64,000 bases of DNA from Nitrospira sp. GTDB lineage: Bacteria; Nitrospirota; Nitrospiria; Nitrospirales; Nitrospiraceae. Under the pieces are notes generated by a model. That model was not told the origin of the DNA. It saw only the letters and a list, made by a program, of their open reading frames with translations, and did no database searches. The DNA lies in NCBI GenBank assembly GCA_016788885.1, contig JAEURX010000052.1, positions 1 through 64,000 on the forward strand, given 5' to 3'. Position 1 is the stretch's first letter. Each line of letters begins with the position of its first letter. Made by a program: the position numbers and the translations under genes. Below, in pieces: positions 1-64,000 of the stretch.

Positions 1-51
1 ATGAACAAGCTTTCTCTCCTACCGTCGTCATGCGCGGCACGCGTCCATCTC

Positions 52-80
52 TTGACTGCAATCGGGACGGTCGGTAAGAT
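52..80 (+). promoter_or_regulatory. sigma-70-like promoter of the ABC export operon
   Basis: TTGACT (52-57) and TAAGAT (75-80) are separated by exactly 17 bp. Transcription would start near 87, giving a leader of about 72 nt before the ATG at 159. No other gene is supported in bases 1-158; the short frame that opens at base 1 (37 codons) shows no family features. The match is by eye. Confidence 0.55.
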
Positions 81-158
81 CACGCACGAATTGCCACACC
101 ACGTGCCACGTTAACAATCAGCAGGACTCACACCCATCCAGCCGTCAGCTCCGACTGC

Positions 159-1130
159 ATGATCGAAGTTCGCAACATCACGAAACGGTATGGGCACCTT
201 ACGGCGATCGACCGGGTGACCTTTCGCGTCGACAAGGGAGAAGTTCTGGCCTTTTTGGGACCGAACGGCGCGGGGAAAACAACCACCATGCGGATTCTCA
301 CCTCCTTCATTCCTGCGACAGAAGGCACCGCACAGGTGGCGGGCTTCGACTGCGCGGAGCAGCCGGAGGAGGTCAAGAAACGTATCGGCTATCTCCCCGA
401 GACCCCCCCGGTGTACCAAGAATTGACGGTGGCCGAATATCTGGACTTCGTCGGCAAGCTTCGGGGATTTAGTGGAGCAGAGTTGACCAAAGCCATAGAT
501 CGCGTGATGGAGCGGCTGGCCTTGGGCTCCGTTCGACACCGACTCATCGCCAACCTGTCACGCGGCTATCGACAGCGTGTCGGACTCGCACAAGCGCTGA
601 TTCACGATCCACCCGTCCTGATTCTGGACGAACCGACCGTCGGTCTCGACCCGAAGCAGATCATTGAAATCCGAGAATTGATAAAAAGTCTAGCCGGCTC
701 ACACTCAGTCATCTTGAGCACGCACATCCTTCCGGAGGCCACGGCGGTCTGTCAGCGCGTCGTGATCATCAATGGCGGACGCATCGTCGCCGAGGATACC
801 CCGGACCAACTCTCTGCCCGACTTCGCCGGTCGGAAAAAATCAGCGTCACGCTCAAGGCCCCACCCGCCAATGTGCTGGAACGGTTCCGCGCCGTCGCGG
901 GAGTTGAACATGTCTTAGCGACCGCCGATCCCCACACGATTCTCATCGAATGTGCGCTCGGTCTCGACATTCGGGAAGCAGTTGCGAGTTTTGCTGTGGG
1001 ACAGGGATGGGGACTGCTCGAGTTGAAACCACTTTCCATGACCCTTGAGGACGTCTTCCTTCGGCTGACTCAGCGCGAGGACGCACCATCCGAACCACGC
1101 GAGACGGCGGGAGGGGAGCACCATAGCTGA
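159..1130 (+). CDS. ABC transporter ATP-binding protein, GldA/CcmA type
   Basis: This is the ATPase subunit of an ABC-2 exporter, expected on the cytoplasmic face of the inner membrane. Walker A GPNGAGKTT is at residues 34-42, the signature is LSRGYRQ near residue 134, Walker B is VLILDEP followed by a D-loop, and the switch histidine lies in STHIL near 188. The C-terminal ~100 residues match the accessory domain common in single-domain ATPases for ABC-2 permeases. The start is set by the family N-terminus MIEVRNITKRYG; no strong ribosome site precedes it. The stop shares its last base with the permease ATG (TGATG), so the two are translationally coupled. The substrate cannot be told; the gene order ATPase-permease-GldG-like-DUF4340 is that of gliding-type export loci also found in non-gliding bacteria. 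Confidence 0.93.
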   Translation: MIEVRNITKRYGHLTAIDRVTFRVDKGEVLAFLGPNGAGKTTTMRILTSFIPATEGTAQVAGFDCAEQPEEVKKRIGYLPETPPVYQELTVAEYLDFVGKLRGFSGAELTKAIDRVMERLALGSVRHRLIANLSRGYRQRVGLAQALIHDPPVLILDEPTVGLDPKQIIEIRELIKSLAGSHSVILSTHILPEATAVCQRVVIINGGRIVAEDTPDQLSARLRRSEKISVTLKAPPANVLERFRAVAGVEHVLATADPHTILIECALGLDIREAVASFAVGQGWGLLELKPLSMTLEDVFLRLTQREDAPSEPRETAGGEHHS

Positions 1131-1900
1131 TGCCACCCGTTCACGCCATCATCAGGAAGGAATTGCGCTCCTATTTCGTTTCCCCGATCGTCTATGTTGT
1201 GGGCGGGGTGTTCCTGCTGACCTTCGGATTCCTCGCCTATCTCTATATTGTGTTTACAGGAGCGCAAGCCATCCAGTTGACGCAAATGCAAGGCGGCCCC
1301 GCGCAGATCAATCTGAACGACCTCGTCTTCCGCAACCTCTTTGCCAGCATGCGGTTCGTGCTGCTGTTGATCTTACCCATCCTCACCATGCGACTGCTGG
1401 CCGAGGAGCGCAAGCTTCGAACTTTTGAATTTCTGATGACCGCACCGATACGGGTCAGCGAAATCATCGTCGGGAAATTTATCAGCGTCTACCTTGTCTT
1501 CATCGGGATGCTGGCGCTCACCACCCTGGTTCCCCTCACACTGGCTCTCTTTAGCGATTTCGACTGGTATCCCGTGCTCACCGGCTATCTCGGCTTGACG
1601 CTCCTGGGCGGGTTTTTTCTAGCTGTCGGCCTCTTTGCTTCCTCCATTACCGAAAATCAAATTGTGGCCGCCTTCACCAGCTTCGGGCTGCTGCTCATGT
1701 GCTGGTTGCTGGCCGGACTTGGCTCGCTCCTAGGAGACACCCCCGCCGGGCAGGTGGTCTCCTACCTGTCCTTCATGGAGCACTACGACCATTTAGTTCG
1801 CGGCCTGATCGATACACAAGACCTGGTGTATTACGTGAGCGGAACGGTGCTGATGCTGTTCCTTGCCCACCGCATTGTGGATGCCTCACGATGGAAATGA
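1130..1900 (+). CDS. ABC-2 type permease, GldF-like
   Basis: This 256-residue integral membrane protein has about six hydrophobic segments, starting with one at residues 20-42 and ending near 245. The segment with LLAEERKLRTFEFLMTAPI around residues 88-106 is the cytoplasmic loop typical of ABC-2/GldF permeases, which contacts the ATPase. It begins within the stop codon of the ATPase gene and its own end overlaps the next start, so it is the second cistron of a tight operon. It should form the membrane pore of the exporter encoded here. Family assignment is firm and substrate unknown. Confidence 0.9.
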   Translation: MPPVHAIIRKELRSYFVSPIVYVVGGVFLLTFGFLAYLYIVFTGAQAIQLTQMQGGPAQINLNDLVFRNLFASMRFVLLLILPILTMRLLAEERKLRTFEFLMTAPIRVSEIIVGKFISVYLVFIGMLALTTLVPLTLALFSDFDWYPVLTGYLGLTLLGGFFLAVGLFASSITENQIVAAFTSFGLLLMCWLLAGLGSLLGDTPAGQVVSYLSFMEHYDHLVRGLIDTQDLVYYVSGTVLMLFLAHRIVDASRWK

Positions 1901-3420
1901 CGCGCACCCCCCTTCCCATCGGCGCGATCGGCACCGGTCTAGCTATCGCCGGTGTGATTGCGTACTCCCTGGCTCCGGATAAGCTGTGGCTGGTCACGCT
2001 CTTGGAAGGCCTTGCGCTCGCCTCTCTGATCTGGGCACTTGCCACTCATTTTGATCGCCTCAAACGATTCTCGTCCCAACGATCCACACGCCTGGGCGCC
2101 AACAGTGCGCTGATGGTCGCGCTCTTTCTGGCAATTGTGGGCATCGTAAACTTCCTCGCCGTCCGGCACTCGATTCGCTGGGATTTTTCCGAAAACCAAA
2201 ATTACACGCTCGCCCCCGAAACCTATCGCGTCCTGCGCAATCTCCCGCGAGAGATCAGCGTAACCGTGTTTACGCGGGAAAAAGACCCCGGGTACCAAGC
2301 CTATAAGGAACGCTTGGACAGCTATCGGCAAGCCAGTCCCAAGTTGACCGTTCAATTCATCGACCCGGAGCGCCAGCCAAAAGTCGCGCAGAATTACGGC
2401 GTCACCCGCACCGACGTGGCCATCTTCGAAAGTGGCCCGCAATCGGTTCGCATTACCTCGCCGGCAGAAGTAGAGATCACCGGCGCACTCGTGCGGGTCT
2501 CCAAGGACGCAAAAAAGCGCATCGTCTTTTTGGAAGGTCATGGCGAACGAAGCCTGGAAGACAAAGACCGCGGTGGAATGGCCCTCACCAAGGAAGTCTT
2601 GGAGAAGCAGGGCTACGACGTCGGCACCGTCACGCTGCTGCAAGAACCATCGGTACCGGGCAACACAGATGTCTTGATCGTCGCAGGCCCCCGACGCGCC
2701 GTCACCAAGGAAGAGAAGGAACGGATTCAAGCCTACGTCGCGCAGGGTGGCCACCTCCTTATGTTGCTCGATCCGGACACGCAATCGAACATGGATGACC
2801 TGCTCAAAGTCTGGGGGCTGGAACTAGGGCCGGGAGTCCTCGTCGATCTACAGGACCGGCTCGCACAGGGCGACCTGACGGCGCTACTGGTCCGCACGTT
2901 TACCGACCATGAAATTACCCACGAACTCACCGCCGCGGTCTTGTTTCCCTTGGCCCGCCATCTGATTTTTCACGAAGAGCAGGGAAAGGATTGGGACTAC
3001 GTGCCCTTGGCGCGCACATCACCACGAAGCTGGGCAGAAACCGATATGAAGGGTCGGGTCGTCAGCTATGACGAAAAAGCAGATGTGCAAGGGCCGTTGG
3101 CGCTGGCCGCCGCCTTAACCCCTAAGCAAGCTCCCGAGGAAGGCAAGCCACGTCCCGCCGTCGTTGTCGTCGGCAATTCCGCCTTCGCCAGCAACGGGTT
3201 CATTAACTTCGTCGGAAACAGCGATTTCTTTCAACGCACGGTCGGATGGCTCTCGGAAGAACGCGACCTCATTTCGCTCACACCAAAAGACCCGGCGGTT
3301 CGACCGTTCACGCCCAACCCGCTCCAGGAGCGGATTCTGCTCTACGTTCAGGTCATCTTCCTCCCGGCCATGACCGTGCTCTGCGGCCTCCTGGTCTGGC
3401 GGAAGCGGCGTCGTCTCTAG
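1891..3420 (+). CDS. GldG-family ABC-associated protein
   Basis: The product has two N-terminal membrane segments (about residues 7-50) and a third near residues 70-90, a large extracytoplasmic domain and a final membrane segment ending in a basic tail (WRKRRRL). The domain contains the family patterns ENQNYTLAPET and FLEGHGERS, as in GldG/intraflagellar-transport-like ABC components. An open frame extends upstream to 1699, but that lies inside the permease gene. The start is either ATG 1891 or ATG 1897; the second gives an ATGA overlap with the permease stop. The protein probably forms part of the exporter complex on the periplasmic side. Its biochemical role is not known in this type of organism. 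Confidence 0.85.
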   Translation: MEMTRTPLPIGAIGTGLAIAGVIAYSLAPDKLWLVTLLEGLALASLIWALATHFDRLKRFSSQRSTRLGANSALMVALFLAIVGIVNFLAVRHSIRWDFSENQNYTLAPETYRVLRNLPREISVTVFTREKDPGYQAYKERLDSYRQASPKLTVQFIDPERQPKVAQNYGVTRTDVAIFESGPQSVRITSPAEVEITGALVRVSKDAKKRIVFLEGHGERSLEDKDRGGMALTKEVLEKQGYDVGTVTLLQEPSVPGNTDVLIVAGPRRAVTKEEKERIQAYVAQGGHLLMLLDPDTQSNMDDLLKVWGLELGPGVLVDLQDRLAQGDLTALLVRTFTDHEITHELTAAVLFPLARHLIFHEEQGKDWDYVPLARTSPRSWAETDMKGRVVSYDEKADVQGPLALAAALTPKQAPEEGKPRPAVVVVGNSAFASNGFINFVGNSDFFQRTVGWLSEERDLISLTPKDPAVRPFTPNPLQERILLYVQVIFLPAMTVLCGLLVWRKRRRL

Positions 3421-3423
3421 GTC

Positions 3424-4794
3424 ATGGCGCGCTATTGGCCGACAGTACTTTTGGCAGGCGTCCTTGCAGGGCTTGGCCTGTACCTCTACTTCGTCGAACT
3501 GCCTGAACAACGCACAGAACTCGTCAGCGCCACCCAGGCTAAGCAAATCCTGCCGTTTGAGCAAGCCCAGATCACCGCCTTACGCGTCCGCAGCCATTCC
3601 GGGGAAGTCGTACTCAGCCAGACACCCGGCCGCCCCTGGGGCATCACTGCGCCGATTCAAACCGACGCTGATCAACGCCAGGTCCAGGCCCTCGTCCGTG
3701 CGCTCGTGACGGGGAAAGTCTCGCGGCTGGTCGAAACCCATCCGGTCTCGTTGACGCCGTTCGGTCTGGATCACCCATCCACCGTTGTGACCGTGACCGC
3801 TGGGGATCGCAACGAAACGCTCTCGATCGGAGACGCCGGCCCCCTCTCCTCGACACTGTATGTCCTGAGAGCGTCGGACGAGGCTGTGCTCCTAACCGAC
3901 CTGGCCCCAAAGGACTTTCTGAACCGAACGCTTCTGTCGTTCCGGCGGAAAGAATTGTTGCAATTCAATCAACAGGAGGCGGAGCAACTCCGTCTGACCT
4001 ACCCCACAACGGAAATCGTGCTGTACGGAATTGAGGAGAAGCCCAAGAAAAAGTGGAAGATCCGTTACCCGATCGAGGCTGAGGCCGATCGCACGGAAGT
4101 CCAGGCGCTCCTCTTTCGATTGGAAGACCTCAAGGCCCTGGCCATTGTTGATCCCGGTCCTGAGCGAGAACAGCTCGCGCCGTTACTCACCAAGCCCAAG
4201 GTGAAAGTCACCGTGCACGCAGCCGGAACCGACCAAATCATTCGCCTCTTTCAACCGGATCCGGCCAGCGGCGAAGCCTATGCGCAAACCGCGGCAGAAG
4301 GTCCCATCTACAAAATCAGTCCCTCTATTATTAAGGAATTGACCAAAGACCTGTTCGCGCTTCAGGACAAGCGGCTACTCGGGGTAGAGACTAGCGACAT
4401 CGCCCTGCTCTCCATCAAAACACGCGAGGAACAATACACTCTGGTTCATGACCGGGACGGATGGATGCTCGAGGATCAGCCGACCGAAAAACTGCGGCAA
4501 GACGTGACTGATCTGCTGGTCAGCCGGATCGTCAATCTTCCAGCCGAAGAACGTGTCCTCAAACAAGTTGGCCCGTTAGCGCCTTACGGACTGGTCGCCC
4601 CGGTCGCGGAATTTGTCGCCACCGGAAAAGACGGCCGTGTTGCGGGACGCCTCGCCCTCGGCAATCAATCCGGCGGGCTCCTCTATGCCATCGGCCACCG
4701 AATCCCAGGCATCTTTCAGGTGCGCCCCGACCTCCTGACCCAGATTCCTTCCCGGTTGGCACTGCTTGCCAGCGTCCCGGCAACATCCCACTAA
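3424..4794 (+). CDS. DUF4340 domain protein
   Basis: This 456-residue protein has one N-terminal membrane anchor (about residues 7-22) followed by repeated beta-rich modules. Repeated stretches such as RPWGITAPIQTDADQ, KKWKIRYPIEAEADRTEVQ and GWMLEDQPTEKLRQD show the internal repeat of DUF4340 proteins. It starts 3 nt after the stop of the GldG-like gene and is the fourth and last gene of the ABC export operon. DUF4340 genes commonly follow GldG-like genes, so it is probably a periplasm-facing accessory subunit; the actual function is unknown. Confidence 0.82.
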   Translation: MARYWPTVLLAGVLAGLGLYLYFVELPEQRTELVSATQAKQILPFEQAQITALRVRSHSGEVVLSQTPGRPWGITAPIQTDADQRQVQALVRALVTGKVSRLVETHPVSLTPFGLDHPSTVVTVTAGDRNETLSIGDAGPLSSTLYVLRASDEAVLLTDLAPKDFLNRTLLSFRRKELLQFNQQEAEQLRLTYPTTEIVLYGIEEKPKKKWKIRYPIEAEADRTEVQALLFRLEDLKALAIVDPGPEREQLAPLLTKPKVKVTVHAAGTDQIIRLFQPDPASGEAYAQTAAEGPIYKISPSIIKELTKDLFALQDKRLLGVETSDIALLSIKTREEQYTLVHDRDGWMLEDQPTEKLRQDVTDLLVSRIVNLPAEERVLKQVGPLAPYGLVAPVAEFVATGKDGRVAGRLALGNQSGGLLYAIGHRIPGIFQVRPDLLTQIPSRLALLASVPATSH

Positions 4795-4858
4795 ACGCTA
4801 CCAGAGGTGTTTCCAGGAAGAGGAGGAATATGCTACTGTGCGCCCATCGCTCTTGATC

Positions 4859-4871
4859 AAGGAGGATCCTT
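4859..4871 (+). promoter_or_regulatory. Shine-Dalgarno sequence in a mini-hairpin
   Basis: AAGGA-GGA-TCCTT is a perfect 5-bp inverted repeat with a 3-base loop, three bases before the ATG at 4874. The 5' arm and loop form the ribosome-binding site AAGGAGGA. The same layout precedes the genes at 10436 and 28179. Confidence 0.45.
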
Positions 4872-4873
4872 CA

Positions 4874-5293
4874 ATGATGTACTCGCGTTTCCACGGTGCC
4901 GTTGTTCTGTCCTTATCTCTGCTCTTGCTGAGTGCCTGTGCGACGGAAGAAACCATGACCAGCAGCGGATCGACGCAAGCCGCATCGGCGAGTGGATCGA
5001 TGAAAGCAGCCGCCACGCAAGCGTACGACTCCCTCCAGTCCTGCCTGAGCCGCATTCCATCCGGGGGCACGGCGGGGACGCGCATGATTGCCGAAGAAAG
5101 TTGCAAGAGAGACGAAACACTCCGCCAAGCCATTGCGGGTAACGCCGCAGCGAAGAGCGGGAACCGCGCCGCGGCCGGTGCTGCCGGCGATAGTTTGGAA
5201 GCCTGCATGGCGCGCATCCCGAAAGACGGGTCGGTTGGGCAGCGGATGCTGGCCGAAGAGAGCTGCAAGCGCGACCAGGCCAACCAGCGGTAA
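4874..5293 (+). CDS. small lipoprotein with a duplicated two-cysteine motif
   Basis: The 139-residue product has a lipoprotein signal peptide with lipobox LSAC (Cys22). The mature part holds two copies of a 29-residue unit at residues 52-80 and 106-134, identical at 19 of 29 positions. Each has two cysteines in the pattern DSL-x2-C-x2-RIP and ends AEESCKRD. The copies are joined by an Ala/Gly/Lys-rich spacer. The start is fixed by the strong AAGGAGGA site and the signal peptide, although the frame is open further upstream. It follows the ABC operon but has its own leader. I do not recognise the family. The cysteine pairs may form disulfides in the periplasm, which is inference. Confidence 0.75.
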   Translation: MMYSRFHGAVVLSLSLLLLSACATEETMTSSGSTQAASASGSMKAAATQAYDSLQSCLSRIPSGGTAGTRMIAEESCKRDETLRQAIAGNAAAKSGNRAAAGAAGDSLEACMARIPKDGSVGQRMLAEESCKRDQANQR

Positions 5294-5399
5294 TCTGACT
5301 TCCAAGTCGATCTCCGACGCGCCTCCGAAGGTGACCATGCCCTTCGGAGGCATGCCTCGCTGTAGACAATCTCACCGGCTTTCAGTATCGTACGACAAC

Positions 5400-5476
5400 G
5401 CCCCCGTAGCTCAGTTGGATAGAGCAGCGGTTTCCTAAACCGCGGGTCGCACGTTCAATTCGTGTCGGGGGCACCA
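5400..5476 (+). tRNA. tRNA-Arg (anticodon CCT)
   Basis: A complete cloverleaf is visible: acceptor GCCCCCG/CGGGGGC, D-stem GCTC/GAGC, anticodon stem GCGGT/ACCGC around loop TTCCTAA, T-arm with TTCAATT, discriminator A and an encoded CCA. It reads AGG codons. Confidence 0.96.
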
Positions 5477-5858
5477 ACCAGCTCGCCTGCGTTTCGTTCA
5501 TCTGACATCATCCCCTGCTGCATCTGATGCCTCAGGCCCTCTCCTTCAGCGGGTTGCCAGCCTTGATCCCCAGATACTCTCGGGAACGGTGCTGTGCTCA
5601 GCTTCACAAACCTAACGTTCGATGCCCTCGAAAGCATTCCGCACACACCGCCGGCCATTCGTACGATCACCCTTAGGCCTTCAGGCTCAGCGCAAAATGT
5701 TCTCATTGCACAGTTCTCTCCCTCGAATTTTGGCCCCTGACCGGATATTTGCGAAGCATGACACATGAGTTATCAGCAGAATCAATAGGTTGTCGCAACT
5801 CAGAACAACGGTACTGAGCTTGCAGTGGAGGCTCCACATAACAAAAGGAGTCCACATC
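5477..5858. other. 382-bp region without a supported gene
   Basis: Nothing convincing was found between tRNA-Arg and the small membrane peptide gene. Open frames here lack ribosome sites and family features. No repeat of the tRNA 3' end, which would mark an integration site, was seen nearby. Confidence 0.5.
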
Positions 5859-5990
5859 ATGATTGAGTTTCCGCTGCTCCTCATAGGTTATGCACTGCTG
5901 CCGATCGTCGCCTTCCAGCTGATGATCATGGCTGACCGCCCTCAGCAGAAGGGCGAGCAAAACGCCTTTCCGCAGGTCGAAATCCTGTAA
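5859..5990 (+). CDS. 43-residue single-pass membrane peptide
   Basis: The frame begins MIEFPLLLIGYALL after a good ribosome site (AAAAGGAG, eight bases before ATG). One hydrophobic helix (about residues 4-24) is followed by a short polar tail ending VEIL. A 13-bp hairpin lies immediately after the stop. The strong ribosome site, clean transmembrane pattern and following hairpin support a real gene. No family is recognised. The start is chosen over an open upstream extension because of the ribosome site. Confidence 0.55.
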   Translation: MIEFPLLLIGYALLPIVAFQLMIMADRPQQKGEQNAFPQVEIL

Positions 5991-5994
5991 GCCT

Positions 5995-6029
5995 GCGGCG
6001 GCTCTGCCCGCCATGAGCAGAGCCGCCGC
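5995..6029 (+). terminator. hairpin after the membrane peptide gene
   Basis: GCGGCGGCTCTGC (5995-6007) pairs perfectly with GCAGAGCCGCCGC (6017-6029) around a 9-base loop. No T-run follows, so it may be a 3' stabilising hairpin or an inefficient intrinsic terminator. Confidence 0.5.
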
Positions 6030-6284
6030 CTTGCGAGGCCAGTATCCGCCCCCTCCCACGACTCACCCGCTACCGATAGTTCAGGCCCCCGGTTTGTCGA
6101 ACAGATCTACCGCCGACACGCGCTCCTCACTTGGTGCGCCTAAGTAGGTAAGGGTATATCGAGACCACGCCAGTACCCAATGGACTCGACGAATACAGCA
6201 GACGTAGGTAGAATTGGTCATGTATACTGTGGCGGAACTAGCGGATACGTGCCCTGCACGCTGCGAGAGCCATTCTTGATAGAG

Positions 6285-7016
6285 ATGCATTTCATGGCAA
6301 ACGGTCGAGGCAAATCCCTTCCCAACGTACCCAGGAAGCCGGCGAATCTATTCAGTAGTTTGGTTCTGCTCCTCCTCGCAACGGCCGGGTGCCATGGATA
6401 TACCCTGGTGGAAACTCCCACGACTGATGGCTTCCATTCCAAGCTGCCCGCGCCCTATACACGGGCCGTCGTCTGGGGCGGGCGCCCCGATACCGCTCAG
6501 AGCGCCAGCACCTGGCTCTTGAAAAAAGGGCTGTTGGTGGTAGACCAAACGAAGGTTCTTCAGACGGCAGCTGACCAGAAAGTCAACCTGTCGGGATATC
6601 AATACCTCGAAACCGATGTACTCCGAATGGCCAAACTGGTCGGTGCCCGCCTAGTAGTTTTCAGCAACGCCGAAGTGGGCTCTTGGGAAGCACTCGATTG
6701 GAGCAACGGATTTCCTCATAGCCAACGAGTGTATTCGGCCACCATTTCCCTACGCGCAGTGGATGTGAATACCGGGGAAATCGAGTGGAGCGGAAAGGCT
6801 CAATCCACGGAACGGTTCAGCAACATTGAGGAGGGCGTTAGCCTACTCACCTGCCATGCGTTAGCGACAGCATGGGGCATGCGCAATCCTGGGGCGACGG
6901 CGCCGGATAATGTGTGCCCCCGGGGGTCCGGTGTCATGATCACTGACACCCACAGACCCTCGACAAACCCGACCTCCTCCGGCCGAGAGAACCTCACACC
7001 ATCAATGAACAATTAG
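6285..7016 (+). CDS. CsgG-like lipoprotein
   Basis: The product has a signal sequence ending in the lipobox ATAGC, then about 150 residues resembling CsgG/curli-assembly-type lipoproteins: a segment on residue-numbered helpers (LLKKGLLVVDQTKV), a variable-location phrase (ARLVVFSNAEVGSW) and strands ending in VNTGEIEWSG, the usual CsgG-like phrase. The C-terminus is a short low-complexity tail. The frame is open from 6180, but TATACT at 6223-6228 would act as a -10 element with transcription from about 6235, so the start is ATG 6285 or ATG 6294. No clear ribosome site helps. The location is probably the outer membrane, facing the periplasm; the function is unknown. CsgG relationship is by phrase similarity only. 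Confidence 0.65.
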   Translation: MHFMANGRGKSLPNVPRKPANLFSSLVLLLLATAGCHGYTLVETPTTDGFHSKLPAPYTRAVVWGGRPDTAQSASTWLLKKGLLVVDQTKVLQTAADQKVNLSGYQYLETDVLRMAKLVGARLVVFSNAEVGSWEALDWSNGFPHSQRVYSATISLRAVDVNTGEIEWSGKAQSTERFSNIEEGVSLLTCHALATAWGMRNPGATAPDNVCPRGSGVMITDTHRPSTNPTSSGRENLTPSMNN

Positions 7017-7132
7017 CGAATTTCACGCACGCCCCCTGCTTGCGCACAAACGTGCTCTTTCTCTCGATTTTTCCTCCCCAGGCGTTATACTAACCGGGTG
7101 ACACACGTCACGATTCCCGGCCGGGGACACGT

Positions 7133-7981
7133 ATGCCCTATCGCCTGCTCATTCTGATCCTATGCCTCTCGCTCCTCTTCCCTCTACCCACGCGCGCTGC
7201 CGACAATCGCCCGTTCTGGACAGAGCAAGCGTTGTTTCATTTCGGAGACGATGTCTTCTTTACCGGCCGCTCCTCCTGTGCCCCTTCGATTGAAGAAGGA
7301 CGTCAACGTGCCTACCTCGCCGCAGTCCAGGAGGTCAGAAATTTCACCCGCGCCAAAGAGATCGAAGGGTTTCCATTGGACACGCAAATGATTTTTGAGG
7401 ACGCCCGTCCTGCGGACTGTGCCCAGGGCTTTGTGACCGTGTGGCGATTGCTGCGAGCACCCAGGACCGCGTTGGAATCGCTCGCAAAACACGCAACGCC
7501 TGGGAAACCGGCAGATATCTCCCCGATCCTTGCGCAAGCCACGGCCATCCGAAACCTCACGCCTCGCGTGGGGATGCTGCGTGACGAGGTCTGGAGCCGT
7601 TACGGATTGCCGCGATCGATCTGGGCGCGACCGGAGCAAGGCGAACTGATTTGGGACTATGCGCAGTTCGGACTAACCATCGTGTTCAACCAGGATGATG
7701 TGTTGACACGATGGCGGCTGAACGGCCCGCATCCACGATCCAGTGACGAGTCCACGGCGCCAGCACTGCAGGCGCCGACCATCGGCAATGATCTGCCAAC
7801 CATCGACCTTACGACTCGACTCCAACAACTCGAAGAACAGCAGGATCAGGAACGCCGTCGAGCCGCTCAGCGCTATTGCTCACTCCGTTTCGCGGAGGTT
7901 CCAGACGCACTACGTCCTAAGCCTGGAGCATGCGAGCAACGGGAATACGAGCGGCTGAAGGAGCAACATCCCCGATTCTGA
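7133..7981 (+). CDS. secreted protein with a BamE/SmpA-like segment
   Basis: The 282-residue product has a signal peptide (cleavage after TRAA, about residue 23). Residues ~145-190 contain a segment of the SmpA/BamE kind: RVGMLRDEVWSRYGLP followed by W-x-Y-x6-F and TRW. The C-terminal part (about 220-280) is charged and helical with a Cys pair. A -10-like TATACT at 7086-7091 lies 41 bp before the ATG. It stands alone between the CsgG-like gene and the receiver gene. It is probably periplasmic; no catalytic motif is visible. The BamE-like assignment is a weak resemblance. Confidence 0.65.
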   Translation: MPYRLLILILCLSLLFPLPTRAADNRPFWTEQALFHFGDDVFFTGRSSCAPSIEEGRQRAYLAAVQEVRNFTRAKEIEGFPLDTQMIFEDARPADCAQGFVTVWRLLRAPRTALESLAKHATPGKPADISPILAQATAIRNLTPRVGMLRDEVWSRYGLPRSIWARPEQGELIWDYAQFGLTIVFNQDDVLTRWRLNGPHPRSSDESTAPALQAPTIGNDLPTIDLTTRLQQLEEQQDQERRRAAQRYCSLRFAEVPDALRPKPGACEQREYERLKEQHPRF

Positions 7982-8018
7982 CGGTGCGGCACGCACAATC
8001 GTTCGGAAGGAGACTGGC

Positions 8019-8513
8019 ATGGCTACGGAAACAGCACGACGCTCGACAATCCTCCTCGTCGACGACGATCCTTCAACCCTGCTGCTGGCGTCAAAACCAC
8101 TGCAGGATCACGGATATACTGTACTCAAGGCGCCAGGAAGCGCCGAAGCGCTCAGGCTATACGCGGAACACCCAACACCCATCCATCTCGTCGTCACCGA
8201 CATCTTCCTCCCACCCCCCGGCTTCCAACTCTCCGTTGAGAAGAATCCCTACCCCCGTGTCAATGGTCTTGAAATGGTCGACCGCCTACTGGAGAACAAA
8301 CGAGATATCCGCATCATTCTGATGTCCAGTACTCCGGGAGCCGACCTACACAGTCGCGGCCTCATCCGGGAGGAATTGCCCTTCTTGAAAAAACCCTTTA
8401 CCGGCGAAGCCCTGCTCATGCTGGTCCAGCAGACACTGGCCGGCCCTCCGGCCGCACCCGCTCCGACGAAGTCCTCCTCAACGGACAAGGGCGACGTCGA
8501 GTGGGTTGACTGA
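8019..8513 (+). CDS. stand-alone receiver domain with a long loop insertion
   Basis: This 164-residue CheY-like protein has the acidic pair DDD near residue 16, phosphoacceptor Asp in VVTDIFLP (about residue 60) and Lys in KKPF (about 126). Between the phosphoacceptor strand and the usual MDG turn there is an insertion of about 15 residues (PPGFQLSVEKNPYPRV before NGLEMV). The switch position is Ser (ILMSS). A short Pro/Ser-rich acidic tail follows. Ribosome site GGAAGGAG is well placed. No kinase is adjacent, so the partner is unknown. It lies upstream of the degenerate nuclease-like gene with a gap of about 100 bp. Confidence 0.85.
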   Translation: MATETARRSTILLVDDDPSTLLLASKPLQDHGYTVLKAPGSAEALRLYAEHPTPIHLVVTDIFLPPPGFQLSVEKNPYPRVNGLEMVDRLLENKRDIRIILMSSTPGADLHSRGLIREELPFLKKPFTGEALLMLVQQTLAGPPAAPAPTKSSSTDKGDVEWVD

Positions 8514-8618
8514 GAGCCGTCACGCGCCCACGCCTACCTGCTGCGACGACGAAAAGCAGGGATTGCTTGTCAGGTCACACTCCCTCGGATAGACTTTTTC
8601 ACCAGAGGTGCACGTCGC

Positions 8619-10316
8619 ATGGCACGAGCAAAAGCCACCGAACCCGTACGCAGCCGGACCAAGCCACAAGTCGTCGAAGAACTCACCCGCGGCATTGCCA
8701 CGCTCCGGGAATTGAGCGTTCAGATCGACGATCTGAGCCGAGACGGATTTCCATACCGGGAAGCCGTCCGCGCAAGAACCGAGCTCTCTTTTCGTGAAAC
8801 GATTCGGCGATTGTTCGGCGAAAAATCGCCCGAATATCAGACACACAAAAACCACAAACTCAAGGTCGGCACTCGTGCGGAATCCACGCACAGCACTGCG
8901 CTCCTGAAGGAATTCATCGCGGCGCTGGAGATTCAGAAAGCCGAGTTGCTTGGTCCCAAGTCTGACGAAATCATCGCCGTCGTCTCGCCAGCACCCGATC
9001 GTCCGTCACTGACAGTGGTTCCACACGCCACTCCACCTGATTCCACGACAGCCCAGCCCGCGCCGAGTCCTGCCCCGCAAATACCCGTACCTACTCCCAG
9101 TGCCCCTGCGCCTACTACGGTGGCGGCCGCCACCATCAGCCCGTCTCTCTCGGCCGTTCCCCCAAGCATCACACCCGCACCGATTGTCGCTCCAGCTTCA
9201 CCGCCGCCGGTCATGGAAGTCGCGCCCCAGCCCTCGCGTGACACAGTACGCCCTCGGCCAACTCAGCAAGCACCGTCTGGCAATTCAGCCTCAGTTGAGA
9301 CCGCAGTCGTCTCGCAGGTTGCCCTGCCCCAACCGTCGGTCGCGTCACCGGTGCCCGCCACCACTGCTGCCCCGACCACGCCGTCCTCAACGACCAGTTC
9401 CACGACAAGCACGGCCTCAGAGGCATTGATCCCTACGGGAACACTCCCTCCGGTCACACCGACGGCGAGGGCCATTCCCTCAGGAACCATTCCGCCTGTT
9501 CCACACACGACCTTGCGCCCAAAGCTCTCGCCGGTTGCCAGCACGGAATCCTTGACACCCGCTCAACCGGCACCAATCGTCACCACTCCCCAGTTGTCGA
9601 CATCCACTCCCATTTCTACGCCACCACCGGCCGCTGCCCCACCGGTGGCTGCACCGACGAGCACCGTAGGACTCGTGCCGACTCCCGAAGTGCGCCACAT
9701 GATTCCGCCCACTCAGATGCCGGAACCAACCGGTACCACACCCACACCTCGACAGGAGACATCCACTCCCCAAGCCGTGGCGCAAATGGCCCCACAGGTC
9801 CAACCACCCACGCCCGCGCCGAGTCAGTCCACGGCTCCAGCAAAGGCCCAAGAAGAAAGCGGAACCCTCGAGGTGTTGAGAAGGGTGTGCGCGCGATTTC
9901 ACCTGGTCGCTCGCCAGCTGCGACTCAGAAAGGAATATCGCCCAACGCTGGAAATCAACGACGAATACGATCTCCAAGACCTCTTTTACGCGCTCCTGCG
10001 CCTGCAGTTTGATGAGGTCGGCACGGATGACTGGTCGCCACCGTATGCAAACGGCACACAGCGGACCAGCTATCTTCTCGACTGGGGGAAGACAGTGGTG
10101 GTCGTCAAACAAACCCGCTCAGGCCTGTCGAGCAAGGATCTGGCCGAGCAGATTGCAGCGGACAAGAGTCATTACGCGGCTCGACCGGATGCCGCCACCC
10201 TGGTGTGCTTCATCTACGATCCGGAGGGCCGAGTGGGAAACCCACGTGGGCTGGAAGCCGATTTGACCACCGCCGAGCCACGGTATCGAGTCGAAGTCCT
10301 CGTCGCGCCGAAATAA
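8619..10316 (+). CDS. Pro/Thr-rich linker protein with a degenerate PD-(D/E)XK-like domain
   Basis: The 565-residue protein has three parts. Residues 1-115 are a charged helical N-domain. Residues ~120-410 are an extreme Pro/Ser/Thr/Ala linker. Residues ~413-565 resemble a restriction-endonuclease-like family with phrases DEYDLQDL (448-455), LVCFIYDPEGRVGNPRGLE and VEVLVAP. In the family as I remember it, the core reads R-x-D-F-L-L then (I/V)EVKKTR. Here these positions are RTSYLL and VVVVKQTR, so the catalytic Asp is Ser484 and the Glu of E-x-K is Val495, while Lys497 remains. Nuclease activity is therefore unlikely and the domain may bind nucleic acid or act as a scaffold. Start is ATG with AGAGGTG upstream. 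Family consensus is from memory and should be checked by alignment. Confidence 0.75.
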   Translation: MARAKATEPVRSRTKPQVVEELTRGIATLRELSVQIDDLSRDGFPYREAVRARTELSFRETIRRLFGEKSPEYQTHKNHKLKVGTRAESTHSTALLKEFIAALEIQKAELLGPKSDEIIAVVSPAPDRPSLTVVPHATPPDSTTAQPAPSPAPQIPVPTPSAPAPTTVAAATISPSLSAVPPSITPAPIVAPASPPPVMEVAPQPSRDTVRPRPTQQAPSGNSASVETAVVSQVALPQPSVASPVPATTAAPTTPSSTTSSTTSTASEALIPTGTLPPVTPTARAIPSGTIPPVPHTTLRPKLSPVASTESLTPAQPAPIVTTPQLSTSTPISTPPPAAAPPVAAPTSTVGLVPTPEVRHMIPPTQMPEPTGTTPTPRQETSTPQAVAQMAPQVQPPTPAPSQSTAPAKAQEESGTLEVLRRVCARFHLVARQLRLRKEYRPTLEINDEYDLQDLFYALLRLQFDEVGTDDWSPPYANGTQRTSYLLDWGKTVVVVKQTRSGLSSKDLAEQIAADKSHYAARPDAATLVCFIYDPEGRVGNPRGLEADLTTAEPRYRVEVLVAPK

Positions 10317-10418
10317 CGGCCCCGCGCCGCTGATTCAGCGCAGGGTTTGTTGACTTCATCCGGAGCAATCCGATAGGTTTCGACCCGTGGGACGCGCTCG
10401 TCCGCGCCACACCACTTC

Positions 10419-10433
10419 AAGGGAGAATCCCTT
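10419..10433 (+). promoter_or_regulatory. Shine-Dalgarno sequence inside a perfect hairpin
   Basis: AAGGGA-GAA-TCCCTT is a perfect 6-bp inverted repeat with a 3-base loop, ending two bases before the ATG at 10436. The ribosome-binding site AAGGGAG is on the 5' arm. Confidence 0.5.
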
Positions 10434-10435
10434 CT

Positions 10436-10690
10436 ATGCCCGACCGAGCCTACGTCTTGATCAATGTCCATCCTGGCCAGACCGCCGACGTCGTGAAAGC
10501 CTTGTCGGACATTAAAGAGATCAAACAAATCGACCCCTGCTGGGGCAAGCCCGACATTTTCACGATCGTGGAAATTCCCCATCAAGACGCCTTGACTCAG
10601 CTGGTGTTGGCAAAAATTCATGCCATTCCCGGTGTCGATCAGACGGACACACACATGGTCTATCGGCTGCAAGAAGGTAAGCCCAAATGA
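10436..10690 (+). CDS. stand-alone AsnC/Lrp ligand-binding (RAM) domain protein
   Basis: The 84-residue product is the C-terminal ligand-binding domain of Lrp/AsnC regulators without a helix-turn-helix. Visible features are the strands AYVLINVHPG, the GKPDIFTIVEI turn and the IHAIPGVDQTDTH segment. Such stand-alone domains form oligomers that bind amino acids or other small effectors. Its role here is unknown. The stop overlaps the next start (ATGA), so it is co-translated with the lipoprotein that follows. Translation may be limited by the leader hairpin at 10419-10433. Confidence 0.88.
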   Translation: MPDRAYVLINVHPGQTADVVKALSDIKEIKQIDPCWGKPDIFTIVEIPHQDALTQLVLAKIHAIPGVDQTDTHMVYRLQEGKPK

Positions 10691-11133
10691 GTTGGAGACG
10701 GCCACGCACGGCGGCCATCCTGTTCATCGCGGCGATTGCCGGTTGTGCCACTGCCCATCCCACTCCGGAACCGGACGTGATGGAAGTGACGCTTCAGGCC
10801 CCTGCCGATCAGGTGAAAGCTGCCGTCGCCGATGTCCTCACGCAAGGAGGCTACTCGGTCGATGAGGACGAGACCGGCAATGTGACGACGGGAATGAGGC
10901 GGGAGGTCAGCAGTCCGTGGAACTGGTTGCTGCGATGGAGATTCGGTGTCGGTAAGAGCCGGGTGGAAGCGCGGGTTGTTCCACAGGATGAGACCACGAC
11001 CCGGCTGCGGCTCCAGGTCTTTCACCGTGGGAAAGACGGCCTCTTCGACACATGGGAAGATGCGGAAACGCCCCTGCCCCAAAGCGCCGCGAATGAAATT
11101 CGGCGAATCAAGAACGTACTTCGATTATTGTAG
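10687..11133 (+). CDS. small lipoprotein, unknown function
   Basis: The 148-residue product has a signal peptide with lipobox AIAGC (about Cys20). The mature domain looks like an alpha/beta fold: a long helix with APADQVKAAVADVLTQGGY, then strands such as GNVTTGMRR, SRVEARVV and TTRLRLQVFH. This order resembles small outer-membrane lipoproteins that track insoluble or damaged envelope components, but no named family is assigned. It overlaps the AsnC-like gene by 4 bp and its 3' end faces the sigma-54 regulator gene, 7 bp away. Confidence 0.75.
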   Translation: MSWRRPRTAAILFIAAIAGCATAHPTPEPDVMEVTLQAPADQVKAAVADVLTQGGYSVDEDETGNVTTGMRREVSSPWNWLLRWRFGVGKSRVEARVVPQDETTTRLRLQVFHRGKDGLFDTWEDAETPLPQSAANEIRRIKNVLRLL

Positions 11134-11140
11134 CCTCGGG

Positions 11141-12535
11141 CTACTTCTCCTCCCCCTCATCGCCGAAATCCAAGCCGAACCGCTCCGCCATCCGATACAA
11201 CGTTCGCCGATCGATCCCGAGAATCTTCGCCGCTTTGACTTTGTTTCCCCGCGTCTCCTTGAGCACCCGAGAGAGATGCCGCTTTTCGACTTCGTCCAAG
11301 GTCAATAAGGCTTCGGGATCCGGGTCCCCGTCACTCCCTTTGTGAACCATCGATGAATCCGGTTCAGCACGGATCGACTCAGGGAGGTCGTCAGGCAACA
11401 ACAGCGGCCCATGACTAAGGGAGACGGCCCGCTCAACCGCATTTTCCAACTCCCGCACATTTCCCGGCCAATGATAGCGCCTGAGAAGGGCCATGGTTTC
11501 AGGCATAAAACCACGCACGTGCGTCGCCTGCTTGGCATACTTCTGCAGAAAATGGTGGGCGAGCATCGGAATGTCTTCCCGCCGCTCGGCCAACGATGGC
11601 AGCGCGATCCGAACCACGTTCAAGCGGTAATACAAGTCATCGCGGAACTTGCCGTCTTTCACCTGAGCAGCCAGGTCTCGGTTGGTCGCGGCAATAATGC
11701 GTACGTCGACCTTCACCGACGAGGTACTCCCGACCCGCCGCACCTCATGTTCCTGCATCACACGCAACAATTTGACCTGCAGCGCCTGACCGAGATCCCC
11801 GATCTCATCAAGAAACAAGGTGCCGCCGTTGGCAGCTTCAAACAATCCTCCCTTGGATCCCACAGCTCCCGTAAACGCCCCCTTTTCATATCCGAACATT
11901 TCAGACTCAAGCAGGTGATCAGGCAATGCCCCGCAGTTCACCGGAATGAATGGCTTATCACGACGCGGGCTGTTGAGATGCACCGCCCGCGCAATCAATT
12001 CCTTCCCGGTTCCGCTTTCCCCCTCGATCAGCACCGTACTGCGCCCATCGGACACACGAGCCACGAGCTTGTACACCTCCAACATGGCCGGACTGCTGCC
12101 CACCAAGTGCGACCAGGGTTCGCGGGCTCGCGCCTCGTCGCGAAAACGGGCGTTCTCCCGCACGAGCCGGCAATGTTCCAAACTCCGCTGTACGACCAGG
12201 CGAATATCATCTCGCTTGAAGGGTTTGGCCAGGTAGTCATACGCGCCCTGCTTAATCGCCTCGATCGCGCCCTCCAACGAACCAAACGCGGTCAGCAACA
12301 CGATGGACGTATCCGGACTAAACCGTTTGAATTCCTTCAGCACCAGGAATCCGTCACCCTGCTCCATTCGAATGTCGGTCAAGACCACGTCCGGCTGGGC
12401 TTGCCGTCCACGTTCTACCGCAGCCTGACCGCTGGCAAACGCTTCGACCTCGTACCCTTCCTTCGCCAGCGCTTCGGCCAATAAGGTCCGCGCCGCCTCA
12501 TCGTCGTCGACCACAAACAGTTTTGCCTGGCTCAT
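11141..12535 (-). CDS. sigma-54-dependent response regulator (NtrC/ZraR family)
   Basis: The 464-residue product has a receiver domain (residues ~5-120; phosphoacceptor Asp in VVLTDIRM), an AAA+ domain (~145-380) with Walker A GESGTGKE, an intact GAFTGA sigma-54 contact loop and Walker [11 protein letters not shown], and a C-terminal Fis-type helix-turn-helix ([20 protein letters not shown]). It should activate RpoN-dependent promoters on phosphorylation. The upstream gene, 13 bp away, is its likely sensor kinase. The ATG is preceded by TAGGAG. Confidence 0.95.
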
Positions 12536-12548
12536 CAGCGTTCTGCTC

Positions 12549-13700
12549 CTACGTTGCCACCGACTCCGACGGCATGCCGGGAAGCACCACCGTCACCGCC
12601 GTCCCCGTTCCCAATTCACTCTCCAGCGTCAGATCTCCGCCATGGGCAACGACCGCCTCGCGACTCAGGAACAGCCCCAAGCCCGTTCCCTTCCCGATCG
12701 CTTTAGTCGTAAAAAAGGGCTGAAAGGCACGCTCCACGTCGTCCCGTGGCATTCCACACCCGGAATCGGACACGACGAGCGTCACCACGGTCTCGAGATC
12801 GGATCGGCCTGTGCATGCGGCGCGCTCGCGTTCATCCCCCGAGGCCGGCCGTATGGCTGCAGTCACCGTCACCTGCCCGTCTGTCCCGGTCGCGGCTAAC
12901 GCATTGGTGAGGAGATTGACCAACACTTGATGGATCTTCTCGGGATCGGCCCAAACCAACAGCGACGGGGACACCTTCGAGTGAAGCACCACCCCCTTGG
13001 CATGATATCCCGGTTCCATCAATGCCATGACCGGCTCAATCAGGCGTTCAGCCGGATACCAGGTCGGCTCCGGCCTGCGCTGCCTGGTGGAGGAGAGAAG
13101 ATCTTGAATGATCCGCACCACACGATTCAACTGTTCCTCGATGATGCCGATACGCTTGTGCATCTCCGGAGTGACGCCCGACTCCTCCGCCAACGCTTCG
13201 ACATGCCAGGCGATAGAATGCAACGGCGTTCCGACCTCGTGCGCCACCGAGGCCACCAACTGCCCCACCGTGGCCAACCTCTCCGACCGCGCGAGTTTGT
13301 CCTTGATCTCTACCAGCTGGGTGTTCGCCCGCAGGAGGTGTTCCGTCTGCGTGGCCAAGGCAGCCTGGGCTGCCTCCTCGCGGGCCTTGCGCTCCTCCCA
13401 CGTCACGCCGATATAGGCGACGCCGGTTAGGACGCATACCACCATGATGCGATTGAACACGACCGTCGTGAACCGTTCCTTTTTCTTGGCCGGTTGGAAG
13501 AGACCGACGAACGTCACGAGGATGCACAGGGCCAGGGTCACGATCATGAGTCCACGATTGCGCACCGTGGCCACCAACAGAATCGGCAGCACAAATCCGA
13601 ATGCCCCCACGACATTCAACGGGAACATCCACTCCATCACCGTGACGAGCAAAAACAGCAACGCCGCGATGACCAGCACCACCTGATTCCGACTCTTCAT
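12549..13700 (-). CDS. membrane sensor histidine kinase
   Basis: The product (383 residues from ATG 13700) begins with a membrane region of about four helices (residues ~7-100), followed by a coiled coil and a HisKA domain with phosphoacceptor His in SVAHEVGTPLHS, then an HATPase domain with an N-box NLLTNALAA, DSGCGM and GKGTGLGL. No periplasmic sensor or PAS domain is seen, so sensing may involve the membrane part. The start is fixed by GGAGGGGG before ATG; the open frame further upstream is not coding-like. It should phosphorylate the regulator encoded just downstream. Confidence 0.92.
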   Translation of the reverse strand: MKSRNQVVLVIAALLFLLVTVMEWMFPLNVVGAFGFVLPILLVATVRNRGLMIVTLALCILVTFVGLFQPAKKKERFTTVVFNRIMVVCVLTGVAYIGVTWEERKAREEAAQAALATQTEHLLRANTQLVEIKDKLARSERLATVGQLVASVAHEVGTPLHSIAWHVEALAEESGVTPEMHKRIGIIEEQLNRVVRIIQDLLSSTRQRRPEPTWYPAERLIEPVMALMEPGYHAKGVVLHSKVSPSLLVWADPEKIHQVLVNLLTNALAATGTDGQVTVTAAIRPASGDERERAACTGRSDLETVVTLVVSDSGCGMPRDDVERAFQPFFTTKAIGKGTGLGLFLSREAVVAHGGDLTLESELGTGTAVTVVLPGMPSESVAT

Positions 13701-13865
13701 GCCCCCTCCGCGCCGAGCCGCGTGCAGGGCGCTGCGGGTCGAGTACGACGCATCACATGATTTCTGTGGGTAGGGACGGCACTGGCTGGAAGGCAACAGG
13801 CATGAGTGATCGCGAGCAGGTCGGTGCGCGACGGCCCAGCGCATGAACGGAAACGCGTGCCTGGC

Positions 13866-16130
13866 CTACTCGCTCGCTCCGGCAGGAGGCCGAAGCGTTC
13901 GCACAGCGGCAGCGAGAGCTTGTACACGCTCATCCCGTTGGAGGTCCTCCAGCGACAGCGACAATTTACGCGACCAGTTGGGATAGGCATCTACCGTTCC
14001 GGGGAGATTCATTTGTGTCACTTCGCCGATCACGTCGTCAAGATTCGCCATCACGACCCACGCCGGGGACATCGCCAAATAGACGTGTATCGCCCGGCAG
14101 AGATCCGGCGTCATGACCGGAACATGCTCCGGTTGCTCACTGGTTCCGGCCGGCAAGACGCCCACCCCATTCAGCGCGGCGAGGATATGCCGCTTATCCC
14201 GGGCGCGTTCCTCGAATGCCTGCTGCACGGCCTGTTCATGCGCATACATGCCAAGTCTGGCACGCAGCCGAATATCTTCACCGATCCAATAGCCGGTCAG
14301 CGTGGGCAGATCGTGAGTAGTGACGACCGCAAGGGACTGATCGGGGTAGGCTGACGGATGCTTGTAGGAGCCATCCCAGGTTCGCTCAAAGTATAAGACC
14401 CGGTAGGAGAGCACCTTGTAGCGCGCCAACTGCTCACGTACGTAATCCGGCACGGTCCCTAAATCTTCTCCGATCACCAACGTCTGTGCGCGTGTACTCT
14501 CCAGCGCCAGAATCCGCAACAAGTCTTCCGCCGGGTACTGCACATAGGCTCCCGCCGCGGCGGTCATCCCCCGCGGCACCCAGAACAAGCGAAACAGCGT
14601 CATCACATGATCGATCCGGATGGCTCTCCCTTGCTGGAACGTTTTCCGCAGCAGTTCGATGAACGATCGATATGCAGTCGCCTTCAGACGCAGCGGATTG
14701 AACGGTGCAAATCCCCAGTTCTGCCCCTGAGGCGCGAAGGCATCCGGCGGTGCGCCGCAATCCGTGCCCAGGGCCAGGACATCCTGCAGCATCCACGCTT
14801 CTGCTCCATTGCGGTCGCTGCCTAGCGCCAAATCAGGGTACAGCCCAACCGACATGTGCACCTGCTCGGCACGCGCATTGGCCGCCCGAAGCTGATCGGC
14901 GGCGACCCATTGGATGTATTGGAAGAAGCGAACACGCTTGCGATGGCGTCGAGCAAACTCACGCAATGCCGGTGAATCGGCCGTGCGATACTGTGACGGC
15001 CACTCAGGCCACAACGTTTGCGTTTGTTCGACCAGACGCCGATCCTCATCCACGGCCTGGAACAGCGCAAATCGTTCCAGCGACTCGCCCTCATCGCGAA
15101 TGAACCGCTCCAGCAGCCACCCACGCGCACTCGTGGGTTGGAGAGAGGGTTCGGTTCCCGTGTAATTGTCGATGAGGAACTGGCGATACGCCAGGTCGAG
15201 CATCTGCCGTTTTGCTTGCGCAACGGACTCGGAATCCACAAAATCAGACGCGCGTGCCTGCTCCACCGTCCTGTGAAACTCGGGGCTACGCCTCAGGCGC
15301 TGCGCCTCTGCCGACGCATGATATTCCGGTAGCCGATCGAGATCGATATAAAGTTCATTCAAAAACAGGCGGCTCGTGGGAGAGTAGGGACTCAGATGGT
15401 GCGGGCGAGAATTCTTCAGGGCATGTAAAGGATTCAGACCGACAATGCCCGCCCCCAGTTCGCGTCCGGCCCATTCCACAAGCCTCGCCAGGTCCGTAAA
15501 GTCGCCGACGCCCCAATTGGTTCGCGAGCGTACGGAGTAGAGTTGCACGGCCAGACCCCAGACGCGTCCGCCATGGGCAATCCCCTCCGGCACGTAACAA
15601 TGGGGAGGTGCCACCACGACACGGACCGCTCCCTCCGTCGACACCTTACACCCCACACTCGCAACCGAGAGCTCGTAGTACCCGAGTTCCAGATCCGAGA
15701 CCAGCGGCACCTCGATCCGAATCATCCGTCGCCCCGCCACGAATCGGACTTCCTGCGGCTTCATGACCGGACCGATCTCTCCGCGATGGATGCTGGTGCC
15801 TTTTTCGTCGATCAGCTGCCACTTCAGCGCTAGTTGCGGCTCTTCGTCCGGCTCGACTGCGAGTCGGCAACTCCACGACGTGGGGGCATAGCCCTGTTGG
15901 AGAATGAGGATCGGATCGCACGTCTGTCGCCAAGGTGCATCGTCTAAATCGATGAGCGCCTGCAGCAGCGACTCGCGGGACGCAACATCGAACCCCATGG
16001 AAGACAGAATCGCGCGGCGGGTGTCGTCGCTGGTGATATGCAGCGTGCCGGCAATGTCGTGATAGTCAGCAGCAATACCGGCTCGCGAGGCGAGAAGGCG
16101 AAGCAGGTCTTGCTCGGTGCCGTTGTACAT
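13866..16130 (-). CDS. malQ: 4-alpha-glucanotransferase (amylomaltase)
   Basis: The 754-residue protein is a GH77 enzyme that transfers alpha-1,4-glucan segments during maltodextrin and glycogen metabolism in the cytoplasm. Family phrases include VWGLAVQLYSVRS, NWGVGDFTDL, NPLHAL near the substrate site, RIDHVMTLFRLFWVP with the conserved Asp, LVIGEDLGTVP with the acidic catalytic residue and TTHDLPTLTGYW. The extended N-terminus with a beta-rich domain (about residues 1-160) is as in E. coli-type MalQ. Start MYNGTEQDLLRLLA fits. It is divergently oriented from the DUF72 gene, sharing an ~180-bp upstream region. No other glycogen gene is in the window. Confidence 0.95.
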   Translation of the reverse strand: MYNGTEQDLLRLLASRAGIAADYHDIAGTLHITSDDTRRAILSSMGFDVASRESLLQALIDLDDAPWRQTCDPILILQQGYAPTSWSCRLAVEPDEEPQLALKWQLIDEKGTSIHRGEIGPVMKPQEVRFVAGRRMIRIEVPLVSDLELGYYELSVASVGCKVSTEGAVRVVVAPPHCYVPEGIAHGGRVWGLAVQLYSVRSRTNWGVGDFTDLARLVEWAGRELGAGIVGLNPLHALKNSRPHHLSPYSPTSRLFLNELYIDLDRLPEYHASAEAQRLRRSPEFHRTVEQARASDFVDSESVAQAKRQMLDLAYRQFLIDNYTGTEPSLQPTSARGWLLERFIRDEGESLERFALFQAVDEDRRLVEQTQTLWPEWPSQYRTADSPALREFARRHRKRVRFFQYIQWVAADQLRAANARAEQVHMSVGLYPDLALGSDRNGAEAWMLQDVLALGTDCGAPPDAFAPQGQNWGFAPFNPLRLKATAYRSFIELLRKTFQQGRAIRIDHVMTLFRLFWVPRGMTAAAGAYVQYPAEDLLRILALESTRAQTLVIGEDLGTVPDYVREQLARYKVLSYRVLYFERTWDGSYKHPSAYPDQSLAVVTTHDLPTLTGYWIGEDIRLRARLGMYAHEQAVQQAFEERARDKRHILAALNGVGVLPAGTSEQPEHVPVMTPDLCRAIHVYLAMSPAWVVMANLDDVIGEVTQMNLPGTVDAYPNWSRKLSLSLEDLQRDERVQALAAAVRTLRPPAGASE

Positions 16131-16308
16131 GGTGTCGTGCGAGTGTGAGTCAAGACCTCCATCAAGTCAAGGCATCCTACGTTTTTCCGAAGGGTTGCGA
16201 TACAATCCGGCGCATGCATCGCTCCCTCAACCAACTGGAGGCCGCACGACTCCTGAGCCGTCCGCACCCGAACGTGATGGCGCCATGGCGCGTCAACGAG
16301 TGCCCGGC

Positions 16309-17208
16309 ATGATGGACCTCGCCCTTGTCCGTTTCGGGACTAGTTCCTGGGCCTATGAAGGCTGGTATGGCCAGGTCTACCATCATGCCTATTCCGCCGG
16401 CCGATTTTCCAAAGATAGCCTCGCCGAATATGCCGCCTATGCACCCGGTGGAGCACCGCTGTTTCGCACGGTGGGCATCGACCACACATTCTATCGACCC
16501 GCGACACCCAGACAACTCACGCAATATGCTGCGCTGGTCCCGCCGGATTTTCACTTTTGCGCCAAGGTGTGGGAGGAAATCACCATCCCCACCTACGCCA
16601 ACCTCCCGCGCTACGGCGGCAAGGCAGGGAAACCGAACCCTCGTTTTCTCGACGTGGGCGCGTTTCAGGACATGGTCCTTCACCCCTTTGTCGAGAGCCT
16701 GCCCGGCCGCACCGGCCCGTTCATCTTCGAGTTTCAGCGCAGCGGCCTCGAACCGGAGCCGTTTCTTGACGCGCTGGACCGTTTCCTCGCTCAGCTTCCA
16801 GTCGGGCATACCTACGCCGTGGAAATCAGAAATCCCGCCGTGCTGGGCCCGCGATACCGGGACATCCTGCGCACTCATGGCGTGGCGCATACCTACAACC
16901 ATTGGACGGGCATGCCGCCGCTCCTCATGCAGCATCGCCTGATGGGCGAACGGTTCACCGCCCCCTTGCTCGTGATGCGTCTCCTGACGCCACTTGGTCT
17001 CCGCCACGCCTCAGCGGTAGAACGGTTCGCGCCGTACAACCGCATCGTCACCGCTCAACCTCACATGCGCCGAGAGGCCGCCTCCCTGATTCATGCCGCG
17101 GCCAGGCAAAAGGTCCTGCCCTATGTGCTCGTCAACAATCGTTCGGAGGGCAACGCCCCGCTCACCGTCCAGGCCATTGTGGAGGCGTTGGCCGGAATCC
17201 CCGATTGA
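16309..17208 (+). CDS. DUF72 domain protein
   Basis: The protein (299 residues from ATG 16309) is a DUF72 TIM-barrel-like protein. Typical phrases are VRFGTSSWAYEGWYG near the N-terminus, VGIDHTFYRPAT, FHFCAKVWEEITIP, FIFEFQRSG and YAVEIRNPAVL, and a C-terminal VLVNNRSEGNAP. The biochemical function of the family is not known. The frame is open from 16117, which overlaps malQ; candidates are ATG 16285 and ATG 16309, and the latter was chosen because it places the family core right after the start. A -10-like TACAAT is at 16201-16206. It runs alone, divergent from malQ. Confidence 0.88.
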   Translation: MMDLALVRFGTSSWAYEGWYGQVYHHAYSAGRFSKDSLAEYAAYAPGGAPLFRTVGIDHTFYRPATPRQLTQYAALVPPDFHFCAKVWEEITIPTYANLPRYGGKAGKPNPRFLDVGAFQDMVLHPFVESLPGRTGPFIFEFQRSGLEPEPFLDALDRFLAQLPVGHTYAVEIRNPAVLGPRYRDILRTHGVAHTYNHWTGMPPLLMQHRLMGERFTAPLLVMRLLTPLGLRHASAVERFAPYNRIVTAQPHMRREAASLIHAAARQKVLPYVLVNNRSEGNAPLTVQAIVEALAGIPD

Positions 17209-17314
17209 CCCACATTGCCGCCGCCCCATACGCGTGATAGCATGAACACACGCAGTACGCGACGCCTAGCAGCCGCACAATGTGGACTTTGCGATCGGGA
17301 GGGAGGTGGCTCGT

Positions 17315-18046
17315 ATGACTCCATGGCTGTCTTTCACAGGGTGCGGCGCCCTCGTTGCGATCGCCGTTCAATGCCTCGCCGTCGTTGCACCGGTCCAGGC
17401 CTCGCCGGACAACGGGCGGGTCGAGATCACCGGCGACTACCGGTATGCCTTTCATCAGCCGGAAACTCTCACCGAGGCGAAGCAGCATGCCTGCGCGCAA
17501 GCGTTACATCTGGCGGTCAGCAACTCGGCGGCCGTGAAAGAGCGTACCGCGACGCTGGTCGATTCGCCGTTCTTTCACCGGCTGATTCACACCCTTGCCA
17601 CGCAGCATGTTTCCGATCAACAAGTCGTGCAGCAGAGCGAACAGGGCCGAACGGTATACTGCAAAGTCAAAGCCCTCTTCCAGACGGATGCCGTGGAGCA
17701 GGTCCTTCTTGCGCAAACGGTGAGCGGAACCGACCAGGCCCTGGACCAAAATCGCGCCCTGAGGATCCTCAACGCACACGAAGAAACGGACGGCTTGCTG
17801 GTCGTCACCTATCAAGCACTCAAACGTCTCGATTGGCTGGGGACTGCCTATCAGGGAGGGCTTCGCGAATCAGCCGACGTGATGGTAGATTTTTACGACG
17901 AGCAGGGCGTGTTGGTTCGAAGCAGTCGCCACCCGGCGAGAAAAACCGCGACCGGCGATGATGTGATGAATCCCGGGGAAGTAGGCACGCTCAGAATCGC
18001 AAAACCACAGAACGCCAAAAGCTACCGAGTCTGGGTCGTCAAGTAA
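17315..18046 (+). CDS. secreted protein with an FlgT N-terminal-like segment
   Basis: The product (243 residues) has a signal peptide cleaved after VQA (about residue 29). The first mature domain carries VEITGDYRYAFHQPE followed by EAKQHACAQALHLAV, as in FlgT N-terminal or LPP20-like envelope proteins. The second half has a beta-rich segment with VMVDFYDEQGVLV that looks like an adhesin or plug-type domain. The start is ATG 17315, behind GGGAGGGAGG. A second open frame over the same DNA (17215-17961) is a shadow. Function is unknown. The gene ends before a large hairpin that separates it from the convergent SPFH gene. Confidence 0.72.
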   Translation: MTPWLSFTGCGALVAIAVQCLAVVAPVQASPDNGRVEITGDYRYAFHQPETLTEAKQHACAQALHLAVSNSAAVKERTATLVDSPFFHRLIHTLATQHVSDQQVVQQSEQGRTVYCKVKALFQTDAVEQVLLAQTVSGTDQALDQNRALRILNAHEETDGLLVVTYQALKRLDWLGTAYQGGLRESADVMVDFYDEQGVLVRSSRHPARKTATGDDVMNPGEVGTLRIAKPQNAKSYRVWVVK

Positions 18047-18058
18047 CGTCCGCACTGC

Positions 18059-18094
18059 GGGAGCCAAACCGGACCGACTCCGGCTTGGCTTCCC
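18059..18094. terminator. bidirectional hairpin between convergent genes
   Basis: GGGAGCC-AA-A-CCGGA pairs with TCCGG-C-TT-GGCTTCCC (one A.C mismatch and one bulged T). The loop is CCGAC. It lies between the stops of the secreted protein (+) and the SPFH lipoprotein (-). There is no T-run on either side. Confidence 0.55.
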
Positions 18095-18129
18095 GTCTCA
18101 CGCGGTTCACAACACTCCGGTCAATCCTG

Positions 18130-18966
18130 CTACCGATCCGTGCCTGACGAGGGCATATTAATCCCGACTCGTTCCAATCCCATGATGACCGTCAGTGCCG
18201 TCGGCGCATGCTGCACAATTTCCTTCTGCACTTCGATACGGCGAAGGTCGACAAATTCCGGCGCCGTCAGGCCCAATGATTCGCGATAGGCACGATCGGC
18301 GATCCCACGCTGCTTTTCCGCCTTCTCTCGCGCCTCTTCGGCTTTTTGAAACTCGACCATCGTCATCTTGCGCTGCTCCTGCACAATGGTTTGCGTCGTC
18401 TGTTCGACCACGCCCTTCGGCGGAAGGATGCTCCCGACCACGACACGGTTGAGCCGGATCGGCATATTTTGCTTGTCGATCAGCTTGTTCTGCACCTCGC
18501 GTGCAATCGCGTCCTGTAGTTTCGTCCTGGTCGTCGGATCAGTCGTCAACTGAAAGAGCGGATACCGTTGGACTTCTTCACGGACGAAGGTGCGGAACGC
18601 TTCCTTTACGTTGTTTTGATACCAGGTCGTCCCGTAACGACCGATGAGTTCAGGGGTGCGCCCTTCGACGACGTTCGCAATCAGGAACGCATCAAACGAC
18701 ACGGGGGCATTTTCGGCGGAGATAATGTCGAAGTGCTCCGAATACTGCAGCGGTCGGATGTCCACCTCGATCACTTTCGTCGTCGGCGCCACCCACACAC
18801 GGCCGGTCTTCGTCGGCGACGGATCGACCCCTCCATGGCCGAAGAAGAATGGCTGCTCGACCATGACACCCTCGTGGCCGGCTTCGATCGCCACACAGCC
18901 TGAGGTCGACAACGATGCCCCGACGATCCCCACCATCCCCAGCATGAACCAGGCTCCCTGTCGCAT
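18130..18966 (-). CDS. SPFH/band 7 domain lipoprotein
   Basis: The product (278 residues) has a lipoprotein signal peptide ending STSGC (Cys23), then a prohibitin-like SPFH domain (about residues 30-220). Phrases include DIRPLQYSEHFDI, VSFDAFLIANVVEG, RTFVREEVQRYP and LNRVVVGSILPPKG. A charged helix (FQKAEEAREKAEKQRGIAD) follows. It is probably an oligomeric envelope scaffold facing the periplasm. The start is ATG 18966, with AGGAGG eight bases upstream; the frame is open further upstream without a site. It is unusual in being a lipoprotein rather than a transmembrane SPFH protein. Confidence 0.9.
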   Translation of the reverse strand: MRQGAWFMLGMVGIVGASLSTSGCVAIEAGHEGVMVEQPFFFGHGGVDPSPTKTGRVWVAPTTKVIEVDIRPLQYSEHFDIISAENAPVSFDAFLIANVVEGRTPELIGRYGTTWYQNNVKEAFRTFVREEVQRYPLFQLTTDPTTRTKLQDAIAREVQNKLIDKQNMPIRLNRVVVGSILPPKGVVEQTTQTIVQEQRKMTMVEFQKAEEAREKAEKQRGIADRAYRESLGLTAPEFVDLRRIEVQKEIVQHAPTALTVIMGLERVGINMPSSGTDR

Positions 18967-19157
18967 AGGTTCCTCCTGTGAAAAGGCCTCGCCAACGAAC
19001 CGAGCCCCCTGCGGGGCAGGCGGGTTTCCACGGCCTCGTTTGGCCATGCAACTACCTTACGAACCGCACGCGTAGGTTGTCAAACGAGGGGACTGGCGCA
19101 GGGAGTGTGAGGAACAACACCAGGAGAAGGGTGGAGGCGACAGGCGTATCAGGCAGA

Positions 19158-19580
19158 TCAGTAAATCCCCGCCTCGCGTTGCAACCAGCGCACATACCGA
19201 ATGATTTGCTCGACATCGGCGGGCGTCACGCCCTCAATCTTCGGCATATTCCCGAACTCCCAATGGTGGGCGCGCACGCCATTCTCCGCTGCGCGGAAAA
19301 AGGCCATATCGGCATGATGATTCGGCTCATAAATCTTATGGACGAGAGGTGGCCCCTGCTTTGTGCCGACCCCGCGAGCGCCGTGGCAGGCGGCGCAGTT
19401 CGCCGCGAACTTGCCTTCTCCGACTTGCACATCCGCCGGCGTCGAACCGCCGGCCGGCTTGGCCCCCTCCGGATTGGTCGCATTCGACTCGCAGGCAACC
19501 AAGGCGGCCACCATGACCGCCACGCTCGCGCCCACCATCCAGGCTTTCATCGACATGTGCTCCACCATCTTCTGCCTCAT
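19158..19580 (-). CDS. c-type cytochrome lipoprotein
   Basis: The 140-residue product has a single haem motif CAACH (about residues 61-65) and a distal Met in GNMPKIEGV, so it is a class I monohaem cytochrome. The N-terminus has a lipobox LVAC, so it should be membrane-anchored and periplasmic, passing single electrons. Three starts are possible. ATG 19580 overlaps the upstream stop (ATGA) and has GGAG eight bases before it. ATG 19556 and ATG 19550 lie closer to the signal peptide, and GGTGGAG precedes them. The first is used because of coupling to the small upstream gene. Confidence 0.88.
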   Translation of the reverse strand: MRQKMVEHMSMKAWMVGASVAVMVAALVACESNATNPEGAKPAGGSTPADVQVGEGKFAANCAACHGARGVGTKQGPPLVHKIYEPNHHADMAFFRAAENGVRAHHWEFGNMPKIEGVTPADVEQIIRYVRWLQREAGIY

Positions 19581-19753
19581 CGAGGTGGCTCCGGGGGTGT
19601 CGTCGCCGACTGATTGGGCTGCGATTGGTTTAATTGCTCGCGTAACATCTGCGTCGTACGATTCAGCGTCAATCTGCGGTAGAGCCTGGCCCCGATTGGA
19701 GTCACGATCACCAACGCGATGATCAGGTACATAAAGAATTCTTCAGGCGTCAT
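19577..19753 (-). CDS. 58-residue membrane protein coupled to cytochrome c
   Basis: A frame too short for usual cut-offs: ATG 19753, stop TGA at 19579-19577. The product starts MTPEEFFMYLIIALVI, has one membrane helix at about residues 6-24, then a basic stretch (RLYRRLTLNR) and a Gln/Asn/Pro-rich tail. The ribosome site GGGAGAG is eight bases upstream. Its stop overlaps the ATG of the cytochrome gene by four bases, which suggests co-translation. It may be a small subunit or anchor for the cytochrome, like CcoQ-type peptides; that is inference from context and topology. Confidence 0.6.
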   Translation of the reverse strand: MTPEEFFMYLIIALVIVTPIGARLYRRLTLNRTTQMLREQLNQSQPNQSATTPPEPPR

Positions 19754-19798
19754 TGATCCATCTCTCCCGACTCAGACAAGCATCGTGCGCTTCGTTCG

Positions 19799-20497
19799 CT
19801 AGAGTATCGCATAGGGGACAGGATCCTCAACTCCCGCCAGGCGAAAACCTTCCCGACGAATCCGACAACTGTCGCAGCGCCCGCAGGCCACCCCGTCAAC
19901 GCTGGGATCGTAGCAACTGTGTGTGAGCGCAAACGGCACCTCCAGTTCCTGTCCCCGGCGCACGATCTCCGCCTTAGAGAGCATCAGGAGCGGTGCGCGA
20001 ACCTCAACCGCACGTCCCTCGATCCCCATCTTCGTCCCAAGCCGGGCCACCGTCTCAAACGCGCGGATAAACTCCGGGCGGCAATCCGGATAACCGGAAT
20101 AGTCCAGCACATTGGCGCCGAAGTAGATGGCCTGCGCGTCCAGGGTTTCGGCATAGGCCAATGCCAGCGAGAGAAAAATCGTGTTGCGTGCCGGAACGTA
20201 GGTGACCGGAATTTCTCCGGCCCGTTCTGTCTGGGTCCGGTCTTTCGGTACCGCCACATCGGCAGTCAGGGCGGACCCCCCGAATGCCCGCAGGTCAACC
20301 GTGACAATCACATGGCCTACCGCACCCAATGCCGCCGCAACGGCCTGAGCACGCTGCACCTCCACACCATGGCGTTGCCCATACGCGATCGTCACACAGT
20401 GAATGCGATGGCCATCCTGTTGCGCGATGGCGGCCGTGACGGTGGAATCCAACCCGCCACTCAGCAACACCACGGCCTTCGACTGGGGATGAGTCAT
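19799..20497 (-). CDS. queC: 7-cyano-7-deazaguanine synthase
   Basis: QueC converts 7-carboxy-7-deazaguanine to preQ0 with ATP and ammonia in queuosine biosynthesis. The ATP-binding PP-loop SGGLDST is at residues 13-19. The C-terminal Zn site C-x8-9-C-x2-C-x2-C is intact (CYDPSVDGVACGRCDSC). Other phrases: YVPARNTIFLSLALAYAE, IYFGANVLDYSGYPDCRP. The length, 232 residues, is normal. The start is ATG 20497; the frame runs 4 codons further to a TTG at 20509. The other queuosine genes are not in this window. Confidence 0.96.
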   Translation of the reverse strand: MTHPQSKAVVLLSGGLDSTVTAAIAQQDGHRIHCVTIAYGQRHGVEVQRAQAVAAALGAVGHVIVTVDLRAFGGSALTADVAVPKDRTQTERAGEIPVTYVPARNTIFLSLALAYAETLDAQAIYFGANVLDYSGYPDCRPEFIRAFETVARLGTKMGIEGRAVEVRAPLLMLSKAEIVRRGQELEVPFALTHSCYDPSVDGVACGRCDSCRIRREGFRLAGVEDPVPYAIL

Positions 20498-20616
20498 ACG
20501 TAGAGGCAAGACTGCCGGAACCCACTGAGGACGAGTACCAAAGACGGAGCACTCGTGTGATGACCAGCGCGGGATCTGAGGGAAAACCGGAAGAGAATCG
20601 TGCTGAGGCCGCGGCC

Positions 20617-21192
20617 CTAGTCTCGATCCTCTTCCTTCTCAATCTTCTCGAGGAGTTCCTGCTGAGACTGACATTGCACGCACAGTTTCGCGAAGGGCAC
20701 GGCTTCCAATCGCTTTTCGCTGACTTCGATGCCGCATTCCGCGCAAATACCGTAGGTGCCTTCGCTGAGTCTGGTTAACGCCTCATCGATCGCCTGCCGC
20801 TTCCTGTTTCGCATCTCCATGAGCGAGATGCCGAGTTCGCGATCCAAATCCATGAGCGCTTGGTCGCCCACATCGCGGGCTGATTCCAACCGACGCTGCT
20901 GGTCTTCCGTCAGCGATTGGCCGAGGTTCCCCTCGATCTCCCGCATAATCTCCTGACGTTTCCCGAGCAGCATACGCTGCAGGACTTCGCGCCGGCGCTG
21001 GCGCTCTTCTTTTTCTTTCGGCGTTTCTTTCTGGGTCAACGCGGCCACCACACGCGCGGCCACGCTGTCTTCATCTTTTTCGGTCATAGCGGTTACGGGA
21101 GCCGGACGCTCTTTCTTCACGGGCTTCTCAGGAGCGATGGCTTTGGCTTTCGTTGTTGGAGTTTTTTTCTTCGCGCTGACTTTCGTCGCCAT
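20617..21192 (-). CDS. DksA/TraR-type zinc-finger protein with a basic N-terminal tail
   Basis: The 191-residue product has a Lys/Ala/Pro-rich N-terminal tail (about residues 1-45), a charged coiled coil and a C-terminal C4 zinc finger (CAECG-x20-CVQC, roughly residues 152-177). The layout is that of DksA, which binds the RNA polymerase secondary channel and mediates the stringent response with ppGpp, but the basic tail is extra. It has its own promoter at 21241-21269. It could be a DksA paralogue; true DksA activity is not provable by sequence. Confidence 0.88.
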   Translation of the reverse strand: MATKVSAKKKTPTTKAKAIAPEKPVKKERPAPVTAMTEKDEDSVAARVVAALTQKETPKEKEERQRRREVLQRMLLGKRQEIMREIEGNLGQSLTEDQQRRLESARDVGDQALMDLDRELGISLMEMRNRKRQAIDEALTRLSEGTYGICAECGIEVSEKRLEAVPFAKLCVQCQSQQELLEKIEKEEDRD

Positions 21193-21240
21193 AGAGTCTC
21201 ATGCCCTTTCGTGATGAGTGCAAGGCGAAAAAGTTTGGCA

Positions 21241-21269
21241 GGTATATCACGCTATAGATCGTTTGACAA
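21241..21269 (-). promoter_or_regulatory. promoter of the DksA-like gene
   Basis: On the minus strand TTGTCA, a 17-bp spacer and TATACC, with an extended -10 TG one base before the hexamer. Transcription from about 21234 gives a leader of some 42 nt. Confidence 0.6.
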
Positions 21270-21297
21270 GTACCCGATTCCCCAAGATCTTGGGTGT

Positions 21298-21813
21298 TTA
21301 GGGATAGATGATCATGGAATGCACGTTGTAGCCGGTCAGTCGATCACGCCCCTTCAGGCCTTTTAACTCGATCAGAAAGTCCAGTCCCGCGATCTCTCCA
21401 CCGAGCTGGCGCACGAGATCCACCGTCGCCGCCGCCGTCCCCCCTGTAGCCAGCAGGTCGTCCACGATCAACACCCGCTCTCCGGCCGCGACCGCGTCCC
21501 GATGGATTGCCAACACGCTGGACCCGTATTCCAGGTTGTATTCCACCTCAAAAATGTCCGCCGGCAGTTTTCCAGGCTTTCGGACAGGCACGAATCCGGC
21601 CCCGAGCCTGGCCGCCAAGGTGCCACCGAGGATGAACCCCCGCGACTCGATTCCAATGACCTTGGCAATGCCCTGGCCTTCATACCGGGCAGCCAGCTCA
21701 TCGGCAATGGCGCGAAAGGCCTGAGCGTTTTTGAGGAGGGTGGTAATGTCGTAGAACAGAATGCCGGGCTTAGGAAAGTCGGGGACTTCTCGAATGAGGG
21801 CTTTGTAGTTCAT
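21298..21813 (-). CDS. apt: adenine phosphoribosyltransferase
   Basis: Apt salvages adenine to AMP using PRPP. The PRPP-binding loop RVLIVDDLLATGGT and the phrases FPKPGILFYDIT and GIESRGFILGGTLA are intact. The length of 171 residues is typical. It lies 24 bp after the sigma factor gene and ends just before the DksA-like promoter. It is probably the third gene of acyP-sigma-apt. Confidence 0.96.
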   Translation of the reverse strand: MNYKALIREVPDFPKPGILFYDITTLLKNAQAFRAIADELAARYEGQGIAKVIGIESRGFILGGTLAARLGAGFVPVRKPGKLPADIFEVEYNLEYGSSVLAIHRDAVAAGERVLIVDDLLATGGTAAATVDLVRQLGGEIAGLDFLIELKGLKGRDRLTGYNVHSMIIYP

Positions 21814-21837
21814 GCGTCTGACGGGATCGGGAGGTCC

Positions 21838-22836
21838 TCATAAGAGATCCGCCCGTTTCATGGTTTTCCGTTCAATGATTCCGCGGAGCCTGGCAAGTGC
21901 GGCCGTTTCGATCTGACGAACGCGCTCACGAGTCAGCCCCATCTCTTGGCCGATCTCTTCTAACGTCCGCGACTCAGCCCCGTCAAGTCCAAACCGAGCC
22001 AGAATGACCGTGCGCTCCTTTTCCGGCAGCTCGTTGACCCAGGCCATCAGTTCGGCCCGCCGCATCACACCTTCAGCGGTATCGGCTGGAGTGAGGCACA
22101 GCGGGTCTTCGATCACGTCCCGCAAAAAGGTATCCTGGCGATCACTGATCGGGCTGTCGAGCGAACAGGTGGTACGGACCAGTTGCTTGAGATCATCCAC
22201 TTCCGCGACGCTGACTTTCAGTTTGGCCGCGACTTCCTCGGACAGCGGTTCCCGCCCAAGCTCATGAACCAGTTGCTCCACCTTGCCCAGATAGCGGTTC
22301 AACCGCTCGACGACATGAACGGGCAATCGAACCAGCTTCCCCTGGTTGATGATGGCCCGCTCGATAAACTGCCGGATCCACCAGGACGCGTAGGTGCTGA
22401 ACCGGAACCCGCGCTTGTAATTGAACTTCTCGACCGCCTTGATCAGACCGAGATTGCCTTCTTCAACGATATCGGCAAAGGGAAATCCCCGGTTCATGTA
22501 CCGCTTCCCGATGCTGATGACCAACCGAAGATTCGCCTCGATCATCTCCTGCCGGGCGGCTTCATCGCCAGCCATGATCCGCTTGCCCAGCGATTGTTCC
22601 TGCTTGAAATTCAACAGGGTCGACTTGCGCACCTCGCGCAGATAACTCTTGATCGTGTCGAGGCCTTCTGCGCGCCCGGATTCGGACGAACGGCTCTCGG
22701 CTCCAGACTCTTCCGCCTCAACATGGCCCTGGGAGTCCGACTCCTCATCCTCATCTCTCCGCGTCGCGCGCGGGCGGCGAGTCGAGACCGACGGATTCAT
22801 CCCGGTGTCCTGTCGCATGGTTGCACGTCGAGCCAT
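21838..22836 (-). CDS. RpoS-like sigma-70 family sigma factor
   Basis: The 332-residue product has the sigma-70 region order: a charged disordered N-terminus (1-60), region 1.2 ([12 protein letters not shown]), region 2 ([16 protein letters not shown], then [39 protein letters not shown] split over helices), region 3 ([13 protein letters not shown]) and region 4 ([17 protein letters not shown]). It lacks region 1.1 and the large non-conserved insert, as in RpoS-type sigma factors. It should direct a stress or stationary-phase regulon. It lies between acyP and apt. ATG 22836 is used; ATG at residue 7 is possible. Confidence 0.9.
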
Positions 22837-22850
22837 AACGTCGTTACCTG

Positions 22851-23138
22851 CTACCGAATCGTAAAGTCATGAAACCGGCCCGTCGCGTTGCCCCACTCCA
22901 CGTGCACCTGGGTCACACGCGCCCCCACCGGCCCGCGTTTGAGATCCGTCAGGAATTCCTCGAGGACACTCCGACACCCCTCAACATCCACAGAGACTTG
23001 CCCGCTATCCAGATTCTCCACACCACCGGTCAATCCGCGCGAGGCGGCCATGCGGCAGGCGAACGCCCGATAGCCCACTCCCTGCACACGACCGCTCACC
23101 AAGATTTTTGCCCGTACGGCATCGCCCGTCTCTGTCAT
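22851..23138 (-). CDS. acyP: acylphosphatase
   Basis: The 95-residue protein (from ATG 23138) is the ferredoxin-like acylphosphatase that hydrolyses acyl phosphates. The catalytic loop [12 protein letters not shown] (with Arg) and the Asn in [11 protein letters not shown] are present. The open frame runs to 23264, but the normal family length and GGGAG upstream select ATG 23138. The gene is 14 bp before the sigma factor. Confidence 0.93.
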
Positions 23139-23368
23139 CGATTCACAACTCCCTTGGGCACAGACATCGGCGCAGAGCGAGAATCGCGCCTTGACCAGGA
23201 TATTCTCACAGCGACTAGATGCCGTCACGCGATTTAGCGGTTTGCGCGGCGCGTCTACGCTCATACTTCCCCCTTATCGGCAGGGATCGCACAAAGCATG
23301 AGCGCGGGGTTCGGAAGAACTCCTCGTGGACACTGAGATGGCTGAACGTGAAATGAGAGGAGATGCGG

Positions 23369-23447
<79 letters not shown>

Positions 23448-23481
23448 ACCGGGCGAATCAGAAAACGGAGAGCGGATTGTC

Positions 23482-24585
23482 TTACAAGAGAGGGGTAAAA
23501 CGCAAGCCGTGAGATTCGGCCACTGCCTGACACGTAATTGTACCCTGCATCACGTTTACCCCCTTGGCCATCCCTGGGTCCGACCGAATGGCTCGCTCCA
23601 CCCCTTCCGAGGCAAGACGGAGCAGGTATGGGAGTGTCGCATTGGTCAACGCTCTCGTCGAGGTATGCGGCACGATCCCTGGCATATTGGTGACGCAATA
23701 GTGCACAACCCCGTTCACGCCATAAACGGGATTCGAGTGCGTAGTGGGCGTGGTCGTTTCACAGCAGCCGCCCTGATCCACGGCCACATCGACAATCACG
23801 GAACCCGGCTGCATCCGTTCCACGAGGTTGCGGGAGATCACTTTGGGCGCCCGTGCACCAGGGACCAGCACCGCGCCGATGACCACGTCTGCCTCCACGA
23901 CCGCCCGCTCGATGGCGGAGGCGGAAGCCGCACAGGTCGCGATGCGCCCCCCGTAGAGATCGTCGAGCATCCGCAGTCGATCCACATCCAGATTGATCAC
24001 CGTCACTCGTGCGCCCAAGCCGACGGCGATCCGGACGGCCGACGTTCCCACGATACCCGCACCGATCACCACCACATGCCCTGGCAGAACCCCGGGAACT
24101 CCGGCCAACAAGACTCCGCGCCCCCCTTGGACAGTCCCGAGGTAGTGCGCGCCCACTTGTACGGACAACCGCCCGGCGATTTCACTCATCGGCCGTAACA
24201 TCGGCAGGCTGCGATCCCTGGCCTCGACAGTCTCATAGGCGATCGCGGTGATCCCAGCCGCCATCAAGGCCTTGGTCAGATCCGGCAACGACGCCAAGTG
24301 CAAATAGGTAAACAGCACCTGGCCCGGCCGAAACAGCGCGCACTCCGACAATTGAGGCTCTTTGACCTTCACGATGAGCTCTGCCCGGTGAAACACGTCT
24401 TCCTTGGATTGCGCAATCTCGGCACCCGCCTGTCGATAGGCTTCGTCAGAAAACCCGCTTCCCTGCCCGGCCGTCGGTTCAACCAACACCTGATGGCCGG
24501 CTTGTCGCAACGCCCGCACACCGTCCGGCGTGACACTCACGCGGAATTCGTAGTCCTTGATCTCTTTGGGAACCCCGATCACCAT
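23482..24585 (-). CDS. ald: alanine dehydrogenase
   Basis: Ald oxidatively deaminates L-alanine to pyruvate with NAD+, or runs in reverse for ammonia assimilation. The catalytic Lys in [10 protein letters not shown] and His in FTYLHLAS are present, as is the NAD-binding [18 protein letters not shown]. The length is 367 residues, normal for the family. The ATG follows AAGGAGG. It stands alone, next to tRNA-Pro. Family members for alanine and lysine-ketoglutarate substrates share these motifs; alanine is preferred by length and pattern. Confidence 0.95.
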
Positions 24586-24743
24586 GTCCGCCTCCTTACC
24601 CTCGACACCGGCCTCTCATGCTCATTATACATGGGCCGACACCCCTCCTGCCGTGAGCCGCACGTCCACCTTGCCAGCCGAAAGACCAGTGCGGTAAGAT
24701 TCGCCGTCTATCGACTTTTCCCCCTAAGAGGAGCACTTCGCGC

Positions 24744-25112
24744 ATGGATGCCGGATCCTGTAATGCCTGCAGCGCCGCAGGCACACCGTTGATGAAACTG
24801 TCCCTGGGCAAGGATTTCTTCGGGCGCACCTACGACCGGTTGTCCCCGTCTTCGGATCAGAGTCCGAAATGGTACTGCGAACCCTGCTCCATGATGAAGA
24901 ATTTGCAGCGGGACTTCCGCGATATTCGCACGGAATTCGACAAGCTTACCAAGGGGCAGGCTTCCGCACTGTCTGAACCAGAGGCCAAACAACGCGCGCA
25001 GTTGCGCCTCCGCGAAATTGCGGCCATTACCGGCACGCAGTCCGCCGGTTCGTCACTGCTCAACGCGACGGAAGTGACTCAACTGATCGAACAATTCCAC
25101 GCGCGCGCCTGA
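24744..25112 (+). CDS. hypothetical protein with two CxxC motifs
   Basis: The 122-residue product has SCNAC near residue 7 and WYCEPC near residue 47, which could bind a metal such as Zn, then a helical, charged C-terminus. Ribosome site GAGGAGC is upstream. It leads a run of four same-strand genes (24744-26249) of which two encode iron-sulfur proteins, so it may be redox- or metal-related. The family is not recognised. Confidence 0.6.
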   Translation: MDAGSCNACSAAGTPLMKLSLGKDFFGRTYDRLSPSSDQSPKWYCEPCSMMKNLQRDFRDIRTEFDKLTKGQASALSEPEAKQRAQLRLREIAAITGTQSAGSSLLNATEVTQLIEQFHARA

Positions 25113-25157
25113 TCGTGCGGACCACACAGTGACCAACACCGCTTCGAGACTGTTGCC

Positions 25158-25508
25158 ATGACCGGCTATCAACGACATATTTTCGTCTGCACCAATACGC
25201 GCGAGGCCGATGATCCTCGCGGCAGTTGCTCCAAACTCGGCTCGGAGGCACTCCACGCCTGCTTCAAGCAGGAAGCCAAGCGGCTCAACTTGAAGGGCGT
25301 TGTACGCGCCAATAAGGCGGGCTGCCTCGATTATTGCGCCCAGGGTCCCACCGTGGTGGTCTACCCGGAAGGGGTGTGGTACCGCGTGCGTTCTGAAGCA
25401 GACGTGAAAGAGATCATGGAGCGCCATATCATGAAGGGAGAAGTGGTCGACCGACTGTTGATCCCCGACCAGGCCCCCTCCCCCCTGCTCTCCCCATTGA
25501 GCCTATAA
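25158..25508 (+). CDS. thioredoxin-like [2Fe-2S] ferredoxin
   Basis: The 116-residue product fits the thioredoxin-like ferredoxin family that also includes NuoE C-terminal domains: HIFVCTNTRE, a second Cys thirteen residues later in GSCSKLG, then AGCLDYCAQGPTVVVYPEG with Cys-x3-Cys. The four Cys bind a [2Fe-2S] cluster. It is cytoplasmic and transfers electrons. It lies 45 bp after the CxxC protein gene. Confidence 0.92.
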   Translation: MTGYQRHIFVCTNTREADDPRGSCSKLGSEALHACFKQEAKRLNLKGVVRANKAGCLDYCAQGPTVVVYPEGVWYRVRSEADVKEIMERHIMKGEVVDRLLIPDQAPSPLLSPLSL

Positions 25509-25542
25509 GCCGGTCACACCTGCGGAGTATCACGAGATCTGT

Positions 25543-25956
25543 ATGCCCGCCGATGACAAATGGAAGGCCAACATGGAGAAGGTGGCCTACATGAAAGCCT
25601 TCCCCGGTTTGCTGAACGCCTGGGACCAGCTGACGGGCAAAACGGTGGAGACGGTGGTGCCGTTGAAAAGCAAAGCCGGGTCCGCGGCGCTCATCTGCAC
25701 GGACGGATCGTTTGTGGTCGTGCCGCTGCTGAGTCCCGAACCCTATGAGCTTGGGGAAGCGCTGCAGGTCGGCCGGGCGTCTCTCGAGCCCAAACATGGC
25801 GCGGCCTATGCCGAATACGACCAGTTGCTCAAGAAGGACAAAGAGGCGCAACGGACCGCCCGCCTCGAGAACATTCTCGGTGCGATTCGCAACAACGCGA
25901 ACCAGCTCCCGGAATTAAAAGACCGGCTCGTTGAGCTGATCAAGGAGTGGAAGTGA
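25543..25956 (+). CDS. hypothetical protein of the iron-sulfur gene run
   Basis: The 137-residue, soluble product has no Cys-rich motif. Its first part is alpha/beta (LTGKTVETVVPLKSKAG, SFVVVPLLSPEPYE), the second part a charged helical tail ending KDRLVELIKEWK. It lies between the two iron-sulfur genes and its stop overlaps the GTG start of the next gene (GTGA). A role in the same redox process is inferred from position. The family is not recognised. Confidence 0.6.
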   Translation: MPADDKWKANMEKVAYMKAFPGLLNAWDQLTGKTVETVVPLKSKAGSAALICTDGSFVVVPLLSPEPYELGEALQVGRASLEPKHGAAYAEYDQLLKKDKEAQRTARLENILGAIRNNANQLPELKDRLVELIKEWK

Positions 25957-26249
25957 GCAGTCTGCCCCAAAAGAACATGTTCGAGATCTTCTCGCAAGGT
26001 CTCTTCGAAGGAGTCAAGCCTATGATGCTCATTCGCGATCACCTGGTGCGCCATCCTGACCGGTGTACCCACCAAGCCATTTGCATGCCGGTCTGCCCCA
26101 CAAGCGCCTGGCTTTCGACGCCGCCGTATAAGTTTGATCCCTCACGTTGCCTGGAAAGCTGCCGGCTGTGCCTGGACGCCTGTCCGTCACAGGCGATTTA
26201 TGCGGTCTATCGCAAAGGGGATAAGCTGTTGGAGCCGCAGAAGAAGTAA
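25953..26249 (+). CDS. ferredoxin-like protein with seven cluster cysteines
   Basis: The 98-residue product starts at GTG 25953, chosen because AAGGAG is five bases upstream and the GTGA overlap gives coupling. Two cluster motifs are visible: C-x5-C-x3-CP (RCTHQAICMPVCP) and C-x3-C-x2-C-x3-CP (CLESCRLCLDACP). A regular bacterial 2[4Fe-4S] ferredoxin has C-x2-C-x2-C-x3-CP twice; the first motif here lacks the second Cys and the second has one extra residue after the first Cys. A [3Fe-4S]/[4Fe-4S] protein or a single-cluster protein is possible. It should be cytoplasmic and carry electrons for the adjacent proteins. Confidence 0.85.
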   Translation: MSSLPQKNMFEIFSQGLFEGVKPMMLIRDHLVRHPDRCTHQAICMPVCPTSAWLSTPPYKFDPSRCLESCRLCLDACPSQAIYAVYRKGDKLLEPQKK

Positions 26250-26404
26250 TCGGGATCCCCGGAGCTGAGTCCCTCTGCTCGCGCGACGCGCGGCCTTACA
26301 AGGCCCCGTGGGATGCGCCCAGTGGAGATCGGCCAGGTGCATCGATGGGGAACGATGGAGAAGGTCTTGCCGCCACCCGCCATCTCACGCATGGGCAGAT
26401 CGCG

Positions 26405-27445
26405 TTAGACGATCTGCTTCCTCAGTCTACCCCAGTAGGCCGTACCAACGTATCCACAGCCTCCGGTGAACGTGGTCAGGGCCATCACTCGATAGACGAC
26501 CGAGCGTGGAGCCTTCACATTGACGGTGGGGTTGAGGAGATCGGGAGCCATCGCGACGCGTTTGAGTGTTTCCCCGGCCAGTAAGATGGGCCACATACAG
26601 GCCAACCGCTGCCGGATTTCGAGCCTCGGCAGTGCCATCGTATAGAGCCATCCCTGATCCAAATGTTCGACCGCCTGACGGATCATGCGCAGCAGAATCG
26701 GACGAAGAGTCGGCAGACTTTCCGGTTTCAGCAGATCCACCGGTTTGAGATCGACTTCATCCAGCCATTGCGTCGGCACATAACAGCGGCCATTGTGAAG
26801 GTCGCGAGCGAGGTCTTTGACGATGTTGGTCAACTGCAGCCCCTTGCCGAATCGCACGCCGATGGTAGACATCTGATCGACATCCCAATGGGCCATCGCC
26901 GGCCGATGCGCACAGACCATGCGAGTCCAAAATTCGCCGACACAGCCTGCGACAAAATAGGTGTAGCGATCCAACTCGTCCGGCCGCTCCAACGCCGTGA
27001 GCTCGTTCGCCGATGAGCCGGGGAATCTGGTCAGGTCCATCTCCATACCATTCGGCAGCACTTCCATCAGCCAGCGAATGCGCTCGCGATCTCCTTGATC
27101 GAACTGCCTGAACAGCGCCAAACACTCCGGCAAACGCTGGAGCAACACGCGTTCAGCCGAGTCGGTCTGGTGCGGCAGCAGGGCCGATTGAATCGCCTGC
27201 ACGGCTTGCGGCTGAACCTCATCGCCCCTGAACTGCGCGCGAAACATATTGAGATACTGCAGCCGCTGTTCCCGCCCGAGCAGATCAGTGTCGGCGATCG
27301 TATCGGCCGCGCGCGCGAACAAATAGGCCAACCCCATTTCATCGCGCACATCCGACGGAAGGACATTCAACGTCAGGTAAAATGAACGGGATACCTGCTT
27401 GAGAATGACGTGAAGAAGTTCGTGCTTGGAAGGCTGGGTACTCGT
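26405..27445 (-). CDS. squalene/phytoene synthase with an ACG start
   Basis: The enzyme joins two farnesyl or geranylgeranyl diphosphates. Motifs: ARAADTIADTD (first Asp-rich site) and NIVKDLARD (second). The frame has no ATG or GTG before the conserved region: the first usual start is TTG 27370, which would cut off the conserved LKQVSRSFYLTL that is encoded just upstream. Reading on upstream, residues STQPSKHELLHVI follow an ACG at 27445-27443, and the in-frame TAA of the cupredoxin gene is 12 nt further up. A start at ACG, with AGG seven bases before it, would give 346 residues. The alternative is a start-codon loss. HpnC/HpnD-type squalene synthesis for hopanoids is likely; carotenoid synthesis cannot be excluded. 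Confidence 0.85.
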   Translation of the reverse strand, partial: TSTQPSKHELLHVILKQVSRSFYLTLNVLPSDVRDEMGLAYLFARAADTIADTDLLGREQRLQYLNMFRAQFRGDEVQPQAVQAIQSALLPHQTDSAERVLLQRLPECLALFRQFDQGDRERIRWLMEVLPNGMEMDLTRFPGSSANELTALERPDELDRYTYFVAGCVGEFWTRMVCAHRPAMAHWDVDQMSTIGVRFGKGLQLTNIVKDLARDLHNGRCYVPTQWLDEVDLKPVDLLKPESLPTLRPILLRMIRQAVEHLDQGWLYTMALPRLEIRQRLACMWPILLAGETLKRVAMAPDLLNPTVNVKAPRSVVYRVMALTTFTGGCGYVGTAYWGRLRKQIV

Positions 27446-27457
27446 GGCTCGACCTGC

Positions 27458-27898
27458 TTATCTGACTTCGAGGGTGCCTTCCATGCCTTTCTCCCGATGA
27501 CTTGGAAGAAACAGCAGCTTCTTATCGCAATAGAAGGAGTAGCGGCCCGGCTTCGTCGGCGTAAATTGCACCGTCACCGTCTTACCGGCACTAACATCTC
27601 GTTCGATCGAGAGGCCAGCAGCCTCATCCCGCAACACAAAATTGTGCGGAGTGATGGACGTGATACTGGTCAAGAAGAGTTCGACGGGTTTCCCAACCTG
27701 AACGATGAGGTGATGCGGGGTATACGCGTAGCTGTCCAGGACCACAGTGGCCCGTTGCAGGCCGTCTACCAGATCAACAGGAACCTGTAGCGGCGGCACC
27801 GGCGTGGCCGGATCGGCGGCCGTGACCGGCGCCGTGCCCATCATCATCACCCCCAACACCAAGAGGCCTAGCGGCCGGGACGAGAGACCTATATGCAT
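27458..27898 (-). CDS. secreted cupredoxin-domain protein
   Basis: The 146-residue product has a signal peptide ending TAA near residue 28. The cupredoxin-like fold is shown by ATVVLDSYAYTPHHLIVQVGKPVEL, SITPHNFVL with a His, and PGRYSFYCDKKLLFLPSHREKGMEG with a Cys, His and Met: the order of a type 1 copper site. The ATG follows a promoter placing transcription one base away, with no ribosome site. It is the first gene of an operon with the squalene synthase. Copper binding is likely and electron transfer inferred. Confidence 0.85.
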   Translation of the reverse strand: MHIGLSSRPLGLLVLGVMMMGTAPVTAADPATPVPPLQVPVDLVDGLQRATVVLDSYAYTPHHLIVQVGKPVELFLTSITSITPHNFVLRDEAAGLSIERDVSAGKTVTVQFTPTKPGRYSFYCDKKLLFLPSHREKGMEGTLEVR

Positions 27899-27905
27899 GA
27901 CAAGG

Positions 27906-27935
27906 TTTCTAACAGAAGGCTTCGGAACCGGTCAA
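27906..27935 (-). promoter_or_regulatory. promoter giving a near-leaderless cupredoxin mRNA
   Basis: On the minus strand TTGACC, 18 bp, TAGAAA. The expected start of transcription is about 27899, one base before the ATG at 27898. No Shine-Dalgarno sequence is present. Confidence 0.45.
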
Positions 27936-28106
27936 CCGACCAGAAATCGACCGCCATCGGCCCTCTCTCCCTGCGGCACACCAGCACCGGCCGCCGAAAC
28001 CCGAGGGCGGACCGCCTTGACTGGCGTAAAACCTGGTATTATCTGTGAACACCAAGACAACAACAGTGGATCCGCCCCGGGGTGAACGAATTGGCGCGGT
28101 GTTCGG

Positions 28107-28172
28107 TATAATGACATCCAAGGTTCGCGACGCTTCGTAAGAGAAGAAGGAGGCGCGAACCTCCAACGGAGG
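28107..28172 (+). promoter_or_regulatory. htpX -10 element and structured leader
   Basis: A perfect TATAAT (28107-28112) has no good -35 partner. In the leader AGGTTCGCG (28121-28129) can pair with CGCGAACCT (28154-28162), nine pairs. CCTCC (28160-28164) can instead pair with GGAGG (28168-28172) over loop AAC, hiding the ribosome-binding site of the ATG at 28179. Because they share CCT, the two hairpins exclude each other, a layout suited to a thermosensor or switch. That is inference. Confidence 0.4.
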
Positions 28173-28178
28173 AGCGAT

Positions 28179-29096
28179 ATGAAGTCGTTGAAGGGTATCG
28201 GGTTGCTAATTCTCTCGAATATTCTGATTTACCTCACCCTGTCGATTACCGTCCGAGTGCTGGTGAACATGGTGTTGCCGGCATTCGGCATCGACGTCCG
28301 GGGGGTCTTCAGTCAGGAACTGCTGGTCTGGTCGCTGGTCATCGGCTTCGGCGGCGCGTTCATCAGCTTGATCTTTTCGAAACAGATGGCGCGAGCCATG
28401 CTGGATTGCACTCAGATCACGCAGCCCCGCACACAAGCGGAACAGGTCATTTACGGCTCCGTTCGAGAGATTGCGGACCGCCTTCAGATCACCATGCCGG
28501 AAGTCTGGGTGTACGATTCACCAGACCCCAACGCGTTTGCCACAGGGCCGAGCAAGAACAACGCGATGGTGGCGGTATCCACGGGGCTCCTGGCGAACCT
28601 GCGAGAAGACGAGGTGAAGTCCGTCCTCGCGCATGAAATGGGCCATGTGTTTAACGGCGATATGTTCTCCACGACGGTCTTGGCCGGGTTGATGAACACC
28701 TTCGTGCATTACATCAGCAACTTCGTCTACCAGATGGTTGCGCAACCACAAGGCAGCGATCGGGAGGAAGGCCAGAGCGGGAGCCCGATCCTGGGATTCG
28801 TCGTGTATCTCTTCTTGCAGGTCGTGCTGTCGATCCTCGCGATGCTGGTCGTCAGTTGGCATTCGCGGCGCCGGGAATATGCGGCAGATGCGTTTGCCGC
28901 GAAGGTGTATGGGAAAGACTCGATGATCAAGGCCCTGCAGGCGATCGACCGGTGGGTCAACCGCGCGCAGTTCGAATACTCGACGCAAGACGCGTTGGCC
29001 ACGATGAAGATCTCCGGCAACACATCCGGATTTATGCATTTGCTGGCGACCCATCCTCCGATCGAGGAGCGTGTGGCGGCGCTGGAACGTCTCTAA
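28179..29096 (+). CDS. htpX: protease HtpX homolog
   Basis: HtpX is a membrane zinc metalloprotease of envelope quality control. Membrane helices lie at about residues 7-33 and 38-62, and again after the protease site. The zinc motif LAHEMGH (HExxH) is near residue 146, and the third ligand Glu lies in REYAADAFAAKVYG. The length of 305 residues is normal. It has a structured leader (28107-28172) and lies 17 bp before the glutathione-peroxidase-like gene, so they probably share a transcript. Confidence 0.95.
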   Translation: MKSLKGIGLLILSNILIYLTLSITVRVLVNMVLPAFGIDVRGVFSQELLVWSLVIGFGGAFISLIFSKQMARAMLDCTQITQPRTQAEQVIYGSVREIADRLQITMPEVWVYDSPDPNAFATGPSKNNAMVAVSTGLLANLREDEVKSVLAHEMGHVFNGDMFSTTVLAGLMNTFVHYISNFVYQMVAQPQGSDREEGQSGSPILGFVVYLFLQVVLSILAMLVVSWHSRRREYAADAFAAKVYGKDSMIKALQAIDRWVNRAQFEYSTQDALATMKISGNTSGFMHLLATHPPIEERVAALERL

Positions 29097-29113
29097 CCGA
29101 AGGAGTCCATACA

Positions 29114-29737
29114 ATGCCGATCTATAGACCGACTTGTTCATGGAAGGTTCTGGTTCTTGGGCTCATCGTGGGTCTCGGGATTGGTGCCGTAGAAATGGGC
29201 CTGGGGTCGGTCGATGCGGCCCAACAAGGAGTCTCGCACATGGCAGCCAATACCTCGACCGTCTATGATTTCACGCTGAACGACATCGACGGCAAACCAG
29301 TCTCCCTGAGCCAATACAAGGGCAAGGTCATCATGCTGGTCAACACGGCCAGTTTCTGCGGCAATACCCCGCAGTATGCCGACCTGGAACAGATGTACGA
29401 GACTTACAAAGACAAGGGGTTTGAGATCCTGGCCTTCCCCGCCAACAATTTCGGCCAGCAGGAGCCGGGGAGCAACGAAGAGATCAAGGGGTTCTGCCTC
29501 ACCAAATATAGTGTCGGCTTTCCCCTCTTCAGCAAAATCAGCGTGAAGGGCGACGACAAACATCCACTCTACCGCTACCTCACGGAGCAGAGCCCGTTCC
29601 CCGGTGAGGTGGAATGGAACTTCCAGAAATACCTGGTCGATCGTTCGGGCCATGTCGTCGCCCGCTATAAACACGGCACGAAGCCGCTGGCTCAGGATAT
29701 CGTCAAGGACGTCGAACGGTTTCTCGCAAAAAGCTGA
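29114..29737 (+). CDS. secreted glutathione peroxidase-family protein
   Basis: The 207-residue protein has an N-terminal signal sequence or anchor (about residues 10-35). The family motifs are VNTASFCGNTPQY, with catalytic Cys82 in place of selenocysteine, FPANNFGQQEPG with Gln, and EWNFQKYLVDRSG with Trp. Cys-type homologues reduce peroxides mostly with thioredoxin-type donors. It should work in the periplasm or at the membrane. Start ATG 29114 follows AAGGAG; the frame is open upstream inside htpX. It is next to htpX, which suits a shared envelope-stress role. Confidence 0.92.
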   Translation: MPIYRPTCSWKVLVLGLIVGLGIGAVEMGLGSVDAAQQGVSHMAANTSTVYDFTLNDIDGKPVSLSQYKGKVIMLVNTASFCGNTPQYADLEQMYETYKDKGFEILAFPANNFGQQEPGSNEEIKGFCLTKYSVGFPLFSKISVKGDDKHPLYRYLTEQSPFPGEVEWNFQKYLVDRSGHVVARYKHGTKPLAQDIVKDVERFLAKS

Positions 29738-29743
29738 TCGGCT

Positions 29744-30019
29744 TCAGGCCTTCTTCTCAAAGCTGATGTGATCGCGATACTCTTGGATGGCCGCAGCCAA
29801 TGCGGCCTTCCCAAGAGGGATGTTGGCCTCCAGCGCATCCTCCACACCACGATCGTCGATCACCACGTGATAGCGGTCCTGGATATTGGTCCGCACCGCC
29901 GTGCCGTCCTTGAACGTCCGCGGCATATAGATTTCCGTCCAGACTTCCTTCTCGACCAAACAGACATCGCACAAACGCTCATACAAGAGCGCTAATTTCT
30001 CCGAATCGGTCTCCTTCAT
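29744..30019 (-). CDS. hypothetical small cytoplasmic protein
   Basis: The 91-residue product (ATG 30019) has no membrane helix. It has two Cys in LYERLCDVCLVEKE and a basic patch around RTFKDGTAVRTNIQDRYH. The ribosome site GGAGTGGAGG is well placed. It is convergent with the peroxidase gene with a gap of 6 bp. No family is recognised. Confidence 0.6.
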   Translation of the reverse strand: MKETDSEKLALLYERLCDVCLVEKEVWTEIYMPRTFKDGTAVRTNIQDRYHVVIDDRGVEDALEANIPLGKAALAAAIQEYRDHISFEKKA

Positions 30020-30103
30020 GCCTCCACTCCCTGACGTTAATCGACGCTGCGCACAGTGCGGCGCGCACGGTGGGTGCACGTTAGACTAAGCGAGGGGACA
30101 GTT

Positions 30104-30799
30104 TCAACGGGAGGAAGGCTCGGGCACGGCAGGTAGGACATCAGGTGCCGGCTGATCCGTGACAACGAACCGCATCGTGCCCACCTGGTTCACGGCATGA
30201 AAGGGCTGCTGTCCCAACGAGGTGATGTAGATCTTTACCAGATACGTACCGGTCGGCCAGTGCGACGCGGGCTTCTTCAACTCCAAGAACCCATACCGCT
30301 CGTGCCCCGGTACTTCCAAACTATCCTGGACGACAACGGCTTCCCCCGCCTTGCCGTCGACACCGACACGAAAGACCTGCGCAGCGAACTGAGCTGGATC
30401 TTCAAGCGGAGCGACTTCGAACACGATATAGACTGCGGACGCATCGGGCGTGAACACCGTCGTTCCAGGGGCAATGGGTTTCAGCCGTGGATCCTGGGTA
30501 AACCACCCCTTGCGGCCGAACGTGTCCCACTCCACCTCATAGCCTCTGGCCATCTTGATCCACGTGAACAAGGACTGGGGCACGCCCTTCTGTTGCACAT
30601 CCAGTGACGGCGTTTCGGTCGGCTCAAACTCGGTCGTGACCTGCTCCTTAGGGACCATCAAATCACGCCCCTCCGCGCCTCCTTGCAGCACGCCCAGAGT
30701 CGACGCCGCACACAAGATCACACCCAGTCGCCAGGAAAGGCGTGTCTCACCTTGGCGTGCACTCACCCCCGCCGCTCGTCGCACACCGATGGCATCCAT
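30104..30799 (-). CDS. secreted protein, unknown function
   Basis: The product (231 residues from ATG 30799) starts with a basic Tat-like or Sec-like signal region (hydrophobic core LGVILCAASTLGVLQGG). The mature protein is beta-rich (ASAVYIVFEVAPL, GTYLVKIYITSLG, GTMRFVVTD) with conserved-looking Trp and Gly. Predicted transcription begins exactly at the ATG (see promoter at 30806-30835), so it may be leaderless. It is divergent from the MFS gene. The family is not recognised. Confidence 0.65.
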   Translation of the reverse strand: MDAIGVRRAAGVSARQGETRLSWRLGVILCAASTLGVLQGGAEGRDLMVPKEQVTTEFEPTETPSLDVQQKGVPQSLFTWIKMARGYEVEWDTFGRKGWFTQDPRLKPIAPGTTVFTPDASAVYIVFEVAPLEDPAQFAAQVFRVGVDGKAGEAVVVQDSLEVPGHERYGFLELKKPASHWPTGTYLVKIYITSLGQQPFHAVNQVGTMRFVVTDQPAPDVLPAVPEPSSR

Positions 30800-30805
30800 G
30801 AAGTT

Positions 30806-30835
30806 ATGGTACCCACTGCGAGAAGGAAGGGTCAA
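30806..30835 (-). promoter_or_regulatory. promoter giving a leaderless mRNA
   Basis: On the minus strand TTGACC, 18 bp, TACCAT, then six bases before ATG 30799. With a normal discriminator length the first transcribed base is the A of the ATG. No Shine-Dalgarno sequence is present. Confidence 0.45.
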
Positions 30836-30881
30836 CCGGCCTGCAGAGATTTGATTGACACAGGGGCAAACCGGTGGGCTC

Positions 30882-30890
30882 TGGTATAAT
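30882..30890 (+). promoter_or_regulatory. extended -10 promoter of the MFS gene
   Basis: TGGTATAAT is a perfect extended -10 element, and transcription should start near 30897. A TTGACA at 30855-30860 is 24 bp away, too far for a standard -35. Confidence 0.5.
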
Positions 30891-30946
30891 CGCACTCGTC
30901 CCAGACACACGTGACTGCACTGGCACTCGTTGCCGCGCAAGACCTG

Positions 30947-32374
30947 ATGAATCACTCAACTGACGCTCAGCCTTCCCCCTCGTCGCCTCAGCAGATCCCC
31001 TGCGCAGACCAGCCTGAAACGTCGGCGCGCGAGGTCAACACGCAGCGCCAGCACTATGGTGTCCGTGATGCAGCCTGCCAAGCCGCAGCGCAAGGCGGCG
31101 GGGAAAACTACTTCTCGGCTTTCGCCTTGCTCCTGCACGCCTCTCCGTTCCAGATCGCGATCTTATCCGCTCTGCCCCAACTCGTCGGCGTGGTCGCGCA
31201 ACTCGCATCGGTGAAGTTGCTTCAGTATCTCCGCCTGCCCAGCCGCCTCCTCATTGCGGGAGGCCGGGCCCAGGCCTTTTGCTGGCTCCCGATTCTGTCG
31301 CTGCCGCTGATCGCCCCGGAACATGGCTCATGGCTGTTGATCGGGTTCGCGATGCTGTATTTCGGCTTCGGCCATGTGACCGCCCCGGTTTGGAATAGCC
31401 TGTTGGTCGATGTGGCGGAAGCCGACAGACGCGGCGCCTACTTTGCCCGGCGGGCACGGACGACAGCGCTCACCAGTTTCCTTGCCCTAGGACTGGCGGG
31501 AGCAATCCTGACACTTGGGCAACGATGGGACATGAGTTGGATCGGCTTTCTCATCATCTTTCTCGGCGCGGCGGCCGCGCGCATGGGAGCCACCACCTGC
31601 CAGACCCATGTATCGCGAATGATGCCGGTGCACCAACCCGGCGCGCCGCACGGGTTCCGGCATATTCTCGCCCATGCCGGCAGCGGCGATTTCCGTCGGT
31701 TCCTCACCTTCTCCGGTCTGATGCACTTTGCCGTGATGCTCTCGGGACCGTTCTTTGTGATCTATCTCTTGAGGGACCTCCACTGGTCGTACCTGCAATA
31801 CGCCGGCTGGATGGCCAGTAGCATCTCGGCCCAATTTCTCACGTTAGGGCCTTGGGGCCGGATCGGTGATCGATACGGCAACAAAGCCTTGCTGGCGTTG
31901 ACCGCCTCGGCAGTTCCCTTCCTGCCCATGGGTTACATGCTGAGCGAGCACTATGCCTTCCTGCTGATCGTGAACTTTTGCGGCGGGGTGATCTGGGCTG
32001 GACTGTCGCTGGGTTTGCAGAACTATGTGTTTGATTCACTGCAGCCGGAGGAGCGCACCAGGGGTGTGGCGCTGGCCAATGCCATGAATGCAGTCGGATG
32101 GGGGCTCGGCGCGCTGACCGGCAGCTGGGTGGCCACCCTGATGCCGGCGACCGTCTCGCTGGGCTCGTGGCACCTGACACCGGCGTCGAACCTGCCGTTT
32201 CTCTTCTGCCTCTCCGGGGGGCTGCGCTTGGTGATCGCCCTGAGCTTGCTGCGGACGTTCGCCGAGCCCCGACGCATTGCCTCCCCGCCAGAGGGTCATC
32301 CAGTCTGGGAACTCCCGTTCCTCAAACTCCTGATGACGAGACGGCCATGGAGAAGCCCACGCGTGGCGCCCTAG
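30947..32374 (+). CDS. MFS transporter
   Basis: The product (475 residues from ATG 30947) is an integral membrane transporter with about 12 hydrophobic segments and a polar N-terminal extension of about 45 residues. The order of helices with VVAQLASVKLLQYL, FAMLYFGFGHVTAPVWNSLLVDV and RGVALANAMNAVGWGLGALTGSW fits the major facilitator superfamily. The substrate is unknown. GTG 30911 is an alternative start, and no ribosome site decides. A perfect extended -10 lies at 30882-30890. Confidence 0.85.
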   Translation: MNHSTDAQPSPSSPQQIPCADQPETSAREVNTQRQHYGVRDAACQAAAQGGGENYFSAFALLLHASPFQIAILSALPQLVGVVAQLASVKLLQYLRLPSRLLIAGGRAQAFCWLPILSLPLIAPEHGSWLLIGFAMLYFGFGHVTAPVWNSLLVDVAEADRRGAYFARRARTTALTSFLALGLAGAILTLGQRWDMSWIGFLIIFLGAAAARMGATTCQTHVSRMMPVHQPGAPHGFRHILAHAGSGDFRRFLTFSGLMHFAVMLSGPFFVIYLLRDLHWSYLQYAGWMASSISAQFLTLGPWGRIGDRYGNKALLALTASAVPFLPMGYMLSEHYAFLLIVNFCGGVIWAGLSLGLQNYVFDSLQPEERTRGVALANAMNAVGWGLGALTGSWVATLMPATVSLGSWHLTPASNLPFLFCLSGGLRLVIALSLLRTFAEPRRIASPPEGHPVWELPFLKLLMTRRPWRSPRVAP

Positions 32375-32392
32375 AGCGTGCGCATCCCTGGG

Positions 32393-32605
32393 CTACATCC
32401 CCGACGGTCTGCGCTCCACCTCTTCCTGTTTCAAGCGGTCGAATGCGCGATCGGCACTTCCTTTGACTTGCTCGGAGGATGGTTGGGCCATCGGCTTGGG
32501 TTTTTCGCTCGCACATCCGGCGACAAGCACCACCGCGATGCCAACCGCTCCGATCATGCCGAGGCCACGAAACCACGCACACCGCTTGCTGCAGTTCTGA
32601 TTCAT
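32393..32605 (-). CDS. small lipoprotein
   Basis: This 70-residue product has a signal peptide with lipobox LVAGC (about Cys31), then a charged helical tail (SEQVKGSADRAFDRLKQEEVERR). The GGGGGG before ATG 32605 can act as ribosome site. It ends just after the MFS gene (convergent). It has its own promoter at 32656-32684. No family is recognised. Confidence 0.7.
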   Translation of the reverse strand: MNQNCSKRCAWFRGLGMIGAVGIAVVLVAGCASEKPKPMAQPSSEQVKGSADRAFDRLKQEEVERRPSGM

Positions 32606-32655
32606 TCCGCCCCCCTTTCCCTACAGGACAACCGTGACTTCACCACCGACGATGC

Positions 32656-32684
32656 ATTATGGGATAGTCCCCTCTCACGCTCAA
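32656..32684 (-). promoter_or_regulatory. promoter of the small lipoprotein
   Basis: On the minus strand TTGAGC, 17 bp, CATAAT. The start of transcription would lie near 32649, about 44 nt before the ATG. Confidence 0.45.
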
Positions 32685-32711
32685 TATGAAAACGAAACCG
32701 GGTTCACCACG

Positions 32712-32740
32712 TTGACTGCCTTTTCTAAAGGCGCTATCCT
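32712..32740 (+). promoter_or_regulatory. promoter with a palindrome in its spacer
   Basis: TTGACT (32712-32717), 17 bp, TATCCT (32735-32740). The spacer contains the perfect inverted repeat GCCTTT-TCT-AAAGGC (32718-32732), a possible repressor or activator site. It serves the YqeY-like gene at 32777. Confidence 0.55.
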
Positions 32741-32776
32741 CCGCGACGACTGGTGCCCCAATCTGAGAGGAATCCG

Positions 32777-33226
32777 ATGTCACTACATGACCGTCTCACC
32801 GAAGATCTCAAATCGGCGATGAAGTCGCGGGATCAGCTACGCATCGACGTGATCCGCATGATCAAAGCCGCCGTGCAATACAAAGAAGTGGAACTGAAAC
32901 AAGATCTCGACGACGCCGGGATGAGCCGAATCATGACGACGCTCATCAAGCAGCGCAAGGAAGCCGCCGAGCAGTTCGAAAAGGGCAACCGTCAAGACCT
33001 CGCCTCCAAGGAGCGGCAGGAAATCACCATTATCGAGGGCTATCTCCCGGCTGCCCTCTCCGTTGACGAACTCTCACAACTCGTCAAGGCGGTGGTGACG
33101 GAGTCCGGGGCCTCGTCCCTCAAGGACATGGGCCAGGTGATGAAAACGGTCATGGCTCGCCTCGCCGGCCAGTCCGTCGACGGCAAAGTCGTCAGCGACC
33201 TGGTCAAAGCCGCCCTTCAACGGTAA
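32777..33226 (+). CDS. GatB/YqeY domain protein
   Basis: The 149-residue product matches the YqeY family: helical N-half with EDLKSAMKSRDQLRIDVIRMIKAA, SRIMTTLIKQRKEAAEQFEKGNR, then IIEGYLPAALSVDEL and SLKDMGQVMKTVMARL, related to the tail domain of GatB that binds tRNA. The function in bacteria is unclear. Ribosome site GAGAGGAAT before ATG 32777. Its promoter holds a palindrome that suggests regulation. Confidence 0.92.
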   Translation: MSLHDRLTEDLKSAMKSRDQLRIDVIRMIKAAVQYKEVELKQDLDDAGMSRIMTTLIKQRKEAAEQFEKGNRQDLASKERQEITIIEGYLPAALSVDELSQLVKAVVTESGASSLKDMGQVMKTVMARLAGQSVDGKVVSDLVKAALQR

Positions 33227-33366
33227 GCCGGCCACCGGCGGTGCTTAACCTCCGGGCGCTTTCGGCCGATACTGAATCTGGCCCGGGCAGCGGCTCGCCT
33301 CTCTATACCGGCGTTCGCTCCGCTTCGGGACGCAGCCATTGCCACCTCGGCCGGATGAGGCACTCC

Positions 33367-34008
33367 ATGAATATCCTGATCGTCGATGACTCCCCTGACC
33401 AGCAACTCCTACTGAAAACGATCCTCTCCAAGGCCGGTCACCAGGACCTGCTCATCGCCGATTCCGCAACCGCAGCCTACGCTCAACTCGGAATCGATCA
33501 GCCCCAAAGCAACCCCCATGCCGTCGATTTGATTTTGATGGATTTTCTGATGCCGGGCATCGACGGCGTGGTCGCCACCCGACACATCAAGAACCTAGAC
33601 GCCTTACGCGACATTCCCATCATCGTCGTCACGGCGAAGACCGCGCTGGGCGACCTTCAAGCGGCATTTTCCGCCGGCGCCATGGACTTCATCACCAAGC
33701 CAGTCACCAGCACGGAATTACTCGCCCGGGTGAACTCCGCCCTGATGCTGAAACAGGAGATGGATTGCCGCAAGGCCCGCGAGGTGGAACTCCGCCGAAG
33801 CAATGACGAACTGCAACGCGCCTTGCGGGAAGTGAAAGTCCTGAAGGGCTTGGTGCCCATCTGTGCCTCCTGCAAAAAAATCCGCAACGACCAAGGCTTC
33901 TGGCAACAATTGGAAGAATACATCCAACAGCACTCCGAAGCGGAATTCAGCCACGGCCTCTGCACCCCCTGCATCAAAAAGCATTACCCTGGTGTTTACC
34001 CAGACTAG
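33367..34008 (+). CDS. response regulator with a C-terminal Cys-rich domain
   Basis: The 213-residue protein has a receiver domain (1-~125; acidic DDS, phosphoacceptor Asp in LILMDFLMPGIDG, Lys in ITKPV), a coiled coil (~135-165) and a C-terminal domain with VPICASCKKIRNDQGFW and GLCTPCIKKHYP, two CxxC pairs that may bind metal. This tail is common behind PAS and receiver domains; its role is unknown. It heads the signalling block 33.4-39.4 kb. Start ATG 33367 gives the receiver N-terminus directly; the upstream extension is not supported. Confidence 0.9.
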   Translation: MNILIVDDSPDQQLLLKTILSKAGHQDLLIADSATAAYAQLGIDQPQSNPHAVDLILMDFLMPGIDGVVATRHIKNLDALRDIPIIVVTAKTALGDLQAAFSAGAMDFITKPVTSTELLARVNSALMLKQEMDCRKAREVELRRSNDELQRALREVKVLKGLVPICASCKKIRNDQGFWQQLEEYIQQHSEAEFSHGLCTPCIKKHYPGVYPD

Positions 34009-34045
34009 CTGCTAGCATCGACCTACGACACTCTTTCAGGGAGAC

Positions 34046-35056
34046 ATGATCATGGGTATCCTGATCGTCGATGATTCGACAGACGATCGTCTGTTGATCC
34101 AATCCATCCTCGCCAACGCCGGGTACGAAGAAACGTTTGTGGCGGAATCCGCCGCTGCCGCATTTCGTTTGCTGGGCCTCGACGGCATGCGTCAGATGAC
34201 CGGCCGGGTGGATTTGATCCTGATGGATATCGTCATGCCGTCCACCAACGGGATCGAGGCCTGTCGGCAGATCAAGGCCGTCGAACGGTACCGGGACATC
34301 CCGATCATCATGGTCACCGTCAAAACCGATCCGGTTGATCTGCAACTAGCCTTTGCCGCCGGCGCCATCGATTATGTCGCCAAGCCCATCAGCAAGATCG
34401 AATTGTTGACTCGCGTCCGTTGCGTGCTCCGACTCGTCCACGAAATCGAACGACGTCGCGCGCGCGAGCAGGAACTGCTGGAGGTCATGCGCCAATTGCA
34501 GGAAGCCAACCAGATGCTGTTGCGTCTCTCCTGTCTCGACGGCCTGACCGGCATCACCAACCGACGGCAATTCGACGACTTTCTCGACCAAGAATGGCGG
34601 CGCGCCGCGCGTGAATCCACCCCGCTCTCCCTCATTATGTTGGATATCGATTATTTCAAGACCTACAACGACAGCCATGGGCATCAGGCCGGTGATGAAT
34701 GCCTCCGCCAGGTCGCGCAGCTGATTTCCAGCCACGTCAATCGTCCGGGCGACTTGGTCGCACGGTACGGCGGCGACGAGTTCGTCATCGTGCTGCCCGG
34801 TACGACCGTGGATGGCGCCGCACAGGTCGCCGATACCCTCAGACGGAAAGTCTGTGAGGCCGAGATGAAACACCCGAACGGGGACCCGGTGACGATCAGC
34901 CTGGGCTTCGCCAGCACGGTACCCAGCCGCGTCGCCGCCCCGACGGACCTTATTCGAGCAGCCGACCAGGCCCTCTATCAAGCGAAACAGGATGGGCGCA
35001 ACCGAGCCAAACAAGCCGGAGTGCTGACCCTCGTGCATCACACCCATAAAGATTGA
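34046..35056 (+). CDS. response regulator diguanylate cyclase
   Basis: The 336-residue protein has a receiver domain (~4-125; [13 protein letters not shown] and AKPI) and a GGDEF domain (~165-325) with the active motif RYGGDEF. An RxxD inhibitory site (RPGD) lies at the usual distance before it. It should make c-di-GMP from GTP when phosphorylated, with product inhibition. GGGAG precedes ATG 34046 and ATG 34052. It lies between the Cys-rich receiver and the hybrid kinase genes, all on the plus strand, so a joint pathway is likely. Confidence 0.95.
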
Positions 35057-35142
35057 TTGCGCGTCGACGTCGCCATGGCCGCTTCACGTTTCACCGAGCC
35101 GCGACGGAGGACCGTCATCGTTGACTGAGGCGACCGGACGAC

Positions 35143-36912
35143 ATGGCAAAACGCATTGCGCGAACGAAACCCACCACCGGCACCGCGTCAAAACGCCCCC
35201 TGCGCGCCTCTTCCCGTCCATTGACCGCACTCCAACGCGAGCAAGCCGCTCGCCGGCGCGCCGAACGCGCGCTCGACCGCGCCTCCAAAGAATTGCAACA
35301 CCGGGTGGAAGAGCTCCAGCGCGCGAAAGATGCCGCTGATGTCGCCAATCGTGCCAAGAGCGACTTTCTGGCCAGCATGAGCCACGAAATTCGGACGCCG
35401 ATGAACGCCATCATCGGCATGGCTGACCTGCTCTGGGACACGACGCTGACGCCTGAACAACGCAAATATCTCCGGATCTTTCGTCGCGCCGGGGCCAGCC
35501 TGCTGAGTCTGATCAACGACATTCTGGATTTGTCGAAAGTTGAATCGGGCCGGCTCGATCTGGACAACATCGACTTCGATCTCTCGGAGCTCATCGACAA
35601 GGCGAGTGAAATGTTGGCGCTTCGAGCCAATGAAAAGGGCCTTGAACTCGTCTGCCATCTCTCCAACGATGTGCCGTGCCACCTCATCGGTGATCCCAAC
35701 CGCCTCTACCAAGTCCTGCTCAATTTGCTCGGAAACGCGATCAAGTTCACCGAGAAGGGATCGGTGGTCATGACCATCACCAACGATCCGGACTGCTCGA
35801 CACCGGGCGCGATCCGGTTTTCGGTGACCGATACGGGTATCGGGGTGCCGCACGATAAAATCACGGCCATCTTCGACACCTTCACCCAGGCACACAGCAC
35901 GATTGCCCGCCGGTACGGGGGCACGGGGCTTGGACTGTCGATCTCGCAGCAGCTAGCCGGACTGATGGGCGGACGGATTTGGGTCGAGAGCACCCTGGGC
36001 AAAGGCAGTACGTTCCACTGCGTCGTGCAACTCGGCGTACAGGCCGACCCGCCCCCATCGAAGGCCGCAGGCGCACTGAATCTGAGCGGAGTCCGTTGTC
36101 TCGTGGTGGATGATTACCCGACCAATCGCTTGATCCTGAAAGAGACCCTCTTCGCCTGGGGTGCCGAGGTAGTCGAGGCGGACAGTGGTGAACAGGCCAT
36201 GGACGCCATCGAACTTGCGTTGAGTGCCAACATGCGGTTTGACCTACTGCTGCTGGACTGTCGTATGCCCGGCATGGATGGATTCGAAGTCATTGAACGC
36301 ATCCATGCGGATGCTCGGCTTCAGGACCTGACCATCATCATGCTGGCGTCAGATCGCTGGGCCGACGACATCGCCAAGACGTATGACCTGGGCCTGGGCG
36401 GATATCTGGTCAAGCCGATCCGGCGGTCCGATCTTCAACAAACCATCAGCATCGCTTTGGGCCGAAGCAAGCGTGGCTTGCCAGCTGCCCAATCGAGCAC
36501 GCCTGCTCCGGTCGCCCCCCAGGGGCGATCGTTACGGATCTTGCTGGTCGAAGACTCGCCCGACAATCAGGTATTGATCCAGTCGTATTTGAAAAGCACC
36601 TCTCACAGGATTGACTTGGCCGATAACGGTCAAATCGGCGTCGCCAAGTTTCAGAATGGGCACTATGATTTGATCCTCATGGATATGCAGATGCCGGTCA
36701 TGGACGGGCTGACAGCCACCCGGACCATCCGACGCTGGGAACAAGAACAGGGCTTGCCCGCAGTCCAGATCGTCGCCTTGACCGCCTTGGCACTAAAGGA
36801 AGAGTCGGCAAGAATCTTCGAAGCGGGATGCAACGCCCACATGACCAAACCACTCAAGAAAACCACGCTCCTTGAGCTACTCGCCGCCTACGAGAAGACA
36901 CGCGCGCAGTGA
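35143..36912 (+). CDS. soluble hybrid histidine kinase with two receivers
   Basis: The 589-residue protein has an Arg-rich N-terminus and coiled coil (about 25-70), HisKA with His81 ([15 protein letters not shown]), HATPase (to ~300; DTGIGVP, GGTGLGL), receiver 1 (~320-440; Asp372, but the conserved switch Thr is Ala402 in MLASD) and receiver 2 (~465-585; Asp514). No membrane or PAS sensor is present, so input probably comes from a partner protein. The Hpt gene that follows begins in its stop codon. Phosphorelay H81-D514-H55(Hpt) is the natural guess. Confidence 0.93.
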
Positions 36913-37238
36913 TGCCAGACAGTCCAGAACACAGCCAGGCCACCATTCTCGTCCACATCAGTCAGGACCTCGAACCGATCGTCCCGGGATTCCTGGCCAA
37001 TCGCCGGCGGGATCTCGTGACAATCGAAGCCTGCCTGAAACAAAGCGACTTCAACACCATTCGCATGCTGGGCCATCGGATGAAAGGTGACGGCGGGGGA
37101 TACGGCTTTGATCATATCAGTGCGATCGGCGACCGACTGGAACAAGCCGCCATCGCACAAGATCCTGCGGCAGTCACCGCACAGGTGGCAGACCTGAAAG
37201 ACTTCCTCGTAAAGGTGACCGTCATCTACACTCCGTAG
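36912..37238 (+). CDS. histidine phosphotransfer (Hpt) protein
   Basis: The 108-residue four-helix protein has the Hpt site GHRMKGDGGGYGF with His55. Its ATG overlaps the hybrid kinase stop by one base (TGATG). It should pass phosphate from the kinase receivers to a final regulator, probably one of the receivers upstream. The short product ends just before the convergent kinase gene. Confidence 0.92.
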   Translation: MPDSPEHSQATILVHISQDLEPIVPGFLANRRRDLVTIEACLKQSDFNTIRMLGHRMKGDGGGYGFDHISAIGDRLEQAAIAQDPAAVTAQVADLKDFLVKVTVIYTP

Positions 37239-37262
37239 GGCCCCCGGCCGCCTTCACGCACA

Positions 37263-38702
37263 CTAGACTTCTGCGGTCTCCCTGCTCAGGACCGGTAATC
37301 GTAACCTGAACTCCGACCCCATCCCCACTTGCGTCTCGACTGCAACCGTTCCACCGTGCGCTTCGACAATGCCCTTTACGATGGCCAGCCCAAGTCCTGT
37401 GCCGCCGGAATCCCTCGCCCTCGCCCTGTCGGTGCGGTAGAAGTGATCGAACAGGTGCGGCAGATGCTCCGGTTCGATGCCATGCCCCGTATCCCTGACG
37501 GCAATCTCGATATGCCCCTCGGCCTGACGTAGCCGCACCACGACCTTACCTCCCGGCGGCGTATACCGAAGGCTGTTGTCGAGCAAATTGATCAGGGCCT
37601 GCTTCAGCCATTGCCCATCACCAGAGATCGGCGGCACCGACACCGCATCACACGTGAGGGTGATCCGCCGATCTTCGGCCAGCAGGGCCAATTCCGCAAG
37701 GAGATCTTCCACCAGCGATTGCAGCAATAAGGGCTCCAGCCGCATGGGCGGGCGATCCCCAGTGACCTTGGTCAATGCGAGCAACGACCGAGTCAGAGTG
37801 ATCAGCTTTTCCACCTGCTCCAGGTTGCCGATGAGGGCATCGCGGTACTCAGCTGTCGTTCTCGCCTTCTGCAGCGTCACCTCTAGATTTCCCTGGAGAA
37901 CGGTGAGCGGTGTCTGCATTTCATGTGCGGCGTAATCCACGAATCGCCGTTGGCTTCGGCTGCTTTTCTGAAAGCGGTCCATCATCGCGTTGAAGGCATG
38001 GGTCAAGCGATGGAACTCGCGAAAGGGAGAATCCAGCACCAGCCGTTCTCCCAGATCCGCCTCCGACATGGTTTCGGCTCGACGGCTGAGCTGCTCGATG
38101 GGGGTCAGCACCATCCTAGCGATCCAGACACTGCCAGCCCAGGCGATCAGCATGATGGCGCCGGAACCGATCATCAGCAGAATCGCCAACCCGCGCAGGG
38201 TCTCCTGCGCGTAGTGAAGAGATTCCTCCGCCTGTAGCACATACCGGATCCCGCCCTCTTTCGAGACAGGAATAGACACGCGCCGAATAGGCGACCCGTC
38301 CTGCAAGTGCACAAGATCGAAGACGGTCTCGCCGCGCGCCACCTGGTCGAGCAGAGTCCGAAGTACCGGCGGACGCGGGACGACGTCGGACCCCTTCCAC
38401 ACCAGCTGGCCGTCCACGGAGAGCACCCTCATCGTATGTGAGGCCTCGCGCAATTCATGCTGCTCCTCCTGACTCCGTCCGTTTTGGCCTAACGCGACGA
38501 GCTCGCCTCCCGCACTGCGGATCAGCTCGGGGCGCTGCTCAATGATCCGTCCAAGCGTGTCCGCCAGCTCCAACAACCGCCGGTCGACATAGCGGTTCAG
38601 CAAGGTTTCACCGCCGACATAGATCAGCAGAGAAAAGGCAAGCAACAGTCCCCCGACCAGCATCAAGGCCGTTGTTCGAATGAGTCGTCCCAGCGCGTTC
38701 AC
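37263..38702 (-). CDS. two-component sensor kinase (HAMP type)
   Basis: The 479-residue protein has membrane helices at about residues 10-32 and 170-195 around a periplasmic sensor domain, then HAMP (to ~245), HisKA with DYAAHEMQTPLTVLQGNL and HATPase with NLLDNSLRYTPPGG, DTGHGI and GGTGLGLAIV. This layout is like QseC/CusS-type kinases. Its start overlaps the stop of the response regulator gene (ATGA), so the pair is one unit. The signal is unknown. Confidence 0.93.
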   Translation of the reverse strand: MNALGRLIRTTALMLVGGLLLAFSLLIYVGGETLLNRYVDRRLLELADTLGRIIEQRPELIRSAGGELVALGQNGRSQEEQHELREASHTMRVLSVDGQLVWKGSDVVPRPPVLRTLLDQVARGETVFDLVHLQDGSPIRRVSIPVSKEGGIRYVLQAEESLHYAQETLRGLAILLMIGSGAIMLIAWAGSVWIARMVLTPIEQLSRRAETMSEADLGERLVLDSPFREFHRLTHAFNAMMDRFQKSSRSQRRFVDYAAHEMQTPLTVLQGNLEVTLQKARTTAEYRDALIGNLEQVEKLITLTRSLLALTKVTGDRPPMRLEPLLLQSLVEDLLAELALLAEDRRITLTCDAVSVPPISGDGQWLKQALINLLDNSLRYTPPGGKVVVRLRQAEGHIEIAVRDTGHGIEPEHLPHLFDHFYRTDRARARDSGGTGLGLAIVKGIVEAHGGTVAVETQVGMGSEFRLRLPVLSRETAEV

Positions 38703-39382
38703 GATTGGGGCTCCTGTTCTTCCAACATGTAGCCGGCGCCACGAACCGTGGTGATCAGGGAAGGAGCGAAATCTCTGTCGATTTTCGCCCGAAGCGCCCG
38801 GATATGCGCATCCACGATATTCGTCATCGGGTCATAACTGATGTCCCACACATGCTCGATGATGGCGGTCCTCGTGAGCACCCGATTCTTATTCCTGAGC
38901 AGAAAATCCAACAAGGCATATTCCTTATTGGTCAACGCGATTTCGGTCCCTCGCCTCCACACTCGATGGGTCGCGGGATCGAGTTCCAAATCCGCCGCCT
39001 TCAGCCTCGCCTGTAGCTGCGGACCGCCCCGACGCAACAGCGCTCTCGCCCTCGCCAGAAGTTCTGCAAAGGCGAACGGCTTCGTCAGGTAATCGTCGGC
39101 CCCCAAGTCCAGACCCGAGACCTTGTCTTGGGTCGTGTCACGCGCAGTGAGGAGAAACACCGGAGCCGTGACGCCTGCGTCACGCAAACGACGGCAGAGC
39201 GTCAGTCCATCAATCTGCGGCAGCATGATGTCGAGGATGAATAGGTCATAGGGATTGAGGGTACCGAAGTGGAGTCCCTGTTCGCCGTCAACCGCCACAT
39301 CCACCGCGTACCGCTCCTCTCTGAGCCCTTTTCTCAGAAATTGGGCCAGATCGGCATCATCTTCTACCAAGAGAATACGCAT
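38699..39382 (-). CDS. OmpR-family response regulator
   Basis: The 227-residue product has an N-terminal receiver (RILLVEDDADL; phosphoacceptor Asp in LFILDIMLPQIDG; KPF) and a C-terminal winged helix (LTNKEYALLDFLLRNKNRVLTR, then VDAHIRALRAKI). ATG 39382 is preceded by AGAGGG; the longer frame is not supported. It pairs with the sensor kinase downstream. Confidence 0.95.
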   Translation of the reverse strand: MRILLVEDDADLAQFLRKGLREERYAVDVAVDGEQGLHFGTLNPYDLFILDIMLPQIDGLTLCRRLRDAGVTAPVFLLTARDTTQDKVSGLDLGADDYLTKPFAFAELLARARALLRRGGPQLQARLKAADLELDPATHRVWRRGTEIALTNKEYALLDFLLRNKNRVLTRTAIIEHVWDISYDPMTNIVDAHIRALRAKIDRDFAPSLITTVRGAGYMLEEQEPQS

Positions 39383-39525
39383 ATGGGTTCCCTCTAACGC
39401 GGCGCGCGCACTGCAGATATCCCCCTCGACTGGTAGCCGCACGCGTCAGACATATCTTAGTACAAGCGTATCGCCGAATTCGATGTACGGACGCGCAGAA
39501 CACTTCGCCTCGGACACGTTCAATG

Positions 39526-40143
39526 CTAGACACCATGACAGAACTCGAGGGCACGGTCCTGGCGAGCAGCCGAGCGACGAAGGGTAATCCACTCATAGAT
39601 GGATTCGTAGGCTCGTGCGATACGTGTCTCTAGACCTTCATTGCCCACCTCCCCTCGTGACAAGTCCGACGGAATGACCGCTTGCCAGTTGAGATCAGGA
39701 GCCCGCTGCACTTGCGAAGCCGAGGTGGCGACCAGCGCCAATTCACGGAATTCCCGATGGAGTCGCAATACTTCCGGGGCATCGATCGGGCCGTAAATAG
39801 TGCCCACGATGGGGATGGGACTCCTGCGCATCAACGGAAAGGCGACCGAACCGGCATGAACATGGATCATGTCGAAGGTGGGCGCCATGGCGAAGGCCTT
39901 CTCCAGCGCCAACATGGCCAGCGCGTCGGCAAGGTGCCGCTTTGGCATCGGATAGGCTCGCATGGCCAACGGCGCTACTGGAATCACCCTCCCGACGGTG
40001 TGACTATCTCCACTGGCAAACACCGTGACGTCATGCCTCAGACGGAGCAACCCTTCACTCAGCGATGCAATCATTCGTCCCTCTGGACCTTCACTGTGCA
40101 GTGACACAGCTTCATAAAACGGACCGATCTGCGCAATGTTCAT
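39526..40143 (-). CDS. internally shortened GT4 glycosyltransferase
   Basis: The 205-residue product matches the N-terminal Rossmann domain of GT4 glycosyltransferases (MNIAQIGPFYEAV, then DVTVFASGDSHT, FDMIHVHAGSVAFPLM, LVATSASQVQRAPDLNW). After that it should continue for some 150-200 residues with the donor-binding domain, but it jumps to a short tail LETRIARAYESIYEWITLRR that looks like the end of such proteins. So the nucleotide-sugar domain seems to be deleted in frame. Activity is unlikely. The ATG has GGAGAAAG upstream. It stands alone between the kinase pair and tRNA-Ala. Confidence 0.7.
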   Translation of the reverse strand: MNIAQIGPFYEAVSLHSEGPEGRMIASLSEGLLRLRHDVTVFASGDSHTVGRVIPVAPLAMRAYPMPKRHLADALAMLALEKAFAMAPTFDMIHVHAGSVAFPLMRRSPIPIVGTIYGPIDAPEVLRLHREFRELALVATSASQVQRAPDLNWQAVIPSDLSRGEVGNEGLETRIARAYESIYEWITLRRSAARQDRALEFCHGV

Positions 40144-40553
40144 GTTCTTTCTCCACCTATATCGTTAGGACCGCTCCTGCGCGCTCAGCGTGCCTCATCC
40201 GACTGCAGCGGCCAAACAGCCGCATCGGACACACCCCGGAGCAAAAGAAAGAATAGTGCGAGAAAGATGAAGATTCGTCGAAGAAGGGATGAAGCTTCGG
40301 TGAGACGAGGCGGTTCCGGAAAGGCTCTCTAGGACAACGGCTCGGACACGAAGAACACGCGACGTGTTATCGATGAAGAGTACGAGTGGATCACCACCCT
40401 GCCGAGTACCCGCGCATTATTGACGATCAGCGTTGGACGGGCGTGAGAAATCGCCCTCCACCCAACGGCAAACGGAGGTGAACGCTACCTGACGGCTGAA
40501 GTCTGCGGAGACTACGTGAGGTTGTTGCAGCTAGTGGCAGGAAACAATAAGTT
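40144..40553. other. 410-bp region without a supported gene
   Basis: No coding frame with a ribosome site or family signal and no tandem repeat was found between the shortened glycosyltransferase and tRNA-Ala. It may hold remnants of deleted genes, but nothing recognisable is left. Confidence 0.45.
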
Positions 40554-40629
40554 TGGTGGAGGGCAGGGGAGTTGAACCCCCGACCCCTACGTTGCGAACG
40601 TAGTGCTCTCCCAACTGAGCTAGCCCCCC
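40554..40629 (-). tRNA. tRNA-Ala (anticodon CGC)
   Basis: On the minus strand: acceptor GGGGGGC/GCCCTCC (one G.T pair), D-stem GCTC/GAGC, anticodon stem CTACG/CGTAG around loop TTCGCAA, T-arm with TTCAACT, discriminator A and CCA. It reads GCG. Confidence 0.96.
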
Positions 40630-40708
40630 ACAACTTGAACGGCATTATACACAACCAGCGCGCCAGTCTCCAGATGAAGTTAACGTGATGGTTCTGCGAA
40701 GCAACCCA

Positions 40709-41380
40709 TCACGGATACTGAAAACCGACTGCCGGTTGAGGAGGATCCGTCACCACTACCCGCCGCCCTTCCACTCGCAACCGCCCTTCGGCATAGAGCT
40801 GAACGGCTCGTGGATAGATGCGATGTTCGTGCTCCAAAATACGAGCGGCTAACGTGTCGGCCGTGTCCCCTTCGACAATCGGCACGGCCGCCTGAATGAT
40901 GATCGGGCCTTCGTCCACGCCTTCCGTGACGAAATGCACGGTGCAGCCCGCAATTTTGCAGCCGTGTTCGATGGCTTTCTTCTGTACATCCAGGCCAGGA
41001 AACGAAGGAAGCAGCGACGGATGAATATTCATCATTCGGTTTTCATAGGCTGAGACCAGCACCGCGGTGACGATTTTCATGTACCCGGCCAGTAGCACCA
41101 CATCCACTTCATGCTTCTGCAACACTTCAAGGACGGCACGGTCATAGGCCTCGCGGCTCTCCGGTCTCCCCGCAAAAGGTTTGGGATCGAGCCACACCGC
41201 CGGCGCGCCATGCGTGCGTGCGCGCTCGAGAGCCACGGCATCCTGCTTGTTACTGATCACCACGGCGATCTCTGCCGACAGCGCATCCCGCTCAATGGCG
41301 TCGATGATCGCCTGCAGATTGGATCCCCGTCCGGAAGCCAAGACACCGAGCCGCACGAGCCGAGGCGCCTTAGCCGACAT
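40709..41380 (-). CDS. purN: phosphoribosylglycinamide formyltransferase
   Basis: PurN formylates GAR with 10-formyl-THF in purine synthesis. The family motifs are [38 protein letters not shown] with His, and [13 protein letters not shown] with Asp. The length of 223 residues is normal. It overlaps purM by 11 bp and is the second gene of purM-purN. Confidence 0.96.
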
Positions 41381-42407
41381 ACTCGACCACCCCTTCGTCG
41401 GTCTGCTGTGCGACCATCTCGCCGATGTGATACGCCTGCTCCCCTAACTCACGAGCCTTCGCCATGACCCGATCAGCATGATCGGGAGCCACGACCAGGA
41501 TCAGGCCGATTCCCATGTTGAAGACGCGATACATTTCATCCAGCGGCACCGAGCCGCGCGCCTGAATCGCCTCGAAAATCGGCAACACCGGCCAGGACCC
41601 ACGACGAATCCGCGCGCCGCATCGCGCTGGAAAGACTCGCGGCAAATTATCGGTGATCCCCCCGCCGGTGATATGGGCAATCCCCTTGATCGGACAGCAT
41701 TCCATCAGCGACAGCACTTGCTTCGCATAAATCCGCGTGGGCGTGAGCAGGGTCTCGCCGAGCGGTCCGCCTAATTCCGGCATGACCGTTTCGACGGTCA
41801 ACCGGCTTCGCTCCAGCAGGACTTTCCGCACGAGGGAAAAGCCGTTGCTGTGCACACCGCTCGAGGCCAACCCGATGATCACGTCACCCGGAACAATCTG
41901 CTTTCCGTCGATGATCTTCGGACGATCCACGACGCCCACGGCAAAACCAGCCAAGTCGTATTCACCGTCGCCGTAAAACGAGGGCATCTCGGCTGTTTCA
42001 CCGCCGATCAACGCACAGCCTGCTTGACGGCAGCCGTCGGAAATCCCCTTCACCACCGCTGCCGCCGTCGCGATGGACAGTTTGCCCGTGGCGAAGTAAT
42101 CGAGAAAGAACAATGGCTCCGCACCGCTCACGGCGATATCGTTGACGCACATCGCGACCAGGTCGATGCCGACCGTGTCGTGTTTGTCCATGAGGAAGGC
42201 GATCTTGAGTTTCGTCCCGACGCCGTCCGTTCCCGACACGAGCACCGGATCCTGGTAACGATTGGCCTGGAACCGGAAGAGGCCACCGAAGCCGCCCAGA
42301 TCGGTCATCACCTCAGGGCGAAACGTCGCCCGCACATGCGGCTTGATTCGCTCGACGAATTCATCGCCGGCATCGATATCGACTCCGGCATCACGATAGG
42401 TAGTCAT
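41370..42407 (-). CDS. purM: phosphoribosylformylglycinamidine cyclo-ligase
   Basis: PurM closes the imidazole ring of AIR from FGAM using ATP. Family motifs: [53 protein letters not shown] and [14 protein letters not shown]. The length of 345 residues is typical. The ATG has a promoter immediately upstream (42417-42446) but no Shine-Dalgarno sequence, so the mRNA is probably near-leaderless. purN follows with overlap. Upstream lies the 120-bp hairpin repeat. Confidence 0.97.
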
Positions 42408-42416
42408 TGGGGCCGC

Positions 42417-42446
42417 ATCTTAGCGATGGACGAAAGGATAGGTCAA
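42417..42446 (-). promoter_or_regulatory. promoter giving a near-leaderless purM mRNA
   Basis: On the minus strand TTGACC, 18 bp, TAAGAT, then nine bases before ATG 42407. Predicted start is about 42410, a leader of three bases. No ribosome site is present. Confidence 0.5.
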
Positions 42447-42486
42447 CATCAGAGATGGACATCAGGGCACTCGCCGTTACGAACAC

Positions 42487-42606
42487 GTTGCTCAAAACGG
42501 TCGTCCAGCAAGGCCGCAAGGAGCCGACGCGAGTGAGGCGTACCCTCGGGGTACGTCGCAGGGAGCGTCGCGACTGAGAACGCCGCTGGCGGCCGTTTTC
42601 AGCAAC
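42487..42606. repeat. 120-bp palindromic hairpin element between ntrX and purM
   Basis: The ends GTTGCTCAAAACGG and CCGTTTTCAGCAAC form a 14-bp stem with one mismatch. Inside it CCAGC/GCTGG, CGACGC/GCGTCG and CGTACCC-TCG-GGGTACG form further stems, so the whole region can fold as a nested cruciform. It fills the gap between the stop of ntrX (42612) and the purM promoter. It looks like the recurring intergenic palindromes I associate with Nitrospira-type genomes, but only one copy is in this window. It may act as terminator for ntrYX. Confidence 0.65.
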
Positions 42607-42611
42607 TTGCC

Positions 42612-44012
42612 TTACATTTCGGGACGCATCTCCACATCAAGCAACTTAATCTTCCGATGCAAATGGCTGCGCTCGATCTTGAGGTCTTCGGCGGTGCGGG
42701 AAATGTTCCAATGATGCTCGCGCAGTTTGCGGGCGATAAATTCTTTCTCAAACGCATTGCGGGCATCGCGGAGCGAATCATACGGTCTGGTCAGCAATGT
42801 ATTGGCCGGTTGCACACCGGCGGCCGATTGTGCGACCAGCGGTTGAGGACGCACCTGCAAGGCGACGGAGGCATGCGCCGCTTCGATTACCGGACCGGGC
42901 ACCATAATCATCAGCCGCTCAATCAAATTCCGCAGTTCACGGATATTCCCCGGCCATTCATACTGCATGAACACATCCATGGCCTCCGGCGACACCTGTT
43001 TGATCTTCAGGCCCTGCTCTTCTGCATGCACGCGCAAGAAATGCTTCACCAGCAACGGGATGTCCTCACGGCGATCGCGCAGGGTGGGCACCACAATCGG
43101 CACCACGTTCAGCCGATAGAACAGGTCTTCACGGAACGTCCCCTTCTCGATCTCCTGCAGCAGATCCTTATTCGAGGCGGCCAGCACCCGTACATCCACC
43201 TTGATCAACTTGGTCCCCCCGACCCGCGTGAACTGCTGTTCCTGAAGGGCACGCAACACCTTGGCCTGCGTGCTCAGACTCATGTCCGCAATTTCGTCCA
43301 AAAACAACGTGCCGCCGTCGGCTTGTTCGAACTGGCCCCGCTTCATGGTGGTCGCTCCGCTGAAGGCCCCGCGCTCGTGACCGAACAACTCGCTCTCGAT
43401 CAAGGTTTCAGGAATCGCCGCGCAGTTCACCGCCACAAAAGGCCGGGTCGCCCTGTGGCTATGCTGATGGATGGCCCTGGCCACCAATTCCTTCCCGGTG
43501 CCGTTTTCGCCGCCGATCAACACACGACTGTTCGTGGGACCGGCCGTTTCGATCAGTTGCTTCAACTGTTGCATGACCGGCGCCTGCCCGATGAGTTCGA
43601 ACTTCCGTTCGACCTTCGTGCGGAGGCTGCGGTTCTCCTGCTCCAGCCGATGCTGATCCAGAGCGTGCTTGACCCTGAGCGTCACATTTTCAAGCGAGAG
43701 CGGCTTTTCGATATAGTCGTAGGCGCCCAACTTGATCGCCTTCACCGCGGTCTCGATCGACCCATGCCCGGACATCATCATTACCTGCGTGCTGGGCACC
43801 AGTTCGCGCAGGCGTTTGAGTGTCTCTAGTCCGTCCATCTCAGGCATCCAGATGTCCAGCATCATCAGTTCGGGTGGATTCATGGCGCAATGTTTGAGGG
43901 CCTCCATGCCGCTTTTGGCCACACTCACGTCATACCCTTCATCCTCCAGGATGCTGCTCAAGGAATTCAGAATGGAGACTTCATCATCGACAATGAGAAT
44001 CGAAGCAGACAT
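42612..44012 (-). CDS. ntrX: NtrX-like sigma-54-dependent response regulator
   Basis: The 466-residue product has a receiver domain (Asp in MMLDIWMPEMDG; EKPL), an AAA+ domain (~145-380) with Walker A GENGTGKE, DEIADMS and the contact loop as GAFSGA in place of GAFTGA, and a C-terminal Fis-type helix (ISRTAEDLKIERSHLHRKI). It follows the NtrY-like kinase gene by 48 bp; together they are NtrYX-type and may react to nitrogen or redox state. The T-to-S change in the sigma-54 loop is conservative and may allow lower activity. Confidence 0.92.
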   Translation of the reverse strand: MSASILIVDDEVSILNSLSSILEDEGYDVSVAKSGMEALKHCAMNPPELMMLDIWMPEMDGLETLKRLRELVPSTQVMMMSGHGSIETAVKAIKLGAYDYIEKPLSLENVTLRVKHALDQHRLEQENRSLRTKVERKFELIGQAPVMQQLKQLIETAGPTNSRVLIGGENGTGKELVARAIHQHSHRATRPFVAVNCAAIPETLIESELFGHERGAFSGATTMKRGQFEQADGGTLFLDEIADMSLSTQAKVLRALQEQQFTRVGGTKLIKVDVRVLAASNKDLLQEIEKGTFREDLFYRLNVVPIVVPTLRDRREDIPLLVKHFLRVHAEEQGLKIKQVSPEAMDVFMQYEWPGNIRELRNLIERLMIMVPGPVIEAAHASVALQVRPQPLVAQSAAGVQPANTLLTRPYDSLRDARNAFEKEFIARKLREHHWNISRTAEDLKIERSHLHRKIKLLDVEMRPEM

Positions 44013-44060
44013 GCATCCCCCACATACGATCCGGCAACAGCAACACGATCGTTCGTTCCT

Positions 44061-46358
44061 CTACACCGGCAATTCGAACGTGAACAAGGCTCCCTTCGGC
44101 TGATGATTGCCGGCATGAATCTGGCCGTCGTGATCGGTCACAATCCGTCGCACGATCGCCAACCCCAGGCCGGTCCCGGTCTTCTTTCTGGAAAAATAGG
44201 GCACAAAGAGTTTGTCCTGATCCTCGGGGGCGATGCCCGTGCCTTCATCCGCCACGGTGACGACCGCCCGGCGTTGTTTGGTATCGTATCGGGTCGTGAT
44301 CCACAACCGTCCCTTCTGATTCATGGCATGAATGCCGTTATCGCAGAGATTCACCAGGACACGCTTGATTTGCTCGCGATCGAAATTGAAAGGCGGCAGG
44401 TCGGAGTCGAGGGACACCACACAGGCAATCTCGCGATGTGCGCTCTCGTAGAGCGCCACGACTTCTTTCACGACATCGTCGAGAGAGTTCATCGTCATGT
44501 GCGGCGCCGGCATGCGTGCAAATTTCGAAAACTCATCCAACATCTGCTTGAGGCTGCCGACCTCGTTGACGATCACCTGGGTGGACTCGTCGCAGATACG
44601 GTCGAAATCCGGCGCCTTGTCCTGAAATTTTTTGCGCAGCCGCTGCGCGGAGAGTTGAATCGGCGTCAACGGATTCTTGATCTCATGCGCGATCCGCTGC
44701 GCGACTTCCCGCCAGGCCGCCGCCTTCTGCGCCTTGATCAATTCCGACAGGTCCTCAAAGATCAGCACGAACCCGAGATCCTTGTTCGACTCGTCCTTCA
44801 TGCGCGAGCAATGCACACCGATGGTCAGAAAGCGTCCCTGCAAATCCAGCTGCCCTTCCAGCGCGATGTTGTCCCGTTGGTCGGCCAGCATGCGATCATA
44901 GACAGACTGAAATAGATCGAGCTTGTACTCTTTGAACACCTCGTTGGCGGAACGGCCGCGAAACCGGTCGGCCCACAATCCCAACATGCGTTCGGCTGAC
45001 GGATTAAAGGTCGTGATGAGTCCCTGACGGTCGATCGACAGGACCCCCGCGGCAATCGTATCGACCACCGTCTCGATATACGCGCGCCGTCGGTCCAGTT
45101 CGAGGTTGGACTGGCGCAGCGAGACGTTCGCCTCCTCGACCTTACTTTTACTGCCTTGCAAATCGGCAGTCATCCGGTTGAAGGATTCGACCAGAGTGCC
45201 GATTTCATCCGTCGCCTTCGCTTCGATACGAACCGACAGATCCCCCTGCGCAATAGCCTCGGTGGCTTCGGCCAACCGTTGAATCGGCACGGTGATACCG
45301 CGCGCCACGTAAAATCCGAACCAGGTGGCGCTGAACAAAATCATCACGGTGATGACGGCCACCAGGAGATACGCGCCGGCCTTGATGGGATTCTTCATCG
45401 CTTTCATCTGTTTATACTCGGCATATTGCCGACCGATGCTCTCCATTTTTCCGAGCAACGATTCCGGCACATAGGCGTCGACCACCACGACTCCGTCGAT
45501 TTCCCCGCGCCGCACGCTGGAGGCAATCGGTACACCGGCCCGCACCAACCGGCCGGTCTGCGCTTCCTGCACCGAGGTCAGCTCCTGCTTGCCGTTGATC
45601 ACCTGTAACACCAGCTGACCAATCGGCAGATCGAGCACGGTTACCGGCACCTCAGGATCCAAGGCCTTCGTCAGCGTTTCCATTTTTGAGGAGAACACCT
45701 CGATGCCAGCCGTGGCATATTCGGCTCGTTTTCTGGCGATCGCCGCGACCAACAAATCCCGTTGCTCCGGCAGCAACAATTCCTCGCGAAAGATCTCATG
45801 ACTGATGGCACGCGCGCTGTTGATCGCCAACGACACATGCCCGGCATGGTGCATGCGCGCCACCTCATACGAGTCCTTCATCACATGTTCGATCTGATCG
45901 TTGAACCAGACATCAACGGCTTTGTTGACCAGCCCGCTGGCGACCAATGCGAGCAGCACGGTGGGAATGAGGGAAAATCCGATGAAGGCCGCGACCAGCT
46001 TTGCCCGAAACCCTGACCCCACCAGACGATGTCGGCGTTCGAAATAGGCTTTGATGAGGTTGCGGGACAGGAGCAGCGTGAGAACGACAAACCCGATCAG
46101 GTCGAGATTGACCAGTAGCAAGACGAAAGCATACCCGGTGCTGGGGAGAAAGGAATCCGATTCCTCCCCGACCGGAACAGCCATTTGCGCATAGTACAAT
46201 GTCAGCGCCAGGCATGGCAGGAGGAGGATCAGGACAATCCAGACAGGCCGGACATGGCGCTTGCGCCGCTCGCTCTCCAGGGAGGCGGGTGAGGACGGCT
46301 CCTGTTCGCGCAACACCCCCGGAGGGAGGAGTTTGGTCATGTCCGTCGACTCAGGCAT
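44061..46358 (-). CDS. ntrY: NtrY-like membrane sensor histidine kinase
   Basis: The 765-residue kinase has about four membrane helices: ~39-58, ~78-100, ~118-142 and ~318-340, with a large periplasmic domain between the last two. Then HAMP (~345-395), PAS with VVDTIAAGVLSIDRQGLITTFNPSAE (~410-520), HisKA with RIAHEIKNPLTPIQLS and HATPase with NLCDNGIHAMN and DEGTGI. The order matches NtrY. Promoter at 46402-46430. It should phosphorylate the NtrX-like regulator. Confidence 0.93.
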   Translation of the reverse strand: MPESTDMTKLLPPGVLREQEPSSPASLESERRKRHVRPVWIVLILLLPCLALTLYYAQMAVPVGEESDSFLPSTGYAFVLLLVNLDLIGFVVLTLLLSRNLIKAYFERRHRLVGSGFRAKLVAAFIGFSLIPTVLLALVASGLVNKAVDVWFNDQIEHVMKDSYEVARMHHAGHVSLAINSARAISHEIFREELLLPEQRDLLVAAIARKRAEYATAGIEVFSSKMETLTKALDPEVPVTVLDLPIGQLVLQVINGKQELTSVQEAQTGRLVRAGVPIASSVRRGEIDGVVVVDAYVPESLLGKMESIGRQYAEYKQMKAMKNPIKAGAYLLVAVITVMILFSATWFGFYVARGITVPIQRLAEATEAIAQGDLSVRIEAKATDEIGTLVESFNRMTADLQGSKSKVEEANVSLRQSNLELDRRRAYIETVVDTIAAGVLSIDRQGLITTFNPSAERMLGLWADRFRGRSANEVFKEYKLDLFQSVYDRMLADQRDNIALEGQLDLQGRFLTIGVHCSRMKDESNKDLGFVLIFEDLSELIKAQKAAAWREVAQRIAHEIKNPLTPIQLSAQRLRKKFQDKAPDFDRICDESTQVIVNEVGSLKQMLDEFSKFARMPAPHMTMNSLDDVVKEVVALYESAHREIACVVSLDSDLPPFNFDREQIKRVLVNLCDNGIHAMNQKGRLWITTRYDTKQRRAVVTVADEGTGIAPEDQDKLFVPYFSRKKTGTGLGLAIVRRIVTDHDGQIHAGNHQPKGALFTFELPV

Positions 46359-46401
46359 CGAGGCTACTCCGACTCATTTTCGGCCCGTGCAGGCCTGCCT
46401 C

Positions 46402-46430
46402 ACTATAACGAATTCCCCCAAGAGTCTCAA
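46402..46430 (-). promoter_or_regulatory. promoter of ntrYX
   Basis: On the minus strand TTGAGA, 17 bp, TATAGT; expected leader about 37 nt. Confidence 0.5.
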
Positions 46431-46559
46431 AATCTGCACAGCACCGACTGGTCTCGCTTCAGAAAGCTCGGCGACACGGGTAAGGGCACAAGGCAAGGGA
46501 GAACCCGGGGGAGAGGACACGCGGCAAGGGACGGCGCGCACGCAGGAAGCACTCACACG

Positions 46560-46979
46560 TTACGGGGTGTGGATCGACGGTTTTCCGGCAGTCAGGCTCA
46601 CAAATTTCATCCTCAACGCGTAGAGCATGTCCTTCATGACGACCTGCTCGTCCGGCGTGAGGTTGCCTCGGGTTTTCTCTTCCAGCATGGACAGGAGATC
46701 GATGATTTCCTTCGCTTGAGGAAGGTTCAGCGGCATGGCCGGCTGTTGAGGATCCAATTGTTCCCCCATCAGCATCAGAGCCGAACTGCCCATGGAAATC
46801 ACGAAGGACGAAAAGTTGACCGGCAGATGCCCGGCATGCCCATGCGCGTCAGCATGATGTGACTCGGCCGGTGCCGGTTCAGGAGTAGGAGGTGTGGGAG
46901 CCGATGCTGCGGCGGGCGCCTCTTCACCTCGTCCTCGACGATCGCGGATGACGAACCCTTGCTCCTTCTCATCACCCAT
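46560..46979 (-). CDS. DUF1844 domain protein
   Basis: The product has a Pro/Ala/His-rich N-terminal half and a C-terminal DUF1844 domain (NFSSFVISMGSSALMLMGE, AKEIIDLLSMLEEKTRGNLT, MKDMLYALRMKFV). Two starts, ATG 46985 and ATG 46979, are two codons apart; GGAGGG precedes the first at three bases and the second at nine, so the second is preferred (139 residues). Promoter TTGCGT-17-TAGGGT on the minus strand is at 47022-47050. The function is unknown; it is divergent from mazG. Confidence 0.88.
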   Translation of the reverse strand: MGDEKEQGFVIRDRRGRGEEAPAAASAPTPPTPEPAPAESHHADAHGHAGHLPVNFSSFVISMGSSALMLMGEQLDPQQPAMPLNLPQAKEIIDLLSMLEEKTRGNLTPDEQVVMKDMLYALRMKFVSLTAGKPSIHTP

Positions 46980-47021
46980 ATACATGCCCTCCGATCAACC
47001 GGCCATACCGTGCAGGGCCGT

Positions 47022-47050
47022 ACCCTACCATAGGCCTGGAGGGCACGCAA
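47022..47050 (-). promoter_or_regulatory. promoter of the DUF1844 gene
   Basis: On the minus strand TTGCGT, 17 bp, TAGGGT. Confidence 0.35.
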
Positions 47051-47064
47051 GACAGCCAGGCCCG

Positions 47065-47093
47065 TTGAAGGCCGGATCAAACTCGGTTAGAGT
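47065..47093 (+). promoter_or_regulatory. promoter of mazG
   Basis: TTGAAG (47065-47070), 17 bp, TAGAGT (47088-47093), then 21 bp to the ATG. It is back to back with the DUF1844 promoter. Confidence 0.4.
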
Positions 47094-47114
47094 GGCGCCA
47101 CGAAAGGAATTCGC

Positions 47115-48023
47115 ATGTCCGCACGTTTCGACGACGTTGTCCGTATCATGGCTCGCCTCCGTGCCCCCGGCGGTTGCCCCTGGGATCGAAAGCAGACCCA
47201 CGAGTCGCTGAAGCCCTACCTCATCGAGGAAACCTACGAAGCGCTCGATACCATCGATCGACGCGACTTCGCCAAGCTCAAGGAAGAGCTGGGCGACGTG
47301 TTGCTCCAGGTGCTGTTTCACAGCCAGATCGGCACCGAAGCGGGCACCTTCACCATCGACGACGTGCTCGAGCAACTCGGCGACAAGCTCGTACGCCGCC
47401 ATCCGCACGTCTTCAGCGAAAGTGCCGACGGGACACCTGCCCTCAATTCCGACCAGGTCGTGCATCGCTGGGAAGACATCAAACGGGCCGAGCGCAAGAG
47501 TGCCGGAAAGCCGGATTCGGTCCTGCACGACATTCCCAAAGCCCTGCCGGCACTGTTGCGGGCCTACCAGACTCAGGTTCGTGCCGCACGGGTGGGATTC
47601 GACTGGCCCGAGAGCCCACAGGGGCTGGCTGCGGTCCTCGATAAGGTGGACGAAGAACTCGGGGAACTTCGCCACGCCATCCACGACGCGTCGCCACCGC
47701 CGCAGACCGCCTCCACGCCCAAGATGGAGCCGACAGCGGCCATGGCCGCCGAACTGGGAGACCTGCTGTTCTCACTGGTGAACGTGGCGCGTCACCTCAA
47801 AGTGAATCCGGAGGAGTCCTTGCGGCTGGCAACGAATCGCTTCACCAGCCGCTTTCAGTTCATTGAGCAGGAGGCGGCGCGAACTAGCCGCAACGTGAAT
47901 GATTTGACCCTGGCGGAGATGGATGCCTTCTGGAATGCCGCGAAGCAGCAGGAATCACAGGAGCAGAACCAGGCAGGCGCCACGCCGGCTCCTTCAACGA
48001 ACCCGACTCACTCTTCCTCATGA
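47115..48023 (+). CDS. mazG: nucleoside triphosphate pyrophosphohydrolase MazG
   Basis: MazG hydrolyses NTPs/dNTPs to NMPs and pyrophosphate as a house-cleaning enzyme. The 302-residue protein has two MazG-type helical modules: the first with CPWDRKQTHESL, EETYEALDTIDRRD and KEELGDVLLQVLFH; the second with DEELGELRHAI and AELGDLLFSLVNVARHL. A linker and an acidic C-terminal tail are present. It overlaps the next gene by 4 bp (ATGA), so the two are co-translated. Confidence 0.95.
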   Translation: MSARFDDVVRIMARLRAPGGCPWDRKQTHESLKPYLIEETYEALDTIDRRDFAKLKEELGDVLLQVLFHSQIGTEAGTFTIDDVLEQLGDKLVRRHPHVFSESADGTPALNSDQVVHRWEDIKRAERKSAGKPDSVLHDIPKALPALLRAYQTQVRAARVGFDWPESPQGLAAVLDKVDEELGELRHAIHDASPPPQTASTPKMEPTAAMAAELGDLLFSLVNVARHLKVNPEESLRLATNRFTSRFQFIEQEAARTSRNVNDLTLAEMDAFWNAAKQQESQEQNQAGATPAPSTNPTHSSS

Positions 48024-48634
48024 CCACCGACAAGAATCCATACGAAGAGGGCAAACGCGCGGGGCTCCATCCGCTCATCGTCATCTTCGGCGCCATTCTC
48101 ATCATGTGGCTCCTCATCAATCTCGCCGTGCCCAGCGGGAAACAAAAGCAGGCTACCGGCCCCGAAATTTCACAAGTGGTGATCGAGGATCCCGATGCAG
48201 CGCCGGTGATGTTTAAGGTACAGGCGACGCTGACGGAATTTAATGCCGTCAGCATCGTGGTACCGGCGCAGGTCACGACCAGTCAGGTTGTCGGCCTGCT
48301 GAAGCAGTTCAAACAAGCCCGGCTGGATCAGAATCTGCCGTCCATGCTCCCGGCCACGAGCCCTGGCCACAAACTCGGCGACCAGGCAGTCGCCGACCTC
48401 TACATTTTTTCAGACCCCAAGTATGCGACGCCTGACGTCGTGGGCACCTTGGCACGCGGAGCCCATGCTCCGGGCAACCTCTACCCCCAGGCGATTCCTT
48501 TCGAAGAGGCGATGGAACAGGTGCGCGGCCATTACCGCATCGATCTGAACGACACGAGCAACCCCGACACCGGCGCCATCGGATTTGCCGACGAATCCGG
48601 GGTTCACAGTAAACAATATCGACGCATTTTCTAG
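48020..48634 (+). CDS. membrane-anchored hypothetical protein
   Basis: The 204-residue product has one N-terminal membrane helix (about residues 18-38; LIVIFGAILIMWLLINLAV) and a soluble alpha/beta domain (ATLTEFNAVSIVVPAQVTTSQVVGLL, VADLYIFSDPKY). It is co-translated with mazG. The soluble domain probably faces the periplasm. No family is recognised. Confidence 0.7.
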   Translation: MTTDKNPYEEGKRAGLHPLIVIFGAILIMWLLINLAVPSGKQKQATGPEISQVVIEDPDAAPVMFKVQATLTEFNAVSIVVPAQVTTSQVVGLLKQFKQARLDQNLPSMLPATSPGHKLGDQAVADLYIFSDPKYATPDVVGTLARGAHAPGNLYPQAIPFEEAMEQVRGHYRIDLNDTSNPDTGAIGFADESGVHSKQYRRIF

Positions 48635-49000
48635 AGACTCCCGTCGAAAACCCACGCCAGACGCGCCGTCGCTATCCCCAGCCTCATCGACACCGGCAAA
48701 TATGCCCCTAGGGGTTTTCATCTTCTACCGCATATGGTGGTCCGTATCGCTGGCACCCCAATGCCTAAAACTTGTGCAGGGTGCTGAAGGGCCGGTCTGC
48801 CGAGGGCCCAGGACGGCTCGACGGCCACTATGCACATGCTTATCCACAGATTCTGTGCGTGAGGAAGAGCGACCCGGCGCGCGCGAGCGACATACCTTAG
48901 ACACGTTGGCATGGGGCCCTGAACGGGGAAGCGAGAGACCACCGGCAGGCTGAGAATCGCGACGGCTTCGATGCGCCGCCGTCGTACCGGCGAAGAGAGG
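48635..49000. other. 366-bp region without a supported gene
   Basis: It lies between convergent genes. A perfect DnaA-box-like TTATCCACA is at 48840-48848, but it is single and without AT-rich unwinding DNA, so no origin is called. A short CCCCTAGGGG-TTTT is at about 48688-48701. Nothing else is recognisable. Confidence 0.5.
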
Positions 49001-49417
49001 CTAGCTCCCGAGGCCGATCGTGCTTTTGATCTCCGCGCGCAAGGCCTCCTGCTCGGCCTGCACCCAGGCCTCGAGCTGTGGGAAATGGTGCGCGAGTGGA
49101 CCGGTGAAGGGAGGCACCAGTACATCGCCGCGCTCCTTCAACCAGCCTTCCGCTTCGGCAATTCGAACTTTCTGATCCCCGATCTTTCGCGAGAGGAACT
49201 TGTTGACCATCAGCTGTTGCCCCGGACTTCCCGTGACCGTTCCGAGGAGCTTGGCTTTGACGTACTCCAACTCTTCCGTCAAGGCGATCTTCACGCGAAC
49301 TGCATGGGTCGCCGCCCAGGTCGCCCGTTGAATGGAGTAGTCGTATGAAAACACCGGCTCTCGGGGCTCGCGAAACGGGCCGGTCACATTGGAAATCACC
49401 AACTGGTCGTTCAACAT
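49001..49417 (-). CDS. hypothetical soluble protein
   Basis: The 138-residue product has a beta-strand start (MLNDQLVISNVTG, VFSYDYSIQRATW) and a charged helical part (KKIGDQKVR, WLKERGD, EAWVQAEQEALRAEIKST). The ribosome site AAGGGAAAG is upstream. It follows hemG by 28 bp and may be co-transcribed with it. No family is recognised. Confidence 0.6.
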   Translation of the reverse strand: MLNDQLVISNVTGPFREPREPVFSYDYSIQRATWAATHAVRVKIALTEELEYVKAKLLGTVTGSPGQQLMVNKFLSRKIGDQKVRIAEAEGWLKERGDVLVPPFTGPLAHHFPQLEAWVQAEQEALRAEIKSTIGLGS

Positions 49418-49445
49418 CTTCGTCTTCCCTCTTTTGCCTCACCCG

Positions 49446-50945
49446 TCATGATTCCGGCCTGCCGGTGGAAACCGATTGCAGGTACCGAAGCGTGCGGGCG
49501 GCTGTCTCCGCGCCGTCTCTGATGCAATCAGGCAGGCCGACGCCCCGATAACCGGCGCCCGTGATTGACAACCCACCGAATCGGGACACCGCCGTCTCCA
49601 GCTGTGCCAGCCGGTCGAGATGCCCGATCGTATACTGCGGCATGGCCCGATGCCACCGGTTCACGTCCACGTAGTGCGGCGCCGCCTGGAGGCCCACAAT
49701 AGACGCCAATTCATCTCGCACGCATCGCACCAGCGCTTCATCGTCCTGCTGGAGGATCGCTTCCCGCCCCACACCACCAAGATAACACCGCACCGAGACC
49801 TCGTCAGGCGGCGCACGATGGGGCCACTTGATCGAAGTCCACGTCGCGGCAATCAAATCGCGGCCTTCAACCCGAGGCACCACAAAGCCGAACCCCTGCA
49901 ACGTGTGTCCCACCGCCGCGGCCGGATAGATCAGAGAAATCGTCGCCGTCGAGGCATAGGGAATCGTCTCCATCAACCCGGCAGCGAGGGGACTCAACGG
50001 CCGAACGAGGTCGGCACTCACATAGGCCGGCGTCGCCAACACCAAGGCTTCTGCCGAAAGCGCCGTCCCATCGGAACACACCACATCGTACATCCACCGG
50101 CCCGCCTGATGCGACCGGACGCGGACCGCTTCGGCTTGCACTCCGGATTTGAGCACGCCGCCGCCCTGCTGAATGCGAACCGTCAAGCCGGCTACCAGAT
50201 CCGCCAAGCCGTGTTTCAATGTGACAAACATCGTATGTCGCGAGCGACCGTCGGAAGGGGCCTGCGCGCGAGCGCGACGGGCCGCCATCATCCCGCGGAT
50301 CACGCTGCCATGCGACTGTTCCAATTCATAGAATCGAGGAAAGGTCGCACGAAGGCTCATCTGTTCGGCATCACCGGCATAAATACCGGCCATCAACGGC
50401 TCCATGACCCGTTCGCAGGCATGCCGACCGAACCGGCGGCGAAAGAAGGACGCCAACGACTCATCCTCCGTCGATCGTCGCGGCGGAATCAGGACGTCGC
50501 AACCCATTCTGGCCAGATCGATCCAGGACAAGAGCCCGCTGCGAAAAAACGGTCCTAGCTGGGACGGGGTAAAGGTCACCAACCCTTCCGGCAACTCATG
50601 CAACTGCCCGCCCCGGAGGACGCTCGCCTTCTTTTCTACCGGGTTAGTATTGATGAGCTGATCGGTGATACCTAGTCGTCGGCAGAGCTCCATCCCCCAG
50701 GGCTTCTGGGACAGAAACGAATCGGGCCCTGCCTCCATGACCAGCTGGCCCACCCGATGGGTCACGATCTTTCCGCCCCAGACCGGCGCGGCATCAAGGA
50801 TGGTGCAGGACAGCGGCAGGTTGGCGGTTGCCGCCTGCTCAAGAAGAGCAAAGGCCGTAGAGAGGCCCGAGATACCTCCACCAATGATGATGACTGACTT
50901 TGGCGTGCGCGTCACAGATGGTGCTGCTAGTAGGAGGTGAGACAA
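49446..50945 (-). CDS. hemG: protoporphyrinogen oxidase
   Basis: The enzyme oxidises protoporphyrinogen IX to protoporphyrin IX, the step before iron insertion. The 499-residue flavoprotein has the FAD motif VIIIGGGISGLSTAF, AGPDSFLSQKPWGMELC and a C-terminal FGGLSITGAGYRGVGLPDCI as in oxygen-dependent (HemY-type) enzymes. The TTG start 50945 has no clear ribosome site; GTG 50915, ten codons in, is an alternative. It is the third gene of hemE-hemH-hemG. Confidence 0.93.
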   Translation of the reverse strand: MSHLLLAAPSVTRTPKSVIIIGGGISGLSTAFALLEQAATANLPLSCTILDAAPVWGGKIVTHRVGQLVMEAGPDSFLSQKPWGMELCRRLGITDQLINTNPVEKKASVLRGGQLHELPEGLVTFTPSQLGPFFRSGLLSWIDLARMGCDVLIPPRRSTEDESLASFFRRRFGRHACERVMEPLMAGIYAGDAEQMSLRATFPRFYELEQSHGSVIRGMMAARRARAQAPSDGRSRHTMFVTLKHGLADLVAGLTVRIQQGGGVLKSGVQAEAVRVRSHQAGRWMYDVVCSDGTALSAEALVLATPAYVSADLVRPLSPLAAGLMETIPYASTATISLIYPAAAVGHTLQGFGFVVPRVEGRDLIAATWTSIKWPHRAPPDEVSVRCYLGGVGREAILQQDDEALVRCVRDELASIVGLQAAPHYVDVNRWHRAMPQYTIGHLDRLAQLETAVSRFGGLSITGAGYRGVGLPDCIRDGAETAARTLRYLQSVSTGRPES

Positions 50946-51125
50946 GACTGCGACGATCCATGAACATTTCGAGCGTCAGGATAAGCGACGAATGATTTCC
51001 CGAGGATAGGCAACCAGGTCCTGTAGCGCGACGGCTCCACGCGGGGAGGTGAGTCGTACGTCGCTGGGTAGGTCGACCCTCGGAGCGACGCAAGAACAAT
51101 GCTGCAGGCCTGTTTCAACATCCGT

Positions 51126-52070
51126 CTAATCAACCAGCGTGGACTCGTGTGCATCCACCACCGACGTCAGGATGTCGATCAATGGAGCCGAGGCGTTCAG
51201 CATGGGGATTCGTTTCAGGTCAATTCCCTTGGCTCGGGCCGACTCGGTGAGCTCAATATCAATATCGTACAGCGTTTCCACGTGGTCACAGAGAAAGCCG
51301 ATCGGCGCCACCAGCACATGCCGGTGTCCTTCATCCGCCAACGCCTCCACTGTCGCCTCAACGGATGGCCCCAACCAGGTCTCTCCCGAGCGTCCCTGAC
51401 TTTGATAGGCGAAGCGCGTCGGGCGGTCGCCGAGTTGCGCACAGACCGCTTGAGCGGTGCCATGGACCTCCTCGGGGTAGGGATCCTTCATGGCGATCAC
51501 CCGCTCCGGCAGGCTGTGGGCGGTAAACACCACCGGCACCTGTTCACGCACGCCTGCGGGAAACGTGTTCAAGGTCCGCTGAATATGCTCGACGATGGCG
51601 GCGATCAACAATGGATGACGATGCCAACTCGTCACGAAACTGATCGGCGTCTCATCAGCACAGGCAGCCCGCGCGTCTTCCACCTGTTGCATGTACGCCC
51701 CGATGCTGAGGGAAGAGTATTGTGGCGCCATGCACAGCCCGATAATCCGTTCCGGGCAGGCGTGTCGCAGCTCGGCGTAGGTTTCCTTGATAAAAGGATG
51801 CCAATGCCGCAACCCGACGTAGCAGCGATAGCGTGCTTCGCCTGAGTCATTCAACCGCCGTTCCAGCGCGCCGGCAACCTCGCGCGTAATCTCGAGCACG
51901 GGAGATTTCCCGCCAGTCATCCGATAGCGAGTCCGGATTTCTTCCACCAGTTCGGGAGAGGTCGGTCGCCCGCCCCGCACATCCTTCAGATACGGCTCGA
52001 CATTGTCCAGACAATCTGGCCCACCCATGGCCATCAGCAATATGGCGATCGGTCGCTGGGATAGAGGCAT
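51126..52070 (-). CDS. hemH: ferrochelatase
   Basis: HemH inserts ferrous iron into protoporphyrin IX. The 314-residue protein has LLMAMGGPDCLDNVEPYL near the N-terminus, YVGLRHWHPFI and VVFTAHSLPERV with the catalytic His, and APIGFLCDHVETLYDIDIE. The start is ATG 52070, six bases after GGAG; the TTG six bases further upstream is less likely. It lies 23 bp after hemE. Confidence 0.96.
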   Translation of the reverse strand: MPLSQRPIAILLMAMGGPDCLDNVEPYLKDVRGGRPTSPELVEEIRTRYRMTGGKSPVLEITREVAGALERRLNDSGEARYRCYVGLRHWHPFIKETYAELRHACPERIIGLCMAPQYSSLSIGAYMQQVEDARAACADETPISFVTSWHRHPLLIAAIVEHIQRTLNTFPAGVREQVPVVFTAHSLPERVIAMKDPYPEEVHGTAQAVCAQLGDRPTRFAYQSQGRSGETWLGPSVEATVEALADEGHRHVLVAPIGFLCDHVETLYDIDIELTESARAKGIDLKRIPMLNASAPLIDILTSVVDAHESTLVD

Positions 52071-52093
52071 GCTCAACTCCAGCCGCAGCCTGG

Positions 52094-53119
52094 TTATGTT
52101 TTGCTTAATCGATGGACGAGATCAATCGTTGCGGCGACATGTTCCACGGGCGTATTGGGGAGAATGCCGTGGCCAAGGTTGAAAATATGCCCTGGACGTC
52201 CGCCGGCCCTCCGCAGAATGTCCGTCACGCGCCGCTCAATCTCATGGATGGGAGCAAACAATGCCACCGGATCCAGGTTTCCCTGCACAGCGCGATCGTG
52301 CCCCACCATGGCCCAGGCCTCATCGAGTGGAATGCGCCAATCGATGCCGATCACATCGCCACCTGCCTGACGCATCGACTTGAGGATGGCGGTCGTCCCG
52401 GTGCCGAAATGAATGAGCGGCACCCCCTCATGCTTGAGGCCGTCAAAAATCAGTTGCACGTGCGGCATGACATATTCGGCATAGTCACCGGCCGACAGGC
52501 AGCCCACCCAGCTATCGAACAGCTGCACGGCCTGAGCCCCGGCCTTGACTTGCCGACGAAGGTAGCCGGTGATCACCCGCGCAAACTTATCCATCAAGCG
52601 ATGCCAGACTTCCGGCTCGCCGTACATCATCTGCTTGGTATGAATGTAGTTGCGAGAGCTGCCCCCTTCGATGGCATAACTCGCCAGCGTAAACGGAGCC
52701 CCGGCAAATCCGATCAGCGGGACACGGCCGGCCAGCATCGTGCGGGTGAGGCTGATGGCGTCCATCACATATTGAAGGCCGTCGTCGTCCATGACCTTGA
52801 GCCGATCCACCGCCGCGCGATCCCGTACGGGATTGTGAATGATCGGTCCTTCGCCCTCGGCAAATTCCAGGGAGAGGCCCATCGGTTCAAGGGGCAGCAA
52901 AATGTCGGCGAAGATGATGGCGGCGTCGAGGGCAAACCGGTCAATGGGCTGCAAGGTGACTTGCGCCGCCAATTCCGGCGTTTTACAGAGTTCGAGGATC
53001 GAGTGCTTTTCCCGCAATCGTCGATATTCGATCATGTACCGGCCTGCCTGGCGCATGAACCAGACCGGCGTACAATCAACCGGTTCGCGCCGGCACGCTT
53101 TCAAAAATCGATCATTCAT
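52094..53119 (-). CDS. hemE: uroporphyrinogen decarboxylase
   Basis: HemE removes four carboxyl groups from uroporphyrinogen III. The protein has the family start NDRFLKACRREPVD and WFMRQAGRYM, SLEFAEGEGP, PLIGFAGAPFTLASYAIEGG and DWRIPLDEAWAMVG. Two ATGs are in frame: 53131 lies inside the -10 element of the promoter at 53130-53159, so the transcript cannot carry it; ATG 53119 is therefore the start (341 residues). Transcription is expected about four bases upstream, with no Shine-Dalgarno sequence. It is the first gene of hemE-hemH-hemG. Confidence 0.96.
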   Translation of the reverse strand: MNDRFLKACRREPVDCTPVWFMRQAGRYMIEYRRLREKHSILELCKTPELAAQVTLQPIDRFALDAAIIFADILLPLEPMGLSLEFAEGEGPIIHNPVRDRAAVDRLKVMDDDGLQYVMDAISLTRTMLAGRVPLIGFAGAPFTLASYAIEGGSSRNYIHTKQMMYGEPEVWHRLMDKFARVITGYLRRQVKAGAQAVQLFDSWVGCLSAGDYAEYVMPHVQLIFDGLKHEGVPLIHFGTGTTAILKSMRQAGGDVIGIDWRIPLDEAWAMVGHDRAVQGNLDPVALFAPIHEIERRVTDILRRAGGRPGHIFNLGHGILPNTPVEHVAATIDLVHRLSKT

Positions 53120-53129
53120 AGTGGGGCGC

Positions 53130-53159
53130 ATTGTAGAGGGGCAGTCAGAACAGAGTCAA
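53130..53159 (-). promoter_or_regulatory. promoter giving a near-leaderless hemE mRNA
   Basis: On the minus strand TTGACT, 18 bp, TACAAT; predicted start about 53123, four bases before ATG 53119. It is the strongest of the four near-leaderless promoters in this window. Confidence 0.6.
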
Positions 53160-53480
53160 ACAATCTGAGCCGAGAACGATTGCGCAGCCGGCCTCATCGC
53201 CCCGGCCGAGGCGTACAGTCCCGTCGTAACCGCCGCGCATGTCAAAAAAATCCCGACGCAAGGATCAAAAATCTCACGACATTTCCCTACTGATCCGTGT
53301 ATACTACTCGCACGTGTCTGAAAACCTGAGTCTCTTCGCTCACTGATCGACACTATCCCGTGTATTGAGCGGCCTGCCTATCGCATTACTCGCAAGCGCC
53401 GCAAAGATGAAATCCCGCGACTGCAAGAGCGGCGCGACCCCTCGGTAACGCATCCTGATTGACACAACTGTGGAGGTGGC
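53160..53480. promoter_or_regulatory. intergenic region upstream of the desaturase
   Basis: About 320 bp hold no gene. A possible promoter for the desaturase is ACGACA (53276-53281), 18 bp, TATACT (53300-53305), leaving a leader of about 170 nt with no riboswitch recognised in it. GTGGAGG precedes the ATG at 53481. Confidence 0.4.
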
Positions 53481-54500
53481 ATGAGTAGTGACTTGCATCC
53501 ACTCACCTTACCCGAGAACGGTGAGCTGCCTAAAACCGTCGAACAACCTGCGGTTGCGCAGGCCCCGAGCCACACACCCTGGCTGACGATCCTGCATTGG
53601 TTTGATTCGTGGGCCGGCATCGAAAACATGAAAACCGATGCTGCTCCCGCCACCGTGGACTGGCTGCGGGCCATTCCGCTCATCACGGTCCACTTGATCT
53701 GTCTCGGCGTGTTCATCGTCGGCTGGAGTTGGGTTGCCGTAGGCGTCTGCGCCGCCTTCTACTTCATCCGCATGTTCGCCATCACCGGATGGTATCACCG
53801 CTATTTCTCGCATCGCACATTCAAGACTTCCCGAGCCTGTCAATTTGCCTTTGCGTTGTTGGGCTCGTCGTGCGCACAACGCGGTCCCCTCTGGTGGGCC
53901 GGCCACCATCGGCACCACCACATCTATTCCGATAAGCCCGAAGACACGCATTCGGTCCGCCAGGGAGGATTCCTCTGGGCCCATATCGGCTGGATCAGCT
54001 CCAAGAAGTTTTTCCCGCCACGCCTGAAGAGCATCGGCGACTTCGCCAAGTTCCCCGAACTGCGCTTTCTGGATCGCTTCGACACGCTAGTGCCCACCAT
54101 CTGCGGATTCGGCATGTTCGGACTGGGGAAGCTGCTGGAAGCCTATGCACCAGGACTCGGCACGAATGGTCCGCAAATGTTGATCTGGGGGTTCTTCGTG
54201 TCTACCGTGGCCCTGCTCCACGGCACCTGCACGATCAACTCGCTCTCGCATGTGTATGGATCGCAGCGTTACAAGACGGGGGATGACAGCAAGAACAACT
54301 TCATCCTTGCCATGATCACGCTCGGCGAGGGATGGCACAACAACCATCACTACTATGCGGCCTCGACCCGCCAGGGATTCTATTGGTGGGAAATCGACAT
54401 TACCTACTACATCCTCCGTGCCATGCAAGCGGTCGGCTTAGTGTGGGATATCCGCGAAGTCCCAACGCACGTTCGGGAAGGAAAAAGCAAACTCGCCTGA
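53481..54500 (+). CDS. acyl-CoA/acyl-lipid desaturase
   Basis: The 339-residue protein is an integral membrane fatty acid desaturase. Its three His boxes are HRYFSH, HHRHHH and HNNHH (in GEGWHNNHHYY), which bind the di-iron centre. Membrane helices lie at about residues 58-90 and 210-255. It should introduce a double bond (delta-9 type) in acyl chains with oxygen. An N-terminal polar tail of ~35 residues precedes the core. It is followed by a bidirectional hairpin. Confidence 0.95.
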   Translation: MSSDLHPLTLPENGELPKTVEQPAVAQAPSHTPWLTILHWFDSWAGIENMKTDAAPATVDWLRAIPLITVHLICLGVFIVGWSWVAVGVCAAFYFIRMFAITGWYHRYFSHRTFKTSRACQFAFALLGSSCAQRGPLWWAGHHRHHHIYSDKPEDTHSVRQGGFLWAHIGWISSKKFFPPRLKSIGDFAKFPELRFLDRFDTLVPTICGFGMFGLGKLLEAYAPGLGTNGPQMLIWGFFVSTVALLHGTCTINSLSHVYGSQRYKTGDDSKNNFILAMITLGEGWHNNHHYYAASTRQGFYWWEIDITYYILRAMQAVGLVWDIREVPTHVREGKSKLA

Positions 54501-54505
54501 CGATA

Positions 54506-54538
54506 CAAGGGGGGCGGTCATTCAAGCCCGCCCCCTTG
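54506..54538. terminator. bidirectional hairpin after the desaturase
   Basis: CAAGGGGGGCGG (54506-54517) pairs with CCGCCCCCTTG (54528-54538) with one bulged G. It separates the convergent desaturase and 54547-55017 genes. Confidence 0.6.
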
Positions 54539-54546
54539 ACGCCGCA

Positions 54547-55017
54547 CTAAACCCACTCTGATTCTTCCGCCGACGCAGGCTTCCGCCCATACAGAGCCCG
54601 CAACCGCCCCCGAATCTCGCTGCTCACCGAATCGATCTCTGCGATTTCCGCGTCGCTCGCAATCCACGCGTCCTCCGGCGCCAACTCGATACGGTAGTGA
54701 TTTTTCTTCATCGAGAACCACTCGATGTACGGATGCGGCACCAAATGCGGGTGCGGATCGAAGGAAATCAGACTGGCGTCCCCAACCTGGGGAATCTCGA
54801 CGTCACCCAACACCTGAGCAGCAAGGTCCTCATCCGCGAACCGGCTATTCTTGAACCGAATCACTCTGCCGGCAATTTCTCCACGGCAATTCCCGGCGAG
54901 ATAGAACTCGACCGGTCCTAGCACCGCGAAGGTGATCCGACCAACCACCGTCCCGTCTTCTCGATTATCGAGAAATCCTTCTTGCACCCATCGGCTATTC
55001 CCGAACTTCTGAGCCAC
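54547..55017 (-). CDS. hypothetical soluble protein
   Basis: The product (156 residues from GTG 55017) has a beta-rich first part (VAQKFGNSRWVQEGFLDN, GTVVGRITFAVLG, FYLAGNCRGEIAGRVIRFKNSRF) and a C-terminal helical, acidic part (DAEIAEIDSVSSEIRGRLRAL). The GTG is preceded by GGAGGGGA; a frame open further upstream is not supported. It overlaps the EamA gene by 23 bp. No family is recognised. Confidence 0.7.
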   Translation of the reverse strand: MAQKFGNSRWVQEGFLDNREDGTVVGRITFAVLGPVEFYLAGNCRGEIAGRVIRFKNSRFADEDLAAQVLGDVEIPQVGDASLISFDPHPHLVPHPYIEWFSMKKNHYRIELAPEDAWIASDAEIAEIDSVSSEIRGRLRALYGRKPASAEESEWV

Positions 55018-55897
55018 GCTCCCCTCCCTCCGGACGCACAGACACGGACGTTGCCTGTGTCGCGGCCCCCTCACCTGACACCCACGAACCAAGCAGGACA
55101 CCGCCCAGGATCATCACGCTGCCGAACCATCCCTGCGCATCCAGGTTCTCACCCAGGAAATACCAGGCCAGCCAGGCCGCGATAGCCGGCTCTGCCGCGA
55201 ATAATAATGCGACTTGCTGGGCCGGCAGGAGTTGCTGTGCCCACATCTGCACCCCAAACGCGCCGGTCGCCAAGACCCCAGTCACCACCAGCCCGACCAC
55301 TAACACCTGCGTTGGCGCGAACATGGTCGCAGTCGGCTCCTCCCACCACATCGCCCCCAGCATGGCCACTGTCATCAGCACCAATTGCCAGGCGAACAAG
55401 GAGACGGCGTCAGTCACCCGCGTATACCGTTCCAAACAGACGATATGCGCGGCAAAGGCAGCCGCGCTCCCCAAGGTCAGCACATCCCCGAGGTTGGCGG
55501 ATGCCGCTGGCTTGACCAGGAACCATAGGCCGACTAAGGCCATCCCATTGGCCACCCACGTGTGCGCACCGAGCCTGCGGAGGTAGAGGGGAACGAAGAC
55601 GACATACAGCACCGTGATAAACGCCGAGTTCGACGCCGTCGTCAAATGCAGCCCCACCGTCTGCAGTACGTACCCGAGAAACAGCCAACTGCTCGCAACC
55701 ACACTCATCCGCAGCATGGCGGTATTTGTCGTCAGCGCACGGCGCATGAGCACGAGCACCGCACACACCACGAGCGTGCCGAGCAGAAATCTCAGGAACA
55801 GGAACGACAGCGGGGAGATTTGTTCGAGTGCGGCTTTCGTAGCCGGAAACGTTGCCCCCCACACCACGGTCGTGAGGAGCAGCGCAAGTTGAGGCAT
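54995..55897 (-). CDS. EamA/DMT-family transporter
   Basis: The product (300 residues from ATG 55897) has ten predicted membrane helices in two EamA repeats (LALLLTTVVWGATFPATKAAL at the start; EPAIAAWLAWYFLGENLDAQGWFGSVMILGGVLLGSW near the end, written in parts). Such transporters export metabolites; the substrate is unknown. An upstream TTG (55972) is possible but gives a non-membrane extension. It precedes the overlapping hypothetical gene. Confidence 0.9.
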   Translation of the reverse strand: MPQLALLLTTVVWGATFPATKAALEQISPLSFLFLRFLLGTLVVCAVLVLMRRALTTNTAMLRMSVVASSWLFLGYVLQTVGLHLTTASNSAFITVLYVVFVPLYLRRLGAHTWVANGMALVGLWFLVKPAASANLGDVLTLGSAAAFAAHIVCLERYTRVTDAVSLFAWQLVLMTVAMLGAMWWEEPTATMFAPTQVLVVGLVVTGVLATGAFGVQMWAQQLLPAQQVALLFAAEPAIAAWLAWYFLGENLDAQGWFGSVMILGGVLLGSWVSGEGAATQATSVSVRPEGGERGSEVRE

Positions 55898-55925
55898 GGC
55901 GAAGCACGATGCGGAATGAGACTGA

Positions 55926-55969
55926 CTGACGGGCGGAGCGGGAAGCGGCTCCCCAATTCCGCCCGTCAG
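55926..55969 (-). terminator. strong hairpin between small gene and EamA gene
   Basis: CTGACGGGCGGA (55926-55937) pairs perfectly with TCCGCCCGTCAG (55958-55969), with GGGA/TCCC inside the loop. It lies after the stop of the 67-residue gene and before the EamA start, both on the minus strand. Confidence 0.6.
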
Positions 55970-56001
55970 CAATCACCATTCACGCATGATCATTCCTGAT
56001 G

Positions 56002-56205
56002 TTAGGGCTTGCAGAGTGCACATTTGCGCTCGTCGCTGGTCCCGGCCAACTCCATCGCCGCCAATGCGCGCTCCTTGTCCGGGTAATCGAACCAGCCGCC
56101 TTCCCAAAAATCGCTGCTGGAAACGCTGGATGGCACTTCCGAACAACGATCCCGATGAAGCGTCACTCGATCGATCGCGCGTGCAATGTGAATCCAATAG
56201 ACCAT
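56002..56205 (-). CDS. 67-residue hypothetical protein
   Basis: The product starts MVYWIHIARAIDRVTLHRDRC and contains GGWFDYPDKERALAAME and a C-terminal CALCKP. It looks like a small conserved soluble protein with a Cys pair. ATG 56205 was preferred to ATG 56256 since the former gives the compact domain. The 3' end is followed by a hairpin. No family name is assigned. Confidence 0.55.
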   Translation of the reverse strand: MVYWIHIARAIDRVTLHRDRCSEVPSSVSSSDFWEGGWFDYPDKERALAAMELAGTSDERKCALCKP

Positions 56206-56354
56206 GGTACCCCGTCGGATTCCGCCGTCGTTACCGTTGCACTCGCACCCTACCACGCATGTCGCGGAGAGAGCAACGCGCAGGAATCACCGAGCCCCAA
56301 CGGCTCCGTGACGGCAATGAGCATGAGATTATGGAATCAAACCAGGAGGTTGCG

Positions 56355-56531
56355 TTAGGGCAGGAGCTGCCACTCGTCCTTCTCGATCACGGTCTTGACA
56401 CCGCTTTCCAGCTTCTTGACGTCCTTCTCCTCGAACAGTCGCATATACCGCTCGATCCGATCCGGATCATCGATACGCTCTTCCTGCATGACACCGCCGC
56501 TACCTTTGTACTTTCGAATTAACAGGGGCAT
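56355..56531 (-). CDS. 58-residue hypothetical protein
   Basis: A short frame: ATG 56531, TAA at 56357-56355. The product begins MPLLIRKYKGSGGVMQEERI, is rich in charged residues and has the phrase IERYMRLFEEKDVKKLESG, probably helical. Its ribosome site AGAGGAG is eight bases upstream and a promoter TTGACC-18-TATTGT lies at 56581-56610, so it is probably expressed. No family is recognised. Confidence 0.6.
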   Translation of the reverse strand: MPLLIRKYKGSGGVMQEERIDDPDRIERYMRLFEEKDVKKLESGVKTVIEKDEWQLLP

Positions 56532-56580
56532 TTCAACCGCTCCTCTAAATGTGGCTCGCGTTTCGACACAAAGATTCGGT

Positions 56581-56610
56581 ACAATAGTGCAAAGTTACGC
56601 ATAGGGTCAA
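56581..56610 (-). promoter_or_regulatory. promoter of the 58-residue protein gene
   Basis: On the minus strand TTGACC, 18 bp, TATTGT. A leader of about 43 nt with a good ribosome site follows. Confidence 0.5.
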
Positions 56611-56689
56611 GCGTTTCCACACAGAGAGTGCCGTTCTCTCGCCCACCCTGCCCGGGTGGAGCCGGGGCACGTCATCCAAGGAGTCGACC

Positions 56690-57001
56690 ATGTCGGTCTA
56701 CGAATATCGCTGCGAACAATGTACCCACCAGTTCGAAGCCACCCAGTCCATGCACGCCCGGCAGGAGGATACGGTCTGCCCGAAATGTAACAAACTTGGT
56801 GCCACCCGGATGTTCTCTTCCTTTGCCTCAAAAGTGAAGGGCAGCCATAAGCCAGGATTCGAGGAGATCAAAGCCTACGACATGCTGAATGAACGCATGG
56901 ATCGATTCTCGAAACTGCCGCCTGCCATGGGCAAGCGGGTAGATGTCAGCCCGGAGATGATGGCCGGCGCAGTCACCCCGACGGAAAATACTCCCCCGTA
57001 A
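56690..57001 (+). CDS. FmdB-type zinc ribbon protein
   Basis: The 103-residue protein has the N-terminal zinc ribbon YEYRCEQCTHQF and VCPKCNKL with two CxxC pairs, the putative regulatory (FmdB) family. The C-terminal half is helical with Met and Lys. Its function in general is unknown. AAGGAG is eight bases before ATG 56690. Confidence 0.92.
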   Translation: MSVYEYRCEQCTHQFEATQSMHARQEDTVCPKCNKLGATRMFSSFASKVKGSHKPGFEEIKAYDMLNERMDRFSKLPPAMGKRVDVSPEMMAGAVTPTENTPP

Positions 57002-57107
57002 TCGGGCCACGTCCTGACGACCGCCCCCACACTATCGCGCGGACGTGGACGGCTGGCGAATGGGGCCCCAGAGCAACCACTCAACGGCACAAGGAGAGTC
57101 GTTCAGC

Positions 57108-57932
57108 ATGGTCTCCCGTATCAGCGGATTAGTTTCTGCCTTCCTCCTGCTCCTCAGTGCGCTCCCGGCCTTGGCGGAGGTCGCCGGCTCGATGATGATT
57201 GCCGGCCATGGCCCAGAACAACACGTCATAGAATCCCTGGCCCACGCATTTGAAAAAGCCAATCCTCGCGCCTACATCGACGTCGCCTGGGACGACAATT
57301 CCAAACCGCTTGAGATGCTCAAGGCCAAGCAGGCGAACATCGCCGTGACCGGGAACCCCGAGAACGGATTCCGGTCGGTTCAGATTGCCTGGGACGGCAT
57401 TGCCATCATGGTCCATCGTTCGAACTTCACGAAAGAAGTGACGAAACAGGAAGTCGCCGAACTGTTCTCGGGCAAGTACAAATTCTGGGCTGATTTGGGC
57501 GGGCCGGACACCAAGATCTTGCTGCTCGACCGGCCTCGCAACGAAAACAATCGCGACGCCTTCGAGCAGCTTCTGGGCATCACCGGCAAGATTCCCGATG
57601 CGACGAAAGTCATCGCGAAGGATGAAAAAGTGATCAAAACGGTCGCCGGCACGCTCCCGCCTCACTCGGCCGTCACCTATCTCTCACTCGGCCAGGCGTT
57701 GGAAGCCGTGGCCTCCGGCGTGCCGGTGCGCTTGCTGCCGATCGACAAGGTCGAACCGGAAACGCCCACCGTCAAAGACGGGCGTTATCCCCTGCGGCGA
57801 CCGGTGTTGCTGCTCTCGAACAACGAACCTGATCCGCTCATCGAAGCGTTCGAGCAATTCGCCCTCTCAGACGAGGGGCAAAAGATACTCAGTGAATCCT
57901 ATACACCGCTTCCCAAGACATCATCTCCCTAA
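57108..57932 (+). CDS. periplasmic phosphate-type substrate-binding protein
   Basis: The product (274 residues) has a signal peptide cleaved after ALA (about residue 23), then a PBP-like domain: GSMMIAGHGPEQHVIESLAHAFEKANP, MLKAKQANIAVTGNP, GIAIMVHRSN, QEVAELFSGKYKFWADLGG and ESYTPLP. This resembles PstS-like phosphate-binding proteins, but no transporter genes lie beside it, so it may serve another ligand or act as a stand-alone binding protein. ATG 57108 follows AAGGAG. It precedes the IPT/TIG gene by 12 bp. Confidence 0.85.
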   Translation: MVSRISGLVSAFLLLLSALPALAEVAGSMMIAGHGPEQHVIESLAHAFEKANPRAYIDVAWDDNSKPLEMLKAKQANIAVTGNPENGFRSVQIAWDGIAIMVHRSNFTKEVTKQEVAELFSGKYKFWADLGGPDTKILLLDRPRNENNRDAFEQLLGITGKIPDATKVIAKDEKVIKTVAGTLPPHSAVTYLSLGQALEAVASGVPVRLLPIDKVEPETPTVKDGRYPLRRPVLLLSNNEPDPLIEAFEQFALSDEGQKILSESYTPLPKTSSP

Positions 57933-57944
57933 TAGGAGGCTTTT

Positions 57945-58400
57945 ATGCGCACATTTCTTCCCGCACTCCTCGGCATCACGGTGGCCTTCGGTACAAGCGT
58001 CGCCATACTCCATCCCGGGCAAGCCCAGGAAGGGGCCATGGTGGAAGGTGCCGGGTATACGATGTTCAACACCGAATCGATCAAGGGCTCCGATACGTCG
58101 AAGCTCGAAAAGGACCCCGTCTGCGATCGTTCGAAGCGCCCCTCTATCGGCAAGATCGAGCCGGATGAAGCCAAGCCCGGCGACAAGGTCACCATCAAGG
58201 GGGAAAATTTCGGCAGCAAAGAATGTTTTCATGGGGTGACGTTCAGCGCCGCACCCAAGGATAAGATCGACTATCAATTCGTCAACGAAACCACGATCGA
58301 AGCCGTCGTGCCGGACGCGAAAGCCGGCATGTCCTTCATCATCGTGGTCGCCGGTGGCGGCAGCGCGCAATCGAAGCCGCTGCTTATCCAAGCCAAGTAA
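57945..58400 (+). CDS. secreted IPT/TIG domain protein
   Basis: The 151-residue product has a signal peptide cleaved after AQA (about residue 28). Residues ~66-150 carry an immunoglobulin-like IPT/TIG fold: PSIGKIEPDEAKPGDKVTI, KGENFG, VTFS, INETTIEAVVPD in close form and FIIVVAGGGSAQS. The first mature part has a Cys (VCDRS) and the fold one more (ECFHG), perhaps a disulfide. It is co-transcribed with the binding protein and has TAGGAGG before the ATG. A binding or surface role is inferred. Confidence 0.8.
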   Translation: MRTFLPALLGITVAFGTSVAILHPGQAQEGAMVEGAGYTMFNTESIKGSDTSKLEKDPVCDRSKRPSIGKIEPDEAKPGDKVTIKGENFGSKECFHGVTFSAAPKDKIDYQFVNETTIEAVVPDAKAGMSFIIVVAGGGSAQSKPLLIQAK

Positions 58401-58407
58401 GGCCCTC

Positions 58408-58431
58408 GGGCAGGAGGCCTCCCTCCTGCCC
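58408..58431 (+). terminator. hairpin after the IPT/TIG gene
   Basis: GGGCAGGAGG (58408-58417) pairs perfectly with CCTCCTGCCC (58422-58431) around a four-base loop; no T-run follows. Confidence 0.6.
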
Positions 58432-58565
58432 ATGTCGCCCTCCCCGGATTCGCTGTTTCACCCTCGTTCGTCTCGACAACTCTCCTGACCCTATGCTAGG
58501 TTACGCGAACTTTTTGGAGACGACCCGGAGGTGAGCTGCGGCTCCAATCCTCTCGTAATCCCATC

Positions 58566-59984
58566 ATGTTCCGGAAGATCCTTGTTGCCAACCGTGGCGA
58601 AATCGCCATGCGCATCATTCGCGGCTGTCGCGAGCTCAACATCGCGACGGCGGCGATTTATTCCGAGGCCGACTCCTCCGGCATCTACGTCAAAAAGGCC
58701 GATGAGTCTTATCTCGTAGGCCCCGGCCCGGTCAAAGGCTTCCTCGACGGCAAACAGATTGTGGAAATTGCGAAGCGCATCGGCGCCGATGCGATCCATC
58801 CCGGCTACGGATTCCTCTCCGAAAACGCCAAATTCGCGCGACTCTGCCACAGCTCGGGCATCACCTTCATCGGTCCCTCCCCCGAAACGATCGACCTCAT
58901 GGGCAGCAAGGTCAAGGCTCGACAGATCGCCCAGCAAGCGGGGCTTCCAATCGTCCCAGGCACCGAAGGCGGCATCACCACCGTTGAGGAAGCACTGGAG
59001 TTCACCAACCGCATCGGCTATCCGGTCATGATCAAGGCCAGCGCCGGCGGAGGAGGCCGCGGCCTGCGGGTGGTTCGCTCCGATCAGGAACTGCGCGAAA
59101 ATATGGAAGTCGCGTCGCGGGAAGCCCTGGCGGCATTCGGCGACGGGAGCATCTTCATCGAAAAGTACATTGAGCGCCCGCACCATATCGAATTCCAGAT
59201 CCTGGGGGATAAACATGGCAACATCATCCACTTAGGAGAGCGGGATTGCTCCATCCAACGCCGCCATCAGAAGCTGATCGAGATCGCCCCATCGCTGGTT
59301 CTCACGCCAAAACTGCGCACCCAAATGGGCGAAGCCGCCATTGCCATCGCGAGAGCGGTGAACTATGACAATGCCGGCACCGTGGAATTCCTCCTCGACC
59401 ACGAAGGCCATTTCTACTTCATGGAGATGAACCCACGTCTCCAGGTCGAACACACCGTCACCGAACAGATCACGGCGATCGATATCGTGCGCAACCAAAT
59501 CTCCGTCGCGGCGGGAAAGCCACTGGAGATCCGGCAGAAGGACGTGACGTTGCAGGGGCATGCGATCCAATGCCGCATCAACGCAGAGGATCCGCGCAAC
59601 AATTTCATGCCGTGCACCGGCACCGTCACCGCCTATTTGTCTCCCGGAGGCATCGGCGTCCGCATCGACGGCGCCGTCTACCGCGATTACACGATTCCCC
59701 CCTACTACGACGCATTGCTGGCGAAACTCACCGTACGGGGACGGACATGGGAAGAAGCCGTGAGCCGTATGCGCCGGTCGCTCGAGGAGTACGTCCTACG
59801 CGGTGTGAAAACGACGATTCCATTTATGAAGAACGTGATGATGGAGCAGGACTTCCAGGCCGGACGGTTCGACACCTCGTACCTGGACACACATCCGGAC
59901 CTGTATCAATACGAAGAATCCGAGGAGCCTGAGGACCTGGTGCTGGCGATCTCTGCAGCAATCGCCGCCTACGAAGGACTCTGA
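58566..59984 (+). CDS. biotin carboxylase subunit (pyruvate/2-oxoglutarate carboxylase type)
   Basis: The 472-residue protein is the ATP-dependent carboxylase that carries CO2 to biotin. Motifs: KILVANRGEIAMRIIRGC, HPGYGFLSEN, KASAGGGGRG (ATP-grasp), MEMNPRLQVEHTVTE and a C-terminal ALLAKLTVRG. Its partner is the carboxyltransferase-biotin protein that follows after 71 bp. In organisms with the reductive TCA cycle such pairs make oxaloacetate or oxalosuccinate; an acetyl-CoA carboxylase role is less likely because of the neighbour. Confidence 0.93.
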   Translation: MFRKILVANRGEIAMRIIRGCRELNIATAAIYSEADSSGIYVKKADESYLVGPGPVKGFLDGKQIVEIAKRIGADAIHPGYGFLSENAKFARLCHSSGITFIGPSPETIDLMGSKVKARQIAQQAGLPIVPGTEGGITTVEEALEFTNRIGYPVMIKASAGGGGRGLRVVRSDQELRENMEVASREALAAFGDGSIFIEKYIERPHHIEFQILGDKHGNIIHLGERDCSIQRRHQKLIEIAPSLVLTPKLRTQMGEAAIAIARAVNYDNAGTVEFLLDHEGHFYFMEMNPRLQVEHTVTEQITAIDIVRNQISVAAGKPLEIRQKDVTLQGHAIQCRINAEDPRNNFMPCTGTVTAYLSPGGIGVRIDGAVYRDYTIPPYYDALLAKLTVRGRTWEEAVSRMRRSLEEYVLRGVKTTIPFMKNVMMEQDFQAGRFDTSYLDTHPDLYQYEESEEPEDLVLAISAAIAAYEGL

Positions 59985-60055
59985 CCTCCCAGCCACCAGG
60001 CAGCACCACCTCAACCCTGTTACGCGAGCGATTCCGCCGCCCCGAGGCCGTCAGC

Positions 60056-62041
60056 ATGGCAACGAAAAAGACCAAGAAAACCGCCCCCAAGAAAAGCCCC
60101 GCGAAGAAAACGCCGGCGAAGCCCAGCCGAAAGGCTGCCGCCCGCGGCGATCGCCCGTTGCACCCGACGAATCCGGAACTGCACCTAGAAGCCGCGCCGG
60201 GGAAAAAACTGCTGTTGACCGATGTCGCCTTCCGCGACGGACACCAGTCACTCCTTGCCACCAGAATGCGCACGGAAGACATGTTACCGATCGCCCAAAA
60301 ACTCGACGCCATCGGCTACTGGTCGTTGGAGGTCTGGGGTGGGGCGACGTTCGACACCTGCCTTCGCTTTCTCAAGGAAGATCCCTGGGAGCGCCTCCGG
60401 GCCCTTCGGGATGCCATGCCGAACACCAAGTTGCAGATGTTACTGCGCGGACAGAACCTCGTAGGATACCGGCATTACGCCGACGACGTACTCGACAAAT
60501 TCATCGAACGGTCGGCGGCCAACGGCATCGATGTGTTTCGCATTTTTGATGCGCTGAACGACGTGCGCAACCTGGATCGCGCCATCCGCGAGGTGAAGGC
60601 CTGCGGCAAACATGTCGAGGCCACGATTTGTTATACCGTGAGCCCGGTCCACAGCATCGATCGCTTCGTGTCCATGGCCAAGCAGTTGGAAGACCTGGGC
60701 ACCGATACCCTCTGTATCAAGGACATGGCCGGGCTCCTCGCACCGCTGGATGCCTATCATCTCATTCGACGCCTCAAGAAGGCCGTGCGGGTGCCGATCC
60801 ATCTCCACAGCCACTATACCTCCGGCATGGCCTCCATGTCGGCCCTGATGGCGGTCATGGGCGGGCTCGACATGTTGGACACGTCGGTGTCCCCGTTAGC
60901 CGGCGGGACCTCACACCCACCGACTGAAACCTTGATCGCCAGCCTGCGCGACACACCGTACGACACCGGGTTGGATCTCCGTCAATTTGAACCGATCACG
61001 GAACATTTCCGTAACGTGCGCCGAAAATATCGCCAGTTTGAAAGCGACTTCACCGGGGTCGACGCCGAAATTCTCACCTCGCAGATCCCCGGCGGCATGT
61101 TGTCGAACCTCGCCGCCCAATTGGCCGAACAGGATGCCCTGGATCGCATGAAAGAAGTGCTCGACGAAGTCCCGCGTGTGCGGAAAGAAATGGGGTATCC
61201 CCCGCTCGTAACTCCCACCAGCCAGATCGTCGGCACACAAGCCACGTTGAATGTGCTGACGGGTGAACAGGGGGAACGCTACAAGGTCATCACCACCGAA
61301 ACGAAAAATTATTTCCTGGGCTTGTACGGTCGCGCACCGGGCCCGCTCGATAAGGGCATCATGGCTCGCGCCGTCGGCGATGAGGAGCCGGTCAAGGGCC
61401 GGCCGGCCGACCGGTTGGAGCCGGAATTCGAAAAGTTGAAGAAGGACATGCCCCCGACGGCGACGACCCCGGAAGATCAGCTGTCCTTCGCCCTCTTTCC
61501 GGCCATTGCCAGGGACTTCTTCGAAGCTCGTGAACGGGGAGATCTCCATCCGGAACCGCTTGAGCCGGCCGAAGCCAAAGGCCCGGCCGTGGCGCACGAT
61601 CTGCACCTCGCTCCCGCTGAATTCAATATCACGGTGCACGGCGAGAACTACCATGTCGTCGTATCAGGATCCGGTCGCACGACCGACGGCCGTAAACCGT
61701 ACTACATTCGCGTCAACGACCGCCTGCAGGAAGTGTCGCTTGAACCGCTCCAGGAAGTGTTGGCGGGCGTGCCGGAATCCCCCGAAGCCGGTAGCACCTC
61801 AAAGCCGAAACGCCCCCGGCCGACCAAGCCCGGCGATGTCGCCCCGCCCATGCCCGGCCGGGTGGTGAAGATCCTCGTGACGGAAGGCGCCCAGGTCAAG
61901 ACCGGCGATCCGCTCCTGATCATCGAAGCCATGAAAATGGAAAGCCAGGTCCCGGCTCCCATGGATGGACGGGTCACCGCCATTCTGGCTGCCGAGGGCG
62001 ACAACGTCAAAACCGACGAAACCGTCATCCAGCTGGATTAA
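60056..62041 (+). CDS. carboxyltransferase and biotin carrier subunit
   Basis: The 661-residue protein has a Lys/Ala/Pro-rich tail (residues 1-35), a carboxyltransferase TIM barrel (~45-330; DVAFRDGHQSL, DMAGLLAP, HSHYTSGMAS), a PYC-OADA domain (~340-520) and a biotinyl domain with EAMKMES (Lys627). This is the layout of subunit B of two-part pyruvate carboxylase (PycB), 2-oxoglutarate carboxylase (CfiA) or oxaloacetate decarboxylase alpha. The subunit A gene upstream argues for carboxylase. No sodium-pump decarboxylase genes are present. The basic tail is not part of the enzyme and may bind nucleic acid or other polyanions. Confidence 0.92.
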   Translation: MATKKTKKTAPKKSPAKKTPAKPSRKAAARGDRPLHPTNPELHLEAAPGKKLLLTDVAFRDGHQSLLATRMRTEDMLPIAQKLDAIGYWSLEVWGGATFDTCLRFLKEDPWERLRALRDAMPNTKLQMLLRGQNLVGYRHYADDVLDKFIERSAANGIDVFRIFDALNDVRNLDRAIREVKACGKHVEATICYTVSPVHSIDRFVSMAKQLEDLGTDTLCIKDMAGLLAPLDAYHLIRRLKKAVRVPIHLHSHYTSGMASMSALMAVMGGLDMLDTSVSPLAGGTSHPPTETLIASLRDTPYDTGLDLRQFEPITEHFRNVRRKYRQFESDFTGVDAEILTSQIPGGMLSNLAAQLAEQDALDRMKEVLDEVPRVRKEMGYPPLVTPTSQIVGTQATLNVLTGEQGERYKVITTETKNYFLGLYGRAPGPLDKGIMARAVGDEEPVKGRPADRLEPEFEKLKKDMPPTATTPEDQLSFALFPAIARDFFEARERGDLHPEPLEPAEAKGPAVAHDLHLAPAEFNITVHGENYHVVVSGSGRTTDGRKPYYIRVNDRLQEVSLEPLQEVLAGVPESPEAGSTSKPKRPRPTKPGDVAPPMPGRVVKILVTEGAQVKTGDPLLIIEAMKMESQVPAPMDGRVTAILAAEGDNVKTDETVIQLD

Positions 62042-62044
62042 CGG

Positions 62045-63007
62045 ATGATGCGCGCGGCGTTCCTCCTCCGCTTCGTGAGGATCTCGCCGCAATCTGCCAC
62101 CGCCTGGCTCCTCGCGAGTGTCCTGATGCATGGTTGCGCGGCAGCACCGGACATCCCTCCCTGGTTCGACGCGATCCAGCGAATTCCCGTCCATACCGCC
62201 TCTGTCAACGGCCATCGCATCGCCTATCTCGACGAGGGCCAAGGTCCGCCGCTGATCCTCATCCATGGCTACGGCGGCTCCATGTGGCAATGGGAATATC
62301 AACGCCCTCTTACAGGAACCTTTCGCGTCATTACGCCGGATCTCATCGGCTCCGGACTGTCCGATAAACCCGACATCGACTACCGTCCCGAAGATCTGAT
62401 TGACACCATCCATGGCCTGATGGAGAGCTTGGGCTTGCCCTCTGCAACCCTCGTCGGCAGTTCCATGGGAGCCGGCGTGGCCCTTGGTCTGGCATTGACT
62501 CACCCCGAGCGAGTCGACCGGCTGGTGCTGATCGACGGATTTCCGGACCACGTGCGCGAACGCCTCGTCAGCCCACTGATGCGCCGCGCCGTCGACACCC
62601 ATGCCCCGGCCTGGCTGGCCCGCTTCGGCGCGTTGCTGTTCGGCAACCGCGCCATGGAAGCCGTGCTGAAAGAAATCGTCTATGACCACACCCTCGTGAC
62701 ACCGTTGGTGATCGACCGGTCCAACCGGAACCGGCAGAGAGCCGACATGATCACGCCGCTCCTCGCGCTCCGCGATAGCCTGCCGCTCTGGGAACAACAG
62801 TTCGCTCCGCGACTCAGGGACGTCCGGCACTCCACACTCATTCTTTGGGGCGAACAAGACCGCCTCTTTCCCCCGCAAGTGGGCCGGGATCTGCAGGCGT
62901 TGATCACAGGCTCCCGCTTCATCCTGATCCCGAACGCCGGTCACATCCCGCAGTGGGAGCAACCGCACGTCGTAAACCGGCATATCACAGAATTCCTCCA
63001 ACCTTGA
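62045..63007 (+). CDS. alpha/beta hydrolase lipoprotein
   Basis: The 320-residue protein has a signal sequence with lipobox LMHGC (Cys31) and an alpha/beta hydrolase fold: oxyanion HGYGGS, nucleophile elbow GSSMGAG, Asp in LWGEQDRLF and His in NAGHIPQWE. It should be an envelope-bound esterase or related hydrolase; the substrate is unknown. It starts 3 nt after the carboxyltransferase stop, so it may be a third gene of that operon. Confidence 0.88.
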   Translation: MMRAAFLLRFVRISPQSATAWLLASVLMHGCAAAPDIPPWFDAIQRIPVHTASVNGHRIAYLDEGQGPPLILIHGYGGSMWQWEYQRPLTGTFRVITPDLIGSGLSDKPDIDYRPEDLIDTIHGLMESLGLPSATLVGSSMGAGVALGLALTHPERVDRLVLIDGFPDHVRERLVSPLMRRAVDTHAPAWLARFGALLFGNRAMEAVLKEIVYDHTLVTPLVIDRSNRNRQRADMITPLLALRDSLPLWEQQFAPRLRDVRHSTLILWGEQDRLFPPQVGRDLQALITGSRFILIPNAGHIPQWEQPHVVNRHITEFLQP

Positions 63008-63080
63008 CAGAGTCCGCAGCCGGCCATAGAGTGGCTGACTGAACGATTGAGGTTCCGCCCCTTGTCCATGGAGATTTTCT

Positions 63081-63767
63081 ATGTCGGCCCATAGCCCTTC
63101 AGTTACGCACGGTCTACGTCCCACCCCAATACTGCTCACACTGCTCTACTTGGGACTCAGCGCCTGTGGCACCTTGCCGGGTCACGGCAAGAGTGCGTTT
63201 TCCTACAAGGACATGCCGGTGGCCGACGGCAGCGCCGTGGCCGGTGAAAGCAATAACATTCTCTTCCAGGGCAAACCCCTGATGCTCGCGGGAATGGGAG
63301 TGAAGGTGGGCGACAAGCTGCGCGACGTGAAACTTGCCCAACCGGACCTGTCGATGATCCCCATCAACGAGACGAAGGGCAAAGGGAAGGTCCGGATCAT
63401 CAGCATCGTCCCGTCGCTCGACACGAAGGTCTGTGAGCAACAAACCCACTATCTCAGCGAGAAAAATATGGGACTCGACCGCATGGTGGAGCTCATCACG
63501 ATCAGCGTCGACACGCCCTTCGCGCAAAAGCGCTTTGCGGAGGAAGCCAAGATCTCGAACGTGACCTTCCTGTCAGACTATCGTGCAGCGGATTTCGGCA
63601 AGGCGCACGGGCTACTGCTCAAGGACCTCCATCTGCTGAGCCGGGCCGTGTTGGTGGTGGACAAGGACAACAAGGTTCGCTATCTCCAGATCACCCCCGA
63701 GCTGGCACAACTGCCGGACCTCGAAGAAGCCTTTCGATTCGCGCGGAAGCTGGTCACGGCCAGCTGA
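63081..63767 (+). CDS. thiol peroxidase-like lipoprotein lacking the resolving Cys
   Basis: The 228-residue protein has a lipobox LSAC (Cys29) and a Tpx-like AhpC/TSA domain: VKVGDKLRDVKLAQPDLS, then SIVPSLDTKVCEQQT with peroxidatic Cys118, and TISVDTPFAQKRFAEEA. In E. coli Tpx the resolving Cys lies in the last of these (RFCGAEG); here it is Ala153. The mature protein has no other Cys, so it is a one-Cys enzyme that would need an external thiol. It is about 90 residues longer in front than a soluble Tpx. It is probably membrane-anchored, facing the periplasm. Confidence 0.88.
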   Translation: MSAHSPSVTHGLRPTPILLTLLYLGLSACGTLPGHGKSAFSYKDMPVADGSAVAGESNNILFQGKPLMLAGMGVKVGDKLRDVKLAQPDLSMIPINETKGKGKVRIISIVPSLDTKVCEQQTHYLSEKNMGLDRMVELITISVDTPFAQKRFAEEAKISNVTFLSDYRAADFGKAHGLLLKDLHLLSRAVLVVDKDNKVRYLQITPELAQLPDLEEAFRFARKLVTAS

Positions 63768-63930
63768 GGTCACCGGTGGTTGACACCCCTCATTCTCATC
63801 GTGGCATAGAGCAGTTGGGTGGGCGAACCTGGGTCCGCGTGACGGCGCGAGCGGCGTATCGTACCACCATTCAGAATGTGTGAGAGCGGCCGCCCAGGGC
63901 GGGAAGCCGTCCAGGGCAGTAGGAGCGCAC

Positions 63931-64000
63931 ATGGCGCATTATGATCTCCTGGTGATCGGCACCGGCCCGGCAGGGCAAAAAGCCGCCATTCAGGCGGCTA
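63931..64000 (+). CDS. SthA/Lpd-like flavoprotein, N-terminal part only
   Basis: The window ends after the first 23 codons, which read MAHYDLLVIGTGPAGQKAAI and contain the FAD-binding GTGPAGQKAA of pyridine nucleotide transhydrogenases and dihydrolipoamide dehydrogenases. This variant (PAGQKAAIQAA) is more like soluble transhydrogenase SthA. TAGGAG precedes the ATG. A TTGACA at 63780-63785 could be a -35 element. Confidence 0.8.
   Translation, partial: MAHYDLLVIGTGPAGQKAAIQAA

Follow-up and report, generated by a model that had tools for sequence, protein, structure and literature searches.

A DpnII-MboI family protein with lost catalytic acids, and probably no nuclease activity, at a fixed locus of the Nitrospiraceae

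The stretch of Nitrospira sp. DNA analysed here (contig JAEURX010000052.1, positions 1 to 64,000; the whole 64,000 nucleotides are called the window below) contains a gene for a 565-residue protein, P0001, in which a PD-(D/E)XK domain of the DpnII-MboI family lacks its catalytic Asp and Glu and is joined to a helical N-terminal domain by a long disordered tether. Comparison with active-type relatives makes it very probable that nuclease activity has been lost, and the protein would thus no longer cleave. The evidence leans somewhat towards a non-catalytic binder or sensor, acting through a ligand that we infer to be nucleic acid or a nucleotide. The parts of the gene are as follows.

8619 to 10316, forward strand: gene P0001, a probable 565-residue pseudonuclease; an open reading frame with start-to-end orthologs across Nitrospiraceae.
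8619 to 8669, forward strand: residues 1–17, a short basic tail (MARAK..RSRTK) conserved in most orthologs.
8670 to 8954, forward strand: residues 18–112, helical N-domain, from the AlphaFold (AF2) model and hhalign comparison with the N-domain of active DpnII-MboI proteins.
8955 to 9833, forward strand: residues 113–405, disordered tether rich in P, T, A and S, from pLDDT (about 42–55) and composition.
9834 to 10313, forward strand: residues 406–565, degenerate PF18742 (DpnII-MboI) PD-(D/E)XK domain, from Pfam, AF2 and fold matches.
10068 to 10070, forward strand: codon of Ser484, at the catalytic Asp position (D in 25 of 25 active-type relatives and 10 of 105 Nitrospiraceae sequences).
10101 to 10103, forward strand: codon of Val495, at the catalytic Glu position (E in 25 of 25 and 2 of 105).
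10107 to 10109, forward strand: codon of Lys497, the catalytic Lys, retained (K in 98 of 105 Nitrospiraceae sequences).

The frame has no internal stop. Its ATG at 8619 is backed by the MARAK-type start conserved in orthologs, and an AGAGGTG stretch lies directly upstream. A scan for promoters and terminators gave nothing above chance.

The sequence-only reading of this DNA had described the C-terminal part as a nuclease-like domain of the PD-(D/E)XK family, and both sequence and model bear this out. The C-terminal 147 residues (419–565) match Pfam PF18742 with 172.1 bits (E 7e-51, model positions 2–150 of 150), for which the gathering cut-off is 27 bits. In the AF2 model, built with 50 orthologs, this domain is predicted with pLDDT mostly above 90 and has the PD-(D/E)XK core topology (helix 449–463, strands 467–472, 482–487 and 492–498, helix 505–520, strands 527–533 and 557–563). 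Structural comparison (VIA-align) gave BstYI (Z 8.4), BglII (7.7), OkrAI (6.8), McrC (6.8) and Can2 (6.2), with EcoT38I and EndoMS also among the matches; the Z range is modest (5.5–8.4), and most of the matches are PD-(D/E)XK folds. The model of an active paralog agrees in topology and in the enzymes nearest to it (BstYI, BglII and BamHI). Foldseek by itself returned nothing at E <0.001 for either model, and a search of the C-domain sequence against solved structures gave a single chance fibronectin match only.

Ser484 is on the second core strand of the model (482–487), and Val495 and Lys497 are on the third (492–498), these being the strands expected to carry D, E and K. The second-strand catalytic Asp is therefore absent, and the third-strand (D/E)-x-K reads V495-V-K497. 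That only the Lys of the triad is kept had been claimed from the sequence, with an AlphaFold model and an alignment with active relatives suggested as checks; both place the residues as claimed. The alignment contains 130 distinct domains, namely 25 relatives and 105 Nitrospiraceae sequences. The 25 active-type relatives were selected for having D-E-K, so that D and E are invariant in them (25/25); the presence or absence of a Nitrospiraceae-type N-domain is an independent test and gives the same split, the exceptions being a few Nitrospiraceae copies that lack their N-terminal part because the contig ends or the frame is broken there. The full triad is found in none of the 105 Nitrospiraceae sequences. 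Position 484 is T, S, A or M in 90 of them and position 495 is V, I or L in 97, and the D and E that survive in a minority never occur together.

The loss is narrow. Of the acidic columns that at least 80% of the active relatives share, conservation in Nitrospiraceae falls under half at 484, 495 and 524 and at no other. Since D448, D451, D454, D515, D534 and E546 stay at 99–100%, the loss is aimed at the metal site; judged from the alignment, it is a selective loss of that site and not general decay. Some of the surface columns that the active relatives conserve, R468, K488 and H522-P523-D524, are also lost, and for this reason the DNA-contact surface may have changed as well.

The retained acids could be taken to mean that the protein is still a nuclease whose metal site has shifted and now consists of D448, D451 and D454 together with K497 and either D515 or D534. 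Residue migration does occur in the PD-(D/E)XK superfamily, the five acids vary hardly or not at all, and 93% of the sequences keep K497. However, the D-E-K relatives conserve these acids just as strictly; the conservation is thus older than the loss, and no new role has to be invoked for it. Acids were gained only at columns 439 and 559, with none fixed beside the metal site, and the residues that predominate at 484 and 495 suggest a pocket that has been repacked rather than re-liganded. We therefore regard a shifted site as improbable.

A second alternative is that the C-domain is a protein–protein scaffold with no nucleic-acid role, tying the N-domain and a partner together via the tether. 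Such a scaffold would account for the invariant residues retained at a distance from that pair of catalytic acids (R437, R441, T499, F531, YDPEGR and P542), for the loss of some basic positions of the active relatives and for a C-domain net charge that is not basic. It would not need the basic residues at or near the former active site, and yet K497, R482 and R500 are kept basic in 85–97% of sequences; we consider a pure scaffold unlikely, though worth keeping in mind. Net charge was itself considered as a sign of DNA binding and set aside as not diagnostic, the C-domain median of −2 being like that of the active relatives. The same applies to the basic N-terminal tail, with a median net charge of +4 in 50 orthologs compared with +2.5 in active relatives.

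The N-domain is predicted by AF2 as a confident four-helix domain (pLDDT about 90–96; helices 15–39, 47–66, 71–76 and 86–110). When aligned by hhalign with the N-domain of the active relatives, it gave a probability of 91 and a score of 39; 200 controls with shuffled columns reached no more than 6.5 and 20. The active relatives' N-domain was missed by a single-pass HMM of the Nitrospiraceae one and recovered by the profile–profile comparison alone. By this comparison the P0001 N-domain shares its ancestry with the helical N-domain found in active members of the DpnII-MboI family, which implies that the architecture is the ancestral one with a tether inserted. Fold matches of the N-domain (FliS, designed bundles and sensor domains) were discarded as common helical-bundle arrangements. 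The PADLOC candidate PDC-S35 covers the N-domain in the active relatives and is marginal on P0001 (E 0.015). It is worth adding that another Nitrospiraceae protein (L077:2434-3420, reverse strand) joins a related N-domain to a Hypoth_Ymh (HEPN) domain, which would fit an N-domain that is exchanged among defence effectors as a module. Fusions of a helical DpnII/MboI-NTD to various effectors have been described (PMC3710099).

The intervening linker of about 290 residues (approximately 113–405) had been picked out as extremely rich in Pro and Thr, and it is indeed the composition outlier of the window as well as being modelled as disordered. P, T, A and S make up 66% of residues 117–412, and the best 150-residue stretch reaches 71%, compared with at most 38% in the other long open frames of the window. 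Its length varies from 43 to 308 residues among orthologs. The shortest tethers (43–116 residues) are mostly in the deep members that retain a single acid, and some of the longest are found in the genus of the window, with a maximum of 308. An origin by repeat expansion was rejected, there being no tandem repeats in the DNA.

Matches to P0001, either full-length or domain-level, occur in 74 sampled genomes, all within Nitrospiraceae; three of these are not orthologs, one genome (G002) having the active-type copy only and two (G046, G074) matching by the N-domain or linker only. In an even sample of the phylum, PF18742 is present in 41 of 46 genomes of the family and 6 of 152 in the rest, and an intact D..E-x-K was found in the two of these six that were read. 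The gene is at one syntenic locus in about nine tenths of the sampled Nitrospiraceae genomes, and the frame is intact in nearly all orthologs. Two Nitrospira-type pseudonucleases come from bins labelled otherwise, Phycisphaerales (L100) and Nitrosospira (L110, which carries the whole syntenic locus); because of this content, the bins are probably mislabelled or contaminated.

The active-type relatives, of about 260 residues, come from plasmids, ICE and viral contigs or prophage in several phyla, and some adjoin AbiE-type or TIR-domain genes. A tblastn search with the C-domain against phages gave no match. Candidatus Nitrospira defluvii has a D-E-K copy of about 264 residues (L148:5665-6456) besides the long form, and a further separate D-E-K copy of that length is found in one other Nitrospira genome (L135:1418-2209); the two provide natural active-type controls. 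Family members on enterobacterial plasmids (L166, L168) are annotated as 'malate dehydrogenase', apparently a propagated mis-annotation.

With the three catalytic columns left out of the alignment, a maximum-likelihood tree places all the Nitrospiraceae long-form sequences on one side of a branch with an SH-aLRT of 100. Within this clade, ten deep members keep D and lack E (L052, L058, L061, L064, L065, L067, L068, L073, L074 and L075), and two keep E and have lost D (L066, L069). As no sequence has both, inactivation would have happened more than once within the one clade, and the simplest reading of the alignment is that the ancestor had both acids and that lineages lost them separately. The tree requires at least three changes at 484 and at least three at 495, although it is a quick tree with long-branched deep rows and the exact count is unsure.

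These different routes of loss, and the absence of the gene from some genomes, might suggest a defence gene that is drifting to a pseudogene now that catalysis is gone. The pattern of substitution argues strongly against this. Within the genus, the median NG86 dN/dS is 0.086 for the C-domain and 0.076 for the N-domain (rough values, as dS is near 1), which shows that purifying selection acts strongly on the protein even though it lacks its catalytic acids. With frames intact in nearly all orthologs and a deep, family-wide clade, decay is very unlikely. The suggestion from the sequence that the protein has been repurposed is supported by this selection, together with vertical inheritance and fixed synteny.

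The neighbouring genes that define the locus are these.

8019 to 8513, forward strand: receiver-only response regulator with a conserved loop insert (PF00072; synteny; alignment).
10436 to 10690, forward strand: stand-alone Lrp/AsnC ligand-binding (RAM) protein of 84 residues, the next gene downstream (PF01037, 42.3 bits).
10687 to 11133, forward strand: small lipoprotein gene, a conserved neighbour (synteny).
11141 to 12535, reverse strand: sigma-54 response regulator, convergent, which marks the fixed locus (synteny).

The order is pseudonuclease, RAM, lipoprotein, convergent sigma-54 regulator, kinase and malQ, with the receiver upstream of the pseudonuclease in the genus and in some other lineages. 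The unusual loop noticed earlier in this receiver proved on alignment to be a conserved insert of about 15 residues (FLPPPxFQLSVxxNPYPRVNG) that follows the phospho-acceptor Asp and is shared by orthologs in several Nitrospiraceae lineages. The RAM gene, which the open reading frame list omits at its size setting, adjoins the pseudonuclease in nearly all orthologous loci. At loci without the Nitrospiraceae N-domain it is found in only 3 of the 31 with room for it, and those three are judged to be contig-cut Nitrospiraceae copies. In eight genomes, some of them nearly complete, the pseudonuclease is missing and its slot is empty, with the RAM-lipoprotein-sigma-54 block intact. The pseudonuclease is therefore dispensable and its neighbours do not need it; either it is an addition to an older block, or it has been lost from the block without harm to it. 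RAM was also considered as an obligate partner, and this was rejected as RAM persists where the pseudonuclease is absent.

No methyltransferase domain was found among the Pfam-scanned neighbours (selected genes within 4871–13844), no Argonaute among these or the conserved neighbours of the orthologs, and the genes conserved around the locus include none for defence. This bears on the idea that the protein is anti-phage, a non-catalytic sensor or decoy of phage nucleic acid that signals through its N-domain. The mobile settings of the active relatives, some beside AbiE-type or TIR-domain genes, fit such a role, as do the PDC-S35 match of their N-domain and the HEPN fusion in a Nitrospiraceae protein. 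Against this, the gene sits at a fixed chromosomal locus beside two-component and lipoprotein genes with no conserved defence neighbours, and near-universal vertical inheritance is unusual for a defence gene. On these grounds we think an anti-phage role has little probability.

On the basis of these observations, we return to the non-catalytic binder or sensor and suggest how it may have arisen and may work. An early ancestor of the Nitrospiraceae would have acquired a DpnII/MboI-type defence nuclease in its chromosome, beside the RAM-lipoprotein and sigma-54 two-component locus. The metal-binding Asp and Glu would then have been lost, independently in more than one lineage, and a growing disordered tether gained between the two domains. 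In the present-day protein the C-domain would bind its ligand, a nucleic acid or a nucleotide, and leave it uncut, and the helical N-domain would hold a partner or self-associate. The tether would join the two at a variable distance and so might act bivalently. The full history, a mobile defence nuclease domesticated once to become a dead, tethered nucleic-acid or nucleotide sensor, with the acids lost in several lineages as the tether lengthened and with a regulatory duty beside the RAM and two-component genes, is put forward tentatively, as one possibility; any regulatory link to the neighbours would be part of that proposal.

The closest known proteins are the PF18742 proteins of about 260 residues, such as the D-E-K copy of Candidatus N. 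defluvii. They share with the P0001 family the helical N-domain and PD-(D/E)XK C-domain in the same order, as well as R437, R441, D448, D451, D454, K497, T499, D515 and the YDP.G motif. They differ in their intact D-E-K, in having next to no linker and in their location on mobile elements, whereas the Nitrospiraceae form is without D and E, has a disordered tether of 43–308 residues, and is syntenic and vertically inherited. DpnII/MboI-like enzymes and BstYI, BglII and BamHI, with which P0001 has the PD-(D/E)XK fold in common and which are among its best structural matches, are active and usually accompanied by a cognate methyltransferase; P0001 has none among the neighbours scanned. The Argonaute-associated helical REase (PADLOC Aga_Helical-REase) has a homologous REase domain, which matches that of P0001 with 74 bits, but P0001 has lost the metal-site acids and has no Argonaute in the neighbours examined.

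Domains of this fold that lack catalysis and bind or sense nucleic acid, or are proposed to, occur in EME1, FAAP24 and RecC. Pseudonucleases are already known in the PD-(D/E)XK superfamily, and the inactive domains of the BREX-related BrxHII / RapA helicases have been proposed as nucleotide or nucleic-acid sensors (PMC12839542). All of these are parts of helicases or of nuclease partners; P0001 differs from the helicase-linked inactive REase domains in that it is a DpnII-MboI protein in its own right and carries a long tether. A DpnII-MboI pseudonuclease that stands alone, occurs family-wide at a syntenic locus, has a long disordered tether and has lost its acids repeatedly is undescribed in the literature searched, which was covered in part.

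The protein shows clearly how a defence nuclease has become a conserved protein with, apparently, no enzymatic activity, in a family of environmentally important nitrite oxidisers. Material for comparison survives: active-type relatives are still present, one of them in the same genome as the long form (Candidatus N. defluvii), and intermediates keep D or E alone. Together they form a natural series for asking what role a restriction fold has once cutting is lost.
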